Assembly: GCA_021815405.1 (NCBI GenBank)
Contig: JAKAGV010000004.1
Span: 62,001 to 126,000, forward strand
Direction: 5' to 3'
From: Bacteroidota bacterium
GTDB taxonomy: Bacteria > Bacteroidota > Ignavibacteria > Ignavibacteriales > Ignavibacteriaceae
Length of the DNA stretch: 64,000 nt
Position 1 is the stretch's first letter. Every line of letters begins with the position of its first letter. The notes under the pieces were generated by a model. It did not search any database, was not told the origin of the DNA, and saw only the letters and a list, made by a program, of their open reading frames with translations. The translations under genes were made by a program, and so were the position numbers. This document shows positions 1-64,000 of the stretch, piece after piece.

Positions 1-1
1 A

Positions 2-406
2 TTTATTCGTTATGATTCACAGGATTATGTTGTTTTAGGAGAAGGGAAAAAATGCGGCTGCGGAAGAAACTATGTTAATATTTCGAAAATTAAAGGAAGA
101 GATAATGCAATATTATTATTGCCTAACGGTGATTATCTGTTGGAAGTAAATTTCTTCCCATTTTTTAACGATTCAATATCAGTCGATCAATTTCAAGTGA
201 TTCAAGAAAAAAGAGATTCTATCAAAATGAGACTCGTAGTAAACAGTTTTTTTGATGAAAAAGCAAAAAAAGAGACTAATAATTACTGGAATGATTTTTT
301 CGGTAGTTCGGTAAAATTCCAATTGGAGATAGTTGATAAAATAGAATTAACTCCTTCAGGCAAGCACCGGTTTCTGATAAGGAACCCGGAGATTAAGCTT
401 CAGTAA
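2..406 (+). CDS. CapK / phenylacetate-CoA ligase-like protein, C-terminal part (5' end outside window)
   Basis: The frame is open from base 2, so only the last ~134 codons are visible and the true start lies upstream. The visible part contains IRYDSQDYVV, a CxCGR cluster (KCGCGR), a GRDNAILLLPNG loop and a C-terminal segment with SGKHRF. This is the order found in the C-terminal subdomain of adenylate-forming phenylacetate-CoA ligase/coenzyme F390 synthetase enzymes and their CapK relatives, which occur in capsule and O-antigen loci. An internal TTG at 119 could be mistaken for a start, but the conserved residues before it show that it is not. The acyl or sugar substrate cannot be told. The position ahead of an amidotransferase trio and glycan genes fits a role in surface-polysaccharide modification, which is inference. 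Confidence 0.8.
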   Translation, partial: FIRYDSQDYVVLGEGKKCGCGRNYVNISKIKGRDNAILLLPNGDYLLEVNFFPFFNDSISVDQFQVIQEKRDSIKMRLVVNSFFDEKAKKETNNYWNDFFGSSVKFQLEIVDKIELTPSGKHRFLIRNPEIKLQ

Positions 407-450
407 TGGCGTGATAATTGGTCAAAATTCAAATTGCAATTTTAAATTAT

Positions 451-578
451 TAACTGAAGTTATGCAATTGTCATGCTGAACTTGCTTCAGCATCTAAAAA
501 CAGCTTAAAAATAAAGATTCCGAAATAAGTTCGGAATGACAAATGGACCATTTTATTCATTTTGCGTAACTTCAGTTA
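451..578. repeat. MITE-like nested palindrome, copy R1 (subfamily B, reversed)
   Basis: The ends are TAACTGAAGTTATGC and GCGTAACTTCAGTTA, which are inverted repeats of each other. Inside are two stem-loops, TGCTGAACTTGCTTCAGCA and ATTCCGAAATAAGTTCGGAAT. The same two inner hairpins recur in opposite order in copies R2, R3, R5 and R7. No reading frame is carried. It separates the CapK-like gene from hisH. Confidence 0.85.
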
Positions 579-624
579 TTAACTAAAAAAACAACGTTAC
601 TAATTTTTAATTATTTTATCCTTT

Positions 625-1305
625 ATGATAACATTTAATGAATCGGCAGTATGCCAAGAAAATCTTGAAATATTAGAGAGACGCGAACAAGACAATATTA
701 TTATTGTCGATTACGGGATGGGTAATCTGCGATCGATCGCAAATAAATTTCGAAGATTAAATGTTGAGGTAAAAATATCGTCTGACTTTTCGGAAATAAA
801 ATCTGCCGACAAGCTTATTCTTCCCGGAGTTGGACATTTTAAAACAGGAATGACTAAGTTACATGAAACAGGGCTGATTGATCTTCTTAATACAATGGTG
901 CTGCAAGATAAAATTCCTGTACTGGGTATTTGTTTGGGGCTTCAGTTATTTACCGGTTATAGTGAAGAGGGCAACGTACCCGGATTAGGATGGATTGATG
1001 CGGAAACAGTAAGATTTAAAGTTTCCGACAAGACGAAATATAAAGTCCCACATATGGGATGGAACTCAGTTGAAATAGTAAATAGTAATGAACTTGATAA
1101 GGACCTTGTTAACGGCGAATTATTTTACTTCGTGCACAGTTACCATGTGAAGTGCTATGATGAAGATGCTGTATGGATGAAAACTTCGTATGATTATGAA
1201 TTTGTATCTGCTTTGAGAAAAGGGAATATTTACGGTACACAATTTCATCCGGAAAAAAGTCATGAAGCAGGACTTCAAATTATAAAGAGATTTATAGAAT
1301 TATAA
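625..1305 (+). CDS. hisH: HisH-type glutamine amidotransferase subunit (glycan-associated HisH2)
   Basis: This is a class I glutaminase subunit that releases ammonia from glutamine and passes it to its HisF partner. The core starts near residue 24 with NIIIVDYGMGNLRS. The nucleophile is C103 in LGICLGLQLF, and the catalytic H208/E210 pair lies in GTQFHPEKS. About 22 residues precede the usual HisH start and no nearer Met exists, so the N-terminus is an unusual extension or the start is non-standard. No clear ribosome binding site was seen. The gene lies 2 bp before hisF and upstream of a WbpG-like amidotransferase. In pseudomonad O-antigen loci this trio makes acetamidino sugars rather than histidine. 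No other his genes are present here, so the glycan role is favoured. Confidence 0.88.
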   Translation: MITFNESAVCQENLEILERREQDNIIIVDYGMGNLRSIANKFRRLNVEVKISSDFSEIKSADKLILPGVGHFKTGMTKLHETGLIDLLNTMVLQDKIPVLGICLGLQLFTGYSEEGNVPGLGWIDAETVRFKVSDKTKYKVPHMGWNSVEIVNSNELDKDLVNGELFYFVHSYHVKCYDEDAVWMKTSYDYEFVSALRKGNIYGTQFHPEKSHEAGLQIIKRFIEL

Positions 1306-1307
1306 TT

Positions 1308-2072
1308 ATGTTTCGTCCAAGAGTCATTCCAGTGCTTTTATTAAAGAATTTAGGATTAACTAAATCCGTAAAGTTTGGTAATTACAGATATGTTGGAGAT
1401 CCGATAAATGCGGTCAAAATTTTCAATGATAAAAAAGCTGATGAACTTATCTTTCTCGATATAACAGCATCTTCGGAAAAAAGATGTATCTCAAACGAGT
1501 TTGTTTATAAAGTAGGCGACGAAGCCAATATGCCGTTTGCAGTAGGAGGGGGAATCCGCACTATAAAGGATATTAGGAACATGCTTTCAATGGGAGTTGA
1601 AAAAGTAGTTTTAAATACTGTCAGCTTTGAAAATCCGGATTTTGTAAAAGAGGCAGTAAATGTCTTCGGCTCTTCGACCATTGTAGTCTGTATGGATGTA
1701 AAAAAGTCGATGTTCGGCAAAGATAAAATTTGTATTTACGGTGGTAAAAAGACATTATCAAAGGATCCTCTTGAAGCCGCACAGGAATTTGAAGAGTTTG
1801 GTGCCGGTGAGTTAATAATTCAATCGGTTGATAAAGACGGCTCTTATGAAGGTTATGATTTGGATTTAATCGGAAGAATTTCAAAATCTGTTTCAATTCC
1901 GGTAGTTGCTCTTGGAGGTGCAGGGCGTTTAGATGATTTTAAAAAAGCTGTCGAAATAGGTAAATGTTCTGCAATTGGTGCGGGCAGTTTATTTGTCTTT
2001 CACGGACCAAGAAGAGCTGTACTGATAAATTATCCTTCTCAGGAAGAACTGAAAAATCTTTTTTATTCTTAA
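1308..2072 (+). CDS. hisF: HisF-type synthase/cyclase subunit (glycan-associated HisF2)
   Basis: This is a TIM-barrel HisF homologue of 254 residues. Canonical HisF uses Asp11 and Asp130. Here D130 is kept (VVCMDVKKS), but the N-terminal motif reads RVIPVLLLKN, so the residue aligned with Asp11 is leucine. Phosphate-loop glycines (AVGGGIRT, ALGGAGR) are intact. Loss of Asp11 argues against imidazole-glycerol-phosphate synthesis and fits HisF2 proteins that only channel ammonia to a WbpG/PseA-type sugar amidotransferase. The start ATG lies 2 bp after the hisH stop, so the two are translationally coupled. That WbpG is the partner is inferred from position; repeat R2 lies between hisF and that gene. 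Confidence 0.9.
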   Translation: MFRPRVIPVLLLKNLGLTKSVKFGNYRYVGDPINAVKIFNDKKADELIFLDITASSEKRCISNEFVYKVGDEANMPFAVGGGIRTIKDIRNMLSMGVEKVVLNTVSFENPDFVKEAVNVFGSSTIVVCMDVKKSMFGKDKICIYGGKKTLSKDPLEAAQEFEEFGAGELIIQSVDKDGSYEGYDLDLIGRISKSVSIPVVALGGAGRLDDFKKAVEIGKCSAIGAGSLFVFHGPRRAVLINYPSQEELKNLFYS

Positions 2073-2164
2073 AGAATAAATATTAAGATTATTCTTATTT
2101 AACGTAAATTAATTTTTATACTTTTTACTATCTGAAATCGAAATTCTTAAATAAACATTAAATA

Positions 2165-2290
2165 ATTTACGTTACGCACAATTAAGGATCTAATTTACTT
2201 TGTCATTCCGAACTTGATTCGGAATCTCATTTTCCGACATTTTTGGGATGCTGAATCAAGTTCAGCATGACATGTGCGTAACGTGAGTTA
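2165..2290. repeat. MITE-like nested palindrome, copy R2 (subfamily A)
   Basis: The left end is TTTACGTTACGCACA and the right end TGTGCGTAACGTGAGTTA, forming terminal inverted repeats. The inner hairpins are ATTCCGAACTTGATTCGGAAT and ATGCTGAATCAAGTTCAGCAT. It is nearly identical along its length to R5 (48.8 kb) and R7 (51.4 kb), so these copies are recent. It sits between hisF and the WbpG-like gene. Confidence 0.9.
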
Positions 2291-2330
2291 AATAAAATCA
2301 TTGACAAATTTTACATATCAAGAGAAAAAG

Positions 2331-3473
2331 ATGGAACAAGCTAAAGTTCAAACATGCACCAGGTGCATATTAGATTCTACTGTGGCGGACATATGGTTTG
2401 ATGAAAAAGGAGTTTGCAAATACTGTCATATTCATGATGAAATGGAAAAAATATTTCCCGAAGGTGAGGAAAGCCAGAAAAAGCTGCTCAAGATAGTTGA
2501 AGAAATTAAGAAAAAAGGCAAAGGTAAAAAGTACGACTGCATAGCCGGATTAAGCGGAGGAAGAGATAGTACGTTTGTACTCTTCAAGGCAGTAGAATTA
2601 GGCTTGCGCCCTCTTGCGGTTCACTTTGACTACGGATGGAATTCAGATATATCTGTAAGCAATATTAAAAATGCATGCGAGAAGCTGAACGTGGATCTGC
2701 ATACAGTAGTCGCGGATTGGGAAGAGTTTAAAGATTTACAGGTTGCATTTTTGAAATCAGGAACACCTGATGCAGATATTCCGGCAGATTATGCTATTTA
2801 CTCAATCTTATACAACACGGCTTATAAGGAAGGCATAAAATATATTTTAAACGGACATTCATTTCGTACTGAAGGTACTTCGCCGATAAGCTGGACTTAC
2901 ATGGATTCAAGGTATTTAAAAGCTGTCCACAAAAAGTTTGGAAAGATTAAAAAGATAAAAAGTTTTTCGATTATGTCGTTATCAAAATTAATTTATTATA
3001 TGTTCTTCAAGAGAATTAGAGAGATACGCTTAATTGAATATGTTGAATATATAAAAGATGATGTTGATGTATTGTTGTCGGAGAAAGTTAATTGGAAGTA
3101 CTACAGCGGACACCATCATGAAAATAACTATACAAAGTTTTTCCAATCTTTCTATTTACCGCAGCACTTCGGTTTCGATAAAAGAAAGACTGAACTTTCT
3201 GCTTTAATAAGATCTAAACAGATAACCAGGGATGAGGCTATAAAGGAGATCCAGAACACTGAATATCCTTATGATGAAAAGGTTGTGGATTATGTAATCA
3301 ATAAGCTAGGTTTAACTGAAGTAGATTTTGATAAGATTATGAAAGCTAAGCCGAAATCTTTCAATGATTATCCGACATATCTCCCATTGATTAGAGCATT
3401 AAAATTCCCAATTAAGATTGCTGTTAAGCTTCACATTATTCCTCATATACTGTATCTGAAATATGCGAAGTGA
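2331..3473 (+). CDS. wbpG: N-acetyl sugar amidotransferase, WbpG/PseA family
   Basis: This is an ATP-dependent enzyme expected to activate an N-acetyl group of a nucleotide sugar and replace its oxygen with ammonia from HisH/HisF, giving an acetamidino group. With the ATG at 2331 the protein is 380 residues. It has a zinc-type cysteine set C9-x2-C12 and C29-x2-C32 (CTRC, CKYC), and a PP-loop SGGRDS at 75-80 for pyrophosphate binding. A conserved NGHSFRTEGTSP segment follows later. A TTG at 2301 would add ten residues that fall just after repeat R2; the ATG is preferred because it follows a weak purine-rich AGAGAAAAAG. The likely product is a modified mannuronic, pseudaminic or legionaminic-type sugar; which one cannot be decided. 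Confidence 0.88.
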   Translation: MEQAKVQTCTRCILDSTVADIWFDEKGVCKYCHIHDEMEKIFPEGEESQKKLLKIVEEIKKKGKGKKYDCIAGLSGGRDSTFVLFKAVELGLRPLAVHFDYGWNSDISVSNIKNACEKLNVDLHTVVADWEEFKDLQVAFLKSGTPDADIPADYAIYSILYNTAYKEGIKYILNGHSFRTEGTSPISWTYMDSRYLKAVHKKFGKIKKIKSFSIMSLSKLIYYMFFKRIREIRLIEYVEYIKDDVDVLLSEKVNWKYYSGHHHENNYTKFFQSFYLPQHFGFDKRKTELSALIRSKQITRDEAIKEIQNTEYPYDEKVVDYVINKLGLTEVDFDKIMKAKPKSFNDYPTYLPLIRALKFPIKIAVKLHIIPHILYLKYAK

Positions 3474-3505
3474 CAATTCGGTAATCAATTGAAGTCATAA
3501 CTTTA

Positions 3506-3632
3506 CAACTAAAGTTACACAAAATAGTGTTTTGTCATTCCGAACTTGTTTCGGAATCTCCTTTTTGAAATATTTTTAGATGCTGAAACAAGCTCAGCAT
3601 GACATTTTTATGTTCTTGAGTAACTTCAGTTA
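3506..3632. repeat. MITE-like nested palindrome, copy R3 (subfamily B)
   Basis: The left end CAACTAAAGTTAC pairs with the right end GTAACTTCAGTTA. The inner hairpins are ATTCCGAACTTGTTTCGGAAT and ATGCTGAAACAAGCTCAGCAT, in the same order as subfamily A. The middle and ends differ from subfamily A, showing an older relationship. It separates the WbpG-like gene from the FemAB-like gene. Confidence 0.85.
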
Positions 3633-3695
3633 TACAAGCTGCTATAATTGCTGAAAGTAAATTAAAGCATCTTTTATTTTAGCCTTTATGATGTA

Positions 3696-4703
3696 ATGAA
3701 AATCAGAGTAATAGAAGATATTAATACAATCGATAAGGATTCTTTTAATTGTTTCCAGGAACAGCATCCGAATGGAAATTTTTTTCAATCCCTTGAAGCC
3801 TTTACTTACTTTGCTTCTGTTGACAAATACAAACCGTTGATAATAGTTGCAACAGAAGGAGAGGAAGTTGTCGGCAGCCTCTTAGCCATCATCATGAAAG
3901 AAAAGAATAAAATAAAAGGCTTCCTTTCCCGCAGATGTATAATATACAACGGACCTGTTATAAAGAACGATGACGCTGAAATTACTCTGCAATTATTGCA
4001 ATATTTTGATAAGATAATTGCAAAGAGAGTTATCTATGCCGAGTTTAGAGCTTTCTTTGATATGGAATTATACAAAGGAGTATTTCATAATTCAGGGTAT
4101 AAATTTGAAGAACACTTGAATTATATTGTTCCGGTGACGACAATAGAAGAAAACAAGAAACTACTTAATACCAGTAAAAGAAGGCAGTTGCATCTTAGTC
4201 TTAAGAATGGAACTGTCATTACGGAACCGGAAAGTCTTGCAGATATTAAATCTTTTTACTCCATACTAAGTGAACTATATAAAAACAAAGTAAAGAAGCC
4301 TCTTCCTGAATTTGATTTTTTTGAAAAGTTTTACAACAATAAAAAATTAGGTAAGTATTTTCTGGTTAAGTATGAAAATAAAATTATCGGCGGAATAATG
4401 TGTCCGATAGATAAGAACAAAATTTATGAATGGTTTATTTGCGGACTTGACGGACAATATAAGAACTTCTACCCAAGTGTTTTAGCTACCTGGGCTCCAA
4501 TTGAATTCGCTGCAAATAACGGAATAAAGTATTTTGATTTTCTTGGTGCGGGAAAGCCTAACATGGATTATGGTGTAAGAGAGTTTAAATCAAAATTCGG
4601 TGGAGAACTTGTTAACTACGGCAGGTTTGTAAAAATTTATAATAAACAATTATACAGTTTTGGTAAGTTAGGTTTGGAAATTATAGGAAAGATACGCAAG
4701 TGA
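3696..4703 (+). CDS. FemAB/GNAT-fold acyl- or aminoacyl-transferase-like protein
   Basis: This protein of 335 residues has the two-half GNAT layout of FemAB-like proteins found in exopolysaccharide loci. The N-terminal half carries NGNFFQSLEAF and RRCIIYNGPVI. The C-terminal half has GKYFLVKYENKIIGGIM (a GNAT beta-strand and loop), YFDFLGAG, and VREFKSKFGGELVNYG. This last block resembles the conserved end of FemAB/peptidoglycan-bridge enzymes. In this locus a sugar N-acyltransferase role is plausible, but the donor and acceptor are unknown. The start ATG follows the preceding repeat element with no strong ribosome binding site. The stop overlaps the GTG start of the next gene, implying one transcript with the DUF354 genes. 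Confidence 0.75.
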   Translation: MKIRVIEDINTIDKDSFNCFQEQHPNGNFFQSLEAFTYFASVDKYKPLIIVATEGEEVVGSLLAIIMKEKNKIKGFLSRRCIIYNGPVIKNDDAEITLQLLQYFDKIIAKRVIYAEFRAFFDMELYKGVFHNSGYKFEEHLNYIVPVTTIEENKKLLNTSKRRQLHLSLKNGTVITEPESLADIKSFYSILSELYKNKVKKPLPEFDFFEKFYNNKKLGKYFLVKYENKIIGGIMCPIDKNKIYEWFICGLDGQYKNFYPSVLATWAPIEFAANNGIKYFDFLGAGKPNMDYGVREFKSKFGGELVNYGRFVKIYNKQLYSFGKLGLEIIGKIRK

Positions 4704-5770
4704 AAATACATCTGGACATCGGTCATCCTGCTCATGTTCATTATTTCCGAAATTTTATTAAGATCATGACGGAGAAAGGACATCTCTTTTCGATAACTGC
4801 TCGTGACAAAGAAGTTACATTTAATTTGCTGGACAAGTATAATATTCCCTATACTTCGCGCGGAAAAGGAAAGACCGGTCTCATAGGAAAAATATTATAT
4901 ATTTTTCAGGGTGATTGGATACTAATAAAATCAGCGCTTAAGTTTAAACCAGATCTATTTTTGAGCTTTGGTTCAACATACGCGGCTCATGCCGCATTTT
5001 TTTTAAGAAAGCCGCATATTACGTTTGATGACACTGAACATGCGGTCTTAGAACATTTAATGTGTTTCCCATTTACGTCAACAATACTTACTCCCAAGTC
5101 TTACATAAAAAATTTAGGTAAGAAACAAATAAGATTTTCAGGTTTTATTGAGCTTTGTTCATTGCATCCCAAATATTTTGAACTGGATAACTCAATACTA
5201 GAAACAATGAAGATTTTACCCGGTGATAAATTTGTTTTGTTGAGATTCATATCATGGCAGGCAAGTCACGACTTTGGTATTAAAGGAATTGATTGGGATA
5301 CTAAAATGGCTCTTATTGAAGAGCTGAGTAAAGAACATAAAGTATTTATTTCATCCGAAGCAGAATTACCTGACCAGTTAAAAAAATATAAACTTCCTGT
5401 TCCGCCTGAAAAGATACACAATGTATTGAAGTATGCAACCTTATATATTGGTGAAGGTGCAACAATGGCTTCCGAATGTGCGGTATTGGGAACCCCTGCA
5501 ATATACGTTAATGAATTGGATGCCGGAACATTAAGAGAGCAAGCCGATTACGGGCTTCTTTTAAACTTAAGAAATTCACATAACCTAATTGAAACTGTAA
5601 AAGAATTAATAAAAAAGAAAAATCTTAAAGAAGAGTGGCAGGACCATTTGCAAAAAATGCTTGAGGAAAAGATTGACGTTACCGCCTTTATGGTTTGGTT
5701 TGTAGAGAATTATCCAAGCAGCTTTAAAACTATGTTATTCAATCCTGATTATCAATATAACTTTAAGTAG
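4700..5770 (+). CDS. DUF354 family protein (GT-B fold, glycosyltransferase/epimerase-like), first copy
   Basis: This protein of 356 residues opens with the DUF354 signature DIGHPAHVHYFRNF, followed by SRGKGKTGLIGK, LFLSFGSTYAAHAA, TFDDTEH and a C-terminal GEGATMASECAVLGTPAIY block. The latter resembles the nucleotide-sugar-binding region of GT-B enzymes such as UDP-GlcNAc 2-epimerase. The start is a GTG at 4700 overlapping the previous stop. It has a diverged tandem copy just downstream with the same landmarks in the same order. DUF354 proteins have no settled biochemical activity; being in a glycan locus, a glycosyltransferase or epimerase role is inferred. The 178 bp to the next gene contain only a 13-codon ORF after an AGGAGAAG box, with no recognisable content. 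Confidence 0.8.
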   Translation: MKIHLDIGHPAHVHYFRNFIKIMTEKGHLFSITARDKEVTFNLLDKYNIPYTSRGKGKTGLIGKILYIFQGDWILIKSALKFKPDLFLSFGSTYAAHAAFFLRKPHITFDDTEHAVLEHLMCFPFTSTILTPKSYIKNLGKKQIRFSGFIELCSLHPKYFELDNSILETMKILPGDKFVLLRFISWQASHDFGIKGIDWDTKMALIEELSKEHKVFISSEAELPDQLKKYKLPVPPEKIHNVLKYATLYIGEGATMASECAVLGTPAIYVNELDAGTLREQADYGLLLNLRNSHNLIETVKELIKKKNLKEEWQDHLQKMLEEKIDVTAFMVWFVENYPSSFKTMLFNPDYQYNFK

Positions 5771-5948
5771 AAACAAAGGAGAAGATATGATTTCTTTAAT
5801 TATAGAATCAAGATAAGATAGTCTTCTAAGGAAAACATAACCTTAATAAAATCGAAAATGATTTTACACATTCGTTGGCAGACTTCTGTTATTGGAAATA
5901 TATTTTGTTGATATGTTAAGCCTCGATTTTTAATTTAGCAAAGACAAT

Positions 5949-7022
5949 ATGAAAATATTGATAGATATTGGTCATCCTGCACATGTCCATTATTTCAGAA
6001 ATTTTATAAGTATTATGAAAAGGGAGGGGCATACCTTTTGCGTAGTTGCTAGAGATAGAGAGGGAATTCATTCGTTATTAGAATATTATAAAATTGATTA
6101 CTGCAGTAGAGGAAAAGGCAACACAGGGGCGATTGGTAAGTTTTTATATGTATTTAAGGGCGATTCATTTGTTTACAAACAAGCAAAGAAATTTCATCCG
6201 GATATTTTTCTAAGCTTCGGTTCTGTATATGCTGCTCACGCTGCGAAGCTCTTAGGCAAACCCCACATAGCTTTTGATGATACCGAACATTCAAATCTGG
6301 AACGTTTAATGTATATGCCATTTACAGATGTTATTCTAACTCCAAAATGTTTTTATAAAAGACTAGGAAGCAAACAAATCTTTTTCGACGGTTATATGGA
6401 GTTGTGTTATTTAAATCCAAAATATTTTAAGCATGAAAAAACAGGCAGAGAATATTTAAATTTGAGTAGGGATGAGAAATATATAGTAATCAGATTTATA
6501 TCATGGGCTGCTAATCATGACAGAGGTCAAATGGGCTTAAAGCTAAATATTAAATACGAATTGATAAACTTACTGAAAGAAAAATATAAAATATTTATTT
6601 CCTCCGAGGGTAAACTGCCTGATAATTTGGAAGATTATAATCTAAAAATTCAGCCATCCGAATTTCACAATGTATTGGCTGATGCGACGTTATATATTGG
6701 CGAAGGGGCAACAACGGCATCCGAATGTTCAATACTGGGCATCCCAAATGTTTATGTTAATTCGCTGGCTGTCGGTTACTTAAATGAGCAAAGTGAAAAA
6801 TATAATATCTCCTATCACCTAAAGGATGATACTAATGTTATTAATAAAGTTTCCGAATTGCTTTCTCAACCGGATATAGAAACTAAATTTAAGGGAAAGA
6901 GAAACAAAATTTTGAAAGATAAGATTGATGTAACTGGGTTTATGGTATGGTTTGTAGAAAACTATCCTGAAAGCAAAACCATTATGAAAAAGAATCCTGA
7001 ATATCAATATAATTTTAAATAA
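5949..7022 (+). CDS. DUF354 family protein (GT-B fold), second tandem copy
   Basis: This protein of 357 residues aligns end to end with the preceding gene: DIGHPAHVHYFRNF, SRGKGNTGAIGK, IFLSFGSVYAAHAA, AFDDTEH, RFISWAANHD, GEGATTASECSILGIP and an identical style of end (VTGFMVWFVENYPES). The divergence is considerable, so this is an old duplication or two functionally distinct enzymes rather than a recent copy. The ATG at 5949 fits the conserved N-terminus; no strong ribosome binding site is visible. The gene ends 3 bp before the deacetylase-like gene. Paired copies may add or modify two different residues of one repeat unit, which is inference. Confidence 0.8.
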   Translation: MKILIDIGHPAHVHYFRNFISIMKREGHTFCVVARDREGIHSLLEYYKIDYCSRGKGNTGAIGKFLYVFKGDSFVYKQAKKFHPDIFLSFGSVYAAHAAKLLGKPHIAFDDTEHSNLERLMYMPFTDVILTPKCFYKRLGSKQIFFDGYMELCYLNPKYFKHEKTGREYLNLSRDEKYIVIRFISWAANHDRGQMGLKLNIKYELINLLKEKYKIFISSEGKLPDNLEDYNLKIQPSEFHNVLADATLYIGEGATTASECSILGIPNVYVNSLAVGYLNEQSEKYNISYHLKDDTNVINKVSELLSQPDIETKFKGKRNKILKDKIDVTGFMVWFVENYPESKTIMKKNPEYQYNFK

Positions 7023-7025
7023 AAT

Positions 7026-7832
7026 ATGGATTTTACTTTAACCGTTTATAAAAAACTTTTGGAATCTCTAATTTCAAAAGGCTATTCATTTATCCCGTTG
7101 GGAGATTACATCGAATCAAGAGCAAATGTTGATCATAATCCATTTGTAATTTTAAGACATGATGTCGATCGTCTGCCTCAAAATTCTTTAAGAACGGCAT
7201 TAATTGAAAACTCACTTGGCATTAAAGGTACATATTATTTTAGGATTGTACCGGAAAGTTTTAATGAAGAAATTATAAAAGAAATTTCAGGACTTGGACA
7301 CAAGATTGGATATCATTATGAGGATGTTGATTTAGCTAATAGAGAATTCAAATTAAATAATCCAAAAACAGAAATTAGCGAAGAGCAGCTAATAGATTTA
7401 TCTTATAAAAGCTTTTGTAAAAATCTGGATAAAATAAGAAGGGTTGCCGATATAAAAACTATATGCATGCACGGCAGTCCGCTCTCTAAATTTGATAATA
7501 AAATTATTTGGAAGAAATACAACTATAAAAATCTGGGAATAATTGCAGAGCCATACCTGGATTTAAATTGGAGCGACTTCGATTATCTAACCGATACCGG
7601 CAGAAGATGGAATGGAAGAGATGTCAGCGTGCGTGACAAAGTTAATTCAAATAATATTCCCGGGCTTAAGTCTACTTTTGATATCATAAACAGCCTTGAG
7701 AAACTGCGTGACCGCTTAATGATAACAGTTCATCCGCAAAGATGGAATGATAATTTTGTTAAATGGTCTAATGAACTAATTATGCAAAACATCAAGAATA
7801 TAATTAAGAAATATCTCTTTGTAAGAAGTTAA
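7026..7832 (+). CDS. Polysaccharide deacetylase-like (NodB/CE4-fold) protein
   Basis: This protein of 268 residues has the short LRHDVDR motif expected at the first metal-binding Asp-Asp of NodB-type deacetylases, KGTYYFRIVPE as the next strand, and GHKIGYHYED in the position of the H-x3-H metal motif. CMHGSPLSK and ITVHPQRW complete the barrel. Proteins of this subtype commonly sit in capsule and O-antigen loci and are annotated as deacetylase-like. Whether the enzyme removes an acetyl group here is unproven. The gene follows the second DUF354 gene by 3 bp and probably shares its transcript, so it may act on the same sugar. Confidence 0.78.
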   Translation: MDFTLTVYKKLLESLISKGYSFIPLGDYIESRANVDHNPFVILRHDVDRLPQNSLRTALIENSLGIKGTYYFRIVPESFNEEIIKEISGLGHKIGYHYEDVDLANREFKLNNPKTEISEEQLIDLSYKSFCKNLDKIRRVADIKTICMHGSPLSKFDNKIIWKKYNYKNLGIIAEPYLDLNWSDFDYLTDTGRRWNGRDVSVRDKVNSNNIPGLKSTFDIINSLEKLRDRLMITVHPQRWNDNFVKWSNELIMQNIKNIIKKYLFVRS

Positions 7833-8214
7833 TGCAAAGCGCAGAGGGCAAAGAGCATAGTGAGAAGCCAGAGGAAGCCTCAGTATGACTTACTTCGAAC
7901 TTTGTTACCAAATAACACTTGTAAATCATTCAATGTATCTAAAACGTTAAATGTCTCTTCATACAGAATTTAGAATCCAAGTTCTTACTTCATAATTCAA
8001 AAACACGTCTCAATAAATTACAAATCTTTTATAAAATCTAACTATGAGAATTCGGCTATTAATTCGTCGATGATAAATGCACTTCGTCGGTATTATATGC
8101 ATTAATTCTCTAAAAATAAATGGCATAATATTTTAAGATACTTCACACAGACATTAAAAAATCACGATAAAAAGAAAACAGATTCTTCCAATTTATTTGG
8201 TGATTAAAACTGAT
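7833..8214. other. Intergenic region without a recognisable gene
   Basis: The first ~40 bp (around 7833-7875) are purine-rich with repeated GCAAAG/CAGAGG strings, a composition often seen as dispersed filler. A 7-bp inverted pair GAGAATT/AATTCTC brackets about 8044-8120. No conserved frame, tRNA or terminator was found. The promoter of the following sugar transferase presumably lies here, but none could be assigned. Confidence 0.4.
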
Positions 8215-10152
8215 ATGCTAACAAGAATAATTAAAAACTATACATTATATACAGGAGCATTTTTTGCCGCTTTATATTTTTATGAAGGCGGAATATCCCA
8301 AGTTAAAGGTTATGGATTTTATTATGCCGCATTTATGATCTCATGGGCGGCAGCAGTTATACTTACAAGGAAATTTAAGAACCGGGATGACTATCCTTTT
8401 ATTAGCAAACTGTACACATATACTATTTCATTTTTCTTAATGCTGGGCATTTTATCTTTTATAATATTCCAATTCAATCTAATCGGAGTTTCACGTTTCG
8501 TTATTCTTAGTTCATTGATATTATCCTTCTCTATTGAGATTTACAATTTGATTAGAAAAAATAAAAGCAGCACCAAATTGAAAAATATAGAACTTCGTTA
8601 TAGTTCAAAGGCATTTTCATTTGAAGTTGTATTATTCGGTATCGTTAATTTATTTATTATCTATAAGCTGGAAGGGAATTTTTTATTTAACATAGATAAT
8701 CTGACTCTTTTTGCAGGTTTATACTTAAGCTGGTTTTTAGGATCGCTGCTGGGATACCAATTCAATCCGGCATTTAGAAGAAAAGATTACTGGGCGTTTA
8801 AGTGGCGTTATATTAAGTCGTACATAATTATTTTAGCTCTGTCTTCCTTTATTGCTTTTTTATTGAGGTTAAATGTAGATGAGGTTGCTACGATTGTATA
8901 CGGAGTAATTCTTTATTCCGCGCTTTCGTTTATTGGTACTTCAGTAGGTTATTATATTTTGAAGCACAGATTAGTATCATTATCAATTGCAAATTTTCCC
9001 GTCAAAGGTATTTTCGGGGATATTCTGCTTAATGAAGACAATCCTATCCGGAGTTTTAATTACAGGATTTCGCATAATAATAGGAACAGTTCAGAAACAT
9101 CTGAATCAAAGTTTAAGAATTTTTCACTGCAAAGGTATCCTGAAGTTTATGAGTTTTTAGATAAAAGCATTGACTTGCGCTCTTTTGATTATGATTCCTC
9201 ATTAATTCTTAAGTCAAATAATGTTTCCAATATTGATTACTTACCGAACGGGGACATTAAATTTCTTTTGAACCTTGAGACAGTAAACCGAATACAAAAT
9301 ACAAATGAATTTCTCTCTGAAGTAAATAAGAAATTAGTAACAGGAGGAATCTACGCAGGACATTTTGAAACAAGCTACTTAAGGCATCAAAGCTTTCTAA
9401 AAAAATATCCATACTATTTCGGACAATTAATTTATTTTATTGATTTTATTCTGAACCGAGTTTTCCCAAAGCTAAGCTTCTCCAAACGAATATACTTTTG
9501 GCTTACAGGAGGAACTCAAAGAGTGATTACTCTTGCCGAAGGCTTAGGAAGGTTGTACTTCAGCGGGTTCGAAGTGCTTAACTTAAAAATATTAAACGGC
9601 ACAATGTTTTTTATAGTAAAGAAAATTAAAGAACCCATTAAAAATGTAATACCTTCCACCGGCTTAATTTTTAAGATGAGAAGGCTGGGAAAGGGAGGCA
9701 AGCCAATAGTAGTTTATAAATTTAGAACCATGCATGCTTACTCAGAATATTTGCAAGAATTTATCTATAAGAAATTTGATTTACAGGAGGGCGGTAAATT
9801 TAAAAATGATTTCCGTATAACATACTGGGGCGGCATACTAAGAAAATTATGGATAGACGAGCTGCCTATGATTTACAACCTAATAAAAGGCGACCTAAAG
9901 CTTGTCGGACCGCGACCATTAAGCCAGCATTATTTTAATTTATATAATGAAGAATTAAAGAAGAAAAGACTCCAATGCAAGCCCGGGCTAATTCCTCCGT
10001 TCTACGCTGATAATCCAAAGACTTTAGACGAGATTATGATATCAGAACAGAAGTATTTGATATCATACAGCAAAGATTATTTTATTACGGATGTAAAATA
10101 CTTTTTCCATTGCTTCCATAACATATTATTCAACGGGGCCAGAAGCAATTAG
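8215..10152 (+). CDS. Membrane-anchored bacterial sugar transferase (PF02397-type) with long N-terminal region
   Basis: The C-terminal ~165 residues carry the polyprenyl-phosphate sugar-1-phosphate transferase signatures: KPIVVYKFRTM, YWGGILRKLWIDELPM, NLIKGDLKLVGPRPL and KPGLIPPF. Such enzymes start lipid-linked glycan assembly. The first ~250 residues form about eight hydrophobic segments. Residues ~350-475 look like a degenerate SAM-methyltransferase tail (KLVTGGIYAGHFE, TLAEGLGRLYFSGFEVLN). The hydrophobic re-entrant helix that normally precedes the catalytic part is not obvious, as GLIFKMRRLGKGG follows soluble sequence. TTG 8197 and GTG 8200 are alternative starts; no ribosome binding site decides. 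It is probably the initiating transferase for the locus to its left. Confidence 0.85.
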   Translation: MLTRIIKNYTLYTGAFFAALYFYEGGISQVKGYGFYYAAFMISWAAAVILTRKFKNRDDYPFISKLYTYTISFFLMLGILSFIIFQFNLIGVSRFVILSSLILSFSIEIYNLIRKNKSSTKLKNIELRYSSKAFSFEVVLFGIVNLFIIYKLEGNFLFNIDNLTLFAGLYLSWFLGSLLGYQFNPAFRRKDYWAFKWRYIKSYIIILALSSFIAFLLRLNVDEVATIVYGVILYSALSFIGTSVGYYILKHRLVSLSIANFPVKGIFGDILLNEDNPIRSFNYRISHNNRNSSETSESKFKNFSLQRYPEVYEFLDKSIDLRSFDYDSSLILKSNNVSNIDYLPNGDIKFLLNLETVNRIQNTNEFLSEVNKKLVTGGIYAGHFETSYLRHQSFLKKYPYYFGQLIYFIDFILNRVFPKLSFSKRIYFWLTGGTQRVITLAEGLGRLYFSGFEVLNLKILNGTMFFIVKKIKEPIKNVIPSTGLIFKMRRLGKGGKPIVVYKFRTMHAYSEYLQEFIYKKFDLQEGGKFKNDFRITYWGGILRKLWIDELPMIYNLIKGDLKLVGPRPLSQHYFNLYNEELKKKRLQCKPGLIPPFYADNPKTLDEIMISEQKYLISYSKDYFITDVKYFFHCFHNILFNGARSN

Positions 10153-10157
10153 ATTAG

Positions 10158-10182
10158 CTGCTATTATTTAATAGTAGTTTTT
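10158..10182 (+). terminator. Intrinsic terminator after the sugar transferase
   Basis: The hairpin CTGCTATT-ATTT-AATAGTAG has one G-T wobble and is followed directly by five T residues. It lies 6 bp after the sugar transferase stop and before the convergent beta-helix gene, so it should end the polysaccharide operon. Confidence 0.65.
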
Positions 10183-10233
10183 AAATCATACATATCTTAG
10201 CTTACTTCACTCATCTGCAATTCGTAATATCAA

Positions 10234-12048
10234 TTATGGAGATTGCAGTGCCCCAATATACCAATAACCCGGCAATCGAGAATTCCCCAAAATATCGGTT
10301 GTGAAATATTGTGATAAATCCATTCCTTTTGTATTTCCTGAAATAACTTTATAACCTTCTATTGAATTCGTATCATATGGATTCGCAAGTATGACTGGAC
10401 CATTCAGTGAATGTTGATCAAATCCCATACCTTGCCATGTAGTCCATAATAAATCTACAGATTCAGTCCAATCATTCCATGCTCTATTCCTGCTGTACCA
10501 ATGATTATAATCTGATTGAAGATAATGAATTGTTGCAGGGTTAATAATTAATATTTCCTTAGAAGCTGAAACATCATTTATAATAATATTATTCTGAATG
10601 ATTAAAGTATCTAAATTTGAAAATAATAAGCAAGATGCTTTCTGACTTCCGTTTAGAATAGTATTATTAAATAATCTAACAGAAGTATTATAACCAGGGT
10701 TTCCTACAAAATTCAATCCATCCCAATCGGTAGTATTACCGCATACAATATTGTTATATATTAAAAATCTATTCGAAAAACATCCAGACATATAAATTGC
10801 AGAGCCGTTGTAAATTGCCGAAGGAACTACATCGTAAAAGAAATTACCGGCAATAACAGTCTGCAAGTTTTGTGTAGAACCTTCCTTATACCACTGCATA
10901 CAATCAATATGCCAGACGGTACCGTTTAATCCCCTAATATGAATCGTATTTCCGGTTATAGTATGACCGCCGCCGCCGAACTCAACATCAATTCCATCCT
11001 GATCATTCTGAGTAACTTCATTTACTGAATTTAAAAGCGTTTCAATATTATTATTTGTTACAGATATGCTAGTGTCTCCGTGTAAAAACAGTGGTGCGCA
11101 ATGCCCATCAGTTAAAAGATGGCAATTATCTACATAGCAATTACTAGAATTCAAGATTAACATATTATTACAGTATTTGTTATTATTATCGATCTCCCAT
11201 TGGACTGTAATACCAGACAGTTTAATATTACTGCAGCCATCAATTGTAAGAGAAGAGCTGTAATTATTTATCTCGCTTGCCGAATAGATAACCCTTCCAT
11301 TATGCCCCGGATCTTTTCCGGCAGTAATTGTAATGATGCCGACAGGACGAATATTTTTTATAAAGTCTTGAGGATAAATTACCGAATCAATTCCTCCGGA
11401 AATATATATTGTATCCCCGCCTTTAATTAAAGACCAATTTAATTTAGACAGTGCTGTTGCAGCATTAGCCCAGCTTGAACCAGAACCATTACCGGTTGCA
11501 TTTCTATCAACATAATAAGTATTTCCTGAAGTAATGAACTGAAGCTTAGGGTTAATCGAAGCACTCTCGGTTATTATACTTTGGATATAAGATTTCTTAA
11601 GATATCCCAGATTCAAATTTTCTCCAAGGTCTTCAATGTTAAAGCCAATAATGTTTGAATACCTGAGCGATAAATAAGCAATCTCCTTAGCCCAGGTTAT
11701 ATAATCCAATTCATATGGTTCCGAATAACTGCATGAAGTACAAACCGGTGGAGTTTTACTAGGTGGCATTAGCGATACGCAAACAATAATGCCGGAAATT
11801 TTTGCTTTAGGAAGAAATGTACTAAGATCTTCCCAATCGTTCGGATTTTTTATTTCATAATAATAAGTACTAACATTTGAAGCTTCCAATTTCGTAATCA
11901 ATGAATCGATATTAATATGTGAAGTATAATTTGTCCGTGCAGAAGCTGAACCGTAGAATAAAATAATTAAGAGGGTGAAAAGTGTACTTACCAAAGAACT
12001 TGTGAATGAATTTAATATTTTCAAAATCTTATGGCTGCATAATTTCAT
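10234..12048 (-). CDS. Secreted right-handed beta-helix protein with N-terminal TIM-barrel-like segment
   Basis: This protein of 604 residues has a hydrophobic signal segment at ~18-37. Residues ~50-170 (WAKEIAYLSLRYSNIIGFNIEDLGENL) resemble part of a glycoside-hydrolase-like barrel. After YYVDRNATGNGSGSSWANA the remainder is a parallel beta-helix: repeated short strands rich in Asn such as NNNIETLL, GNTIHI, NNIVCGN, NNTILNG, NNIIIND. This fold is typical of pectate-lyase-like enzymes, epimerases and phage-type depolymerases. The family end LPGYWYIGALQ is present, but no T9SS sorting domain. GAGGATTAAAAA precedes the ATG as a ribosome binding site. The neighbouring glycan locus suggests polysaccharide binding, lysis or epimerisation, which is inferred. 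Confidence 0.75.
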   Translation of the reverse strand: MKLCSHKILKILNSFTSSLVSTLFTLLIILFYGSASARTNYTSHINIDSLITKLEASNVSTYYYEIKNPNDWEDLSTFLPKAKISGIIVCVSLMPPSKTPPVCTSCSYSEPYELDYITWAKEIAYLSLRYSNIIGFNIEDLGENLNLGYLKKSYIQSIITESASINPKLQFITSGNTYYVDRNATGNGSGSSWANAATALSKLNWSLIKGGDTIYISGGIDSVIYPQDFIKNIRPVGIITITAGKDPGHNGRVIYSASEINNYSSSLTIDGCSNIKLSGITVQWEIDNNNKYCNNMLILNSSNCYVDNCHLLTDGHCAPLFLHGDTSISVTNNNIETLLNSVNEVTQNDQDGIDVEFGGGGHTITGNTIHIRGLNGTVWHIDCMQWYKEGSTQNLQTVIAGNFFYDVVPSAIYNGSAIYMSGCFSNRFLIYNNIVCGNTTDWDGLNFVGNPGYNTSVRLFNNTILNGSQKASCLLFSNLDTLIIQNNIIINDVSASKEILIINPATIHYLQSDYNHWYSRNRAWNDWTESVDLLWTTWQGMGFDQHSLNGPVILANPYDTNSIEGYKVISGNTKGMDLSQYFTTDILGNSRLPGYWYIGALQSP

Positions 12049-12129
12049 TTTTTAATCCTCAATAAGGGATGCAAATTTATAATAACATATAAAAAGTATT
12101 CTATGCTTTAAAGATAAATATATCATTTT

Positions 12130-12939
12130 TTATTTAAGTAGGATCATCTTTTTAATTGAAACATAATCACCGGACTGAAGACGATAGAAGTATATTCCGC
12201 TTGCAATTCCATCGGCTTTAAATTCAACATAATAATTACCTACATTTTGATATTCATTTACGAGTGTTTTGACTTTTTCCCCGAGTATGTTAAATACCGT
12301 AATGGTAACCAAATTACTCTTCGGCAAGGAATAATAAATTTTTGTGCTTGGATTAAATGGGTTAGGAAAGTTTTGACTTAGCCGGTACTTTTGAGGAATT
12401 AAATTAGAGTCTAGGTTAACTGAAGTAATGTTGCTTTTAAAAGTGAAATTATCAAAGTCATAATCAGTTAAGCTGCTGCTAGCTGATGAATCCAGCTTGA
12501 TTACGATCTTATTTATGTTGTTATAGTTCAATGTCAGAACTTTCCATAATGTAATTTTTGAAAACGAGTTAGAATATTTTAATGATGAATTACTCCATCC
12601 TTCTATTATAAGTCCTGCAGTACTGACCTCACTAACTTGGTATGCTGCTAAACTAATTAGACTTAGAGATTCTCCATTTGGTGTTAAAATAGTAATTCTA
12701 TCGGTTGCCGGCTGAAGAAATACATAATAAAGACTTACTGTGTTTATATTAAAATTGTATCCATAATTGGTATAAAACGATTCACTACTGGTAAATTTAA
12801 ATCCATTTGTAGTAAAACTTGAATCTAATTTTTGGTTACTGTTCCAGCCATTATTGCCAAAAGATATAACCTGCTGCCCTAGCACAGATGCAGTAATTAT
12901 TAGAAGCATGAAGAATATATTTATAATAAATAATTTCAA
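12130..12939 (-). CDS. Secreted protein with type IX secretion C-terminal sorting domain
   Basis: This protein of 269 residues has a signal peptide (KLFIINIFFMLLIITASVLG), a ~150-residue beta-rich domain of the kind seen in sugar-binding or PEP-CTERM-like extracellular modules, and a C-terminal ~85-residue Por/T9SS type A domain. The sorting domain is shown by QNFPNPFNPSTKIYYSLP, FNILGEKVKTLVNE, and GIYFYRLQSGD with the terminal KKMILLK. The start used is a TTG at 12939, because it supplies the basic n-region of the signal peptide. An ATG at 12909 would remove it. The protein should be exported through the outer membrane and anchored or released. It is transcribed in the same direction as the beta-helix gene and may be co-expressed with it. 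Confidence 0.8.
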   Translation of the reverse strand: MKLFIINIFFMLLIITASVLGQQVISFGNNGWNSNQKLDSSFTTNGFKFTSSESFYTNYGYNFNINTVSLYYVFLQPATDRITILTPNGESLSLISLAAYQVSEVSTAGLIIEGWSNSSLKYSNSFSKITLWKVLTLNYNNINKIVIKLDSSASSSLTDYDFDNFTFKSNITSVNLDSNLIPQKYRLSQNFPNPFNPSTKIYYSLPKSNLVTITVFNILGEKVKTLVNEYQNVGNYYVEFKADGIASGIYFYRLQSGDYVSIKKMILLK

Positions 12940-14040
12940 ATCGTAGACTGCATTTAATCAGTTAGTTATTATAATTTTCAGAATTTTATTAAAGAGAAAA
13001 TAAGTTAAAAATAATAAAAATATTTTAAGCAGGATTAGAAACAATAATTTTATAGACTTTCCTAAAATAATAATGAATATTTTCGATAACTTAAATATTT
13101 TTTTGCTTAAAGGATAATATAGTCTACGATTGACATTTAATTATGGCTCTTTGAAAGGGATGGTAACTCCTAAAATTATTATCTTGAAGTTATAAATATT
13201 ATTCTATTCTAATAAGATTTTAACGAAATTATCGATAATGAAGTAACTGTCAACTTTGTTTACCTCCAAGATTACTTATTAACTAAATTTATGCAATTGT
13301 AATGTTGAAATTGTTTCATCATCTAAAAACAACTTAAAGATAAAAATTCCGAAACAAGTTCGGAATGACAAATGAACCATTTTATTCGTTTTTAGCAACT
13401 TAAGTTGTAAATATTGTTTTATTATAAATTTATTGTAACTATTTGAAGGAACATGAAAAAAAACAATACTCTACTTTGTATTTTGCTTGTTAATAAGAGT
13501 ATCAGTTATAAAATCTCTGACGAAGCATGATGAATTTAATTGACAAATTTATTTTATCAGGTACTGCCATTTTGAAAAAGAAGAAAATTATTTTATTTAC
13601 TTTAAAAAGAAAATTCCTTATGTTAAAAGTAAATTAGTTGAATATATTTTATCAAACGGTAGATTAAAACCGGTGTTCTAGAGGAAAGCTAAACGGCTTA
13701 CTTCATATTGAGAAATTTTAGATGCTCTTACTCTTCAGGCTTCAGGAATATGCCTTTAGCGTAATTATAACCGGATTGTTCTGGTTAGGGGGAAGTTTAA
13801 GTTGCAGTGTTACTATAAAATATTAAAATCAGGGTGAGCAATTCGATTTGCTAGAGAAATCTTTTATGATTTAATTTTTTCAATATTCTTTATTGAATTA
13901 TGGAGAATTACTCTATTTACCTTTATGTTACCAAGTGTTAAAAACGAAACATAAAAATGTTCCGTTAATAGAAAAATCTGAAGTTAATTAGCGGCTTATA
14001 GCCGAGGTGTACTTTAGCTAAATTAAAAAAGGAGTGAAAT
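12940..14040. other. Long intergenic region (1.1 kb) with one degraded repeat and no supported gene
   Basis: An 11-bp perfect inverted repeat AATCGTAGACT/AGTCTACGATT has arms at 12939-12949 and 13121-13131, just upstream of the minus-strand sorting-domain gene. Repeat copy R4 lies at 13280-13408. Between 13440 and 13960 only short frames exist, the longest being a Lys-rich frame of about 36 codons near 13528. A small hairpin CGGCT-TAT-AGCCG lies at 13992-14004, ahead of the strong AAGGAG ribosome binding site of the next gene. The stretch looks like decayed sequence that also holds two divergent promoters. Confidence 0.5.
13280..13408. repeat. MITE-like nested palindrome, copy R4 (subfamily B, degraded)
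   Basis: It has the same layout and orientation as R1: TAACTAAATTTATGCAATTG at the left, CAACTTAAGTTG at the right. One inner hairpin is intact (ATTCCGAAACAAGTTCGGAAT), while the other has lost pairing (GTTGAAATTGTTTCATC). Substitutions across the element mark it as the oldest copy in the window. Confidence 0.75.
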
Positions 14041-15339
14041 ATGAAAAAGGTATTCTTTGTTTGGGCTCTGATACTTGCTTTCGGTTTTATACAAACCTCG
14101 CAAGGTCAATTTTTAGATGAACTGAAAAAGAAAGCTGAGGAGAAAGTTAAAAAGGAAGGAGAGAAAAGAGCAAAGGATAAAATTGATAAAGGGGTAGAGA
14201 AAGGTTATGATGAAGTTGAAAAGCAATTAACAGGCGGTGATCAGAAAAAGAAAGAGGGAGAAGCAAAGGTGCAGGACAAACAGCAGAATATTACTACCCC
14301 ACAATCAAAAGAAAATGAAACAAATATTCAGGCAGTTATTAATTCAAAATATGATTTTATTCCTGGCGAGAAGGTAATCTTTTTCGATGATTTCAGTCAA
14401 GATGCTGTAGGTGACTTTCCTGCACTTTGGAATACAAACGGATCGGCAGAAGTGGTGACAACGAATTTATCTCCAGGGCATTGGATGAGATTTATTTGCC
14501 GCGAATGTATATGGACAGATGCATTAATTCAATTACCAGATAATTATACTATTGAATATGATTTTATTCCGATACAAGGAAAGGATAAAAGAATGGATGG
14601 CTGGCACATGCGCCTTATGCAGGCGAAGAATATTCGTGCATGGGATCCCGGAACTGCTCCAGGTCAAGGAGGATTTCAATTGAAAGTTGAGTCCTTTGGC
14701 AGACCAAGTTATAATTCGTGGTTTAATAAGAAAGACTGCGGCCCAGCAGGTTTAAGTGGTTATATTGATGATAAAACTTTATATCAAAAAGAAAATCAAA
14801 AATACCACATTGCCATCTGGGTACAGAAATCAAGGATACGTTTGTATCAGGATCAAAACAAATTGTTCGACCTTCCAAAAGGGCTACCCACCGATTGTAT
14901 AAAGATTGACAGACTTAGATTCGAAGATGGCGCAGGAATGGTGAGTAATATACGTATAGCAGTTGGAGCTCCGGATATGCGAAGTAAGCTGCTTACCGAT
15001 GGAAAGCTGATTAGCTATGGAATTTACTTTGATGTAAACAAAGATGTAGTAAAGCCTGAATCATATCCTTCAATTAAGGAGATTGCCGCAATACTAAAAG
15101 ATAATCCTAACGTAAAAATTAAAATAGTCGGTCATACTGATTCAGACGGCGACGATAAGTCCAATCTTGATTTATCAAAGCGGCGCGCAGCTGCAGTAAA
15201 AAATGCATTAACAAATGATTTCAGCATAGAAGCAGCGCGAATAGAAACAGATGGAAAAGGCGAAATAGAACCGGTTGCGCCAAATGATAATGCAACGAAT
15301 AAAGCGCTCAACCGGAGAGTTGAGTTTATAAAACTATAA
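14041..15339 (+). CDS. OmpA-family lipid/peptidoglycan-anchoring envelope protein with LamG-like middle domain
   Basis: This protein of 432 residues has a signal peptide (cleavage after QTSQGQ) and a Lys/Glu-rich, probably helical region at ~25-95. A beta-sandwich-like domain at ~110-310 opens with VIFFDDFSQDAVGDFP and resembles concanavalin/LamG-type modules. The C-terminal OmpA domain lies at ~325-432, with KIKIVGHTDSDGDDKSN, LSKRRAAAVKNAL and NRRVEFIKL, which binds peptidoglycan in known OmpA proteins. A strong AAGGAG precedes the ATG. It is the first of six consecutive genes whose products all have signal peptides. The middle domain may bind a glycan or mediate assembly; that is inference. 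Confidence 0.85.
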   Translation: MKKVFFVWALILAFGFIQTSQGQFLDELKKKAEEKVKKEGEKRAKDKIDKGVEKGYDEVEKQLTGGDQKKKEGEAKVQDKQQNITTPQSKENETNIQAVINSKYDFIPGEKVIFFDDFSQDAVGDFPALWNTNGSAEVVTTNLSPGHWMRFICRECIWTDALIQLPDNYTIEYDFIPIQGKDKRMDGWHMRLMQAKNIRAWDPGTAPGQGGFQLKVESFGRPSYNSWFNKKDCGPAGLSGYIDDKTLYQKENQKYHIAIWVQKSRIRLYQDQNKLFDLPKGLPTDCIKIDRLRFEDGAGMVSNIRIAVGAPDMRSKLLTDGKLISYGIYFDVNKDVVKPESYPSIKEIAAILKDNPNVKIKIVGHTDSDGDDKSNLDLSKRRAAAVKNALTNDFSIEAARIETDGKGEIEPVAPNDNATNKALNRRVEFIKL

Positions 15340-15373
15340 TTAAACATCAATTAATTTTTTAAGGGTGAATAAT

Positions 15374-16360
15374 ATGAAAAAGCTGGGCACTGTAATAATT
15401 TGTCTTTTTGTTACATCATTAGTCTACTGCCAAGTGCAGCCGGAAGCATATCTAAGCCAAATTCCTAATTTGCCGGATAACATATGTTCAATGACTAGAG
15501 CAGCAAAAGTAGAGTATCTAAAAAATTTGGACAGTCTTCATTCAAATTTAACAATTGAAATAGAAAGTCGTAAAAAAACAGTAGAAGAAAATTATGATAA
15601 TTCAGAAGACCAGATGAAACAAAACATAGCAAAACAATATGGATTATCCGAATCAGACATGAATAAGCTTGAAAAAGATGAGATGTCAGAAGAAGAAAAA
15701 CAAGCTATGATAAATAAAGCTTTGCAACAGAAAGCTAATTTATCTATTGATGAAATTAAGAATCTAAAAAAGATGAGCAAAGAAGGTCAGAAAGCATGGG
15801 CTGAGGCGTATTCAACCGAACAGATGGCAAAAGTTCAAGCTGATCCGGAAGCTGCCAAGAAAGATCAAAATACAAATATGCAGAGATATGAACTAGCTAA
15901 GGAACAAAGCTTAATCATGCAAAGGCTAAAAGCAGTAGGCGATAAATATATGGAGAAAATGCGTGAGTTGGATAAACTTGACTCAGTAGCAACAAAAGAG
16001 CGTGATGAAAAGCGTAAACCATTAATGGACAAAATTGAGGCAACTGGATTTGAAACAAATATAGTTGAAGAAGTTAGAGGAATTGAAAGAAATTATTGTA
16101 ACAAACTTACGCCCCATTATCTTAAAATTATTGAAGACAGATATACTGATCTCAAAAAATTGATGCCGGATTATTACAGGCTGGAAGAAGTGAATGCGAA
16201 ACTAAATCAGATAACCACTGGGATTAAAAAAGATTTATCATCACCCGGTTTAATAGCTCTTGAAGCAGTTGATGAGTATGTAATATTATTGGAATCTGCT
16301 TTTAAATATTCGAATTATACATTCCCTGACGATTATGTTTTTATCGAAGGTGGTGATTAA
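15374..16360 (+). CDS. Secreted coiled-coil protein of unknown function
   Basis: This protein of 328 residues is read from the ATG at 15374, which follows an AAGGGTGAATA ribosome binding site; a GTG nine bases earlier is less likely. The signal peptide ends near VTSLVYCQ. The mature part is almost wholly helical and charged, with long Lys/Glu/Gln stretches (EEEKQAMINKALQQK, LKAVGDKYMEKMRELDKLDS) suggesting coiled coil over most of residues 50-250. A periplasmic structural or scaffolding role is possible. No family was recognised. It lies 34 bp after the OmpA gene and 5 bp before the next gene, so it is almost certainly co-transcribed with them. Confidence 0.7.
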   Translation: MKKLGTVIICLFVTSLVYCQVQPEAYLSQIPNLPDNICSMTRAAKVEYLKNLDSLHSNLTIEIESRKKTVEENYDNSEDQMKQNIAKQYGLSESDMNKLEKDEMSEEEKQAMINKALQQKANLSIDEIKNLKKMSKEGQKAWAEAYSTEQMAKVQADPEAAKKDQNTNMQRYELAKEQSLIMQRLKAVGDKYMEKMRELDKLDSVATKERDEKRKPLMDKIEATGFETNIVEEVRGIERNYCNKLTPHYLKIIEDRYTDLKKLMPDYYRLEEVNAKLNQITTGIKKDLSSPGLIALEAVDEYVILLESAFKYSNYTFPDDYVFIEGGD

Positions 16361-16365
16361 ACATC

Positions 16366-17238
16366 ATGAAATATTTTCATTTATGTGTAATTCTTTTATT
16401 TGCAATAACTGGCGCTTCTGCGCAAAAAATGGATGCAAACCAGATAAGGCAGAAGATGGCGGAGATAAGACGAAACACTAATTGGGATAATGCCCAAGAG
16501 GCAAAGAAAGCTAACGAGAAAATAAGAGAACTATCAAAGCAGTTGATGCTGTCGGGAAAAAACAATAATCCTTCTAATGATCAGCAAGTTCAAGAACAAA
16601 TGGAGGAAGGTGCGGAATACAAATCAAAACTATTTAAGCAAATGTGGGAAATTGCAAAAAAAGGAGAAAACGCAGATGTGCTGCTTGCTGAGCCTTTACG
16701 TGAAGAGATTATAGAAGATTTTAAAGACGATGAATCTCCGAAGATTAAAAATGCGGATTACTTTAATGAGATGACAATGCTCTGTATTGATATGTCGTTG
16801 AAAACAGTTCAACGTACAATTGATCAGATGAGTCAATATAAATCAATTAAAACTCTTGTAATAACCGGCGGTCAATTCGGAGCGCCGGTTAATCTTGACG
16901 ATTTATTATACCGTGCAAGAAATTATCCGTTAGAGGAATTATATATAATAAATTTTAAGAACTTTGTAACAGCTATACCGCAAAATGTCGGCAATTTTAA
17001 AAGATTAAATCTTCTTTCACTTGTAAATAATGATATAAAAAAATTACCTGTTGATATTGAAAATCTTAATTTGTTAAAAAAGCTATATGCCGATATCAAT
17101 CCAATTACAACGGCACTGCCAGTAGTTGGAAAGCTTAAGCATCTCGAGATATTAGGAATTAGTAAAACTAAAATTTCTAAGGCAGAGACAGACAAGTTAA
17201 AACAATTATTACCTAACTGTAAAATAGAAACACAATGA
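16366..17238 (+). CDS. Secreted protein with leucine-rich-repeat-like C-terminus
   Basis: This protein of 290 residues has a signal peptide ending near FAITGASAQ. Residues ~25-130 are helical and charged. From ~150 onward, repeated strands with spaced Leu/Ile/Asn resemble leucine-rich repeats: LEELYIINFKNFVTAIP, LNLLSLVNNDIKKLP, LLKKLYADINPI, LEILGISKTKIS. LRR proteins bind other proteins, so this may be an interaction partner within the six-gene secreted set. The start follows the previous stop by 5 bp, and the stop overlaps the ATG of the next gene (ATGA). No exact family is claimed. Confidence 0.7.
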   Translation: MKYFHLCVILLFAITGASAQKMDANQIRQKMAEIRRNTNWDNAQEAKKANEKIRELSKQLMLSGKNNNPSNDQQVQEQMEEGAEYKSKLFKQMWEIAKKGENADVLLAEPLREEIIEDFKDDESPKIKNADYFNEMTMLCIDMSLKTVQRTIDQMSQYKSIKTLVITGGQFGAPVNLDDLLYRARNYPLEELYIINFKNFVTAIPQNVGNFKRLNLLSLVNNDIKKLPVDIENLNLLKKLYADINPITTALPVVGKLKHLEILGISKTKISKAETDKLKQLLPNCKIETQ

Positions 17239-18383
17239 AAAAATATTTAGTTATTTCTATAATTTTATTAATATCGGTTATTGAATTGAGAGCCGATGTT
17301 AAACCGAGATTCTTTATTGCAACAGCTGCATCCGGTGATTCAAGCGGTAAATTAGCTGAACCATACCTTAGCTACTTTGAAACAAAAGTGTTTAATTTCT
17401 TGAAAGATGTCTATCCATGTGTTGAAATAAGCAGCTTATCAACCATAACTGCTTTATTAGAGCTTGAAAGGCAGCGGCAACTGCTTGGTGCCGGAGATGA
17501 TAATGCTATTACGAATATCGGTCAAGCACTTGGCTGCAACTACCTTATCAGTTTAAGAGTAAGTGTAATAAACAATAAAGCACTTATAACTGCTTTATGT
17601 TTGGATGTGAAAAAAGTACAAGCTATTTCAAGGGCTATGGCTAATGTTCAACATGGAGAAGCAGGGCTTGATGCGGTTGATAATGTATCGAAGCAACTAA
17701 TTGACGGCTTAAAAAAATATGAAATATGTCCTTTTAAAGGACCGTTTAAGATTCATGTAGTCAGCACGACAAAAGACAAACAAACTGAGGAATACCCGGT
17801 TTACTGCAATAAGATAGACGGCATATACAAAAAGGAAATTACAATTGACAATTCATCTAATTCCGAATGGAACTTATACAAAAGGGATAAATATTCTACT
17901 GATGGAAATGTAAAATTTACTATGCGAGAAGAAACAATATTAGAAGAACAAAATGACTGCTATGAATGTACTTCCGGAAGAAAGGGCGGCAGAACATATT
18001 ACAAAAAAACTTTAAGCAGTGCGGACGTACAGGGATTATCAAAGGATAGTGAGCAATATGGGATTAAGGTAGATGATGCACGAATTGAATTAACTTTTCT
18101 TGATAATGATACCTATACAATATTAATTAAAGCTGCATCGAATAAAGGAGATAAAAAAGAAAAGATAGAAGAGCATGCAGAAGGCACATGCGATAACATA
18201 CAACCAAATAATAATTCGATTAATGTTAAGGCTGATGTCCCGTTAAAACAATTATTGGGTCCGTTTAAAGGAAATGCACAAGATGACGTTCTAACGGAAA
18301 AGAGTACAATTAAAAATGTTGATCCAAATACGAAGGAAGAAACTGAAATCGAATATGAATTTAATTTGACTAAAGGTAAATAA
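17235..18383 (+). CDS. Secreted protein with CsgG/LpoB-like N-terminal domain
   Basis: This protein of 382 residues has a signal peptide (ISIILLISVIELRAD). Residues ~25-165 resemble the alpha/beta domain shared by CsgG, LpoB and FlgO-type periplasmic proteins: IGQALGCNYLISLRVSVI, followed by KALITALCLDVKKVQ and a helix. In those families this part interprets or binds periplasmic partners. The rest is beta-rich with paired cysteines (NDCYECTSG) and a late motif PLKQLLGPFKG that echoes CPFKGPFK earlier, hinting at an internal repeat. It overlaps the previous gene by four bases. The assignment of the N-terminal domain is tentative; the C-terminal half is unrecognised. Confidence 0.6.
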   Translation: MKKYLVISIILLISVIELRADVKPRFFIATAASGDSSGKLAEPYLSYFETKVFNFLKDVYPCVEISSLSTITALLELERQRQLLGAGDDNAITNIGQALGCNYLISLRVSVINNKALITALCLDVKKVQAISRAMANVQHGEAGLDAVDNVSKQLIDGLKKYEICPFKGPFKIHVVSTTKDKQTEEYPVYCNKIDGIYKKEITIDNSSNSEWNLYKRDKYSTDGNVKFTMREETILEEQNDCYECTSGRKGGRTYYKKTLSSADVQGLSKDSEQYGIKVDDARIELTFLDNDTYTILIKAASNKGDKKEKIEEHAEGTCDNIQPNNNSINVKADVPLKQLLGPFKGNAQDDVLTEKSTIKNVDPNTKEETEIEYEFNLTKGK

Positions 18384-18446
18384 ACCAGTACTTCAAAATG
18401 CAAAAAAAGCTGAACTATTTATTTCTTTTTATAAAAGGATGTTAAA

Positions 18447-19130
18447 ATGACGTTCAAAAAAATAAAATTATTTCTTATAGCAGGGCTGATTATAACTTCA
18501 GCATCTGCAGCAGATACGCCAAAAAATTTTTCAATCAGCTATAAGTATAAGAATCCGGACGGATCGGTATTCAGAATTATAAAATATTACATGAGTGAAG
18601 GCTTGAAGTTCCGCTCTGAATATTTTATTATGAACCAATACCAAATTGATGCAGAAGTAAAAGCTGAAAAAAGCGATAAGACTGATGCAAATGTAAAAGC
18701 GGAAATGAAAAAGGAGAATCTAACTGATACTGAAGCGCAAATAATTGAGATACTCAGAAAAGATAAAGAATTAGTTTGGTCGCTGGAGCCTTCTCTTAAA
18801 TTATACCGTGAAGTACCGTTAAAACAAGATGGCTGGGAACATGCCTTTTCTCAGATTTTTATTTATGATTCAATTAAAATAAACAAAACCGGAGAAATTA
18901 AAGTCTTGGGTTATCCTTGTGAGGTCTATGAGTACACTCAAAATTTCAGTGAAGATAAGTGGACTAACATTTTTTATGTTGCAAAAGATATGGAAGTAAT
19001 ATTAAAATCTGAGATGCTGAAGAACGGTAAATTAGTCCAGTTGCAGGAAGCTACAGAGTTCAGCATCGATAAACCTGCAGATAATGTTTTCGAGGTTCCG
19101 GACGGATTTAACAAGGCTGTAGATAATTAA
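18447..19130 (+). CDS. Secreted DUF4412-like protein
   Basis: This protein of 227 residues has a signal peptide ending in TSASAAD. The body follows the layout of DUF4412-type periplasmic proteins: an opening SYKYKNPDGSVFRIIKYY strand pair, a middle region reporting an unset value (LVWSLEPSLKLYREVPL), then VLGYPCEVYEYTQ and VAKDMEVILKSEM. These resemble lipid-binding outer-membrane-associated beta proteins (LolA-like folds), but no function is established. An AAGGATGTT ribosome binding site precedes the ATG. The 63-bp gap after the previous gene contains no terminator, so it belongs to the same transcript. Confidence 0.65.
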   Translation: MTFKKIKLFLIAGLIITSASAADTPKNFSISYKYKNPDGSVFRIIKYYMSEGLKFRSEYFIMNQYQIDAEVKAEKSDKTDANVKAEMKKENLTDTEAQIIEILRKDKELVWSLEPSLKLYREVPLKQDGWEHAFSQIFIYDSIKINKTGEIKVLGYPCEVYEYTQNFSEDKWTNIFYVAKDMEVILKSEMLKNGKLVQLQEATEFSIDKPADNVFEVPDGFNKAVDN

Positions 19131-19283
19131 TGATGCTTATAATCTAATTCTCAAGTTTTATTATCTTGAAAGATAATAAGTACGACAGCAATTCGTATGT
19201 AAAGTAGATTAACAACCGTATAACCAGATTAAAAAGGTTCTCGTTAATTAACATATTATTACATAACCAATAGGAGTAAATCC

Positions 19284-20129
19284 ATGAAAAAAACTATTAT
19301 CGCATTAGGGGCATTTGTAATATTGTCATGCATAGCTTTTGCTCAAAATGATGCTGAAGGATGCAAAGATCATCCTTTATTTACAAGACTGACGAACTTT
19401 TATATTACAGAATGTTCTGAAAATTATAATGAACTTGAGCTTCGAATAAATAGTGAAAAGACCGAGAAAAAAGAAGGTAATCTTTTCTCAATAACTTATT
19501 ACTATGATTTTGATAAAGGAGAAAAGGCAAGAAGTCCATTACAGGTCATTAAAAACTATGAAAATGCAGTTGTTAATAACGGTGGTTCAATGCTTTATAG
19601 AAATATAAATTCGCAAGATGCCGACGTAGAAGCAACTTTTCATCTATCCACTAAAGAAAAAGAATACTGGGTTAAGGTAGGAAGCTTTGGAGGTACAGTT
19701 AACTCAGTCGAACATTTCACTCTTTACATTCTGGAAATGGAGCCGATGAAACAGGAAGTTCAAGCAAGTGACATGATGAAGGCTTTAAATAAAGACGGAT
19801 TTATTGCCTTATACATTAATTTTGAAACCGGTAAATCGGATATTAAACCGGAATCCCAGGAGATTGTAAAACAAATAGCTGAAATGCTGAAGCAGAATAA
19901 TGATTTAAAGATCAGTATTGAAGGACATACGGATAACGTAGGGAGTGATAAATCGAACCAGACACTTTCTGAAAATAGAGCTAAATCAGTTATGAATGCG
20001 CTGATTGCATTAGGAATCGATAAGACAAGATTAAAATCAAAAGGATGGGGCGCATCAAAACCAATTGCAGATAATGGTACCGAAGAAGGAAGAGCAAAAA
20101 ATAGAAGAGTCGAAATTGTAAAAATTTAA
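19284..20129 (+). CDS. OmpA-family protein with DUF4892-like N-terminus
   Basis: This protein of 281 residues has a signal peptide (cleavage after SCIAFAQ). Residues ~28-165 begin DHPLFTRLTNFYI and contain YYDFDKGEKARSPLQVIKNY, a layout like the DUF4892 region found ahead of OmpA domains. The C-terminal OmpA domain is complete: ALYINFETGKSDIKPES, LKISIEGHTDNVGSDKSN, LSENRAKSVMNAL and AKNRRVEIVKI. This places it as a peptidoglycan-linked outer-membrane or periplasmic protein. A TAGGAG ribosome binding site lies 8 bp before the ATG. It closes the secreted six-gene set, which also began with an OmpA protein, and a hairpin follows its stop codon. Confidence 0.87.
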   Translation: MKKTIIALGAFVILSCIAFAQNDAEGCKDHPLFTRLTNFYITECSENYNELELRINSEKTEKKEGNLFSITYYYDFDKGEKARSPLQVIKNYENAVVNNGGSMLYRNINSQDADVEATFHLSTKEKEYWVKVGSFGGTVNSVEHFTLYILEMEPMKQEVQASDMMKALNKDGFIALYINFETGKSDIKPESQEIVKQIAEMLKQNNDLKISIEGHTDNVGSDKSNQTLSENRAKSVMNALIALGIDKTRLKSKGWGASKPIADNGTEEGRAKNRRVEIVKI

Positions 20130-20140
20130 GTTTAAATTAA

Positions 20141-20183
20141 ATACTGCCTGCTGATAACATTGCTAATAGTCGACAGGCAGTAT
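20141..20183 (+). terminator. Perfect 10-bp hairpin after the second OmpA gene
   Basis: ATACTGCCTG and CAGGCAGTAT pair perfectly around a 23-base loop, 11 bp after the stop codon. There is no clear T-run behind it, so it may act as a Rho-assisted terminator or RNA-stabilising end rather than a classic intrinsic terminator. Confidence 0.6.
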
Positions 20184-20921
20184 CACAATTAATTCGATTC
20201 AAAAGTTACAAACTATGAAAAAACAACTTTAAGGAAATAAATGCAACATTATAAGATAGTTGGAAATATTCTGTGGGATTCAAACTTAAGAGTAATGAAG
20301 TTGAAAAATATAGTTGTGATAGAATAAAAATAATTTTAAAATATTTATCTTAGAAAGCTAAAGATGCTGTATGCAAAAATATTTGAACAGGGAATAATTC
20401 ATTGCTTTTACATTCCTTGTCTGAGAGAAGGTTTGATTTTTGCAGATACCAATGAAGCAGGCATCGAGCTTATGAAAATTAAATACTCCAGTGTTGATCT
20501 TGGTAAACCGGTAAGCTAGAAACCGGAAAAAATATACAGCAGAATTGCTGGGAATTTGGGATAAATTATCTTAAAAGTTAATCATCGCCAGTTGTTCGAC
20601 AATTATACCGTGGAACAAAATTCTACTGAAAGTTGTACTCTGCAAAAGAGATCCTTACTAGCAATTTATGCAAATTTACAGTATAACTGTATTAAGATTT
20701 AGTGCAGCTATCGGACAACCTGGGGTTCTGCAAAGTTTATTTTTATGAGTACAAAATACATTACCCCTTTTTCAATATTATAATTTACGATTGCTTTACT
20801 TCTATGTGTTAGTTCGGAAATAACATTTACTTTTGCTATACAATTCCGTACTGCCTCAAATAACGAATGATCATATACCAAAAATGAGTAATGGTGAACA
20901 AAGTATTTCCATAAAAAAAAT
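20184..20921. other. Intergenic region with a possible small or decayed ORF (20364-20519)
   Basis: About 740 bp lie between the OmpA gene and the convergent PQQ-like gene. A frame of 51 codons at 20364-20519 reads MLYAKIFEQGIIHCFYIP... then GLIFADTNEAGIELMK and stops. Its pattern is faintly like the N-terminus of HicB-type proteins, but it lacks a clear ribosome binding site and a toxin partner. A second frame of 28 codons at about 20241 follows an AAGGAAATAA box. Neither is recognised, and both could be remnants. Confidence 0.35.
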
Positions 20922-22547
20922 CTACAAACCAAACGCAGTTAAATTTCCAGATTCATCTGTTATGTATAAAACTCCGTTATCTACAATCGGGCTTTCCCAA
21001 TGGATGCTGCCAATGTTATTACTATGCCAAAACTGCTTGCCGGTTACAGGATTTAACGCTCGAATGCTTCCTCTTACCGAGCAATACAAAATATTATTCG
21101 CAATTATCGGCGAGCTGCTTCCTTCTGATTGATGCCACTGCAATTGTAAGAAAGGCATTCCGGAAGAGTCTACCTGAAGTTTGAATGCAGCAAGACCATG
21201 ATATGTTCCTATGAAAATCCAAGAAGTTTTGTCTTCAGGATTTACCCAAACCGCAGGTTGAGAAAAAACCATTTCACCGGAAGGTACATCTATTATCTTT
21301 CCGATCTCACCGCCGACATTACCAGGACCGCCTTTGCCGCTAAGATTATCAAGATTGATTAAGCGCAGCTTTTTATCCTTACCGGATTGTACCGCAAGAT
21401 TTTTAATCTTACAATTTGCCGGTGCCGGAATTATTGCCGGTGCAGTACTCCCTAAATCTAAATCCCTTCTATCCAGCTCTTCAAAATTTGTCGGAGTATA
21501 GCTGTCCACAGGAAATCCATTTTTGCCAGTTCCGTTTGGATTTATAGCTAATACCGCATCGCCCCAATTATGTCCGCTTGGATTAAACGGACCATTGCCG
21601 GTTGCAAAATAAATTCTATTAGTTTGTGCATCGTAAATAACTCCAGGTCTTGCCCAAACAGCAGATTGAACAGCCGACCAATCAGGCTTGCCAGGACGTT
21701 CAACAAAATGTACTGTTTGATTACTTCCATTTGCATTGAAGACAGTTTGTTTACCGCTGCTCAAATTTATGGTGGTTACATGTCCTTGATAATCTCCTCT
21801 ATCTCCTAAATATCCTCCGTTAGCAACATAAAGGAATGAAGCACCTTGCTTGTCGGTTGCAATTGCAAGTGCGGATGAACCTTTCTCATTATATGGCTTT
21901 AAAGTACATAGCTCTGGCCACCCGCCGCTTTTAATTTCATCTCCATTATTAACTTGATATTTGTGAACATAGCCATCCAAGCCGTAGCTGTATACAAATT
22001 TTTTGTTCGGATCAACGGCGGGAGAGGAAGTGGTGTAGGTATCCTGGTATCCGTTGTTAATGCGATTATTGCCGGTTCCATATTGATGAGACCAAATTGT
22101 CTTCCCGTTTGCTGCATTCAAACCAATAATATGTCCGTCTTTAGTAGTTATAAAAATCATATTAATGATTCCAAAGCGGGTTTTAACATTGCTAAGATAT
22201 GTCGGAGCGCCATCTGCAATTGAAAACAGTGAGACTTTGAAAAGCTGATGAAGCTTTCCAACATTTTGCCGAGTAATCTTTCTTTCCTTCGTATCATTTC
22301 CATTATGCTGGGGATTGAAATCAAACTGAAGCCAATCATATTCATCTATAGAAGTATGGTTCTTTTTATTTTTTTCATTTTGATTTTGGGAATATCTTGG
22401 TTGAGCATAAATAGGACTGAGGAAGAACGTACAAAAAGAAACTATCAATACATAAGTTATCTTTTCAAATTGTAAATTAAAAAACTTAACAACTTGAAAT
22501 TTCTTTTTGATGGTCCCATTAAATTTATTGGCACAATGCATTTTCAT
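20922..22547 (-). CDS. PQQ-binding-like beta-propeller repeat protein, exported
   Basis: This protein of 541 residues has an AGGAG ribosome binding site 8 bp before the ATG. A ~28-residue basic N-terminus precedes a hydrophobic segment (ITYVLIVSFCTFFLSPIYAQ), so export or membrane anchoring is likely. The mature protein has propeller blades of the PQQ/WD type: GHIIGLNAANGKTIWSH, SSPAVDPNKKFVYSYGLDGYVHKY, NNILYCSVRGSIRALNP and VLYITDESGNLTAFGL. Pairs of T/I-W and 'G.l.Aln..tG' spacing are the usual blade signature. No cytochrome or dehydrogenase motif was seen, so it may be an outer-membrane or periplasmic scaffold like BamB rather than a quinoprotein enzyme. The function is unassigned. Confidence 0.75.
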   Translation of the reverse strand: MKMHCANKFNGTIKKKFQVVKFFNLQFEKITYVLIVSFCTFFLSPIYAQPRYSQNQNEKNKKNHTSIDEYDWLQFDFNPQHNGNDTKERKITRQNVGKLHQLFKVSLFSIADGAPTYLSNVKTRFGIINMIFITTKDGHIIGLNAANGKTIWSHQYGTGNNRINNGYQDTYTTSSPAVDPNKKFVYSYGLDGYVHKYQVNNGDEIKSGGWPELCTLKPYNEKGSSALAIATDKQGASFLYVANGGYLGDRGDYQGHVTTINLSSGKQTVFNANGSNQTVHFVERPGKPDWSAVQSAVWARPGVIYDAQTNRIYFATGNGPFNPSGHNWGDAVLAINPNGTGKNGFPVDSYTPTNFEELDRRDLDLGSTAPAIIPAPANCKIKNLAVQSGKDKKLRLINLDNLSGKGGPGNVGGEIGKIIDVPSGEMVFSQPAVWVNPEDKTSWIFIGTYHGLAAFKLQVDSSGMPFLQLQWHQSEGSSSPIIANNILYCSVRGSIRALNPVTGKQFWHSNNIGSIHWESPIVDNGVLYITDESGNLTAFGL

Positions 22548-22813
22548 ACTATACTCCTAATTTGAAAGCAAATAAAAGCGCGACAATTTATATCGAATTC
22601 ATCAATGAAAACTGATATTTGAATCACACTGTGCTTTATTATGATTTACTAATGAAAGGATAAAAGCAGTGGAGAAGAAATGCTTGAGATAAATCATTCA
22701 AAATTGAATTTAAATTTTGAAGTACTTAGGTTTGTAAAAAATAATTATCCGGATTTGAATTGAAATCAGGAAAACAATAGAGGGCATCTTTTTCAAAATA
22801 TCAAGAGGTTAAA

Positions 22814-23815
22814 GTGAAATACAGAAAATTAGGAAACACCGGTGTAAGCTTATCCGAAATTGGATTAGGCTGTATGGGCATGAGCCACGCTTACGGTATA
22901 GGAAATGACGAAGAATCGATTGCAGTCCTTCATAGAGCGTTGGACTTAGGTATCAATTTTTGGGATACTGCGGATTTTTACGGCAGCGGAAAAAATGAAG
23001 AGCTTGTATCAAAGGTTCTTTCAAAAAACAGAGACAAAGTTTTTATAGCGACGAAATTCGGTTTTAGAGTTAAGGAAGGAATAAAAGATTTTAAGAGCAT
23101 GGATGATGCTTATCTTGATTGCTCACCGTCTTATATTAAAAAAGCTGTTGAGGCAAGTCTGCGCAGGCTTAAAGTAGATACGATTGATCTTTATTATGCC
23201 CACCGCATAGATCCCAAAGTTCCGGTGGAAGAAACAGCAGGCGCAATGGCAGATCTTGTGCGCGAAGGTAAAGTGAAATACCTTGGCTTATCTGAGGCAT
23301 CTGCTGAGTCTATCAGGAGAGCAAATTCTGTCCATCCAATCGCAGCTTTGCAAAGTGAATATTCATTACTAACAAGAGATTTGGAAAAAGAGATTCTTCC
23401 GGTTTGCAGAAAGTTTGGAATTACATTAGTGCCGTTTAGTCCGCTTGCAAGAGGATTGATTACCAATACAATAAAAAGAGAAAACTTGCCGGAAAATGAT
23501 TTCAGAAAAACAATACCGCGCTTTAGTGATGAGTATTGGAAGAATAATCACAAGCTTGCTGAAGGATTTGAAATGCTTGCAAAGAATAAAGGATGCACAC
23601 CGGCGCAGCTTGCTTTAGCTTGGGTTCTTGCTCAAGGCGACGATATAATTCCGATTCCCGGAACAAAGAAGATAAAATATCTTGAAGAAAATGCGAAAGC
23701 AGCAGAAATAAATTTAACTGAACTTGATCTTAAGGATATTGAAGACTTAATAAAAAAATATCCTAATATCGGACCAAGGTATAATGCAAATACGCAGAAA
23801 CTGGTTAACAAATAA
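22814..23815 (+). CDS. Aldo/keto reductase family oxidoreductase
   Basis: This protein of 333 residues has a GTG start. The opening RKLGNTGVSLSEIGLGCMGM is typical of the Tas/YghZ-like AKR branch. Catalytic tetrad residues are seen as D and Y in DTADFYG, K in IATKFGF and H in YYAHRIDP. The NADPH-binding end carries IPIPGTKKIKYLEEN. The expected role is NADPH-dependent reduction of small aldehydes or ketones in the cytosol; the substrate is unknown. It is followed by an SRPBCC protein (14 bp gap) and an SDR (overlapping), a compact trio that looks like one small-molecule redox operon. Confidence 0.92.
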   Translation: MKYRKLGNTGVSLSEIGLGCMGMSHAYGIGNDEESIAVLHRALDLGINFWDTADFYGSGKNEELVSKVLSKNRDKVFIATKFGFRVKEGIKDFKSMDDAYLDCSPSYIKKAVEASLRRLKVDTIDLYYAHRIDPKVPVEETAGAMADLVREGKVKYLGLSEASAESIRRANSVHPIAALQSEYSLLTRDLEKEILPVCRKFGITLVPFSPLARGLITNTIKRENLPENDFRKTIPRFSDEYWKNNHKLAEGFEMLAKNKGCTPAQLALAWVLAQGDDIIPIPGTKKIKYLEENAKAAEINLTELDLKDIEDLIKKYPNIGPRYNANTQKLVNK

Positions 23816-23829
23816 TTATTGAGCATAAA

Positions 23830-24258
23830 ATGAATAAAGATGCCGAGGTTAATAAATCTGTTTTGATAAAAGCAGAACCTTCGAAAGTTTGGGATGCAAT
23901 TATTAATCCTAAACAAACAAAGAAATACATGTATAACAGTGAAGTTATTTCAGATTGGAAACCCGGCAGTTCAATTATCTGGAGAGATGCCGATAGTAAA
24001 AAATTGCATGTACAAGGAATCATCTTGAATATTGAGCCGGAAAGACATTTGAAGACTAAGGATTTAAGTATAGATGCCGGTCTTGAAGATATTGAGTCAA
24101 ATTACTCAAGTGTAACCTATGAGTTAGAAAGGGAGAAAGATAAAACACTTTTAAAAGTAACAGAAAATAATTTTAATGGCGACGAAAGAAGATTTAACGA
24201 TTCTGAAAAATTTTGGAATATCGTTCTTAAAAATCTAAAAGAACTTTTGGAAGAATGA
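23830..24258 (+). CDS. SRPBCC / AHSA1-like protein
   Basis: This protein of 142 residues has the START-like fold pattern: NKSVLIKAEPSKVWDAIINP, GSSIIWRD, a helix and a C-terminal KFWNIVLKNLKELLEE. Members bind hydrophobic ligands or act as Hsp90-ATPase activators; neither activity can be assigned from the sequence. It sits between the aldo/keto reductase and the SDR, overlapping the latter by 4 bp (ATGA), so the three are probably co-expressed. The ribosome binding site is weak. Confidence 0.82.
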   Translation: MNKDAEVNKSVLIKAEPSKVWDAIINPKQTKKYMYNSEVISDWKPGSSIIWRDADSKKLHVQGIILNIEPERHLKTKDLSIDAGLEDIESNYSSVTYELEREKDKTLLKVTENNFNGDERRFNDSEKFWNIVLKNLKELLEE

Positions 24259-25088
24259 AATTTATGAAACCAGTAAAAGATCAAACTATACTCATAACCG
24301 GTTCAACTGATGGAATCGGGAAATTAACAGCATTAAAGTTGGCAAATCAGAATGCACATATTTTAATTCATGGAAGAAATGAAGAAAAGGTAAAAAGAGT
24401 TGTTAACGAATTAAAAGAAAAATCCGGCAATCAAAATATTGAAGGACTAACGGCAGACTTTGCTTCTTTATTCGAAATAAGGCATTTAGGCAAAGAAGTA
24501 ATCTCAAAATATAAAAAGATTGATGTCTTGATTAATAACGCCGGAGTTGGTTATGCCGATCCCAGATACAGCAAGGACGGATACGAACTTCGATTTGCAG
24601 TAAATTACCTTGCACCTTTTTTGTTTACACACCTGGTACTGCCTTCATTAAAAAATGCTAGTGGTGCAAGAATTGTTAATGTCAGTTCCATCGGTCAGCT
24701 TCCAATTAATTTTGAGGATATAATGTATGAGAAAAAATTTGACGGAGTGAATGCATACCGGCAAAGCAAGCTGGCTTTAATCATGTTTACAATCGATCTC
24801 GCGCATCAGCTTATGGAAGAAAAAATAACCGTGAACAGCCTACATCCTGGAACATATTTAAATACTAACATGGTGCAGAAAGCGAACATTGCACCGATGG
24901 GCGAAGCTGAAACCGGCGCCGATGCGGAAGTTTATCTTGCGGTGTCGCCTGAGTTGGAGGGAATAACTGGAAAATATTTCAATGTTAAATCCGAAGCCAA
25001 AGCGAATGCCCAGGCGTACGATCGACAAGCAAGAAAAAAACTTTGGGAGATTGGTTTAAAATATTCCGGTTTAAGCAGAGACAATTAA
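24255..25088 (+). CDS. Short-chain dehydrogenase/reductase (SDR)
   Basis: This protein of 277 residues has the cofactor motif as TGSTDGIGK near the N-terminus, the structural NNAG (VLINNAGVGY), the catalytic Ser in VNVSSIGQL and the YRQSK catalytic Tyr-Lys. The architecture resembles retinol dehydrogenase-like classical SDRs. An ATG nine bases downstream is a possible alternative start; the upstream one overlaps the SRPBCC stop. It likely performs NAD(P)H-dependent oxidation or reduction of an unknown alcohol or carbonyl together with the adjacent AKR, as inferred from clustering. Confidence 0.9.
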   Translation: MKFMKPVKDQTILITGSTDGIGKLTALKLANQNAHILIHGRNEEKVKRVVNELKEKSGNQNIEGLTADFASLFEIRHLGKEVISKYKKIDVLINNAGVGYADPRYSKDGYELRFAVNYLAPFLFTHLVLPSLKNASGARIVNVSSIGQLPINFEDIMYEKKFDGVNAYRQSKLALIMFTIDLAHQLMEEKITVNSLHPGTYLNTNMVQKANIAPMGEAETGADAEVYLAVSPELEGITGKYFNVKSEAKANAQAYDRQARKKLWEIGLKYSGLSRDN

Positions 25089-25234
25089 ATACAGATAATA
25101 ACCTCAACAGAATTAGTTCAGTAAAAAAAATCATAAATAAGGAAGTGAAAATCCATATCTTTTCTATCAACTCAAATTATAGAAAGTTCTAAAGTAATAG
25201 GACTTAATATTAGTTATTCGAAATTTAAAGGTTC

Positions 25235-25349
25235 AAAAAGCGGGGAAATTATTTAAAATAATTACTATAGTTATCTTGCGTAATTAAATTACTAAAACTA
25301 AATTAACAGTCAGAAAAAACGGGGCAAAGGTTTCCCGCTTTATTTTTTT
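25235..25349 (+). promoter_or_regulatory. Attenuator-like leader upstream of the M28 peptidase
   Basis: The strand segment TTTCCCGCTTTATTTTTTT (25331-25349) ends 23 bp before the start codon and can pair in two ways. The distal partner is AAAAAGCGGGGAAA at 25235-25248 (near-perfect). The proximal partner is AAAAAACGGGG at 25314-25324, giving CGGG/CCCG followed by a U-run. Only ~10 bp separate the U-run from the ribosome binding site, so no promoter fits between them and transcripts of the peptidase should pass through this structure. It may be a regulated terminator, or simply the terminator of the preceding operon. Confidence 0.5.
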
Positions 25350-25371
25350 CAATATTTAAGGAGAATAGGGT

Positions 25372-27048
25372 ATGAAAAAAATTTCCACAATTCTTGTTAT
25401 CTGCTTATTTGTAATTCCATTTGTTACTATTGCGCAGGTCAATCCGGCAGATGAGGATTCGATCGCCGCTTTAATCAAAAATGAAGAGAAAAAAGACTCC
25501 AAGGTAATGGAGATAGCAAGCTATCTTACAGATGTCTATGGACCAAGACTTATTTATTCAAAAGAATATAAACAAGCTGCCGACTGGACAGAATCAAAAT
25601 TGAAAGAATATGGTTTGGAAAATGTTCATTTTGAAAAATGGGGACCGGAAGGCAAAGGTTGGAGTTTGAAAAGCTTTTATGCTGAAGTTGTCGAACCGAG
25701 AACAATCCCATTGACTGCATATCCGGAAGCATGGTCGTCTTCATTAAAAGGTACCGTTAAAGCAGATGTAGTTTGGCTCAATGTAAAATCGGAAAAAGAT
25801 TTTGATAACTACAAAGGTAAGCTGAAAGGGAAGTTTGTTCTTATGAACGATGAAAGACAACTTCGCCCGCATTTTGAAGCTGATGCATACCGGTTGAATG
25901 ATTCTTCTCTGCTAAAACTGGCAAATGCATTCAAGCAGCGTGAAGAGAGATTTAGATATCCTAGAATGGATATGTCAAATTTTGATTCTGTGTTTGTATT
26001 TATCAAGAGGTATATGCCAAACATAGACTCATCTGCAGTTGCCAATTTTATAATAAGCAGAGTTTTAGGATCTAAGATATTAAAGTTCTGTTCAGAAGAA
26101 GGAGCGGCTGCTGTGCTTACAAATTCCAGCGGAGATGATGGAACTATTTTTGTTCAGCAAGCATCTGTTCCGGCAGAACAAGAAGATGGTCATAAAAATC
26201 TGCAGATTTATGATCCAAAAGCACCTCAAGTTATTCCTCAAATTTCTGTTGCTTCTGAAAATTATAATCGTATGATAAGAATGATTAAGAAAGGCGAACA
26301 TATAACAATGCAAATGGAATTGAAAGCAGAATTTACCGGACCTGATTCAGCTTTCAATATAATCGGCGAAATACCCGGAACGGATAAGAAAGACGAAATA
26401 GTTTTGATTGGCGGTCATTTCGATTCATGGCATAGCGGAACCGGCGCAACAGATGATGCATGTGGTTCAGCGGTCTGTATGGAAGCAATGAGACTGCTGA
26501 AGAAGCTTAATCTTATTCCAAGGCGTACAATCCGAATCGGACTTTGGGATGGCGAAGAGGAAGGATTACTTGGTTCAAGGGCTTACGTTGAAAAACATTT
26601 CAGTAGTAAATCTTCAAACTATAATAGTCTAACGTTAACTGCTTCTAACCTGAATTCTGATGAGAAAAAAGAATTTGATAATTTTTCTGTATATCTTAAT
26701 GACGATAATGGTGGAGGCAGATTTAGAGGAATTCATCTGCAAAGCAACGAAGCTGCTGGACCTATTTTCCGTAAATGGTTTCATGATTTTGGCGATCCGG
26801 ATGCACAAACAATTTCTATTACTAACACTGGAGGGACTGATCATCTTTCATTCGATAATGCCGGTCTTCCTGGATTTCAATTTATACAAGATCCTATGGA
26901 CTACGGAGTGAGAACGCATCATTCCAATATGGATGTTTATGATCGTCTGCAGAAAGAAGATATGGAACAATCGGCAGCCATGATGGCATATTTTGCTTAT
27001 AAAGCAGCTATGATGGAAGAAAAGTTTCCCAGAAAGATTGATCAGTAA
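25372..27048 (+). CDS. M28 family zinc metallopeptidase, exported
   Basis: This protein of 558 residues has a signal peptide (ICLFVIPFVTIAQ). It carries the dinuclear-zinc M28 set: H in GGHFDSW, bridging D in TDDACGSA, catalytic E-E in WDGEEEGLLGSRAY, D in LNDDNGGG and a late His in HHSNMDVYD. The insert before the catalytic core (DVVWLNVKSEKDFDNYKGKL) resembles a PA domain. These proteins are aminopeptidases or carboxypeptidases of the glutamate-carboxypeptidase-II/plasma-type branch that act in the periplasm or outside the cell. A GGAGAATAGGGT box gives a good ribosome binding site. The leader before it has an unusual terminator-like structure. Confidence 0.92.
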   Translation: MKKISTILVICLFVIPFVTIAQVNPADEDSIAALIKNEEKKDSKVMEIASYLTDVYGPRLIYSKEYKQAADWTESKLKEYGLENVHFEKWGPEGKGWSLKSFYAEVVEPRTIPLTAYPEAWSSSLKGTVKADVVWLNVKSEKDFDNYKGKLKGKFVLMNDERQLRPHFEADAYRLNDSSLLKLANAFKQREERFRYPRMDMSNFDSVFVFIKRYMPNIDSSAVANFIISRVLGSKILKFCSEEGAAAVLTNSSGDDGTIFVQQASVPAEQEDGHKNLQIYDPKAPQVIPQISVASENYNRMIRMIKKGEHITMQMELKAEFTGPDSAFNIIGEIPGTDKKDEIVLIGGHFDSWHSGTGATDDACGSAVCMEAMRLLKKLNLIPRRTIRIGLWDGEEEGLLGSRAYVEKHFSSKSSNYNSLTLTASNLNSDEKKEFDNFSVYLNDDNGGGRFRGIHLQSNEAAGPIFRKWFHDFGDPDAQTISITNTGGTDHLSFDNAGLPGFQFIQDPMDYGVRTHHSNMDVYDRLQKEDMEQSAAMMAYFAYKAAMMEEKFPRKIDQ

Positions 27049-27078
27049 TAAATAAGGTGTTTGATTACTATATTTTAA

Positions 27079-27114
27079 TGGAGTAATTGAGAAAGAAATT
27101 TTCTTGTTACTCCA
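27079..27114. terminator. Bidirectional hairpin between convergent genes
   Basis: TGGAGTAA and TTACTCCA pair, with AGAAA/TTTCT inside extending the stem. It sits between the M28 gene and the convergent KdsC-like gene. The AT-rich flanks on both sides suit termination in either direction. Confidence 0.6.
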
Positions 27115-27120
27115 ATCAAT

Positions 27121-27660
27121 TTATTTTGTAGAGCTTGCAGATTTTATTTTTATAATTAATTCTGCGAACTCCCTAAAGGCACCGTTACCGCCTTTATTCT
27201 TACAAACATAATCAACAATTTTTTTTATTTCAGGTATTGCATCGGAAGGAGCGGCGGTAACGGCAACTAATTTCATCAGGTTTATATCATTTACGTCATC
27301 GCCGATATAAGCGATGTTTTCTGAGGTTAAGTTATTCTTTTCTAATATTTTGGTTAGGACAAGATGTTTCTGCTTAGCCCCAAGGTAAAGCTCGGTTATT
27401 TTTAGTTTTTCAGCTCTTTTTAAAACACTACCTGAAGTTTCACCTGTAATAATACCAGTATCGACAGAGGCGATTTCTCTCAATCTTTCAACTCCCATGC
27501 CGTCTCGAATAGAGAATTTTTTTAATTCTTCACCTTTTTCAGAATAATAGACACCAGTATCAGTAAGAACACCGTCGTTATCGGTAAGAACTAATTTTAT
27601 TTTTTTTACTTTGTTCTTAAAACGTAAGTTATTATTTTTCAACTTAATAGTTGACGCCAT
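27121..27660 (-). CDS. KdsC-like HAD phosphatase
   Basis: This protein of 179 residues is a HAD hydrolase without a cap domain. Motif I is TDNDGVLTD (D27, D29), with KFSIRDGMG, IITGETSG (motif II), and IAYIGDDVNDINLM (motif IV). The length and the absence of a cap match KdsC, the 3-deoxy-D-manno-octulosonate-8-phosphate phosphatase of KDO synthesis. Related enzymes act on N-acylneuraminate-9-phosphate. The substitution of the usual V by N in the first motif does not affect the aspartates. The convergent partner is the M28 peptidase. KDO synthesis would suit a Gram-negative envelope, but the exact substrate is not settled. Confidence 0.85.
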   Translation of the reverse strand: MASTIKLKNNNLRFKNKVKKIKLVLTDNDGVLTDTGVYYSEKGEELKKFSIRDGMGVERLREIASVDTGIITGETSGSVLKRAEKLKITELYLGAKQKHLVLTKILEKNNLTSENIAYIGDDVNDINLMKLVAVTAAPSDAIPEIKKIVDYVCKNKGGNGAFREFAELIIKIKSASSTK

Positions 27661-27851
27661 AAGAAATTAAGTCCAATATATTTAATATTAAAAAAGTTTT
27701 AGTTAAACTGCGTTGTTATATTGACAAAAATATTTATAAAATTTTGGAATAAAAGAATATAAAATTCAGACTCAAATTAAATCTCATTACAAAGGATAAT
27801 TATTGCTTGGGTAAATTTAACTAAACTAATAACTTAATAAAACGGGATGCT

Positions 27852-28793
27852 ATGAAAATTATAAAATCTAAAAGATTGGCGTTAGGGGATGTTATCGGAA
27901 TAATATCACCTGCTTCGTCGCCGGACGATTTATCTACTATTGAAACCGGTGTGAAATATCTGGAAAGCTTAGGATATAGAGTGGAGGTTGGAAAAAATGT
28001 CGGCAAGGTTCACGGATATTTAGCGGGAAGTACGGAAGATAGACTTGATGATCTTCATTCTATGTTCAAAAATAAGGATGTTAGAGCAATCTTTTGTGTA
28101 CGCGGCGGGTACGGCTCAACACGAATGCTTGATAAAATTGATTACAATTTAATTAAGCGAAATCCTAAAATATTTGTGGGATACAGTGATATTTCTGCGC
28201 TTCAATTAGCGTTCTTTCATAAAACTGGTTTGGTTACATTTGCCGGTCCTATGGTATCGATAGATTTTTCCGGTGAAGTTAGCAAATACACGGAAGAAAT
28301 ATTTTGGAGACTTATAACATCAAATAAAAGTTATGGTAAAATTGAACTGCCCGATGGAGAAAAAATTTCTGCTTTGAAAAAAGGAACCGTTAAAGGAAGA
28401 ATACTCGGTGGAAATCTTGCATTGATTTCTTCACTTGTAGGAACTGATTATCTTCCCGATATGAGAGACAAAATTCTCTTCATAGAAGAAGTTGGTGAAC
28501 TTCCATATAGAATTGACAGGATGTTAAATCAACTCAGACTATCAAAAATTTTGAATCATGTAAAAGGAGTAATTCTAGGTGCATTTATAGATTGCAACGA
28601 AACTGATCCGACAAAACGTACTCTTAGTCTCGGCGAAGTAATGGAGGATTATTTTGGCAGACTTGATATTCCTGTTGTATATAATTTCAAGCACGGGCAC
28701 ATAAAAGATAACGTAACAATTCCTCTTGGAATAATGTTCAAACTAAATGCTTCTAGAAATTCAATTGAAATTACAGAAGGTGCAGTAAGCTGA
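27852..28793 (+). CDS. S66 LD-carboxypeptidase (LdcA/MccF family)
   Basis: This protein of 313 residues has the family markers GDVIGIISPASSP near the start, FCVRGGYGSTRML, and the nucleophile S112 in FVGYSDISAL. Further C-terminal are FIEEVGELPYRIDRML with the catalytic Glu and NFKHGHIKDN with the catalytic His. LdcA-type members trim the terminal D-Ala from murein tetrapeptides in cell-wall recycling; MccF-type members cleave microcin-like peptides. No signal peptide is present, in line with cytosolic action. It stands alone between divergent and convergent neighbours, so context does not choose between the two activities. Confidence 0.9.
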   Translation: MKIIKSKRLALGDVIGIISPASSPDDLSTIETGVKYLESLGYRVEVGKNVGKVHGYLAGSTEDRLDDLHSMFKNKDVRAIFCVRGGYGSTRMLDKIDYNLIKRNPKIFVGYSDISALQLAFFHKTGLVTFAGPMVSIDFSGEVSKYTEEIFWRLITSNKSYGKIELPDGEKISALKKGTVKGRILGGNLALISSLVGTDYLPDMRDKILFIEEVGELPYRIDRMLNQLRLSKILNHVKGVILGAFIDCNETDPTKRTLSLGEVMEDYFGRLDIPVVYNFKHGHIKDNVTIPLGIMFKLNASRNSIEITEGAVS

Positions 28794-28854
28794 TGAGTTG
28801 TTTGTTAGATAGATGGATAATTGTTATTTCAGAAAGCTAATCAAACTAATGAAG

Positions 28855-29691
28855 TCATTCATTTAAATGGATGAAAGAAAAATAGTTTTTTGGAAATTTT
28901 GATTTTGCATTTTTTGCTGATACGACATCTGGAAATATTCCATATACTGTAGAACCGCTTCCGGTCATTAGCGAAAACATTGCACCAGATTCATAAAGAT
29001 TTTCTTTAATACTTTTTATTTCGGGATACTTTGCAAATACTGCAATTTCAAAATCATTTGTTAAATGATTACGAATATCATTCCAATTCATAGAAAATAA
29101 ACTTTTATAATTAAGATGGATATTTGAATCAGATTGTAAAGATAAACTTTCGTAAACCCATTTTGTAGAAACATGAATTCCGGGATTTACAATTAGTATC
29201 GGATAATTAATTTTTATTTTAAATGGTTTAAACACTTCACCTCTTGATTCAGCAAAACAAACTTGTGGATTTATAAAGAAAGGCGTATCGGAACCTATTT
29301 CTAAAGCAATCTTTTGTAATTCTCCCTTTGTTATTCCTAAATTGAATAAATTGTTTAATCCTATCAGTGCAATCGCACCATCTGAGCTTCCGCCGCCTAA
29401 ACCAGCACCAATTGGAATATTTTTCTCTAAATATATATTAACGAGAAATTTACTACCAGTTTTATCCTCCAATAATTTTACTGCGGTAAGAATTGAATTA
29501 TTCTTTTCGGATTTGATTAAGCTATTGTTGGTATCGAATGAAAATGAGTTGGAAAGTTCAATCGTAAGTTTGTCGTATAAATTTATCGGATAGAAAATAG
29601 TTTCAATGTCATGGTAACCATCATTTCTTTTTCTAATAACCTTTAAACCGAGATTTATTTTACAGGGAGTTTTAATTTCTAATTTTTCCAT
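28855..29691 (-). CDS. ispE: 4-diphosphocytidyl-2-C-methyl-D-erythritol kinase
   Basis: This protein of 278 residues is a GHMP kinase with the first motif TPCKINLGLKVI (K11 region), the ATP loop PIGAGLGGGSSDGAIAL at ~93-108, and a late glycine motif MTGSGSTVYGIF. This is the MEP-pathway kinase that phosphorylates the 2-hydroxyl of CDP-methylerythritol. It is the last gene of a minus-strand operon in which each gene overlaps the next: its start lies 20 bp inside the end of the homocysteine methyltransferase gene. The length is normal for IspE. Confidence 0.92.
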   Translation of the reverse strand: MEKLEIKTPCKINLGLKVIRKRNDGYHDIETIFYPINLYDKLTIELSNSFSFDTNNSLIKSEKNNSILTAVKLLEDKTGSKFLVNIYLEKNIPIGAGLGGGSSDGAIALIGLNNLFNLGITKGELQKIALEIGSDTPFFINPQVCFAESRGEVFKPFKIKINYPILIVNPGIHVSTKWVYESLSLQSDSNIHLNYKSLFSMNWNDIRNHLTNDFEIAVFAKYPEIKSIKENLYESGAMFSLMTGSGSTVYGIFPDVVSAKNAKSKFPKNYFSFIHLNE

Positions 29692-30571
29692 CTAACAATT
29701 CTTTTATCATTCTTATATGTTCCGGCGTAGAGCCGCAGCAAGAGCCTATAAAAGAAGGTTCTTTTTTTAGCATTTTTTCTACTGATAATTTATATTGTAC
29801 CGGGCTAACACCGCAGGAAATATTATCATCAGTAAAGCCGCCGCTGCCGCAATTTAAATAAGCTCCCCAGTTGAATCTAAAGCTTGACATATTGAAGTAA
29901 CTAAAAAAAGTTTTTTCTTTTATACAATTTATTCCAATAGCAAGCGGATTAAAATCTAAAGTATATTTTATTACTTCGGACAGTTTTTCACCGGAAAGCA
30001 GATTTAATTTTTCATCAACAAAGAAACTGATAACGTAAGGGATTTCATTCCGGCTGCAATAATTGCAGATGATTTTAATTTCGTCAAAGTGGCTTTGCGT
30101 TTCATTTAAAATGAAATGACAACCGGATTCCATAAGCAAAGAAATATGTTCTTTATGATTTGCTTCGAGCTTCTTTTTATATAGATCTCTTTTGATTTTA
30201 TAGCAGTCTTCCGCCGGTGCATTTGAGCCTGCAACGAATACCGGTAATCCAGAAGCGGCTTTAACTGCTATCTTAACACTTTCGTTTACAAATTTTTTGA
30301 AATTTATTTTTATATTGTAAGATTCAATAGCAGCAGGATTTGTCCTGAATGTATTTGTAGTAATTATATCCGAACCGGCATCAATATATTGTTTATGAAT
30401 CTTAAAAACTTTTTCCGGATATTTTAAGTTTGCATAGGACATCCACAAAGAGCCGGAAGATTTTATTCCTGCTTGTTGAAGCATACTTCCCATAGCACCA
30501 TCCAAAATTAGCGGGCGTTTTATTCTTACGGCAAGTGAAAAGGGATTAATATTAATTTTGTTTGTAAACAT
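29672..30571 (-). CDS. Homocysteine S-methyltransferase family protein
   Basis: This protein of 299 residues starts with the barrel motif LILDGAMGSMLQQAG. Zinc-ligand cysteines are visible in GINCIKE and in the double-Cys GSCCGSTPEHI, which together bind zinc in MmuM/BHMT and the MetH N-terminal module. There is no cobalamin-binding domain, so the methyl donor is likely S-methylmethionine, betaine or a similar compound, or the protein is one subunit of a split synthase. It overlaps ispE by 20 bp on one side and the GT9 gene by 20 bp on the other, so it is translationally coupled within the polA operon. Confidence 0.87.
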   Translation of the reverse strand: MFTNKININPFSLAVRIKRPLILDGAMGSMLQQAGIKSSGSLWMSYANLKYPEKVFKIHKQYIDAGSDIITTNTFRTNPAAIESYNIKINFKKFVNESVKIAVKAASGLPVFVAGSNAPAEDCYKIKRDLYKKKLEANHKEHISLLMESGCHFILNETQSHFDEIKIICNYCSRNEIPYVISFFVDEKLNLLSGEKLSEVIKYTLDFNPLAIGINCIKEKTFFSYFNMSSFRFNWGAYLNCGSGGFTDDNISCGVSPVQYKLSVEKMLKKEPSFIGSCCGSTPEHIRMIKELLDGKIRN

Positions 30572-31634
30572 TATTCTCTAAAAAAATCCCTTCAAAAAAT
30601 GGTTTTAATTTTAACATGACTTCTTCAAAAGTAACGCTGGATAAATTATCGTCTTCAGTTATAATACACTCAAACTTAGTGTTATATGGAGACCAAATCA
30701 TATCTTTAGTTTTATACCTAACATAAACTCCGAATGTGGGAGTGTAAAAAGCAGAAGCAAGATGAACGGCGGCTGTATCCGGAGTAAAAAGGAAATCCAG
30801 TTTAGAAATCATTGCTCCAAAGTCGCTGAATGTTTCAGATGGAAAATATTTGTTTTTGGCATTTGAAATTTGCTTTGCAAATTCAAAATCTTCGGGAGAA
30901 GAAAGAATAACAATATTGGTATCCAATGCAGAAAAATATTCGAGAAGTTTCTTGAAGTTTTCAACTCCCCAAAATCTTGCAGGGCTGCCGGCTGAAATGT
31001 TTATTCCAACAAAAAATCTTTTTTGAACAAAATTTGCAGAAATAAAATCTTCCGCTTTCCTAAAAGAATTCGAATCCGGATAGAAATGAATTTTAACACT
31101 GGCTTTTTCTGGCTTCAGATTGAATAGTTTTGCAAGTTCCATCATTCTTTCGACAATATGAAATTTACTAGCATTCAGTCTGCGAACAGTTTTAGTGAAA
31201 ATTATTTTGTTGTCTTTCTCTAACCCGAATTTATTTTTAGTGCTGCATAATGCAATAAGAAAACTTACTGTTGTAGATACGTCATCGTGAAGGTCAACTG
31301 TAGTATTAATATTTTCTTTTTTAATGAAACTGAGAATTTCAAAAAATCCTCGTAATCCTTTATTGAAAATCAAAAGCTCGTCAATATCAGAATTATTCAG
31401 GTAAGCAACTTTGTTCTTCCTATCTGCTAGGACGTATATCTTTGCATTTACTTTTAATTTAATTTCATGAAGAAGTGGAGTCGTAACCAAAGCATCGCCG
31501 ATACGATTTAACCGGATAAATAGTATTTTGGATTTCTCATTAAAAGAAACTTCTTGTGCATCATTCTGACGATTCTTGAAGATAAGAAGTATCCTTAATA
31601 AAATATTCTTCAAAAATATTTCAATCTTTTTCAT
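30552..31634 (-). CDS. Glycosyltransferase family 9 (heptosyltransferase-like), second in operon
   Basis: This protein of 360 residues has the GT9 (ADP-heptose:LPS heptosyltransferase) N-terminal motif ILFIRLNRIGDALVTTPLL and a later sugar-nucleotide motif (DFLFTPDTAAVHLASAF). An amphipathic, hydrophobic N-terminus (IEIFLKNILLRILLIF) before the core is unusual for cytosolic GT9 members and may tether it to the membrane. Its start overlaps the end of the upstream GT9 gene by 14 bp and its end overlaps the homocysteine methyltransferase start. It is likely to add a heptose or similar sugar to the LPS core; the specific acceptor is unknown. Confidence 0.85.
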   Translation of the reverse strand: MKKIEIFLKNILLRILLIFKNRQNDAQEVSFNEKSKILFIRLNRIGDALVTTPLLHEIKLKVNAKIYVLADRKNKVAYLNNSDIDELLIFNKGLRGFFEILSFIKKENINTTVDLHDDVSTTVSFLIALCSTKNKFGLEKDNKIIFTKTVRRLNASKFHIVERMMELAKLFNLKPEKASVKIHFYPDSNSFRKAEDFISANFVQKRFFVGINISAGSPARFWGVENFKKLLEYFSALDTNIVILSSPEDFEFAKQISNAKNKYFPSETFSDFGAMISKLDFLFTPDTAAVHLASAFYTPTFGVYVRYKTKDMIWSPYNTKFECIITEDDNLSSVTFEEVMLKLKPFFEGIFLENNVYKQN

Positions 31635-32664
31635 TCAGCTTCACTGATTTATGGTTTCTTTCCAAAATTTCCAGTACTTTATTTAAAACATCACAAATCG
31701 GCATATTAACAAAACATTCATGATGGTACGGACATTCCTGCTTGTTGCAATTAATGCAAAATAGATCTTTCATAACTATGAAATCAGATTTGTCTGAATA
31801 AGGTCCATGTGCCAATGGATTGGTCGGACCAAATAATCCAAGAGTCGGTACATCAAGCGCAGCAGAGATGTGCATAGGACCAGAATCATTGGCAATAACA
31901 ACATCACAGTTTTTGATTAAACCAGACATTTGTTTAACAGTAGTATTTGGCGCAAGAGCACAATAATCTTTTAAATGGTCTTTAATATAATTTGAATCCT
32001 GCTCATCTCCAGGTCCCCAAAGAATCAAAAATTTTGCCTTAATCTTTTCAGAAATTGTAGAACAAATTTCCACCCATTTTGAAGCATCACATCGCTTTGA
32101 TTGCCACCCGCCTGAAGGAATTATACCAACGATAAGTGAACCATCCTTAAAATTATTTTTGAAAAATTCATTTCCGAATTTTAAAGCATCTTCATTTAGA
32201 TAAAAATGAATCTTATTTGATATAACCGGAACTCCGATTGCTTTCAGCAATTCAAGATTATGCTCAGCGGAATGATGTGCGCCTCTTTCCGATGTTGCCA
32301 ATATATTGTATGCGTATCTTCGTCCGCGGTAGTTAAAGCCTACACGATATTTAACTCCTGAAAGAAAAGTAATTTGAGCACTGCGAGGATTTGACCAAAG
32401 ATCTAAAATCAAATCATACTTTTCCTTCCTGATATTCATGGCAACCTTGAGAGAAAATTCAGTCCGTTCCATCGTCAGAACTTTGTTTACAAATGGATTA
32501 TCTTCTACAGATTCTTTGGCAAAGGATTCGGTAAGATAATCGATTTTAACATCCGGGAAGTATGCTAATAAATTTTCCAGGATAATTGTAGATAAAACAA
32601 TATCTCCAATACCTCGCGGCTTTATGCATAGGATTTTTCTTATTCTATCTTTTTCAAAAACCAT
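31621..32664 (-). CDS. Glycosyltransferase family 9 (heptosyltransferase-like), first in operon
   Basis: Read from the ATG at 32664 (347 residues), the N-terminus is RKILCIKPRGIGDIVLSTII, the standard GT9 opening. A TTG at 32709 would add 15 residues overlapping polA, for which a GAGG-like box is not well placed. The C-terminal motif NDSGPMHISAALDVPTLGLFGPTNP matches the donor-binding part of WaaF/WaaC/RfaF enzymes (shown here as a positional description: 31800-31880). Cysteines near the end (LFCINCNKQECPYHHEC) form an extra metal-like cluster seen in some GT9 members. It is probably an LPS inner-core transferase. Confidence 0.85.
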   Translation of the reverse strand: MVFEKDRIRKILCIKPRGIGDIVLSTIILENLLAYFPDVKIDYLTESFAKESVEDNPFVNKVLTMERTEFSLKVAMNIRKEKYDLILDLWSNPRSAQITFLSGVKYRVGFNYRGRRYAYNILATSERGAHHSAEHNLELLKAIGVPVISNKIHFYLNEDALKFGNEFFKNNFKDGSLIVGIIPSGGWQSKRCDASKWVEICSTISEKIKAKFLILWGPGDEQDSNYIKDHLKDYCALAPNTTVKQMSGLIKNCDVVIANDSGPMHISAALDVPTLGLFGPTNPLAHGPYSDKSDFIVMKDLFCINCNKQECPYHHECFVNMPICDVLNKVLEILERNHKSVKLNEKD

Positions 32665-32690
32665 TTTTATTTTTGTTTTTAATTCCTCTT

Positions 32691-35465
32691 TTAATGAGCA
32701 TCCAGCCAATTATCGCCGATTCCTATTTCAACAACAATTGGCACGTTCATCGGGATTGTATTTTCCATCAGCTTTTTGATTACAGGTTTTAGCTCATCAA
32801 TTTCATCTTTGTGGACATCAAATAAAAGTTCATCATGAACCTGGAGAACCATTTTGGATTTAGTTTTTCTTTTTTCCAGTTCTTTGTGAATGTTTATCAT
32901 TGCAATCTTAATCATATCAGCGGCGGTTCCCTGGATAGGCATGTTGATTGCAACGCGCTCTTCAAACTGCCTGACAACGCGATTATTACTATTGATGTTC
33001 CTTAAGAATCTTCTTCTTCCAAGCAAAGTTTCTGCAAAGCCTTTTTCTCTTGCCTTAAGAACGCATTCATCCATGTAATTTTTTACACGTTTAAAGGTAT
33101 TGAAATATGTTTCGATAATTTCCTTTGCGTGGTTTTGCGTTACACCTAATCTTGTCTTCAATCCAAAGGGACCAATACCATATAAAATTCCAAAATTGAC
33201 TTCCTTAGCTTTGCGGCGCATATCCGGAGTAACATCTTCCGGTTTAACCATAAAGACTAAAGCGGCAGTACTCTTATGAATATCTTCTCCTTTATTAAAA
33301 GCTTTTGTTAGTCCTTCATCTCCAGTTATACTAGCAAGAATGCGAAGCTCAATTTGACTATAATCAGCGCTTAGTAAAAGATAATCTTTATCTCTTGGTA
33401 CGAAAGCTTTTCTAATTTCCTTTCCGAGTTCAGTCCTGATTGGAATATTTTGCAGATTTGGATCAATGCTTGAAAGCCTTCCGGTAGATGCAACTGTCTG
33501 ATTAAAATTAGTATGGATTCTCCCGGTTTTCGGATGAATTAAGTTTGGAAGAGAATCAGCATAGGTAGATTTTAATTTTGAAACCTGTCTGTAATCCAAA
33601 ATTAAACCGATTATTTCATGCTCACCTCTAAGTGATTCGAGCGAGCGGGCATCTGTTGAAAAACCAGTTTTAGTTTTTTTCCCGGTCGTGAGCTTAAGTT
33701 TATCAAATAAAATTTTCTGTAGCTGGTTTGGTGAATTAATATTAAATTCCTCACCGGCAGATTTGTAAATCTCTTTTGTATAATTGTCGATTAGAATTTG
33801 TAAATCTTTGCTAAGAGATTTGAGAGATTCCTTATCGACTTTTACACCTTCTCTTTCCATATCCTCAAGTACAGGAGCGAGAGGGAACTCAACGTCGTAA
33901 GCGACTTTTGTCAGCTTATTTTCTTCCAATTCTTTTTCTAGAGCTTTATACAACCGGTAGGTAATATCGGCATCCTCTGCGGAATAATTTGAAAGAGCAT
34001 TAAGATCAACATCAAAAATCTTGGAAGGATCTTTTTTTATGCCGATTAAATCTGAAAGAGGAATCGGCTGATAGTTAAGATATTTTTGCGAAAGGTCATC
34101 CATGCCATGCTTTTGGTCCGGATCAATAATATAGCTGGCAAGCATCGTGTCGAAATAAAAATTCTCTACCCGGATGCCCTGGCTTCTTAAAACAGCAATA
34201 TCAAATTTACCATTCTGACAGACTTTCTTAATTTTCTTATTTTCAAAAACCGGTTTAAATATTTTTATAAATTCTCCTAGACTTAGCCTTTCTCCAATTT
34301 CTTTTGCAAATAATCCTTCGCCTTTTTCAAATGGATTTACTGCAACAAAGTAAGCATCGTTAGGCTTCACGGCAAATGAAACGCCAACCATATTTAAGGT
34401 GAAATAATCTAGGCTGTCTGTTTCAGTATCGAAGACAAAGAGCGATTGCTTTTCTAGATTCTCAGAAAGCTGCTTTGCTTTTTTAGAATCTGTAATTAAT
34501 TGGTAGTTGACTTTATCTTTATCGAAAACAGATATTTCACCGGCAAAAGCTTCTTCAACTCCCGGCTCTAAAAAAGAAGTGCCGTTGTAAATATTCAGCA
34601 GCCTGCTGTAAAGATTCTTAAACTCAAGTTCAACAAATATTGAACGAAGTACTTCAAAATCAGGTCTCTCGAATTTTGCAGACTCAAAGTTCATCTCGAA
34701 TGGAACTTTGGTATCGATAGTTGCAAGCTCCTTTGAAATGATAGCGCTGTCTTTGCCTTCAAGAAGTTTTTTCTTAGTTCCTTCTTTCGATATCTTATCT
34801 ATATTCTTATAAATATTTTCGACCGATCCGAATTCCTGAATAAGAGGTATTGCAGTTTTCGGTCCAATGCCTGCAACACCTGGAATATCATCTGAACTGT
34901 CACCAATAAGTGCTAGATAATCAATCATTTGCTTTGGCTCGAATCCAAACTCCTCCTTTACTTTTTTAACGTCATAAATCAAAATTTCGTCGGTAGATTT
35001 ACCCGGCTTCACTATTCTAACTTTGTCGCTTACTAGCTGGTTAAAATCTTTATCCGGTGTAAAGACGAATGACTGCAATCCTTTTTCGGAAGCTTCTCTA
35101 ACAGCGGTGCCAATTAAATCATCAGCTTCATATTTAGGAAGAATGTAAATTGGGATTTTTAAAGCTTGAATTATTTGTTTGATTCTGTCTATCTGTGGAA
35201 TCATATCATCCGGCATTGCAGCACGAGAGGATTTGTAACTTTCAAATTTTTCATGCCGGAAAGTTTTCTCTTTGGAGTCAAATGCAACGGCAATATAATC
35301 CGGTTTATGTTCTTCAAGAATTTTTAGAAGTTGGTTCATAAAGCCAAATACAGCAGATGTTGGTTCGCCTTTTGTCGAAATTAGCGGGCGGTTGATGAAT
35401 GCAAAATAGGCTTTGTAAGTCAAAGCCATAGCATCAATAATAATAAATTTTTTATCTTTCATCAT
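32691..35465 (-). CDS. polA: DNA polymerase I
   Basis: This protein of 924 residues is read from an ATG at 35465, chosen because AAGGATGTT precedes it; an upstream ATG at 35510 would add 15 residues. The 5' nuclease domain (FIIIDAMALTYKAYFAF, IGDSSDDIPGVAGIGPKTA) is followed by a 3'-5' exonuclease domain that keeps its metal ligands (FDTETDSLDYF, NGKFDIAVL, YSAEDADITYRL), so proofreading is likely. The polymerase domain has LSADYSQIELRILA, RKAKEVNFGILYGIGP and LQVHDELLFDV. It heads a minus-strand operon with two GT9 genes, a methyltransferase and ispE. Confidence 0.97.
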   Translation of the reverse strand: MMKDKKFIIIDAMALTYKAYFAFINRPLISTKGEPTSAVFGFMNQLLKILEEHKPDYIAVAFDSKEKTFRHEKFESYKSSRAAMPDDMIPQIDRIKQIIQALKIPIYILPKYEADDLIGTAVREASEKGLQSFVFTPDKDFNQLVSDKVRIVKPGKSTDEILIYDVKKVKEEFGFEPKQMIDYLALIGDSSDDIPGVAGIGPKTAIPLIQEFGSVENIYKNIDKISKEGTKKKLLEGKDSAIISKELATIDTKVPFEMNFESAKFERPDFEVLRSIFVELEFKNLYSRLLNIYNGTSFLEPGVEEAFAGEISVFDKDKVNYQLITDSKKAKQLSENLEKQSLFVFDTETDSLDYFTLNMVGVSFAVKPNDAYFVAVNPFEKGEGLFAKEIGERLSLGEFIKIFKPVFENKKIKKVCQNGKFDIAVLRSQGIRVENFYFDTMLASYIIDPDQKHGMDDLSQKYLNYQPIPLSDLIGIKKDPSKIFDVDLNALSNYSAEDADITYRLYKALEKELEENKLTKVAYDVEFPLAPVLEDMEREGVKVDKESLKSLSKDLQILIDNYTKEIYKSAGEEFNINSPNQLQKILFDKLKLTTGKKTKTGFSTDARSLESLRGEHEIIGLILDYRQVSKLKSTYADSLPNLIHPKTGRIHTNFNQTVASTGRLSSIDPNLQNIPIRTELGKEIRKAFVPRDKDYLLLSADYSQIELRILASITGDEGLTKAFNKGEDIHKSTAALVFMVKPEDVTPDMRRKAKEVNFGILYGIGPFGLKTRLGVTQNHAKEIIETYFNTFKRVKNYMDECVLKAREKGFAETLLGRRRFLRNINSNNRVVRQFEERVAINMPIQGTAADMIKIAMINIHKELEKRKTKSKMVLQVHDELLFDVHKDEIDELKPVIKKLMENTIPMNVPIVVEIGIGDNWLDAH

Positions 35466-35643
35466 AACATCCTTGCTTTTATTTAAGTCAAATTCCGCTG
35501 GAAAAGACATTCAAAAGATAGAAAAAAAATCTGAGAATCTCGATTTTAATGATCAATAAAAATTTGCGAGCCTTTGATAAAAAGAAGATAAGCATTAGTT
35601 TTGAAATTATTCTAGAAAATAATTAAAAGAATCAGGAATTATA

Positions 35644-37464
35644 TTGGATAGGAAAAATAAATTTTCTTCTTTCAAAGAAATAGTTCAAGCAATGGGGCTA
35701 GTATTTGGGGACATTGGTACAAGTCCGATTTATACAATTGCTGTTATCTTTACATTAACTGCACCTACCTACGAAAATCTTATGGGAGTTCTCTCTTTGA
35801 TTTTCTGGACTCTTATAATGCTTGTAACCGTGGAATATGCCTGGCTTGCAATGAGTTTAAGTATAAAAGGCGAAGGTGGAATAATAGTATTAAAGGAAAT
35901 TTTAACAAGCAGCGTAAAAACCGGCAGGAAAGCTGCATTTGCAACTTTTCTTGGTTTTCTTGGTGTATCCTTGTTGATGGGCGATGGTGTAATTACGCCG
36001 GCAATAAGTATTTTATCCGCAGTCGAAGGTTTGAATTTAATCCCAGGTATGGGACACATTACAGTAATCCCAATTATAATTATTACCTCTATAATTACAG
36101 TTCTCTTGTTTTCATTTCAATATAAAGGAAGTGACAAAGTTTCGTTTGCATTTGGACCGATAATGTTTATCTGGTTCTTAAGTCTTTTTATCATCGGCTT
36201 GTATTACGTTATAGGAAATATAAATGTAATTGAAGCTGTAAGCCCATATTATGCTATTAATTTTATGCTTCATAACGGAATAACCGGAATATTTATTTTA
36301 AGTGAAGTAATACTATGTGCAACCGGTGGCGAGGCACTTTATGCAGATATGGGGCATTTAGGTAGCAAACCGATTAGGCACGCTTGGTATTTCGTACTTT
36401 TTGCGTTAGTAATTAGTTACTTGGGACAAGGCGCTTTTTTGATGAAGCATCATGCTGAAGGTTCTGTACTGCTTTCGATGTTCAAGGATTTCTCTACTAT
36501 ACTCTATGTACCGTTATTAATTCTAACTGTGCTGGCTACAATTATTGCTTCTCAAGCAATGATAAGTGCAGTGATGTCTTTAGTTTACCAGGGCATTACT
36601 ACACGAGTATTTCCTTTAATGAAGATTAAGTATACATCTAGTCATTTGAAATCCCAAATATATATTGGAATTGTAAACTGGATTCTAATGCTTGCCGTAT
36701 TATTTATGATTCTCATATTCCAAAAGTCTGATAATTTAGCGGCGGCATACGGTTTTGCCGTAACTACAACTATGACTATAAGCTCATCATTTATGATTTG
36801 GATATTCAAGAGAAAGAAACATCGGACAAAAATGTTAATTGCTGTTTTAGTCTTTTTAGTTGACTTAATGTTTTTAACTGCAGTATTCAATAAGATACCT
36901 CATGGCGGCTTCTGGTCAATTATAATTGCGGCAATTCCATTTTTCATTATTCAACTCTGGTCCAGAGGCGGCAGAGCGATGCACAAATCTTTTCGTCCTT
37001 TACCAATAGACATATTTTTAGAAAGCTACAATCAGATATATCATGCGGGTGGAATTATTAAAGGAACCGCATTATTCTTTACTCAAAACTTAAATGAAAT
37101 CCCGCCTTACATGGTTCACTGCATCGTGAGGGGAAATATTATTTATCAGAAAAATATTTTAGTATCTATCAAAACGACAGAGAATCCTTACGGTATAGAA
37201 ATTAATGAGGTCGAAGAGATTGCAGATGGATTATCCGGAATTCAAATATCTGCCGGTTATCTCGAAGTGTACGATATTACTAAAATTTTAAAAGAACGGG
37301 GAATTGACGAAAAAGTAATATTCTACGGAGTGGATGACATTGCAACTAAAAATATCATGCTTAAAATTTACGCCTTTATGAAGAAGATTACGCCTTCATT
37401 TGTTAGATTTTACGAACTTCCTTACAATAAATTGCATGGTGTTGTTACAAGATTAGAATTATAA
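35644..37464 (+). CDS. kup: Kup-type low-affinity potassium transporter
   Basis: This protein of 606 residues starts at a TTG (35644) preceded by AGGAATTATA, a well-placed ribosome binding site. It carries the family signature LVFGDIGTSPIYT in the first helix, then GEGGIIVLKEIL, LLMGDGVITPAISIL, GGEALYADMGHLG and around twelve hydrophobic spans. A cytosolic C-terminal tail of ~150 residues follows. Kup proteins import K+ with protons. It is divergent from polA across a 178-bp region that must hold both promoters. The next gene (an SDR) starts 18 bp after its stop on the same strand. Confidence 0.94.
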   Translation: MDRKNKFSSFKEIVQAMGLVFGDIGTSPIYTIAVIFTLTAPTYENLMGVLSLIFWTLIMLVTVEYAWLAMSLSIKGEGGIIVLKEILTSSVKTGRKAAFATFLGFLGVSLLMGDGVITPAISILSAVEGLNLIPGMGHITVIPIIIITSIITVLLFSFQYKGSDKVSFAFGPIMFIWFLSLFIIGLYYVIGNINVIEAVSPYYAINFMLHNGITGIFILSEVILCATGGEALYADMGHLGSKPIRHAWYFVLFALVISYLGQGAFLMKHHAEGSVLLSMFKDFSTILYVPLLILTVLATIIASQAMISAVMSLVYQGITTRVFPLMKIKYTSSHLKSQIYIGIVNWILMLAVLFMILIFQKSDNLAAAYGFAVTTTMTISSSFMIWIFKRKKHRTKMLIAVLVFLVDLMFLTAVFNKIPHGGFWSIIIAAIPFFIIQLWSRGGRAMHKSFRPLPIDIFLESYNQIYHAGGIIKGTALFFTQNLNEIPPYMVHCIVRGNIIYQKNILVSIKTTENPYGIEINEVEEIADGLSGIQISAGYLEVYDITKILKERGIDEKVIFYGVDDIATKNIMLKIYAFMKKITPSFVRFYELPYNKLHGVVTRLEL

Positions 37465-37482
37465 TCCAAAAAGGAAAAAAGA

Positions 37483-38178
37483 ATGCAAAAAGAACTTCTT
37501 ATTTTCGGTGCATACGGCGCTTTAGGTATCGGCGTTTCAAAAATTTTAATAAATAAATCTTTTGATAAAATTTATTTATTCGGCTCTCACATTGACGAGA
37601 ATAATAAATTAACTCAAGAGAATATCGAGAATATCCTTGTTAAAGATTTGTCAGAAGAAGAGAATGTAAAAGCTGCTTTCAAAAATATTAAGTCGGATAA
37701 AAGAAAAATATTCTTTCTGTTCAGTACGATTGGTGGATATACCGGAGGCAAAACCATTGGTGAAACAACAGAAGCGGAATGGAATAAAATGTTTAAAATA
37801 AATCTTCAAACTAATTTTTTAATTGCAAAATATTTTTCCAATTTAGTCAAAGAATCAAGTAGTGGTTCCATCTGTTTTACTTCTGCTTTTACTGGTTTGC
37901 ATGAAGAAGCCGGAAAGGGTGCTTACGGGATTTCTAAAAGTGCACTAATTCATCTTGTAAAAACATTATCACTTGAAGGCGAGAAGATTAAACTTACTGC
38001 TAATGCAATTGCACCTTACATTATAGATACTCCTGCTAATAGAGAGTGGATGACTAAAGGAGATTATTCAAAATGGATTAAGCCCGAAGAAATAGGCGAA
38101 CTCGTTTGGAGTATTTTTAATAACTTCAATTTTGTTTCGGGAAATATTTTCAAACTTAAAGAAAGATTTGAGATCTGA
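37483..38178 (+). CDS. Short-chain dehydrogenase/reductase (SDR)
   Basis: This protein of 231 residues has a Rossmann start LLIFGAYGALGIGVSKIL (GxxGxxG), a structural TSAFTGLHEE segment and the catalytic YGISKSAL (Tyr-x3-Lys). The following region NAIAPYIIDTPANREWM is typical of SDRs that use NAD(P)H. AAAAGGAAAAAAG precedes the ATG. Position after kup may be only transcriptional. The stop codon lies inside an imperfect palindrome (TCTGAAT-TAAT-ATTCAGA, 38174-38191), and a short CTTACT/AGTAAG hairpin follows at 38205-38221. These may terminate the kup-SDR transcript. The substrate is unknown. Confidence 0.88.
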   Translation: MQKELLIFGAYGALGIGVSKILINKSFDKIYLFGSHIDENNKLTQENIENILVKDLSEEENVKAAFKNIKSDKRKIFFLFSTIGGYTGGKTIGETTEAEWNKMFKINLQTNFLIAKYFSNLVKESSSGSICFTSAFTGLHEEAGKGAYGISKSALIHLVKTLSLEGEKIKLTANAIAPYIIDTPANREWMTKGDYSKWIKPEEIGELVWSIFNNFNFVSGNIFKLKERFEI

Positions 38179-38411
38179 ATTAATATTCAGAAGAAATATT
38201 TTGTCTTACTAAGTCAGTAAGAAATATTCATTCACTTCAATTTTTATCTTACCTGGTTTCTTAAAAAAGTACATAGATTATTCGTTTTCTTATGTTGGGA
38301 CAAAAACTTTCAGAAAGGTGTTATAAATCTTTTGAATATAAGAAATTTTGAATCCTCTACATGGCATATTAGTTGCCATTTCTAGCAAAGATTTTCTTGA
38401 CGAGGATTTTA

Positions 38412-41400
38412 ATGAAACGAATTTTATTATCATTTTTATTTGTTATGCTTGGCATTTGTGTCTCTGATGCTCAAATAACTGTTAGCATTCCCGATACGGT
38501 GCTTCCTATAAATACTACTTCGGTTTCCGTACCTGTTAATGTAACAAACTTTACAGGTATTGGGGCTGTTAGTCTAGTAATAAATTATGATCCCAATGTG
38601 TTAACATTTACGGGTGCGACAAATGAACCAAGCCATGGTACTTTTCTTCCGCCAAATGCTACTAACGGGCAAATTTTAATTAGCTGGTTTGATGTTAATC
38701 CGTTAAACATTGGAAATGGAGTTTTATTAGATCTTAATTTTAATTTTCAACATGGCAGCAGCAATCTTAATTTTGTTAACACAAGTTGTGAAATTGCTGA
38801 TACAGGTGCAAACGTACTGAACATAAATTATATTAATGGTAAAGTTAGTTTACCAGCTTTACCAAGTTCGCCATCAACTATTTCAGGTAAAGTTTGGTTT
38901 GATCAAAATAATGATGGTTTAATTGACAACGGAGAAAAAGGCGTTCAATGGGTTACGGTTAATCTTTACAATTGCAGTGGAACCTGGTTGAAATGGACGC
39001 TTACAGATTCTGCCGGTGAATATAAATTTGACAGCCTTAATCCGGGGAGCTATTATGTTACATTTGATTTAATTAACGGAAATAGTGTTTATAAATTTAC
39101 CAAAGAAAATATCGGCAGTGATTCAACATTGAATTCACATGCAGCTCAATTGACTGATTCTACTGGTCAAACTGACTGCGTTACACTCTCATCCGGACAA
39201 GTTTATTCATGTTTAAATGCAGGACTTGTTTATAGAAATACGACATCTCAAACTACCGGTTCTATAGGCGATTTTGTTTGGAAAGATACTGACCCTAACG
39301 ATGGTATACAGAGACCCGGAGATCCAGGAATTCCTGGTGTAACTGTTAAGCTCTTTATGTCCAGCGATTCACTTTTATCGAGTACTACTACTGATTCAAG
39401 CGGACATTATTACTTTACTGATTTAAATGCCGGTAATTATTATGTCCAGTTTATTCTTCCTGCAGGATACATTTTTGTAGTTGAGCATAATGGAACTGAT
39501 ACCACCTTGGATTCTGATGCAAATCCTTCCACAGGTAAGACAAATACTTTTTATTTAGCTCCAGGTGAAAATCTTATGACAATTGATGCCGGGATGTCTT
39601 TAGCGCTATCAACCGGAAATCCAAGTTTATGGATAACTAATAGTGATAATACCGATGTCGCCCCTGATTCCGGACAAGCTACTACCTATAAAATTATTTA
39701 TGGAAATTCCGGTAGTGGAATACTGTATAATGCTGTTGTTGTTGATACGCTTCCCTCGGGAATGAGTTTCGTTTCTTCAACCAAAGGGAATGAGACATTC
39801 CAGGGAAGCAATATTTTCCAATTCAATTTAGGAACTTTAAATCCCGGAGACAGCGGGGAAGTGGATTTAACAGCGATGATCTCTAGTCATGAATCAGGAT
39901 ATTATAATACAGCTTTTTTACAAGGGAATGATTCGCAGTCAAATTTATTATCCGTTTATGCATCTGATCTCGATTTAGCAGATACTACCAGCAATAGCGG
40001 CGGAAGCGGTTTGGAATCGCGTGGAGATATGGCTGAGTACCTCTTAAAACGATTATTAAAAATTCATTATGGAATGACCACGCCATTACTAAAGAAATCC
40101 GGTGTAAAAGGCTTGGCGTCTGCATACAGCTTGTCGAGCTTTGTCCCTAAAATTGGACCGCTTAACTCTGCGCCTGTAGAAAATACTCCGTTTGACATAT
40201 TAGGTGTATCTAACGCTGTATCTGCTTATGCTGTTAACTATCAGCTAAAAACCTCCGGCACAACTGTTAGAGTGGGAGGTATCTTTTCTACGATAACTAC
40301 AGCGCCTTACATTTATGATCATTTAAAATCGGTTTGCGACAGATTAGCCGGTTATCAGATTGATGAAATTAAACTGATTAATATAAATGGATATCAATTT
40401 TATGCGGCAAAACTAGAAGATACTAATCAGAAAATTACTGATTATGCAATCTCGTTTAGTGTGTATGAAACAACTACCGGATATCAAGTTCAGAATAAAT
40501 GGACTTACGAAGAATACCAATCGCCATCAGGAGCGTCTAGTATTTATAATTTTCAGGTTTGGTCAAATACCTATACTTCAGTAGCACAGCTAGTTCAAGA
40601 AATCTTAGCCAAGTTCAGTTCTTTAAATAATGTAACGTATTTAAATACCAATCAGAATCCGCCGAATGTTTTTATAAATTCTGCCAGGTATTCACATGAT
40701 GGAAATATATATTTAACGCTGACAAACACTAGTCAATCTGCTAAGCAGATTAATCTTAATTTATCTTATAGAATATCTCAGGGTGATGATCCCACATCAA
40801 CAAACTCCGAATATACATTGCAGCCTGGGATAAATAATTTAGCAATTCCAAGTGGAATTATTTCAGATGCAAATATTTACATGAGTCAGCAGCAGGGCTT
40901 TGATGATGAAGTTTATGTAAGCGGTGGTGCTTATACTTATTTAACAGGTCCAAACAGCACTGTTACAACTTTCAATACAACCGGTTACCCGCAGCAAACT
41001 TTATCAAGCTATCCGCAAGGATCGCTCGTTTTATCAGGAGGTGCCTCTGCAGCCGGTCAGTTGAATGACTGGGCGACTATTGTTCGTTCATTGAATGCAG
41101 AAAATACAGCATACGACTTAAGTAAATTCGGAAGTGTTAGGTTTAATGCAAGAGGAAACGGTACAGTGGAAGTAATTCTTAATCTTTCAAATACAATGAA
41201 CTATAATTACTTCATGTACAAGATTAACTTAACAAGTGTAAGCCAGACTTACACGATTGACTTTAATCAATTCAAATTATTAGATGGAAGTCAGGGAACA
41301 ATTGATCCTTCACAAATTGAAGATATCGGATTCATTATGAATACTACGGATAATCAGGGATTATCAAACTTTGATTTTGAAGTAAAAGATATTGCATTCT

Positions 41401-41711
41401 TAAGTACTGATGTTACCGCTCTTAATGATCAGCAAAATTCAGTTCCGAAAAATTTTACACTTTCACAGAATTATCCTAATCCGTTTAATCCATCAACGGT
41501 AATTGAATTTGCAAATCCTAAACAAGAACATTTAACTTTAACGGTTTATAATATATTAGGTCAAAGAGTTGCTCAGTTAATTGATGCAAATATGCCGGCA
41601 GGGCAGCATTCAATAACTTTTGATGCAACAAAACTGTCAAGCGGAATTTACTTCTACCGTTTGCTTGGCAGCAATGTCAATATTGTTAGGAAAATGATTT
41701 TGACTAAGTAG
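38412..41711 (+). CDS. Very large T9SS-sorted extracellular protein with cohesin-, SdrD-B- and DUF11-type domains
   Basis: This protein is 1,099 residues from the ATG at 38412, which follows a GAGGATTTTA ribosome binding site (a TTG at 38373 is unlikely). After the signal peptide come a cohesin-like beta-sandwich (~20-150) and two SdrD B-like modules. The first runs from TISGKVWFDQNNDGLIDNG and the second from GSIGDFVWKDTDPNDGIQR. A DUF11-like repeat follows (~425-535, PDSGQATTYKIIYGNSGSG). A ~450-residue middle part is unrecognised. It ends with the T9SS sorting domain (NYPNPFNPSTVIEF, GIYFYRLLGS, KMILTK). Probable roles are surface adhesion or organisation of other cargo; cohesin-like folds can bind partners, but dockerin partners were not seen. 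Confidence 0.85.
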   Translation: MKRILLSFLFVMLGICVSDAQITVSIPDTVLPINTTSVSVPVNVTNFTGIGAVSLVINYDPNVLTFTGATNEPSHGTFLPPNATNGQILISWFDVNPLNIGNGVLLDLNFNFQHGSSNLNFVNTSCEIADTGANVLNINYINGKVSLPALPSSPSTISGKVWFDQNNDGLIDNGEKGVQWVTVNLYNCSGTWLKWTLTDSAGEYKFDSLNPGSYYVTFDLINGNSVYKFTKENIGSDSTLNSHAAQLTDSTGQTDCVTLSSGQVYSCLNAGLVYRNTTSQTTGSIGDFVWKDTDPNDGIQRPGDPGIPGVTVKLFMSSDSLLSSTTTDSSGHYYFTDLNAGNYYVQFILPAGYIFVVEHNGTDTTLDSDANPSTGKTNTFYLAPGENLMTIDAGMSLALSTGNPSLWITNSDNTDVAPDSGQATTYKIIYGNSGSGILYNAVVVDTLPSGMSFVSSTKGNETFQGSNIFQFNLGTLNPGDSGEVDLTAMISSHESGYYNTAFLQGNDSQSNLLSVYASDLDLADTTSNSGGSGLESRGDMAEYLLKRLLKIHYGMTTPLLKKSGVKGLASAYSLSSFVPKIGPLNSAPVENTPFDILGVSNAVSAYAVNYQLKTSGTTVRVGGIFSTITTAPYIYDHLKSVCDRLAGYQIDEIKLININGYQFYAAKLEDTNQKITDYAISFSVYETTTGYQVQNKWTYEEYQSPSGASSIYNFQVWSNTYTSVAQLVQEILAKFSSLNNVTYLNTNQNPPNVFINSARYSHDGNIYLTLTNTSQSAKQINLNLSYRISQGDDPTSTNSEYTLQPGINNLAIPSGIISDANIYMSQQQGFDDEVYVSGGAYTYLTGPNSTVTTFNTTGYPQQTLSSYPQGSLVLSGGASAAGQLNDWATIVRSLNAENTAYDLSKFGSVRFNARGNGTVEVILNLSNTMNYNYFMYKINLTSVSQTYTIDFNQFKLLDGSQGTIDPSQIEDIGFIMNTTDNQGLSNFDFEVKDIAFLSTDVTALNDQQNSVPKNFTLSQNYPNPFNPSTVIEFANPKQEHLTLTVYNILGQRVAQLIDANMPAGQHSITFDATKLSSGIYFYRLLGSNVNIVRKMILTK

Positions 41712-41733
41712 TTTTAGATTCATATTGTTCACC

Positions 41734-41771
41734 AAAATCCCCGTACTTTCAATTAAGTACGGGGATTTTTA
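41734..41771. terminator. Strong bidirectional intrinsic terminator
   Basis: AAAATCCCCGTACTT and AAGTACGGGGATTTTT pair as a 15-bp stem around a TCAATT loop, with A-runs and T-runs on the two sides. It serves both the T9SS protein gene and the convergent sensor gene. Confidence 0.92.
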
Positions 41772-41847
41772 TTTATAAGGACATAAAATTCAGAAGAGCA
41801 TTTTTAAGGAATCATTACAGTAGTAACGTGATTTAAGAAAATATTAA

Positions 41848-44800
41848 TCATTCAGTTATTTTAATTACAACAATAGTCATATCATCAAACTTCAATTGAC
41901 CGCCGGTATATTTCTCCACATCTTTAATAATTTCCATCTTAATTTTTGAAGCAGATAAGCTATTAGTTGGTATAGTCATCAAGAAATTTTCAATCTGCTT
42001 TTCACCATACATTTCATTAAAATTATTTTGAGCTTCCGAAATACCATCAGTCATAAATATTATTACATCATCTTTATTAAGAAAGAGTTTTTTTTCGGTA
42101 TAATCCACGTCCTTCATCATTCCAAGCGGGAATCTCTGCCCATCTGATTTAATGAACATGATTTTATTATCAGATTTTATAATTGGATTTGGAAGACCAG
42201 CATTAGTAAATATTACTTCCTTCGAATCTAAATTTAATATTATAAGGCAGACTGCAGTAAATACCTCTTTGCCTGTTTTTATATAAAGTGGTGTATTTAC
42301 CTTCTTTAAGATTGCATTAATTGATGAAGTTTCATTAGTTTCCATAATCAGCATTCCATTGGTCATTATGGCAGTCATCGCAGCTTTCATTCCTTTGCCG
42401 GAGACATCACCTATAATAACACCAAATTTGGATTTATCATTATTTATTGAAAAGTAATCAAAAAAATCACCACCAACTTCCTGAGCTGGAATGCAAATTC
42501 CTGAAATATCAAATCCTTTAATAACAGGATCTTTATTTGGCATAATTGACATTTGGGCATCATGTGCTGTTTTCAGTTCTACTTTCATCCTAATATTTCT
42601 TAACCGGCTTTTATAAAAAATAAATCCTATTATTATTGCGAAAGCCGAAATAATTATTGTAAACCACCAGGATTGCCAGTAAGGAGGAGTAATAAAAACA
42701 TCTATTGAAGCGCCTTTCTCATTCCAAATACCGTCGCTGTTTGTCCCTTTTACTTTAAATGTATATTTGCCTGGTTTAAGTGTTGTATATCCAGCAAATC
42801 TTTTATCGGAATTAGTATAAATCCAATCTTTATCCAAGCCAACCATCTTGTATGCATATTTATTTTTTTGAGGTGATGAATAATCCAGCGAAGTAAATTC
42901 AAAAGAGAAAAAATAATCCTGATATGAAAGATTGAGTTCCTTAATTTCACTTATTGGTTTGTCAAGCTTGATTTCTTGATTAAATTTCTGAAATGAAGTT
43001 ATTATCACCGGAGGGATAAATGTATTGTCTTTGATGTTTTGGGGATAAAAAGAGTTAAAACCATTTATTCCTCCAAAAAACATTTCTCCGTCATTACTTT
43101 TAAAATAGGCTCCGCCGTTAAATTCAATATCCTGGAGCCCATCGCTTTCAGTAAAATTCTTAAAAATATTTTGTGAAGGATTAAATTTTGATAATCCTTT
43201 ATTTGTACTCAACCATAAATTGCCTTTTTCGTCAGCTAATATTCCGTAGATTGCATCGCTTGGTAACCCATCCTTAGTTGTAAAATGACTGAATATTTCC
43301 TTTTGAGGATTAAATTTATTAAGACCGCCGCCCCACGTGCCGATCCATAAGTTTCCAGAATCATCCTCATAAATCGAAAAAATGTAATTATTATTTATTT
43401 TGCTTTTTGCTTGAGATTCCATTCTGTAAGCGAAAAATTCACCACTTTTTCTATCTAGCTTATTCAATCCGCCGCCTTCAGTACCTATCCAAAAATTTCC
43501 AGCTTTATCCTCAAATATTTCTCGAACAAAGTTATTGCTGAGGCTCTTTGGATTATTAGGATCATTTTTAAAATGCGTAAATGTTCCTGTCTTCTTATCA
43601 AATTTATCCAAACCGTTGCCGTAAGTTCCTATCCAAAGTGTTTCGGATCTATCAATATAGACTTTTCTTATTGCATCAAGAGCAAGGCTAGAGGTATCTT
43701 TGAGATTATTCTTGTACCTAGTAAAATTTCCGGTTCTCTTATCAAATCTATTTAATCCACCGCCATGTGTACCAATCCACAAAAATCCTTCTTTATCTTC
43801 AATAATATTTCTTACAATGTTATTACTCAAACTGTTTAGAGCTTGGGGATTATTTTTAAAATGCTTGTAAAAGTTGTTTTTCCTGTCAAGTCGATCAAGT
43901 CCACCGCCATGAGTACCAATCCATAAGTATCCTTCACTGTCTTTATAAATTGCCCAAACTATTGGATGACTTAGACTATTTCCATCATTTGGTCTTTGCG
44001 TATAATGATAAAATTGTCTTGTTCCTCTTGTTACTTTATTTAAACCGGTTCCATAAGTTCCTATCCACATTATTCCCGAATTATCTTTGAAGAGGGATCT
44101 TATTTCATTATAACTTAAAGAATGACTATTTAATGGATCATTTAAATAGCGATTAAACTTATCGGAAGATTTATCATAAATATTTAAGCCGCCTCCATTT
44201 GTTCCTATCCAAAGGTTACCGTAATTATCTTCACATAATGAATAAATCTGATTATTACTGATGGTGGAAAAATCGTTGGGATCATTTTTATAGTTTCGAA
44301 ATTTACCAGAATTATCATTAGTCAAAAGTCGATTTAATCCTTCGTCTGTACCAATCCAAATATGTCCATAACTATCTTGAAGAATTGTTCTAACATTGTT
44401 ATTAGAAAGACTTTGCTTATCCTTACTATTATGCTTAAAGCCAATGAATTCTGGCGAGGGATTATTGATTTTCTCTCCTGCAATTTTATTTAGTCCGTTA
44501 TCCGTTCCGATCCAAATATTTCCACTCTTATCTTGATAAATAGAAAAAATAATATTGCCGCATAATGTATTTTGTTTGTTCGGGATGTGAAAGAAATGTT
44601 TGAAAGAATATTTATTACCGGTGGAATCTATAATAAGTTTGTTTAATCCGTAATCAGTCCCAATCCAAATATTTCCCGAATTATCTTCTATTATTGCATT
44701 GATATTATCGTGACTGATAGAGTTTTGATTGCGGGGATCATTAATAAAACGAGTAAAGTTATTTTTTGTCTGGTCATATCTATTTAATCCGGCATTAAAG

Positions 44801-45159
44801 GTTCCAATCCAGATTATTCCTTTATGATCAACGCACAAAGCAGTAATATCATTATAACTTAGACTATTATTGTTTTCAGGATTATGACGTAAAATTTTGA
44901 ATTTGTAACCATCGTATCGGTTTAATCCATCCTCTGTGCCAAAGTACATAAAACCATATTTATCCTGACATATTGCTTTAACAATACTTTGAGAGAGCCC
45001 TTGTTCAAGAAAAATTTGTTCAAAGTTTATATCACTGCTTTGAGAAAATAAATTTCCGTGGGAAAGAATGAGGATTAAAAATATTCTTAGTAAATAATGG
45101 AGTTGGACAGATTTATTTCCGAAAGTTGGGGAAGCTTTGTTGGAGTTCTCAAATTCCAT
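41848..45159 (-). CDS. Two-propeller ligand sensor with SpoIIE/PP2C phosphatase output
   Basis: This protein of 1,103 residues has a signal or anchor segment at ~24-40, then 14 recognisable two-component-regulator propeller blades with the core WIGT.GGLN.. pattern. Examples are MYFGTEDGLNRYDG, LWIGTHGGGLDRLD and FWIGTEGGGLNKLD, enough for two seven-blade propellers. A Y_Y_Y-type beta domain (KYAYKMVGLDKDW) and a single membrane helix (~825-846, WWFTIIISAFAIIIGF) follow. The cytosolic end is a SpoIIE phosphatase: AQEVGGDFFDYF, GVIIGDVSGKG and IIFMTDGISEAQN provide the metal aspartates. No histidine kinase is present. By analogy with hybrid glycan sensors it would detect an extracellular ligand and dephosphorylate an anti-sigma-antagonist-like partner; that partner is not in the window. 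Confidence 0.88.
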   Translation of the reverse strand: MEFENSNKASPTFGNKSVQLHYLLRIFLILILSHGNLFSQSSDINFEQIFLEQGLSQSIVKAICQDKYGFMYFGTEDGLNRYDGYKFKILRHNPENNNSLSYNDITALCVDHKGIIWIGTFNAGLNRYDQTKNNFTRFINDPRNQNSISHDNINAIIEDNSGNIWIGTDYGLNKLIIDSTGNKYSFKHFFHIPNKQNTLCGNIIFSIYQDKSGNIWIGTDNGLNKIAGEKINNPSPEFIGFKHNSKDKQSLSNNNVRTILQDSYGHIWIGTDEGLNRLLTNDNSGKFRNYKNDPNDFSTISNNQIYSLCEDNYGNLWIGTNGGGLNIYDKSSDKFNRYLNDPLNSHSLSYNEIRSLFKDNSGIMWIGTYGTGLNKVTRGTRQFYHYTQRPNDGNSLSHPIVWAIYKDSEGYLWIGTHGGGLDRLDRKNNFYKHFKNNPQALNSLSNNIVRNIIEDKEGFLWIGTHGGGLNRFDKRTGNFTRYKNNLKDTSSLALDAIRKVYIDRSETLWIGTYGNGLDKFDKKTGTFTHFKNDPNNPKSLSNNFVREIFEDKAGNFWIGTEGGGLNKLDRKSGEFFAYRMESQAKSKINNNYIFSIYEDDSGNLWIGTWGGGLNKFNPQKEIFSHFTTKDGLPSDAIYGILADEKGNLWLSTNKGLSKFNPSQNIFKNFTESDGLQDIEFNGGAYFKSNDGEMFFGGINGFNSFYPQNIKDNTFIPPVIITSFQKFNQEIKLDKPISEIKELNLSYQDYFFSFEFTSLDYSSPQKNKYAYKMVGLDKDWIYTNSDKRFAGYTTLKPGKYTFKVKGTNSDGIWNEKGASIDVFITPPYWQSWWFTIIISAFAIIIGFIFYKSRLRNIRMKVELKTAHDAQMSIMPNKDPVIKGFDISGICIPAQEVGGDFFDYFSINNDKSKFGVIIGDVSGKGMKAAMTAIMTNGMLIMETNETSSINAILKKVNTPLYIKTGKEVFTAVCLIILNLDSKEVIFTNAGLPNPIIKSDNKIMFIKSDGQRFPLGMMKDVDYTEKKLFLNKDDVIIFMTDGISEAQNNFNEMYGEKQIENFLMTIPTNSLSASKIKMEIIKDVEKYTGGQLKFDDMTIVVIKITE

Positions 45160-45519
45160 ATAGATACCACCAATTTAGTTTATATTTATTGAACTATTTA
45201 TAGGAGTAAGAAAATAATACGGAATTCTATGAATTGATGTAAGTTAAAAATTAAATTCTCAAAACTCAACAAGAAACATTCTCCTTACAATTCATTTTAT
45301 AAATCAGATTATTATCAAAAAAATCTCTCGACTGATCAAAGATATTCATAGTTGAATATATTTAATAAAATCATATTTAACTATTTGGGATGGGCTTGCT
45401 CGTTCTCTTCAATTTCTCCAAATGCGTGATATAGATTCTTGAGAGTAAACAATTTAATTATTTATATTCGAGCTTAAAATAAATATCCCTATTATTCTAA
45501 AATAGTTAAGCGAGCCATT
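45160..45519. other. Divergent promoter region
   Basis: This 360-bp AT-rich gap lies between the SpoIIE sensor (minus) and the VPS10-like gene (plus). No frame, hairpin with a T-run or repeat copy was found, and no box could be assigned with confidence. It must contain the promoters of both large genes, which would allow shared control of a sensor and a secreted propeller protein. Confidence 0.45.
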
Positions 45520-48500
45520 ATGGATTTCCAAAGGTTACGAAACTTACTGCCAGCATATTACTTAATTGTAATTTTAATGCTTTTCGCAGGGATCAAAATT
45601 CCAGCTCAGTCTTTTAACACTAGTCGAAACAACTCATTATTCATCTCCGACAGCAGCTTAAATGCTATGCGCTGGCGGCTTGTTGGACCTTTTAGAGGCG
45701 GGCGAGCTCTTGCAGCTGCAGGAATACCTGGCAATCCTACTACATTCTATTTCGGTGCTGTGGATGGCGGGATTTGGAAGACTACAAACGCCGGTTTAAC
45801 ATGGAATCCAATTTCAGATGGGCAAATGAACCCATCAATTGGTGCTTTAGCAATTTCTCAATCTAATTCAAATATTATTTATGTAGGAACAGGCGAAGCT
45901 GATATGAGATCAGATATTACCTATGGCAATGGTGTTTATAAATCCACGGATGGAGGAGTAAACTGGAAACATATTGGACTTAATAATTCGCGTCATATTG
46001 GTAAGATATTGATTGATCCAGAAAATCCTGATATTGTCTTGGTCGCAGCATTAGGTTCAGCATATGGACCAAATTATGAAAGAGGAGTATTTAAAACTAC
46101 CAATGGCGGAAAATCTTGGAAGCAAGTATTAATAAAAAACGATTCTACCGGCGCAATAGATTTGGCATGGGATACAAAAGATACGAAGGTTGTTTATGCA
46201 TCTCTTTGGCAAGCACAACGTACACCGTGGAGCCAATATCCTCCGGAAGAAGGACCGGGTAGTGGTCTTTATAAATCAACAGATGAAGGTAATACCTGGT
46301 CGGAAGTAAGTCATAAAGGTTTACCTGCTGATTCATTCGGAAGAATTGGAGTATCAGTAGTCGAAGGATCATACGGAAGTAAAGTTTACGCACTTATTCA
46401 AGCATTGCATAAAGGATCCGGTTTATATTATTCTAATAATGGAGGTAATAGCTGGCAGTTAATGAGTAATAACCCACAAATTATTACTCGTATGTGGTAT
46501 TTTGGAAGAATCTTTGTCGATCCTAAAAATCCTAAAATAATTTATGCACCAAATCGTTCCGTGTTCAAATCAACGGATGGTGGTAAAACATTTTTTGCAA
46601 TCAAAGGACAGCCAGGGGGCGATGATTACCATTATTTATGGATTGATCCCGATAACGATAACCATCTAATTGTTGCAAGCGATCAGGGGACTGTAATTAG
46701 TTTAGATGATGGCAAAACCTGGAGCAGTTGGTATAATCAACCGACTGCACAATTCTATCATGTTTCTACGGATAACCAGTTTCCTTATAGAATTTACGGT
46801 GCACAGCAGGATGCAGGTACTGTTTCAATTGCAAGCAGAAGCGATTACGGCATTATTACTTTTAGAGATTGGTACCCGGTAAATGCAGGCGAAAGCGGTT
46901 ATATTGCCCCTGATCCTAATAATCCAAATATAGTTTACGGTGGAGATACGTATGGTGGTTTATTTAGATATACAAGAATAACCGGACAAACTCAAAATAT
47001 TTCTCCTTGGCTTCTCTCGTCTTTCGGTGAACCGATTTCAAAACGAAAATATAGATTTACTTGGACTTCACCGATAGGATTTGACTATAGTAATCCGCCT
47101 TCTTTATACTTTGGTGCTCAAGTTTTATTGAAGACAACTGACGGGGGATTAAATTGGACAACCGTTAGCCCTGATTTAACCGGCGCAGAAAAGTCAGAGA
47201 GTAATTCAAACAGTCCATTGACCATAGAAAATGCAGCGGCTAAAGGAATGGGGGTAATTTATTCTTTTGCATTTTCGAAAGTTCATCCGGGTATAATTTG
47301 GGTAGGAACTGACGATGGTTTTATTCAGCTATCAAAAGATAACGGCAAAAATTGGAAGAACGTTACTCCCAAAGGATTAAAACCATGGAGCAAAATCAGT
47401 ATAATAGAAGCATCTCCGTTCAATGCAAGTACAGCTTACGCTGCTGTTATACGGCACAGGCTGGATGATCATTCACCTTATATTTATAAGACAAATGATT
47501 ATGGGGAACATTGGAAACGAATTGATAATGGGATTCCAAATGGTTCATTCGTTAGAGTAGTACGTGAAGATCCTTTTTCCAAGGGATTACTTTATGCCGG
47601 AACTGAAACCGGAGTTTATGTTTCATTTAATGATGGAGAACATTGGCAGCCGCTTCAACTTAATCTGCCAACCGTATCGATTAGAGATCTTGACGTACAC
47701 AAGAATGATCTTGTTGCCGCAACGCATGGAAGATCTTTTTGGGTACTTGACGATTTAACTCCACTTCGACAAATCAATGATAAAAATCTTGGTGCAAATG
47801 TATTCTTATTCAAACCTGAAGATGCTGTCCGTATTAGAAGAACAGAAAATCACGATACGCCATTGCCGCCAGAAACACCTCATGGAGACAATCCTCCTTC
47901 GGGTGCAATCATAGATTACTACATTCAAAATGAAATTGAGAGCCCTATCGTTCTGAAAATTTTTGATGACAAAGGAAATCTCATTAGAAAATATTCCAGC
48001 TTAGAGAAATATCATTCTCCCGAAGAGCAGCCATATTTTGATACTACCTGGCTGCCGATTTTCAGACCGTTAACTAAGCATAAAGGGTTGAATAGGTTTG
48101 TTTGGCATCTTCATTATCCGCAGGTTCCTTCTACATCATACGGTTATGGACAAGCTGTTACCGGTAAAGGAACAGTTAAGGAACCGCTAGGTCCATTTGT
48201 TTTGCCAGGGAATTATCGTGTTGAATTAATTGCTGATGGCAAAACATATTCGCAGCCTTTGAAAGTAGTAATGGATCCAAGGGTGAAAGTTCCGGCAAAA
48301 CAATTGTCAGATCAGTTGGACCTGGCTCTAAAAATATGGAATGCTGCCTCGGAACAATTTCAACTGCATAAAACACTTGACTCCTTAAAACAGGAATTAC
48401 TGAAGTTAAAGCAAAATGAGTCGAACGAAAAAGTAACATCTTTATTGGTTGATTTTTATGAAAAAATTGAGAAGTTGAATAAAACATTAAGCAGTATTGG

Positions 48501-48723
48501 AATTGCCGGACTCGAATCATCGGTTATGAGTGCAGATAGGGCGCCAACTCAGCCGATGAAACAGGCTTATAATATTTTGGATAAAAAACTATTGCAAGCG
48601 GAACAGAACTGGAAAAGCATAAAAGATAATGATCTGAAGAAAGTAAATTCTATTTTGATTGCAAATGGCAAAAAGAATTTGGAAATTCCTATTGAAAAAG
48701 CTAAACATTTTCAGCTTCCATAA
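45520..48723 (+). CDS. Secreted sortilin/VPS10-like multi-bladed propeller protein
   Basis: This protein of 1,067 residues has an N-terminal hydrophobic export segment (LIVILMLFAGIKIPAQ). Residues ~50-750 contain repeated BNR/sortilin blades with S/T-x-D-x-G-x-T/S-W (Asp-box) motifs: KTTNAGLTWNPISDG, KSTDGGVNWKHIG, KTTNGGKSW, KSTDGGKTF, LSKDNGKNWKNV, NDYGEHWKRI. The conserved opening is WRLVGPFRGGRALAAAGIPG. The C-terminal ~300 residues are a beta domain and a helical tail. The family is often labelled glycosyl hydrolase, but no catalytic acid pair is evident. Peptide or glycan binding outside the cell is more likely. It is divergent from the propeller sensor, so it may be a regulated target. 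Confidence 0.85.
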   Translation: MDFQRLRNLLPAYYLIVILMLFAGIKIPAQSFNTSRNNSLFISDSSLNAMRWRLVGPFRGGRALAAAGIPGNPTTFYFGAVDGGIWKTTNAGLTWNPISDGQMNPSIGALAISQSNSNIIYVGTGEADMRSDITYGNGVYKSTDGGVNWKHIGLNNSRHIGKILIDPENPDIVLVAALGSAYGPNYERGVFKTTNGGKSWKQVLIKNDSTGAIDLAWDTKDTKVVYASLWQAQRTPWSQYPPEEGPGSGLYKSTDEGNTWSEVSHKGLPADSFGRIGVSVVEGSYGSKVYALIQALHKGSGLYYSNNGGNSWQLMSNNPQIITRMWYFGRIFVDPKNPKIIYAPNRSVFKSTDGGKTFFAIKGQPGGDDYHYLWIDPDNDNHLIVASDQGTVISLDDGKTWSSWYNQPTAQFYHVSTDNQFPYRIYGAQQDAGTVSIASRSDYGIITFRDWYPVNAGESGYIAPDPNNPNIVYGGDTYGGLFRYTRITGQTQNISPWLLSSFGEPISKRKYRFTWTSPIGFDYSNPPSLYFGAQVLLKTTDGGLNWTTVSPDLTGAEKSESNSNSPLTIENAAAKGMGVIYSFAFSKVHPGIIWVGTDDGFIQLSKDNGKNWKNVTPKGLKPWSKISIIEASPFNASTAYAAVIRHRLDDHSPYIYKTNDYGEHWKRIDNGIPNGSFVRVVREDPFSKGLLYAGTETGVYVSFNDGEHWQPLQLNLPTVSIRDLDVHKNDLVAATHGRSFWVLDDLTPLRQINDKNLGANVFLFKPEDAVRIRRTENHDTPLPPETPHGDNPPSGAIIDYYIQNEIESPIVLKIFDDKGNLIRKYSSLEKYHSPEEQPYFDTTWLPIFRPLTKHKGLNRFVWHLHYPQVPSTSYGYGQAVTGKGTVKEPLGPFVLPGNYRVELIADGKTYSQPLKVVMDPRVKVPAKQLSDQLDLALKIWNAASEQFQLHKTLDSLKQELLKLKQNESNEKVTSLLVDFYEKIEKLNKTLSSIGIAGLESSVMSADRAPTQPMKQAYNILDKKLLQAEQNWKSIKDNDLKKVNSILIANGKKNLEIPIEKAKHFQLP

Positions 48724-48779
48724 AAGTACGGCTTCAAGCTATGAAATTATTTTTAAAGCTATTCTTACAAATATTATTT

Positions 48780-48907
48780 TAACTTACGTTACGCACAATG
48801 AAGGATCTAATTTACTTTGTCATTCCGAACTTGATTCGGAATCTCATTTTTCAGCATTTTTGGGATGCTGAATCAAGTTCAGCATGACATGTGCGTAACG
48901 TGAGTTA
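48780..48907. repeat. MITE-like nested palindrome, copy R5 (subfamily A)
   Basis: The ends are TAACTTACGTTACGCACA and TGTGCGTAACGTGAGTTA. The inner hairpins ATTCCGAACTTGATTCGGAAT and ATGCTGAATCAAGTTCAGCAT are perfect. Along its length it differs from R7 at only a few positions. It lies between the VPS10-like gene and sthA. Confidence 0.9.
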
Positions 48908-49000
48908 TTTTAACTTTAGTGTTTAGTGAGGTGGTTAAGATTAATTATCCGAAGTTTTGTTTAAATTAGAATATTCAATAACAAGTTAATGTAGTTTATT

Positions 49001-50386
49001 TTGAAAAATCATTATGATGTAATTGTAATCGGAAGCGGACCTGGCGGTGAAGGTGCAGCGATGAAATGCACCAAAGAAGGCAAACATGTTGCGATGTGCG
49101 ACTTTTTTTCTATGGTGGGAGGGAGTTGTACTCATCGAAGTACAATACCAAGTAAAGCCTTACGCCATGCAAGCCAGATCTTATATGAAAGCAACCGTCT
49201 TGAGGAATCTAATTTCCAATCGCTGCTTAAAAAAGCCGAAGTTGTTATTCAAGAACAGTTTAATCTGAGAAAAAGTTTTTATGAAAAAAATCAGGTAGAT
49301 ATAATAGACGGCAATGCAAAATTTATTGATGCTCATACGATCCAGGTTAAACTTTCCAACAATGCCGAAGAAACTTATTCAGCGGACTATTTTGTTATTG
49401 CTACAGGTTCACGTCCTTACCATCCTGATGATGTAGATTTTAATCACCCTAGAATTTTAGACAGCGATACAATTCTTAATCTTAAAGATAATCCCCGCAC
49501 AATAACAATTTACGGTGCAGGAGTTATCGGATGCGAATATGCTTCGATTTTTAGAGGGCTTAAGATTAAAGTGAATCTCATAAATACCCGCGATAAACTT
49601 CTTGCTTTTCTTGATGACGAAATTATTGATGCGGTGGGATACCATCTGCGAGAAAATGGTGTTTTGCTTAGACATAGTGAAGAGTATAAAAAAGTAACTG
49701 CTGATGATACAGGGGTAACTGTATCTTTAAAATCAAACAAGGAAATCAGAACAGATTATCTACTTTGGTGCCAAGGTCGTACTGGAAACTCTGATGATAT
49801 GGGATTAGAAAATCTCGGTATAAAAACTAATGCGCAAGGTTCAATTGTAGTCAATGAAAATAATCAGACTGCACAGCCGCATATATATGCTGCCGGAGAT
49901 ATAATAGGATTTCCAAATCTTGCTAGCGCTTCTTACGATCAAGGTCGATTTGCTGCCACTCATATTGTATTCGGAAAATGCGATCACCAGTTAGTAGAAT
50001 TTATTCCCACAGGAATTTATACTATTCCTGAAATTAGTTCTGTTGGTTATACGGAAGAGCAGCTTACCAAACAAAAAATACCTTACGAAGTTGGTCACTC
50101 ATTTTTCAAACATCTTGCGCGTGCACAAATAACCGGAAGGACTACTGGCATGTTGAAAATTCTCTTCCATAGAGAAACGCTTAAGGTACTCGGTGTACAT
50201 TGTTTCGGGCATGGCGCTGCGGAAATTATACATATTGGTCAAGCTATTATGTCGCAGAAGGGTGAAGGGAATTCACTAATGTACTTTATAAATACAACAT
50301 TTAATTACCCTACAATGGCAGAAGCATACAGAGTTGCAGCATTAAATGGAATTAACAGGGTTAACCAACTAAAGAAAGAAACTTAA
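49001..50386 (+). CDS. sthA: Soluble pyridine nucleotide transhydrogenase
   Basis: This protein of 461 residues starts at a TTG (49001); the conserved N-terminus [17 protein letters not shown] begins immediately, so the start is well fixed. SthA hallmarks are the FAD loop GSGPGGEG, the redox segment [17 protein letters not shown] with a single cysteine (C43) instead of a CxxxxC disulfide, and [15 protein letters not shown] for NAD(P). The C-terminal [14 protein letters not shown] interface also fits. SthA moves hydride from NADPH to NAD+ to balance the two pools. No ribosome binding site was found before the TTG. It stands alone behind repeat R5. Confidence 0.93.
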
Positions 50387-50523
50387 GAGAATTGTTCCCA
50401 ATTTGATATAACAAGTCTCATTTCGTTCAATTATATATTAAAACATAGAAGTTTTTTTCAAGGAAATAAACCTTTCTAATGGTATAATATTTGTAAATTT
50501 TCATTCATATAGGCGGAAAAATT

Positions 50524-51234
50524 ATGAAATGTTTAACAATTGAATCTTTCATTGCGAAAGAGACTGACATCGAATTAAGCCAGTACAAAATTCTTTCGGG
50601 ATTGAAAGAATATCGTACTGTATTTAATAAAAACCAGTTATATCCGGCTCTTTCGGAATTAGTCTATCTTTCCTCGCAATTAGAAGAAATTCTAGAACGG
50701 AAGGGAAGTCTGGGATTACCCTTGCCAAAAGGCATTAAGAATTCGCATAAGGAAAAGAACGTCTTTATTGAAGTAATAGATCAAGCAAAGGATCATAAGG
50801 AATACTTTTTTGATTTGATTGAATGGGCGATTCCGGTTATCAAAGGTTTAATTGATGAAGCTTATTTATTATACCATTTTGTTGATGAAAATATGACGAT
50901 TGAAGAAGTTGGGATTAAACCAATCTTCAAAAACGAGGGATACATAATAGTTCCGGATGTTAAGCATTCCATACTCCAGATTCACCGTTTTGAATGTTCT
51001 ACATATTCTTCCGGTGAAACTCCATTCCATTCATTAAAGACAAGGTTTGTACAAAATGCGCCGCCGCTAAATTTTTCAAGTGAATCTGAATTCATTAAAC
51101 TCGATCTAGTAAAAAAGTACCGAGATAAACCGAACATTGCGGCATATCTGTGCAATACTGATTTGGACTTTCCATTTAATGAAACAATTTTTCCGGTAGC
51201 AAAAAGAAAGCTGCTGGATTATATTACGGACTAA
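50524..51234 (+). CDS. Conserved-looking hypothetical protein
   Basis: This protein of 236 residues is mostly soluble and helical in its first half (SELVYLSSQLEEILERKG), with a beta-rich second half (EGYIIVPDVKHSILQIHRF, FPFNETIFPVAKRKLLDYI). It has no signal peptide, membrane span or motif that could be tied to a family. An AGGCGG ribosome binding site lies 8 bp before the ATG, and TATAATATTTG about 40 bp further upstream could be a promoter -10 region. The stop codon TAA lies inside the left end of repeat R6, so the insertion defines the present C-terminus. Confidence 0.65.
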   Translation: MKCLTIESFIAKETDIELSQYKILSGLKEYRTVFNKNQLYPALSELVYLSSQLEEILERKGSLGLPLPKGIKNSHKEKNVFIEVIDQAKDHKEYFFDLIEWAIPVIKGLIDEAYLLYHFVDENMTIEEVGIKPIFKNEGYIIVPDVKHSILQIHRFECSTYSSGETPFHSLKTRFVQNAPPLNFSSESEFIKLDLVKKYRDKPNIAAYLCNTDLDFPFNETIFPVAKRKLLDYITD

Positions 51235-51375
51235 AGTTACTCAAACTTAAATTTTGATGTGTCATACCTGCAAAGTTGGTATCCAGTATTCGAAAATATG
51301 CAAAAAATGGATTCTCATTTTCGCAAGAATTACAATATCAGGCATAATATGGTCTTTCTGTGTAACTTCAGTTAC
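51230..51375. repeat. MITE-like nested palindrome, copy R6 (divergent, subfamily B ends)
   Basis: The ends ACTAAAGTTAC and GTAACTTCAGT match subfamily B, but the interior differs. One hairpin is ATACC-tgcaaagtt-GGTAT, and the other segment is GGATTCTCATTTTCGCAAGAA. These resemble the TCATTCCTGCGAAAGCAGGAAT type of dispersed repeat. The element abuts R7 directly and its left end contains the stop codon of the upstream gene. Confidence 0.7.
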
Positions 51376-51503
51376 TAACTTACGTTACGTACAATTAAGG
51401 ATCTAATTTACTTTGTCATTCCGAACTTGATTCGGAATCTCATTTTTCAGCATTTTTGGGATGCTGAATCAAGTTCAGCATGACATGTGCGTAACGTGAG
51501 TTA
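51376..51503. repeat. MITE-like nested palindrome, copy R7 (subfamily A)
   Basis: The ends are TAACTTACGTTACG and CGTAACGTGAGTTA, with the same two perfect inner hairpins as R2 and R5. It directly follows R6 with no spacer, so one element inserted beside or into the end of the other. The 21-bp repeat array begins 26 bp further on. Confidence 0.9.
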
Positions 51504-51528
51504 CTAATTAAATTGCATAACCCAAATA

Positions 51529-52053
51529 ATTGTTCAAACTACCTGGATAATTCTTCAAATAGTAAGCGTAATTCTTAAAATAGGGTAGTCGATTCTTCGA
51601 ATAGGTAAGATAAGATAACAAATAGGCAAAGTAATTTACATTTTTATCGATCTAACTCTTCAAATAGCCATTCCGATTGTTCAAACTCACAGAGTGATTA
51701 TCCAAATAGGCAACCCCATTCTTCAAATGCCTTACTCCATTCTTCAAATAGCCGGTATAATTCTTCGAATAGGTGAGATAAGATCACAAATAGGCAAAGT
51801 AATTTACATTTTTACCGATCTAATTCTTCAAATAGCCATTCCAATTGTTCAAACTCACAGGGTAATTCTCCAAATAGGCAATCCCATTCTTCAAATGCCT
51901 TACTTCATTCTTCAAATAGATGGTACAATTCTTCGAATAGGCTATCCAATTCTTCAAACAGAAAGTATAATTTTCCTAAAAGAGTATCAATTTTATAAAA
52001 CTGATACTCCAATTCTATAATATGTTGATCTATTAGAGCAAATAGATAGTTAA
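51529..52053. repeat. 21-bp tandem array, 25 exact-length units, with 168-bp higher-order repeat
   Basis: The consensus unit is ATTCTTCAAATAG plus 8 variable bases. Units start at 51529, 51550, 51571 and so on every 21 bases through 52033 without a single insertion or deletion. The best-kept part is the core TTCAAATAG. Units 4-11 (51592-51759) and 12-19 (51760-51927) are near duplicates of each other, forming a 168-bp (8 x 21) higher-order repeat, and units 20-21 begin to resemble it again. Both strands code heptad patterns, but stops interrupt the reverse frame. The array ends 10 bp before the end of the prc gene. Confidence 0.9.
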
Positions 52054-52062
52054 AGAAAGTTT

Positions 52063-54159
52063 CTAACTAATCAAAGAAATATAATCAGCCAATATATGTC
52101 CGGCTTCATCAAGTTCAGGGTCTTCTTTAGATTCCTCAGCCGGTGGAACTTCACCTTTCTTAAGCAGCTTTAAGCCCATCTCTTTCCTTCGTTGATTCTC
52201 CTGCTCAAATTCTTTTTGCTCAAGTTCATCTTTCTCTTTTTTTCTTTCTGCAAGATTTAGAGAAACTGTCTTTTGATTTTGCTCTTCTTTAAATTCTTTA
52301 AGTTGATCAACATATCTATTCCATTCCGGATCTTTGTTTGCAATTCTTTCTTCATGCATTTTTGTCAATTCCGGTATATATTTTTTAAGACTACCGAACG
52401 GAGTGTAAACTGTAGAGTTAATTTGATCCCAGGGAAGAGAACTTGGCTCAACGCTTTCACCATATTCTTTCGGATTTATAACAGACGGTAGTTTAATATC
52501 TGGAGTTACTCCTAGATGCTGCGTACTTTCGCCGTTAACCCGGTAAAACTTTGCAATCGTCAGTTTAACCTGACCAAGCTTATGAGATGAGTTTGGCATC
52601 AAACGGTTCAGATCAATTAAATTTTGTACAGTTCCTTTACCATAAGTTTGTTGACCGATAATCAAGCCTCTTCCGTAATCTTTAATTGCTGCAGAAAATA
52701 TTTCAGAAGCTGATGCACTAAGACGATTAACAAGTATTGCTAACGGACCGCTGTAATCAATAGAAGAATCGGGATCATCTTCAACTCTTATGCTTCCGTC
52801 AGAACTCTTTATTTGAACGACAGGACCATCCTTTATAAAAAGACCTGTTAATTTAATTGCTTCTTCAAGAGAACCGCCGCCGTTATTTCGTAAATCAATA
52901 ATAATTCCTTGAACTTTTTGTTTCTTTAATCCATCAAGGAGTTTCTGAACATCGCGCGTGGTGCTTTTATAATTTTTATCACCGCGTTGTTCAGCTTCAA
53001 AATCGCTGTAGAAGGCGGGAATTGTAATAACACCGAGTTTATATTCTTTTCCATTATCATTGATATTTAAAATCTTATCTTTTGCAGATTGTTCCTCAAG
53101 TGTAATCTTATCTCTTACTAATGTTACCTCCTTTGGCTGACCATTTATGCCTTCAGACGCCGGGATAATTTGAAGTCTAACTATACTTCCTTTAGGACCT
53201 CTTATCAACTGGACAACGTCAGTTATTCTCCATCCAATAACATCAACCATTGCGCCGTCTTTGCCTTGGGCAACACCAATAATTTTATCGTTCTGATGAA
53301 TCTGCTTACTCTTAAATGCTGGTCCACCGGGAATTACCTCAGCTACTTTTGTATATTCATCTTCAGTCTGAAGTTGAGCGCCAATTCCTTCTAAAGATCT
53401 GGACATATCAATTTTAAAGTTTTCTGAAGTACTGGGGGACATGTAATTTGTGTGCGGGTCCAGGGATTCAGTAAAGGAGTTTTCAAAAAGCTGGAATACA
53501 TCTTCACTAGAATATTGCATTAAAGCCCTGCGAAGATTCTCATATCGTTTATTAAGTAAAGTATCTATTGCGCTCCATTTTTTACCGGCAAGCATTAAAT
53601 TCAGAGCATCGTTCTTAACTTTTTTCCTCCAAAGATCATTCATCTCCGTAGTATCTTTTATCCACGGTGCTTTTGTCCTATCAATTTGAAAATCCTCTTG
53701 CTTATTAAAATCAAAGCCTTTTTTCAATAGCTGTTCGGAATAGTTTATCCTATCGTTTAATCTCTCTTTAAATACATTAAAAATTTTGAATGCCGGGTGA
53801 AGATCACCATCTTTAATATCATTATCGAGCTGGTCTTTATATTGATCGAAATTCGCTATATCTGAAGCATAAAAGTACATTCTGTTGTTATCAAGGGACT
53901 TCAAATAACGATTTAAGATTACATTCGAGAGAGAATCATCAAGCTTAAATTTTCGGTAATGATATCTTTGAAGAATAGTTGCGATCAATTCATCTTCTGT
54001 CGACATATATTTCCTTGGCTCGACGACAGTAGACGTGTCTTGCGGGTCATTTGATGATTGCTTATACTTTAATGTACGCGCTAAGAAAATATTTGCAGCT
54101 ATTACTAGTAAAATTAAGACGAAGATTTTCTTCATAAGATTTCTCGTTTGTTGTGTCAT
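52063..54159 (-). CDS. prc: Carboxy-terminal processing (tail-specific) protease, S41 family
   Basis: This protein of 698 residues has an N-terminal membrane or signal segment (KIFVLILLVIAANIFLA). A conserved Prc N-terminal domain follows, then a PDZ domain at ~240-330 (LEGIGAQLQTEDEYTKVAEV, GGPAFKSKQIHQNDKIIGV). The S41 catalytic core has the Ser in NRLSASASEIFSAAIKD and the Lys in QQTYGKGTVQNL. A Lys/Glu-rich C-terminal extension (~600-680) matches the DUF3340-type tail of Prc. It degrades or trims periplasmic proteins, including murein-related substrates. The ATG at 54159 lacks a ribosome binding site; an internal ATG at 54135 is an alternative start. The 21-bp array lies just past its stop. 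Confidence 0.92.
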   Translation of the reverse strand: MTQQTRNLMKKIFVLILLVIAANIFLARTLKYKQSSNDPQDTSTVVEPRKYMSTEDELIATILQRYHYRKFKLDDSLSNVILNRYLKSLDNNRMYFYASDIANFDQYKDQLDNDIKDGDLHPAFKIFNVFKERLNDRINYSEQLLKKGFDFNKQEDFQIDRTKAPWIKDTTEMNDLWRKKVKNDALNLMLAGKKWSAIDTLLNKRYENLRRALMQYSSEDVFQLFENSFTESLDPHTNYMSPSTSENFKIDMSRSLEGIGAQLQTEDEYTKVAEVIPGGPAFKSKQIHQNDKIIGVAQGKDGAMVDVIGWRITDVVQLIRGPKGSIVRLQIIPASEGINGQPKEVTLVRDKITLEEQSAKDKILNINDNGKEYKLGVITIPAFYSDFEAEQRGDKNYKSTTRDVQKLLDGLKKQKVQGIIIDLRNNGGGSLEEAIKLTGLFIKDGPVVQIKSSDGSIRVEDDPDSSIDYSGPLAILVNRLSASASEIFSAAIKDYGRGLIIGQQTYGKGTVQNLIDLNRLMPNSSHKLGQVKLTIAKFYRVNGESTQHLGVTPDIKLPSVINPKEYGESVEPSSLPWDQINSTVYTPFGSLKKYIPELTKMHEERIANKDPEWNRYVDQLKEFKEEQNQKTVSLNLAERKKEKDELEQKEFEQENQRRKEMGLKLLKKGEVPPAEESKEDPELDEAGHILADYISLIS

Positions 54160-54395
54160 TTAAATTTTTATTTTAGTCTTGGTATCAAATTTAATAATTA
54201 CCGAAATCCGCTTAAATGTATTTTGTTTACCGTACAGGAAATTTTGTACAAATTCCGGCAGGAAATAAAATTAAAAAGCATTATAAATATCTGAAATAAT
54301 TAGATGTAATAAAAACCATTTTGTTCCATCCTTTTTAAGGTAATTTTAGGGAATCAGAGATTGTCAGATACAGGTTGTAAATTATTCTAAGAATG

Positions 54396-54590
54396 TTAAA
54401 CGGCAATGTTTCGATTATATTTATTCTGATACTGGATTGGTGACAAGCCGGTAATTCTTTTAAATGTAACTCTAAAAACTTTTGGATAGACGTAGCCTAC
54501 TTTATACATTACTTCGTTTATAGTATTGCGTGAGGATTCAAGAATCATTTTGGCTGCTTTAATCTTTACTCGGTAAATATATTCCCGTTA
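54396..54590 (-). pseudogene. Remnant of an AraC/GlxA-family regulator (C-terminal HTH only)
   Basis: On the minus strand a frame of ~63 codons reads EYIYRVKIKAAKMILESS, NTINEVMYKVGYVYPKVF, RVTFKRITGLSPIQYQNKY and then stops. This is the second helix-turn-helix of AraC-type regulators, with VGY and FKRITGLSP as the diagnostic points. It is preceded in frame by a TAA, so the N-terminal ligand domain and first HTH are missing. It lies head to head with the DHFR-like gene, where a regulator would be expected. The rest of the 516-bp gap holds no other recognisable feature. Confidence 0.82.
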
Positions 54591-54676
54591 TATTTTGCTG
54601 TTTTTGTCTTGGGCAGAATTTATTTTCGCGATGATTTAATAAAACGCTTTATTTATTTTAGAAGAAAGGATTACTC

Positions 54677-55240
54677 ATGGCAAAGTTAATTGTATTCAAC
54701 TTGATTACACTTGATGGATTTTTCGAAGGTCCAAATCACGATTTAAGCTGGCATAATGTTGATAAAGAATTTAATGAGTTTGCAATTGAAAATTTAAATT
54801 CAATCGGCGGACTTGTATTCGGAAGAGTAACGTACCAGTTGATGGCAAGTTACTGGTCAACCAAACAAGGTTTTGAGGATGATCCGCTTGTGGCGGCTAA
54901 AATGAATTCGCTTCCAAAATATATCGTCTCAAAAACTCTGGATAAAGTTGAATGGAATAATTCAAAATTGATTAAAGAAAGTATTACGGATGAGATTCGG
55001 AAATTAAAGAGCAGTTCGAATAAAGATATAGACATTTTCGGAAGCGGAAAATTAATTTCTTCTTTAATAGGAACCGATTTGATCGATGAGTTCAGAGTAT
55101 TGGTAAATCCAGTAATTCTTGGAAAAGGAATTCCATTATTTACCAATATAAATGAAAAACTTAAACTTGAATTGGTCAACACCAGATCGTTTAAGAATGG
55201 AAATATTTTACTTTCTTATAAGCCTGCCGCAGGTAAATAA
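54677..55240 (+). CDS. Dihydrofolate reductase family protein (RibD C-terminal fold)
   Basis: This protein of 187 residues has the family motifs MAKLIVFNLITLDGFFEGPNH (described by position; residues 1-21), GGLVFGRVTYQLMASYW, and a C-terminal DIFGSGKLISSLIGTDLIDE with NPVILGKGIPLF. These are RibD-C/bifunctional deaminase-reductase-type proteins, often of unknown substrate, that use NADPH. An AAAGGATTACTC ribosome binding site precedes the ATG. It is the only intact gene of a small group consisting of an AraC remnant upstream, then a truncated SRPBCC frame and a second, frameshifted DHFR-like gene downstream. Confidence 0.87.
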   Translation: MAKLIVFNLITLDGFFEGPNHDLSWHNVDKEFNEFAIENLNSIGGLVFGRVTYQLMASYWSTKQGFEDDPLVAAKMNSLPKYIVSKTLDKVEWNNSKLIKESITDEIRKLKSSSNKDIDIFGSGKLISSLIGTDLIDEFRVLVNPVILGKGIPLFTNINEKLKLELVNTRSFKNGNILLSYKPAAGK

Positions 55241-55247
55241 ATTTTAA

Positions 55248-55565
55248 CATTTCGGATTTGAATTCCGTTTTGTTGCAGGTAGTAATGAGAAACAATGGCT
55301 GCATATCTGTAAGGTTAACGAGGTTATTCAACAAAAGAAAATTACTTACAGTTGGCGGTATGACGGCTATGCCGGTATTTCTTATGTTTCGTTTGAATTA
55401 TTTCCTGAAGGAAGCAAGACGAGACTTAAATTAACGCATTCAAATCTGGAATGCTTTCCGCAAGATGTTCTGGAATTAAAGAAAGAAAACTTTGCTGAAG
55501 GCTGGAATTATATTGTTGGTACATCATTAAAGGAATATTTAGAAAAGAAAGAGAGTTTGTTATGA
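55248..55565 (+). pseudogene. Truncated SRPBCC/AHSA1-like gene
   Basis: The open frame between a TAA at 55245 and a TGA at 55563 reads GFEFRFVAGSNEKQWLHI, VNEVIQQKKITYSWRYDGY, VSFELFPEGSKTRLKLTHS, FAEGWNYIVGTSLKEYL. This is the C-terminal ~105 residues of an SRPBCC (AHSA1-type) protein. The first ~45 residues and any start codon are missing, and the frame begins directly behind the DHFR-like gene. Its stop overlaps the ATG of the next gene (ATGA), preserving the ancestral operon spacing. Decay by deletion of the 5' part is the simplest reading. Confidence 0.82.
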
Positions 55566-56118
55566 GAAAATTAGTTTATGAATGCAATGTTTCACTTGAT
55601 GGATTTGCCGACCACACTGCCGCCGGGGTTGTTGATGATGAGCTGCACTATTTTTCAGCGGTCTACTTGACGATACCGATATCGAACTATTCGGACGGGT
55701 TACATATCAGTTGATGGAAAGTTATTGGCCTTTTGCACATGAGGATCCAAAGGCAAATAGTGGTATGCTTGAATTCGCAGACAAGTTTAATGCTATTCCG
55801 AAAATTGTATTTTCAAATAGTCTTCAGAAAGCGGATTGGAATAATACAAAATTAATTAAGGGAGATGCTGTTGAAGAAGTAAAGAAATTAAAACTGCAGC
55901 CTGGGAAAAAAATTTCAATCGGCGGCATTCATCTTGCATCAACACTTATGAATACCGGACTAATTGATGAGTTATGGATTTTGGTTCATCCGGTTATTGT
56001 TGGAAAGGGCAGACGCTTATTTGAAAGTATTAACGAAAAGCAAAATCTTAAATTGGTTGAAACCAAAAAATTAAATTCCGGAGTTGTTACGCTGCATTAT
56101 CTGTCGATTAAGGAATAA
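55562..56118 (+). pseudogene. Second dihydrofolate reductase family gene, broken by a one-base frameshift
   Basis: From the ATG at 55562 the frame reads MRKLVYECNVSLDGFAD... up to DDELHYF. It then loses register at a run of five T residues (55651-55655) and meets a stop near 55713. Reading one frame over restores SGLLDDTDIELFGRVTYQLM, ESYWPFAHEDPKANSG and the end RLFESINEKQNL to a stop at 56118. One extra T would give an intact protein of ~185 residues. Either the gene is freshly inactivated or the homopolymer carries a sequencing error. The C-terminal 135 residues from ATG 55711 could still be made. Confidence 0.85.
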
Positions 56119-56347
56119 TTTTGAAAGGATTTGATTTTATGAAAATAAGTAAAAATGTTAATGAAAAATTACTAAGGAATAATGTTTGCTATAACAATCT
56201 TCGAGAGCTGAAATTTCACTCATGAGCAGTGAAATCAAGTTTAGTAATTGAAATAAAGTAAATTTAGAGAGATGGAAAAGCATTTTCGAACACAAGAAAT
56301 CATTTTCTTTTAAGCGGAATAATAATTTTGTATTTTATTTGAAATAG

Positions 56348-56377
56348 ATGGCATTTCGAAAATTATCGAAATGCCAT
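56348..56377. terminator. Perfect 12-bp hairpin between convergent genes
   Basis: ATGGCATTTCGA and TCGAAATGCCAT pair perfectly around an AAATTA loop, 10 bp before the end of the convergent M24 peptidase gene. The T-run behind it is short, but the position between converging genes supports termination. Confidence 0.7.
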
Positions 56378-56386
56378 TTGGAAGAT

Positions 56387-57577
56387 TCATTTGAGGATAG
56401 GGATAATTTCTCGTTGTCTTTCACCGCCGGTAGCAACTACATCACCATTAGGTTTAATAAAGACATCTATCTCGGTTCGTACTCCGAATTCAGGTAAATA
56501 AATTCCTGGCTCTATTGAAAAAGAAGTTGATGGAAGAAGAAGTCTTTCATCTTTGGTTTCGTAGTCATCCATATGAGCGCCGCTTCCGTGAAGATCGGTG
56601 GTTATTGAATGACCGGTGCGATGGAAGAAATAGTCACCGTATCCTGCTTTTGTTATTACACCTCTGGCAGCGTCATCAACTTCGTAGCCGCGGATTTCTT
56701 TTTTCTCTTTGAATCTGGAGGATACCAAGTTAAATGCGGTGTCACGTGCTTCAGCAACTATATTATATATTTTAACATATTTTTCAGGCACTGAATCTCC
56801 CATGTAACCAGTCCATGTTATATCAGCCCAAACGCCATTTGCTTTCCTTTGCTTAGCCCAAAGATCGATAAGAACAAAATCTCCACGTTTAATTTCTTTA
56901 TGATTATTTTCATCGGGTGCATAATGAGGATTACCGCTGTTTTCATTTACGCCAACAATAATAGGCGGTTCTGTTTCATATCCGGCTTCTGTAATTTTTT
57001 TATCTATAAATTGCTGAACATCAAATTCATTTAAGGAAATTCCAGATAGAGTTTTTTGTTTTATAAAGCTGAAAGCTTCATGCGCAATCTCTGTCAATCT
57101 GTTTGCAACTGGAACGTTCTCTCTATATTGTTCTTCTGACCATACTGCATCGAAAAGCGAAATTAAATCGCCGCTTGTAACAATTTCTACTCCGTAAGAT
57201 TTAACTTGTTCAAGTGTTCCTGCATCAACTTTCGAGACGTATGGTATTGCATTTAGATGCGAATATTCCATTGCAATTTTTTTTACAGCTTTCAAAGTTT
57301 CTTTAAGATGATTAGAAAGCGAAGCATGACTAGAATATTTCAATTGCTTTCCAGGTAGATGATCAAGATGGAAAGCCTCAATTGCATTAACTATCTTAAC
57401 AGGCGTTCCTTCCTTTGGAATAAAATAATAAAATCTTCTTGTAAGATGGCTCTCTTTTGGAATGTCTAAAATATTTTGTGCAATTTCATTTGACTTTCTG
57501 AAATCGTAAAGCAGCCATGCATCAAGATTCATTTGTTTTAAGAAGGATTGTATCTTCTCTAGGTTAAATTTTCCCAT
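56387..57577 (-). CDS. M24 family metallopeptidase (Xaa-Pro aminopeptidase-like)
   Basis: This protein of 396 residues has the pita-bread metal set: first Asp in FVLIDLWAK, second Asp in GVWADITW, His in YFFHRTGHSITT, Glu in SFSIEPGIYLP and Glu in VRTEIDVFI. A creatinase-like N-terminal domain (~1-150) precedes it, containing MNLDAWLLYDFRKSNEIA. It likely removes N-terminal residues ahead of proline or from dipeptides in the cytosol, since no signal peptide is present. It faces the glucan phosphorylase gene across a 380-bp region and is convergent with the broken DHFR-like gene. Confidence 0.92.
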   Translation of the reverse strand: MGKFNLEKIQSFLKQMNLDAWLLYDFRKSNEIAQNILDIPKESHLTRRFYYFIPKEGTPVKIVNAIEAFHLDHLPGKQLKYSSHASLSNHLKETLKAVKKIAMEYSHLNAIPYVSKVDAGTLEQVKSYGVEIVTSGDLISLFDAVWSEEQYRENVPVANRLTEIAHEAFSFIKQKTLSGISLNEFDVQQFIDKKITEAGYETEPPIIVGVNENSGNPHYAPDENNHKEIKRGDFVLIDLWAKQRKANGVWADITWTGYMGDSVPEKYVKIYNIVAEARDTAFNLVSSRFKEKKEIRGYEVDDAARGVITKAGYGDYFFHRTGHSITTDLHGSGAHMDDYETKDERLLLPSTSFSIEPGIYLPEFGVRTEIDVFIKPNGDVVATGGERQREIIPILK

Positions 57578-57957
57578 GTCAATCTCCAGTTCGATTTATA
57601 AATTCTATTATTGATTGAAATTTAAGATTAATACTCAATAATCAAAAATAAAACTATGTGAAATATGATTTAAATATCTTTTCAAATAATTCTGCTGATA
57701 TATTTTTCCCTCTGCAAGGAATGACCTTTTAAAATATTTTTCGATTTTATTGCTTTAAGAAATCCTACCTATTTGGGTAGCAGTATGAATCTGGTTTGAT
57801 GCTAAAGTAAAAGAATTAGACTCACGTATAAGATATATGTAGTGCAAAAACACCATAAATTTTATTTTTTGATGAAAATTTCTTTCACTATATTATAAAT
57901 CTTAATTTTTATAGAATAGAAAAACAAAAACAATTTTCAGAATATTTTGAGGAGTTC
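57578..57957. other. Divergent promoter region with a short operator-like palindrome
   Basis: This 380-bp AT-rich region lies between the M24 peptidase and the phosphorylase. A near-palindrome CTACCTATTTGGGTAG at 57765-57780 (six Watson-Crick pairs and one wobble) resembles a TACC-type LuxR/NarL-like operator. TATATTATAAAT at about 57890 is a possible -10 box for the phosphorylase. Neither was tested. The GAGGAG before 57958 is a strong ribosome binding site. Confidence 0.4.
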
Positions 57958-60528
57958 ATGTACAAATTTTTAGGGACATATCATGTAGTTCCATCGCTTC
58001 CAGAAAACCTAGAGAAACTTAGAGAAGTGTCATATAATTTGCATTGGACATGGAATCAAGACGCCAGGGAACTGTTTCGCAGGCTCCACATGGAATTGTG
58101 GGAAGATACAAACCATAACCCGGTTATGATGTTAGGCAAAATCAGTCAGGAACGTTTGAATGAAGTATCACACGATGATGGTTTTCTTGCTCATCTTGAA
58201 AGAATACATTCCAAACTTCAAAGCTATTTAACTGAAAAAACCTGGTACCAGAGAAATTATAATTATCCTGATGACATAAACATAGTTTATTTTTCTGCTG
58301 AGTTTGGTCTTACCGAATGTCTCCAAACATATTCAGGAGGATTAGGAGTACTTGCAGGTGATCATCTGAAGGCTTCGAGCGATTTAGGAATACCACTGGT
58401 AGGAATGGGACTTTTATACAAGGAAGGCTACTTCCAGCAATATCTTAATTCTGATGGCTGGCAGCACGAGCGTTATGAGATAAATGATTTTGATAACCTG
58501 CCGATGAAACTTGTAAGAAATGATAGAAACGAACCGTTAGTTAATTCAGTGAATTTATCAGGGAGAACTGTGTATTTTCAAGTTTGGAAAATTGAAGTTG
58601 GACGCGTTCCATTATTTCTTCTTGATACCAATATCCCTTTGAATAACGAGACCGACAGAAGGATTACAGAAACTCTTTACGGCGGCAATGTTGAAACAAG
58701 AATCCAGCAGGAGATTATTTTAGGAATAGGCGGCATTCGAACTCTTCATTCCTTAGGCATAAGACCTATGGTATGCCATATGAATGAAGGTCATTCTGCC
58801 TTTATGGCTCTTGAAAGAACAAGATACCTAATTCAAAATGAAGGTCTAACTTTTAAGGAAGCAAAAGAAGTCGGATATTATTCAAATATTTTTACTACAC
58901 ATACGCCGGTGCCGGCAGGCATAGATGTTTTTTCAAATGAGCTTGTAGAAAAATATTTTGGCAGCTACTATCGCAATGAACTTCAAATTTCCGATAAAGA
59001 ATTTTACTCGCTTGGAAATATTTACAAGACAAGTGAATCAAATGTATTTAATATGGCTCATCTTGCTATGAATACCGCAGGTTATGTTAATGGAGTAAGC
59101 AAACTTCATGGTGAAGTTTCCAAAAAGATGTGGGTGTCCGGTTATAAAAATGTACCTTTCAATGAAATCCCAATTGGTTATGTTACAAATGGCGTTCACA
59201 TGCGCTCACATATTTCACATGATATGGAAGATCTCTTTGTCCAGTACATGGGACAGAAGTGGATTGAAAATCCGGCATCAACAATACTTTGGGAAAGAAT
59301 AGATAAAATTCCGGATGAAGAACTCTGGCGTACACATGAAAGGCGGCGTGAGCGGCTTGTCGCTTTTGCACGTCGAAGTTTAAGAAAGCAAATTAAAAAC
59401 CGCGGCGGAAGCCAGGAAGAGTTTGCTGCAGCAAATGAAATTCTAGATCCAAGTATACTAACAATTGGATTTGCAAGAAGGTTTGCAACTTACAAGAGAG
59501 CTACTCTTATCTTTAGAGATATTGAAAGACTCGCAGATATTGTAAATAACAAAGAACATCCCGTGCAATTTATTATCGCCGGTAAAGCTCATCCAAAAGA
59601 TGAAGAAGGGAAGAGATTCATCCAGGAAATATTTCAGATTGCAAAAGAAAGCAGATTTCGTAGAAAGATAGTCTTTTTGGAAAATTATGATATGAACGTT
59701 GCTCATTACATGGTAGAAGGCTGCGATATCTGGCTAAACAATCCTCGTCGCCCTCTGGAAGCAAGCGGAACATCCGGTATGAAAGTAATTGCAAACGGAG
59801 GTTTGAATTTCAGCGTATTAGATGGCTGGTGGGATGAAGGATTTGATCCGGAAGTAGGCTGGAAGATTGGAAATGGGGAAGAATATTCTGATCCCGATTA
59901 TCAGGACGAAGTTGAATCTCGTCTTCTTTATAATACTCTTGAAAGCCAAATAATACCTTTATTTTATTCACGCGGTGAAGACAGACTCCCTAGAAAGTGG
60001 ATTGCCAGAGTAAAAAATTCAATGAAAAAACTAGGACCTTTCTTTAATACCCACCGGATGGTTGAAGAATATTTTGAAAAATATTACAGTAAGTCATACG
60101 AGAAAAGAGTTCTTCTTAAAGAAAGAAAATGGAATCTTGGAAAAGAGTTAACCGCATGGAAAGACAAGGTTCTGCAAAACTGGAGTTCTGTTAGATTGAT
60201 AAATACTGATTTAAATGGTGCTGCAATAAAACATTTATTTGTTGGTGAAGAACTTCCGATTAAAGCAGAAATAGACCTTGGCAACTTGACTCCAGAAGAT
60301 GTTGAAGTTCAAATCTATTATGGACCTCTTGAAGACAATAATCCCCAGAACAACTCAACAGTAGTAATGAGTGCCGAATCAAGGAAATCAAAGAACGGTT
60401 TTTATAAATATAACGGCAGTCTTAAGTGCGATCGCAGCGGGCAGCAAGGTTATACGATTAGGATAGTACCGAAACATTCTCTTCTCATTCATCCTTTTGA
60501 ACTTGATGTCGTTTATTGGGCAGGCTGA
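57958..60528 (+). CDS. glgP: Alpha-glucan (glycogen/maltodextrin) phosphorylase
   Basis: This protein of 856 residues belongs to the short bacterial/archaeal GT35 branch. It has the opening VVPSLPENLEKLREVSYNLHWTW, a family-specific start (positions 11-33 by location), then YFSAEFGLTECLQTYSGGLG, GVLAGDHLKASSDLG, FTTHTPVPAGID and the pyridoxal-phosphate lysine K609 in EASGTSGMKVIANGG. The enzyme releases glucose-1-phosphate from alpha-1,4 glucans. The C-terminal ~100 residues (LTPEDVEVQIYYGPLED) form an extra beta domain found in this subfamily. GAGGAG just before the ATG indicates strong translation. It starts a plus-strand pair with the next gene. Confidence 0.94.
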   Translation: MYKFLGTYHVVPSLPENLEKLREVSYNLHWTWNQDARELFRRLHMELWEDTNHNPVMMLGKISQERLNEVSHDDGFLAHLERIHSKLQSYLTEKTWYQRNYNYPDDINIVYFSAEFGLTECLQTYSGGLGVLAGDHLKASSDLGIPLVGMGLLYKEGYFQQYLNSDGWQHERYEINDFDNLPMKLVRNDRNEPLVNSVNLSGRTVYFQVWKIEVGRVPLFLLDTNIPLNNETDRRITETLYGGNVETRIQQEIILGIGGIRTLHSLGIRPMVCHMNEGHSAFMALERTRYLIQNEGLTFKEAKEVGYYSNIFTTHTPVPAGIDVFSNELVEKYFGSYYRNELQISDKEFYSLGNIYKTSESNVFNMAHLAMNTAGYVNGVSKLHGEVSKKMWVSGYKNVPFNEIPIGYVTNGVHMRSHISHDMEDLFVQYMGQKWIENPASTILWERIDKIPDEELWRTHERRRERLVAFARRSLRKQIKNRGGSQEEFAAANEILDPSILTIGFARRFATYKRATLIFRDIERLADIVNNKEHPVQFIIAGKAHPKDEEGKRFIQEIFQIAKESRFRRKIVFLENYDMNVAHYMVEGCDIWLNNPRRPLEASGTSGMKVIANGGLNFSVLDGWWDEGFDPEVGWKIGNGEEYSDPDYQDEVESRLLYNTLESQIIPLFYSRGEDRLPRKWIARVKNSMKKLGPFFNTHRMVEEYFEKYYSKSYEKRVLLKERKWNLGKELTAWKDKVLQNWSSVRLINTDLNGAAIKHLFVGEELPIKAEIDLGNLTPEDVEVQIYYGPLEDNNPQNNSTVVMSAESRKSKNGFYKYNGSLKCDRSGQQGYTIRIVPKHSLLIHPFELDVVYWAG

Positions 60529-60596
60529 TGGAATAATTTATTGCTTAACTTCTCTTATTTGGTTATTTTTTGAGCAGTTAAAATTAAAATTGATAA

Positions 60597-61715
60597 ATGC
60601 TGTTAGAAACTCTTGATATAAAAAAGGACGACGTAATTATTTATTCACAGAATCTTTTTGATCTTGAGAAAAACTTTAAGATAATATATAAAGATGATCC
60701 GAAGAAAGTCTCGCAAAAAATAACATATAATCAAGTCTGTAAGTTTATAAATGAATTCACTCCAAAAAATTTAATAGTTTACAGGTTACTTACTAACATC
60801 CGTGATTTTCAAATAAACCTTTCCAAGTATGGTTATTTCCTTAATATCAATGGAGTTTCTGAACTGATTTATTTTGATCCTGTTTTTGCTGTCAAAGAGC
60901 TGGAAGACTATCCGGATGCAATAAATATTTATGACCTGCGATTTAGAATTCAGCAAGTTGGATTAACTACTTTGAATAGAAAAGACAACCTGCCAAATTT
61001 TGCCGAGATATATGCTGTTGATCTGATTGCTAATGAAGCAAAATTTCAAAATGACAAAGTTTTCGCTGATGCAATCTTCCTTTTTAGTAAAGAGGAAGAA
61101 ATAGACAAACCTGAAATCGAACCTGTCAAAAATTTGAAAGAAGAAAATTCATTACAAAATAAATTGGAAGGAAAAAAGGTTGTAGATTCTGTAAAACCTA
61201 ACAAGTTAAAAAAAGAAATAAGTGATACAGCAAAGCCTGAATTAAATAAAATAGTAGAGCACATTGATACCAAACAGAATGATGAACCAAAGAAATCTCC
61301 TTATGTGGTTAAGCCAGACAATGATCATATAAATGGGATCAAATTAATAAGACACGATATTGATGAAGATAAAGATTTCGATTATAAACAGATTTTAAAA
61401 GTCGGTTACGGAAAATCTCAGGGGAATAATTCTAAAAGGCAAATTCCGGATTCGAAAAAGGTAAAACAAGTTTCGACTACGACTGGAAATGAAATGATCC
61501 CTAAAATAATCTCACATGATAAAGATAATAAAAGCGCATTTGGAAAATTTCTTCAAGAGAGTAGAGGCTCTAAAAAAGTTCAAAATAATTATTCTCAGCT
61601 TGCTGGTGAGAAAGAATCTGGACTTATGGATATATTTAAATCTTCTACGTCCTTTGACAAGTATATTAAAGAAAGAGAGAATAAACAGATAGTATTAAGG
61701 CTGAATCAGAAATAA
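60597..61715 (+). CDS. Hypothetical protein with ordered N-terminus and charged, disordered-looking C-terminus
   Basis: This protein of 372 residues has a mixed alpha/beta region at ~1-160 (IYSQNLFDLEKNFKIIY, FINEFTPKNLIVYRLL, INIYDLRFRIQQVGL, FAEIYAVDLIANEAKF) that could be a small domain. From ~165 it is Lys/Glu/Asp/Asn-rich and probably disordered, with one more conserved-looking stretch, IKLIRHDIDEDKDFDYKQIL, at ~248-267. No family, signal peptide or membrane span was recognised. It ends 3 bp before the end of the convergent MoxR-like gene, with no terminator between. A scaffold or assembly role is possible but not supported further. Confidence 0.6.
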   Translation: MLLETLDIKKDDVIIYSQNLFDLEKNFKIIYKDDPKKVSQKITYNQVCKFINEFTPKNLIVYRLLTNIRDFQINLSKYGYFLNINGVSELIYFDPVFAVKELEDYPDAINIYDLRFRIQQVGLTTLNRKDNLPNFAEIYAVDLIANEAKFQNDKVFADAIFLFSKEEEIDKPEIEPVKNLKEENSLQNKLEGKKVVDSVKPNKLKKEISDTAKPELNKIVEHIDTKQNDEPKKSPYVVKPDNDHINGIKLIRHDIDEDKDFDYKQILKVGYGKSQGNNSKRQIPDSKKVKQVSTTTGNEMIPKIISHDKDNKSAFGKFLQESRGSKKVQNNYSQLAGEKESGLMDIFKSSTSFDKYIKERENKQIVLRLNQK

Positions 61716-61718
61716 TAA

Positions 61719-63230
61719 CTACCTGTAAAAATCATCGGTACCTGTTATATTCTGATCGTCTTCATCATTACTCATCGTGAACATTGAGCTTAACATATCT
61801 TTGAACTGAACGCCATTTTCAAGTTTAAACTTACTTAGCATCGAATATTCTGCAAGACCGTGAAGTACGAATTCCATTAAAAGTAGTTGGCTCTTTTCAT
61901 CAGCTTTAGGCTGGAATTTTTTTACTAACTCTTTTAAACCAGGAACAGATTTTAAAGTAGCTTCATACTCTTTCTCCGGAACATTCGAAAGAATATCAAT
62001 GACATTCCCTTTGCTAAACCAATTTATAATCTGTTGATAAATGTTATTTTCGTGATTTTTCTTTGATTTTTCAGGTGACGGGAAGTAATCCTGAAAGAGT
62101 GTTTTAACCGCTTTGCCGATTAGGATATATGCTACTTTTGATGGACCTTCTTGCTCACCTTCATAAACCAATTCTATCTTGCCGGTAATTGAAGGAACTA
62201 TTCCATAAATATCTGCAATTCTAAGATTGGTTTCTTTCTCATTATTAATAATCATCCTTCGTTCGGCAGTGCTTACTAAGTTTTCATAGGCTGAAATAGT
62301 GAGGCGGGCAGAGACGCCGCTTTTAGCATCAATATATTCACTTTGTCTTGCTTCAAATGCAATTTGTTCAATTAAATTTTCGAGAAGTTCATGACGAATT
62401 ATTGAGTTGCATTGTTCTTTTGTTAGATTTGATTCCTGCCTTGTAATTTCTCGAGATATTTCAACTGACTTAGGATAGTGAGTTAAAATTTGACTGCCAA
62501 TTCTATCCTTTAGCGGAGTAACGATAGATCCTCTATTTGTATAATCTTCCGGGTTTGCTGTAAAGACAAATTGAATATCAAGTGGAAGTCTGATTTTAAA
62601 ACCGCGAATTTGAATATCGTTTTCCTGGAGTATATTGAAAAGGGCAACCTGAATTCTAGCTTGAAGATCCGGAAGCTCATTAATTACAAATATTGATCTA
62701 TGCGATCGTGGAATTAATCCGAAGTGAATCACTCTTTCATCAGAGTAGGGAAGTTTAAGAGTAGCTGCTTTAATAGGATCAACGTCACCGATCAAATCTG
62801 CAACGGAAACGTCCGGTGTGGCTAGTTTCTCAGTATATCTTTCAGTGCGATGAATCCATGTTATGCTTGCTTCATCTCCTTGTTCAGCTATTAAATCTTT
62901 GGCTGATTTTGAAAGCGGAGCAAGAGGATCATCATTTAATTCAGAACCAGCAACTACCGGAATAAATTCGTCGAGAAGATTTATTAGCATTCTAGCAATC
63001 TTTGTTTTTGCCTGTCCTCGTAATCCTAATAAGATTATGTTGTGCCGAGATAAGATTGCTGTTTGAATGTCTGGAATTACAGTATCTTGGTAACCAAGAA
63101 TTCCTTCAAATGGATTATGACTATTTCTTAAAGTATGAATAAGGTTTTTTCTTAATTCATCCTTAATACTAAGAGGTTTATATCCGCTTCTCTTTAATTC
63201 GCCTAATGTTGTTATTGAAGTAACTTTCAT
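61719..63230 (-). CDS. MoxR/magnesium-chelatase-type AAA+ ATPase
   Basis: This protein of 503 residues has the Walker A variant LLGLRGQAKTKIAR (69-76 GLRGQAKT), Walker B IFVINELPDL and a sensor-1-type NPEDYTNRGSIV, followed by a helical lid. The layout resembles ChlI/MoxR ATPases, which work with VWA-domain partners on metal insertion or protein-complex maturation. AGGAGAATTTTAAGAAA precedes the ATG. The upstream gene on the same strand encodes a VWA protein, so the two probably form a chaperone pair. No chlorophyll or cobalamin genes lie nearby, so a MoxR-like maturation role is more likely than chelatase activity, though the client is unknown. Confidence 0.85.
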   Translation of the reverse strand: MKVTSITTLGELKRSGYKPLSIKDELRKNLIHTLRNSHNPFEGILGYQDTVIPDIQTAILSRHNIILLGLRGQAKTKIARMLINLLDEFIPVVAGSELNDDPLAPLSKSAKDLIAEQGDEASITWIHRTERYTEKLATPDVSVADLIGDVDPIKAATLKLPYSDERVIHFGLIPRSHRSIFVINELPDLQARIQVALFNILQENDIQIRGFKIRLPLDIQFVFTANPEDYTNRGSIVTPLKDRIGSQILTHYPKSVEISREITRQESNLTKEQCNSIIRHELLENLIEQIAFEARQSEYIDAKSGVSARLTISAYENLVSTAERRMIINNEKETNLRIADIYGIVPSITGKIELVYEGEQEGPSKVAYILIGKAVKTLFQDYFPSPEKSKKNHENNIYQQIINWFSKGNVIDILSNVPEKEYEATLKSVPGLKELVKKFQPKADEKSQLLLMEFVLHGLAEYSMLSKFKLENGVQFKDMLSSMFTMSNDEDDQNITGTDDFYR

Positions 63231-63267
63231 TTTCTTAAAATTCTCCTAGAAAAAATTCGAAATTTAT

Positions 63268-64000
63268 TTATCGGACTCTTTTCCTTCTGTTCCTGAGGTA
63301 GTCTTCAAAAATATAATCCCCTAATCCGCTTAAGCTGCTGTAAAAAGCGCGACCATTATTTATTTTGGTGAATTCACGTACGAATTGTTGGAGATACGGA
63401 TCGCGCGCAATCATAAAAGTTGTTATAGGAATGTTCAGTTTACGGCATTTAGCAGCTTGGTCAAGTGTCTTATTAACAATTTTTCTATCAAGACCAAAAC
63501 TGTTCTTATAATATTTAGCACCTTCTTTTAGGCATGTTGGCTTGCCATCGGTTACCATAAATATTTGCTTGTTGCTTGTTTTCCTTCTCCTAAGAATATC
63601 CATCGCAAGTTGTAAACCGGATACCGTGTTTGTGTGGTAGGGTCCAACTTGCAAGTAGGGAAGGTCTTTTATTTCAATCGGCCATGCATCGTTGCCAAAA
63701 ACAATTATATCCAAAGTATCTTTCGGATATTTTGTGGTTATTAATTCCGATAGAGCCATAGCGACTTTTTTTGCCGGTGTAATTCTATCTTCGCCATAAA
63801 GAATCATAGAATGTGAAATGTCAATCATTAAAACAGTTGAAGTAAGAGCTTTGAAATCCCGTTCTTCTACTTCAAGATCATCTTCGGTAAGCTTAAAATC
63901 ATCAATTCCATGATTAATCTGTGCATTACGAATAGAATCTGTAGCATCTATCTGATCAAGTGAATCGCCGAAATAATATTCTCTTCGATCTGATGTAGAT
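63268..64000 (-). CDS. VWA domain protein, partner of the MoxR-type ATPase (5' end outside window)
   Basis: The reading frame is open through the right edge, so the start lies outside the window; an internal Met at 63828 is not the start, because conserved residues precede it. The MIDAS metal site is visible as VLMIDISHSM (D-x-S-x-S), followed by VSGLQLAMDILRR and FMVTDGKP. Near the visible N-terminal side lies REYYFGDSLDQIDATDSI. It ends with an Arg-rich tail (YLRNRRKRVR). Proteins like this act with MoxR/ChlI ATPases, binding a metal-dependent ligand or client. The spacing of 37 bp from the ATPase gene supports one transcript. Confidence 0.85.
   Translation of the reverse strand, partial: STSDRREYYFGDSLDQIDATDSIRNAQINHGIDDFKLTEDDLEVEERDFKALTSTVLMIDISHSMILYGEDRITPAKKVAMALSELITTKYPKDTLDIIVFGNDAWPIEIKDLPYLQVGPYHTNTVSGLQLAMDILRRRKTSNKQIFMVTDGKPTCLKEGAKYYKNSFGLDRKIVNKTLDQAAKCRKLNIPITTFMIARDPYLQQFVREFTKINNGRAFYSSLSGLGDYIFEDYLRNRRKRVR

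Follow-up and report, generated by a model that had tools for sequence, protein, structure and literature searches.

The array and its spacer

The window, by which we mean the whole stretch of 64,000 nucleotides that was analysed, contains at 51529-52053 an array of 25 head-to-tail units of 21 bp, which can be read directly in the sequence and which occupies 525 bp of a noncoding spacer. The spacer is 828 bp long and lies between two convergent genes, one of which encodes a tail-specific protease. The features of the region are as follows.

50524-51234, plus strand: gene for a 236-aa protein, convergent neighbour of the spacer; no Pfam match at E 0.001
51235-51378, no strand: repeat-like stretch, left end undefined, whose right end (GTAACTTCAGTTACTAA at 51362-51378) is of MITE type
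51372-51507, no strand: 136-bp MITE copy bounded by TTACTAA, separate from the array; the own-genome sample contains 38 copies, this one included
51501-51528, no strand: leader, alignable to the flank of the paralogous array on C23, weakly at its left end; defined by alignment only
51529-52053, no strand: tandem array of 25 units of 21 bp, clear in units 1-21 (to 51969) and decayed in the last four
51592-51759, no strand: first higher-order block of eight units (168 bp), from block comparison and Tandem Repeats Finder
51760-51927, no strand: second eight-unit block, with 155 of 168 positions as in the first
51982-52009, no strand: 28-nt palindrome within the decayed array tail; its 14-nt arms are 93% complementary
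52063-54159, minus strand: gene for the tail-specific protease (TSP_NTD, PDZ, Peptidase_S41 and DUF3340 in Pfam), convergent neighbour of the spacer

The 136-bp MITE has inverted ends and target repeats of the TTANTAA type, occurs in at least two sequence types and is common in spacers; a further copy lies in the window at 48780-48907.

The consensus of the array, obtained by a cyclic profile fit, is ATTCTTCAAATAGGCAATCTA. When offsets from -3 to +3 were tried for each unit, offset 0 gave the best fit to this consensus in all 25. Units 1-21 (51529-51969) match it at 12-18 of 21 positions, apart from two copies of ATTTACATTTTTAYCGATCTA with ten matches each, and the last four (51970-52053) are decayed, with agreement at 11-13 positions. 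An earlier sequence-only reading held that all 25 units run without an indel. This stands for units 1-21 and is uncertain for the tail, because Tandem Repeats Finder favours a period of 19 with 10% indels at 51964-52000, near the right end of the array, and because a gapped alignment with the copy on C23 places small gaps near that end. The same reading described two near-identical blocks of eight units, and these are confirmed: they differ at 13 of 168 positions (92% identity). The array has a periodicity score of z 12.7, and 640 kb of the own genome, after shuffling in blocks of 50 bp, contained no array that reached the threshold of 6.5. It is unlikely to be an assembly artefact, since it lies inside a 291-kb contig and its units have diverged. 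Tandem Repeats Finder gives the 168-bp block a score of 609, yet the block is missing from its noncoding list, presumably because there is an open frame there.

Core, linker and the paralogous copy

Each unit consists of a 13-bp core and a contiguous 8-bp linker. Between the two blocks, the core has changed at 3 of 104 positions and the linker at 10 of 64 (P 0.004), so that in this comparison the core changes about five times less; the units from which the core was defined include those of the two blocks. Between the window array and its copy on C23, the corresponding figures are 10/104 and 26/64; for clearly paired rows only, they are 6/65 and 9/40 (P 0.056).

The copy on C23, at about 129.5-129.8 kb, is 83% identical to the window array over 194 bp and has its unit variants in the same order. 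The own genome yielded no further copy among the 40 of 43 candidates that were scored. It contains a single eight-unit block, as against two in the window, and differs from these at 36 and 30 positions, compared with the 13 of 168 between the window blocks; thus the block in the window seems to have been duplicated after the two arrays separated. A search for the core elsewhere in the genome had been proposed as a check, and it gave a restricted answer: ATTCTTCAAATAG is not spread genome-wide, its eight occurrences being four in the window array and four in the array on C23. A CRISPR-like array with 46-bp repeats (L009, about 3490-4090) lies close to the latter.

The contiguity of conserved columns is found more generally. 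In 17 arrays, they tend to lie side by side (Fisher 3.5e-9; p<0.05 in seven of the 17), and the result for 15 arrays, without the two paralogous copies, is 7.6e-8. Fourteen arrays were also used to ask whether close and distant pairs of units vary at the same columns, three of them having too few close pairs. Of the 11 arrays that could be tested, six show agreement at p 0.001 or less and one more at 0.038, and it is absent in L189, L193, L232 and C23b. Recombination between units could be a source of contiguous conserved columns.

The sites of the arrays in related genomes

The protease is present in all 13 genomes of the genus that were examined, the own genome included, and in all twelve congeners it is adjoined by a relative of the 236-aa gene. 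The matched C-terminal ends of the two flanking genes are only 17-67 bp apart in each of the twelve; in the nearest congener, G007, in which the protease is 89% identical, the gap is 17 bp. The spacer content, that is, the two MITE-type stretches and the array, is therefore either a novelty of this species or something that all twelve congeners have lost. A search of 58 relatives, in which at most ten candidates were scored per genome, did not reveal a homologous array; beyond the own genome, its best match is one of 31 bp (E 9.6e-5).

A second site can be compared in the same way. L181 is an array on C23 at about 73.29-73.81 kb, again between two convergent genes. These genes overlap or are at most 117 bp apart in 11 of 12 congeners. 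In G007 the two flanks of L181 overlap by 8 bp, so that the array resembles an insertion of about 524 bp. In G004 (C7:28494-31554) 3,060 bp separate the genes; this interval has open frames of 358 and 375 aa, and no periodic array was seen in its examined parts. An array on C1 is paralogous to L181 (75% over 155 bp). At the site of L189, the spacer in G007 has no periodic array; the repeats that flank the L189 array (L189:13805-13884 and 14701-14771) have matches at several places in G007, on either strand. Four arrays (window, L181, L189 and L131) were searched for second copies in the own genome, with the candidates partly scored, and two of them have one.

Other arrays and the common period

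The own-genome sample comprised 37 stretches of 20 kb, L190, L193 and L194 having been excluded as they were fetched for known arrays. At z 6.5, these 740 kb contain ten strong noncoding arrays, of which seven have a period of 21, two of 11 and one of 41; from the seven cases, the density of strong 21-bp arrays is estimated at about one per 100 kb. Among the congener samples, G007 and G008 have one strong noncoding array of period 21 each, and three more arrays of this period in the two genomes were scored as coding owing to open frames. Other periods in congeners are 11 (G003 and G009) and 37 (G004), the period-37 repeat being tRNA-like by eye; no strong noncoding array was found in the sampled pieces of G012 and G006. 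The outgroups have periods of 12, 14 and 42 in G030 and of 32, 40 and 55 in G018, with none in G056. Period 21 is thus seen in 7/10 strong arrays of the own genome and in 0/6 of three outgroup genomes (P 0.011).

With a low score limit, Tandem Repeats Finder lists mostly short weak arrays, and here period 21 accounts for 12/77 noncoding arrays of the own genome, 6/59 of the congeners and 3/20 of the outgroups. Weak short arrays of this period are therefore about as frequent in outgroups, and it is the long strong arrays that carry the preference for 21. The nine highest scores of the own sample, after that of a CRISPR, have periods of 83, 83, 104, 84, 21, 84, 63, 66 and 42.

While the period is shared, the sequences of the arrays are mostly unrelated. 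A profile comparison of 153 pairs of arrays was made, and since only the two known paralogous pairs stand out, a common ancestry of all arrays was rejected. The other 151 pairs include 12.6% at p<0.05, a small excess of similar profiles that may reflect composition. Several arrays contain higher-order copies of several units, and the genes beside the arrays are of various kinds and lie in all orientations.

Indels and substitutions

Eighteen arrays, 13 from the own genome and five from G007 and G008, were fitted to cyclic profiles and gave 2,047 substitutions as against six indels, with 15 of the 18 free of indels. The window array entered this count as its core row, to which the full-length row was not added. 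L135 and L190, which fit poorly at 21 bp (0.51 and 0.50 mismatches per site), were for that reason left out of the count, an omission that favours the reading in which spacing is kept. The six indels comprise three 1-bp deletions in L197, two in C1 and one in L231. The L197 array (L197:9787-10081) has a mean unit of 20.8 bp and contains CCTTAAGG-like palindromes.

The local MITE copies served for comparison. They show 0.076 indel events per substitution pairwise, and their private changes amount to nine indels and 69 substitutions. In simulations with an indel ratio of 0.076, the scan detected 15 of 60 arrays, of which 27% were indel-free; with a ratio of 0.02, it detected 51 of 60, of which 53% were indel-free. 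The probability of 15 indel-free arrays among 18 is then about 1e-6 for the higher ratio and 0.008 for the lower. These values overstate the case, because the simulation evolves units independently and real units share a history; moreover, detection by the scan favours indel-free arrays. Indels are, nevertheless, rarer than in the local MITEs, and detection bias explains part of this deficit. The original observation that length is kept where sequence is not has thus gained in generality, as it recurs in the own genome and in two congeners and goes beyond what the MITE copies show. The proposal built on it, selection on spacing, is left with a deficit that is real but is partly a matter of detection.

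What might hold the period

Twenty-one base pairs are two turns of B-DNA. The explanation that we tentatively prefer, with a probability of roughly 0.4, is that the window array belongs to a class of noncoding intergenic minisatellites, specific to the lineage and held at 21 bp, the units of which are putative binding sites on one face of the helix. Each core would be a candidate site for a DNA-binding protein on the same face as the neighbouring sites. By analogy with iteron or centromere-like arrays, one-face binding might keep both the core and the two-turn spacing; each array would have a core sequence of its own, and growth by several units at once would preserve the helical phase. A protein-binding array was among the suggestions of the sequence-only reading, and the slow core and fast linker fit it, binding itself being an extrapolation from that pattern. 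The array-specific cores count against it, since cores that are mostly unrelated would need many different proteins, and this is the weak point of the binding explanation. It also counts against binding sites that the examined array positions are not kept between species. A broader version, in which the genus carries a genome-wide class of many one-faced chromosomal arrays, each with its own core and all selected on helical phase, seems to us doubtful. The arrays of such a class might, for example, be read by a nucleoid protein that senses phase more than sequence, or act as decoys for the replication or partition proteins of invading plasmids.

Nearly as likely as the binding array is a neutral minisatellite, in which replication or repair produces duplications in steps of about two turns, substitution makes the units diverge and multi-unit duplications expand the array. 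The spacing would then reflect how arrays arise, separately from any function. This would account for the empty or array-free sites in the congeners, the variety and orientations of the flanking genes, the multi-unit copies within several arrays and the combination of unrelated sequences with a common period, and detection bias would hide those arrays that bear indels. What it explains less readily is that indels are rarer than in the local MITEs even when this bias is allowed for, and that the core is slower than the linker between the window blocks.

The array might instead be a mobile repeat of the BrickBuilt kind (see below), that is, a minisatellite carried in a non-autonomous transposable element, although we regard this as improbable. 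The paralogy of the window and C23 arrays, with their common unit order, the paralog of L181 on C1 and the insertion-like character of L181, of about 524 bp where the G007 flanks overlap by 8 bp, are in keeping with mobility. However, none of the three inverted pairs in 51500-52070 joins the ends of the array, and a second copy was found for only two of the four arrays searched (with candidates partly scored). A link with the MITE was rejected as well, as the nearest MITE is within 100 bp for 4/14 arrays and for 86/540 random long-spacer intervals, which is no clear excess.

Curvature had been suggested for the array, and it is not supported as an explanation. As 21 bp is two helical turns, any bend adds up, and the predicted bend of the window array is 74, compared with 40+-11 for its unphased shuffle. 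The more demanding controls are 21-bp arrays with permuted columns, which give 51+-21, so that the window array, at z 1.1, does not clearly exceed them. This z is above 1 in only four of 15 arrays (2.2 for the C23 copy, 2.5 for L181, 1.4 for L236 and the window itself), the others being around zero, with two below -1. These predictions depend on the wedge values used. A curved-DNA element seems very unlikely.

Decayed coding heptads, seven-codon repeats whose length was kept by the reading frame, are the least credible alternative. In their favour, seven codons make 21 bp, the array contains an open frame of 108 aa at 51694-52020, one frame of L236, an array of G008, is free of stops (P 0.028), and the minimal stop counts summed over 17 arrays are somewhat low (29 against 38.8, P 0.018). 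Against them, the 108-aa frame has no Pfam match, column variability shows no period-3 pattern in the 17 arrays (Fisher 0.998), the minimum of two stops per frame in the window array is like that of column shuffles (P 0.89) and the L197 array has a mean unit of 20.8. Column variability and stop counts thus give no sign of present or recent coding in the window array.

It had also been suggested that the array is a source of RNA. This is not borne out for the window array, which folds slightly less well than its shuffles on both strands and has no Rfam match at gathering scores. On one strand or both, eight of 15 arrays (C23b, L123, L181, C1, L195, L231, L235b and L236) do fold better than their mononucleotide shuffles, with z of -2 or lower, and six of the 15 (C23b, L181, C1, L195, L235b and L236) fold better than column shuffles, so that RNA structure may matter in some arrays; better-than-shuffle folding is absent in the window array and the C23 copy. 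No clear paired covariation was seen in L181 or C1.

An origin from phage, plasmid or virus was rejected, as the collections searched hold no relative of the array: there was no match to it among phages or plasmids, the viral collection gave three pattern matches that are isolated pairs rather than arrays, and one pattern each from four other arrays found no viral match. A CRISPR was set aside because near-identical repeats with unique spacers of CRISPR size are not seen; the 13 + 8 bp unit is contiguous and its cores are imperfect.

Relation to known repeats

The nearest described system that was found for the window array is, judged from passages of one paper, BrickBuilt, a 23-nt minisatellite within a MITE in Porphyromonas gingivalis (PMC4596501). 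According to these passages, BrickBuilt is always intergenic and consists of imperfect direct repeats without spacers, in which one half of the unit is more conserved; it is a single sequence family of 19 copies, with a leader and a tail that have inverted-repeat ends, and with 0-6% indels (PMC4596501). The window array is likewise from the Bacteroidota, intergenic and made of imperfect direct repeats with one part of the unit more conserved. It differs from BrickBuilt, as described there, in its unit of 21 bp, in that the 21-bp arrays are several unrelated sequences, in the lack of terminal inverted repeats at its ends (51500-52070 searched) and in having one other copy (40 of 43 candidates scored) rather than many dispersed ones. 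The same paper mentions tandem direct repeats of 41, 23 and 22 nt in P. gingivalis W83 (PMC4596501); these are also from the Bacteroidota and span about two or four helical turns, with unit lengths that differ from ours. A genome-wide class of unrelated sequences with one common period is not described in the passages of PMC4596501 that were available.

The window array resembles plasmid iterons in being made of in-phase direct repeats with two-turn spacing. In iterons and centromere-like arrays, sites that combine a core with variable positions are spaced by about one or two turns, and the sequence differs between replicons. Unlike iterons, the window array has no recognised replication or partition gene beside it, being adjoined by the protease and by the 236-aa protein without a Pfam match; unlike both iterons and centromere-like arrays, it has many more units and is part of chromosomal spacer content that congeners lack.

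It is usual to treat bacterial minisatellites family by family. In the present case, several strong arrays of one genome have nothing clear in common but a two-turn period. Should the spacing be selected, helical phase would be what selection acts on in noncoding DNA; should it be a mutational step, the lineage would form its tandem duplications with a preference for helical turns. Neither phase-selected spacing nor a duplication preference for helical turns was found described in the open-licence literature that was searched.

Arrays of period 11

The 11-bp arrays look like a feature separate from the 21-bp arrays and are possibly regulatory. In three genomes of the genus, such arrays (L119:7340-7560, L159:140-290 and L173:8330-8470) end 32-60 bp upstream of genes whose products, of 234-237 aa, are similar by eye.
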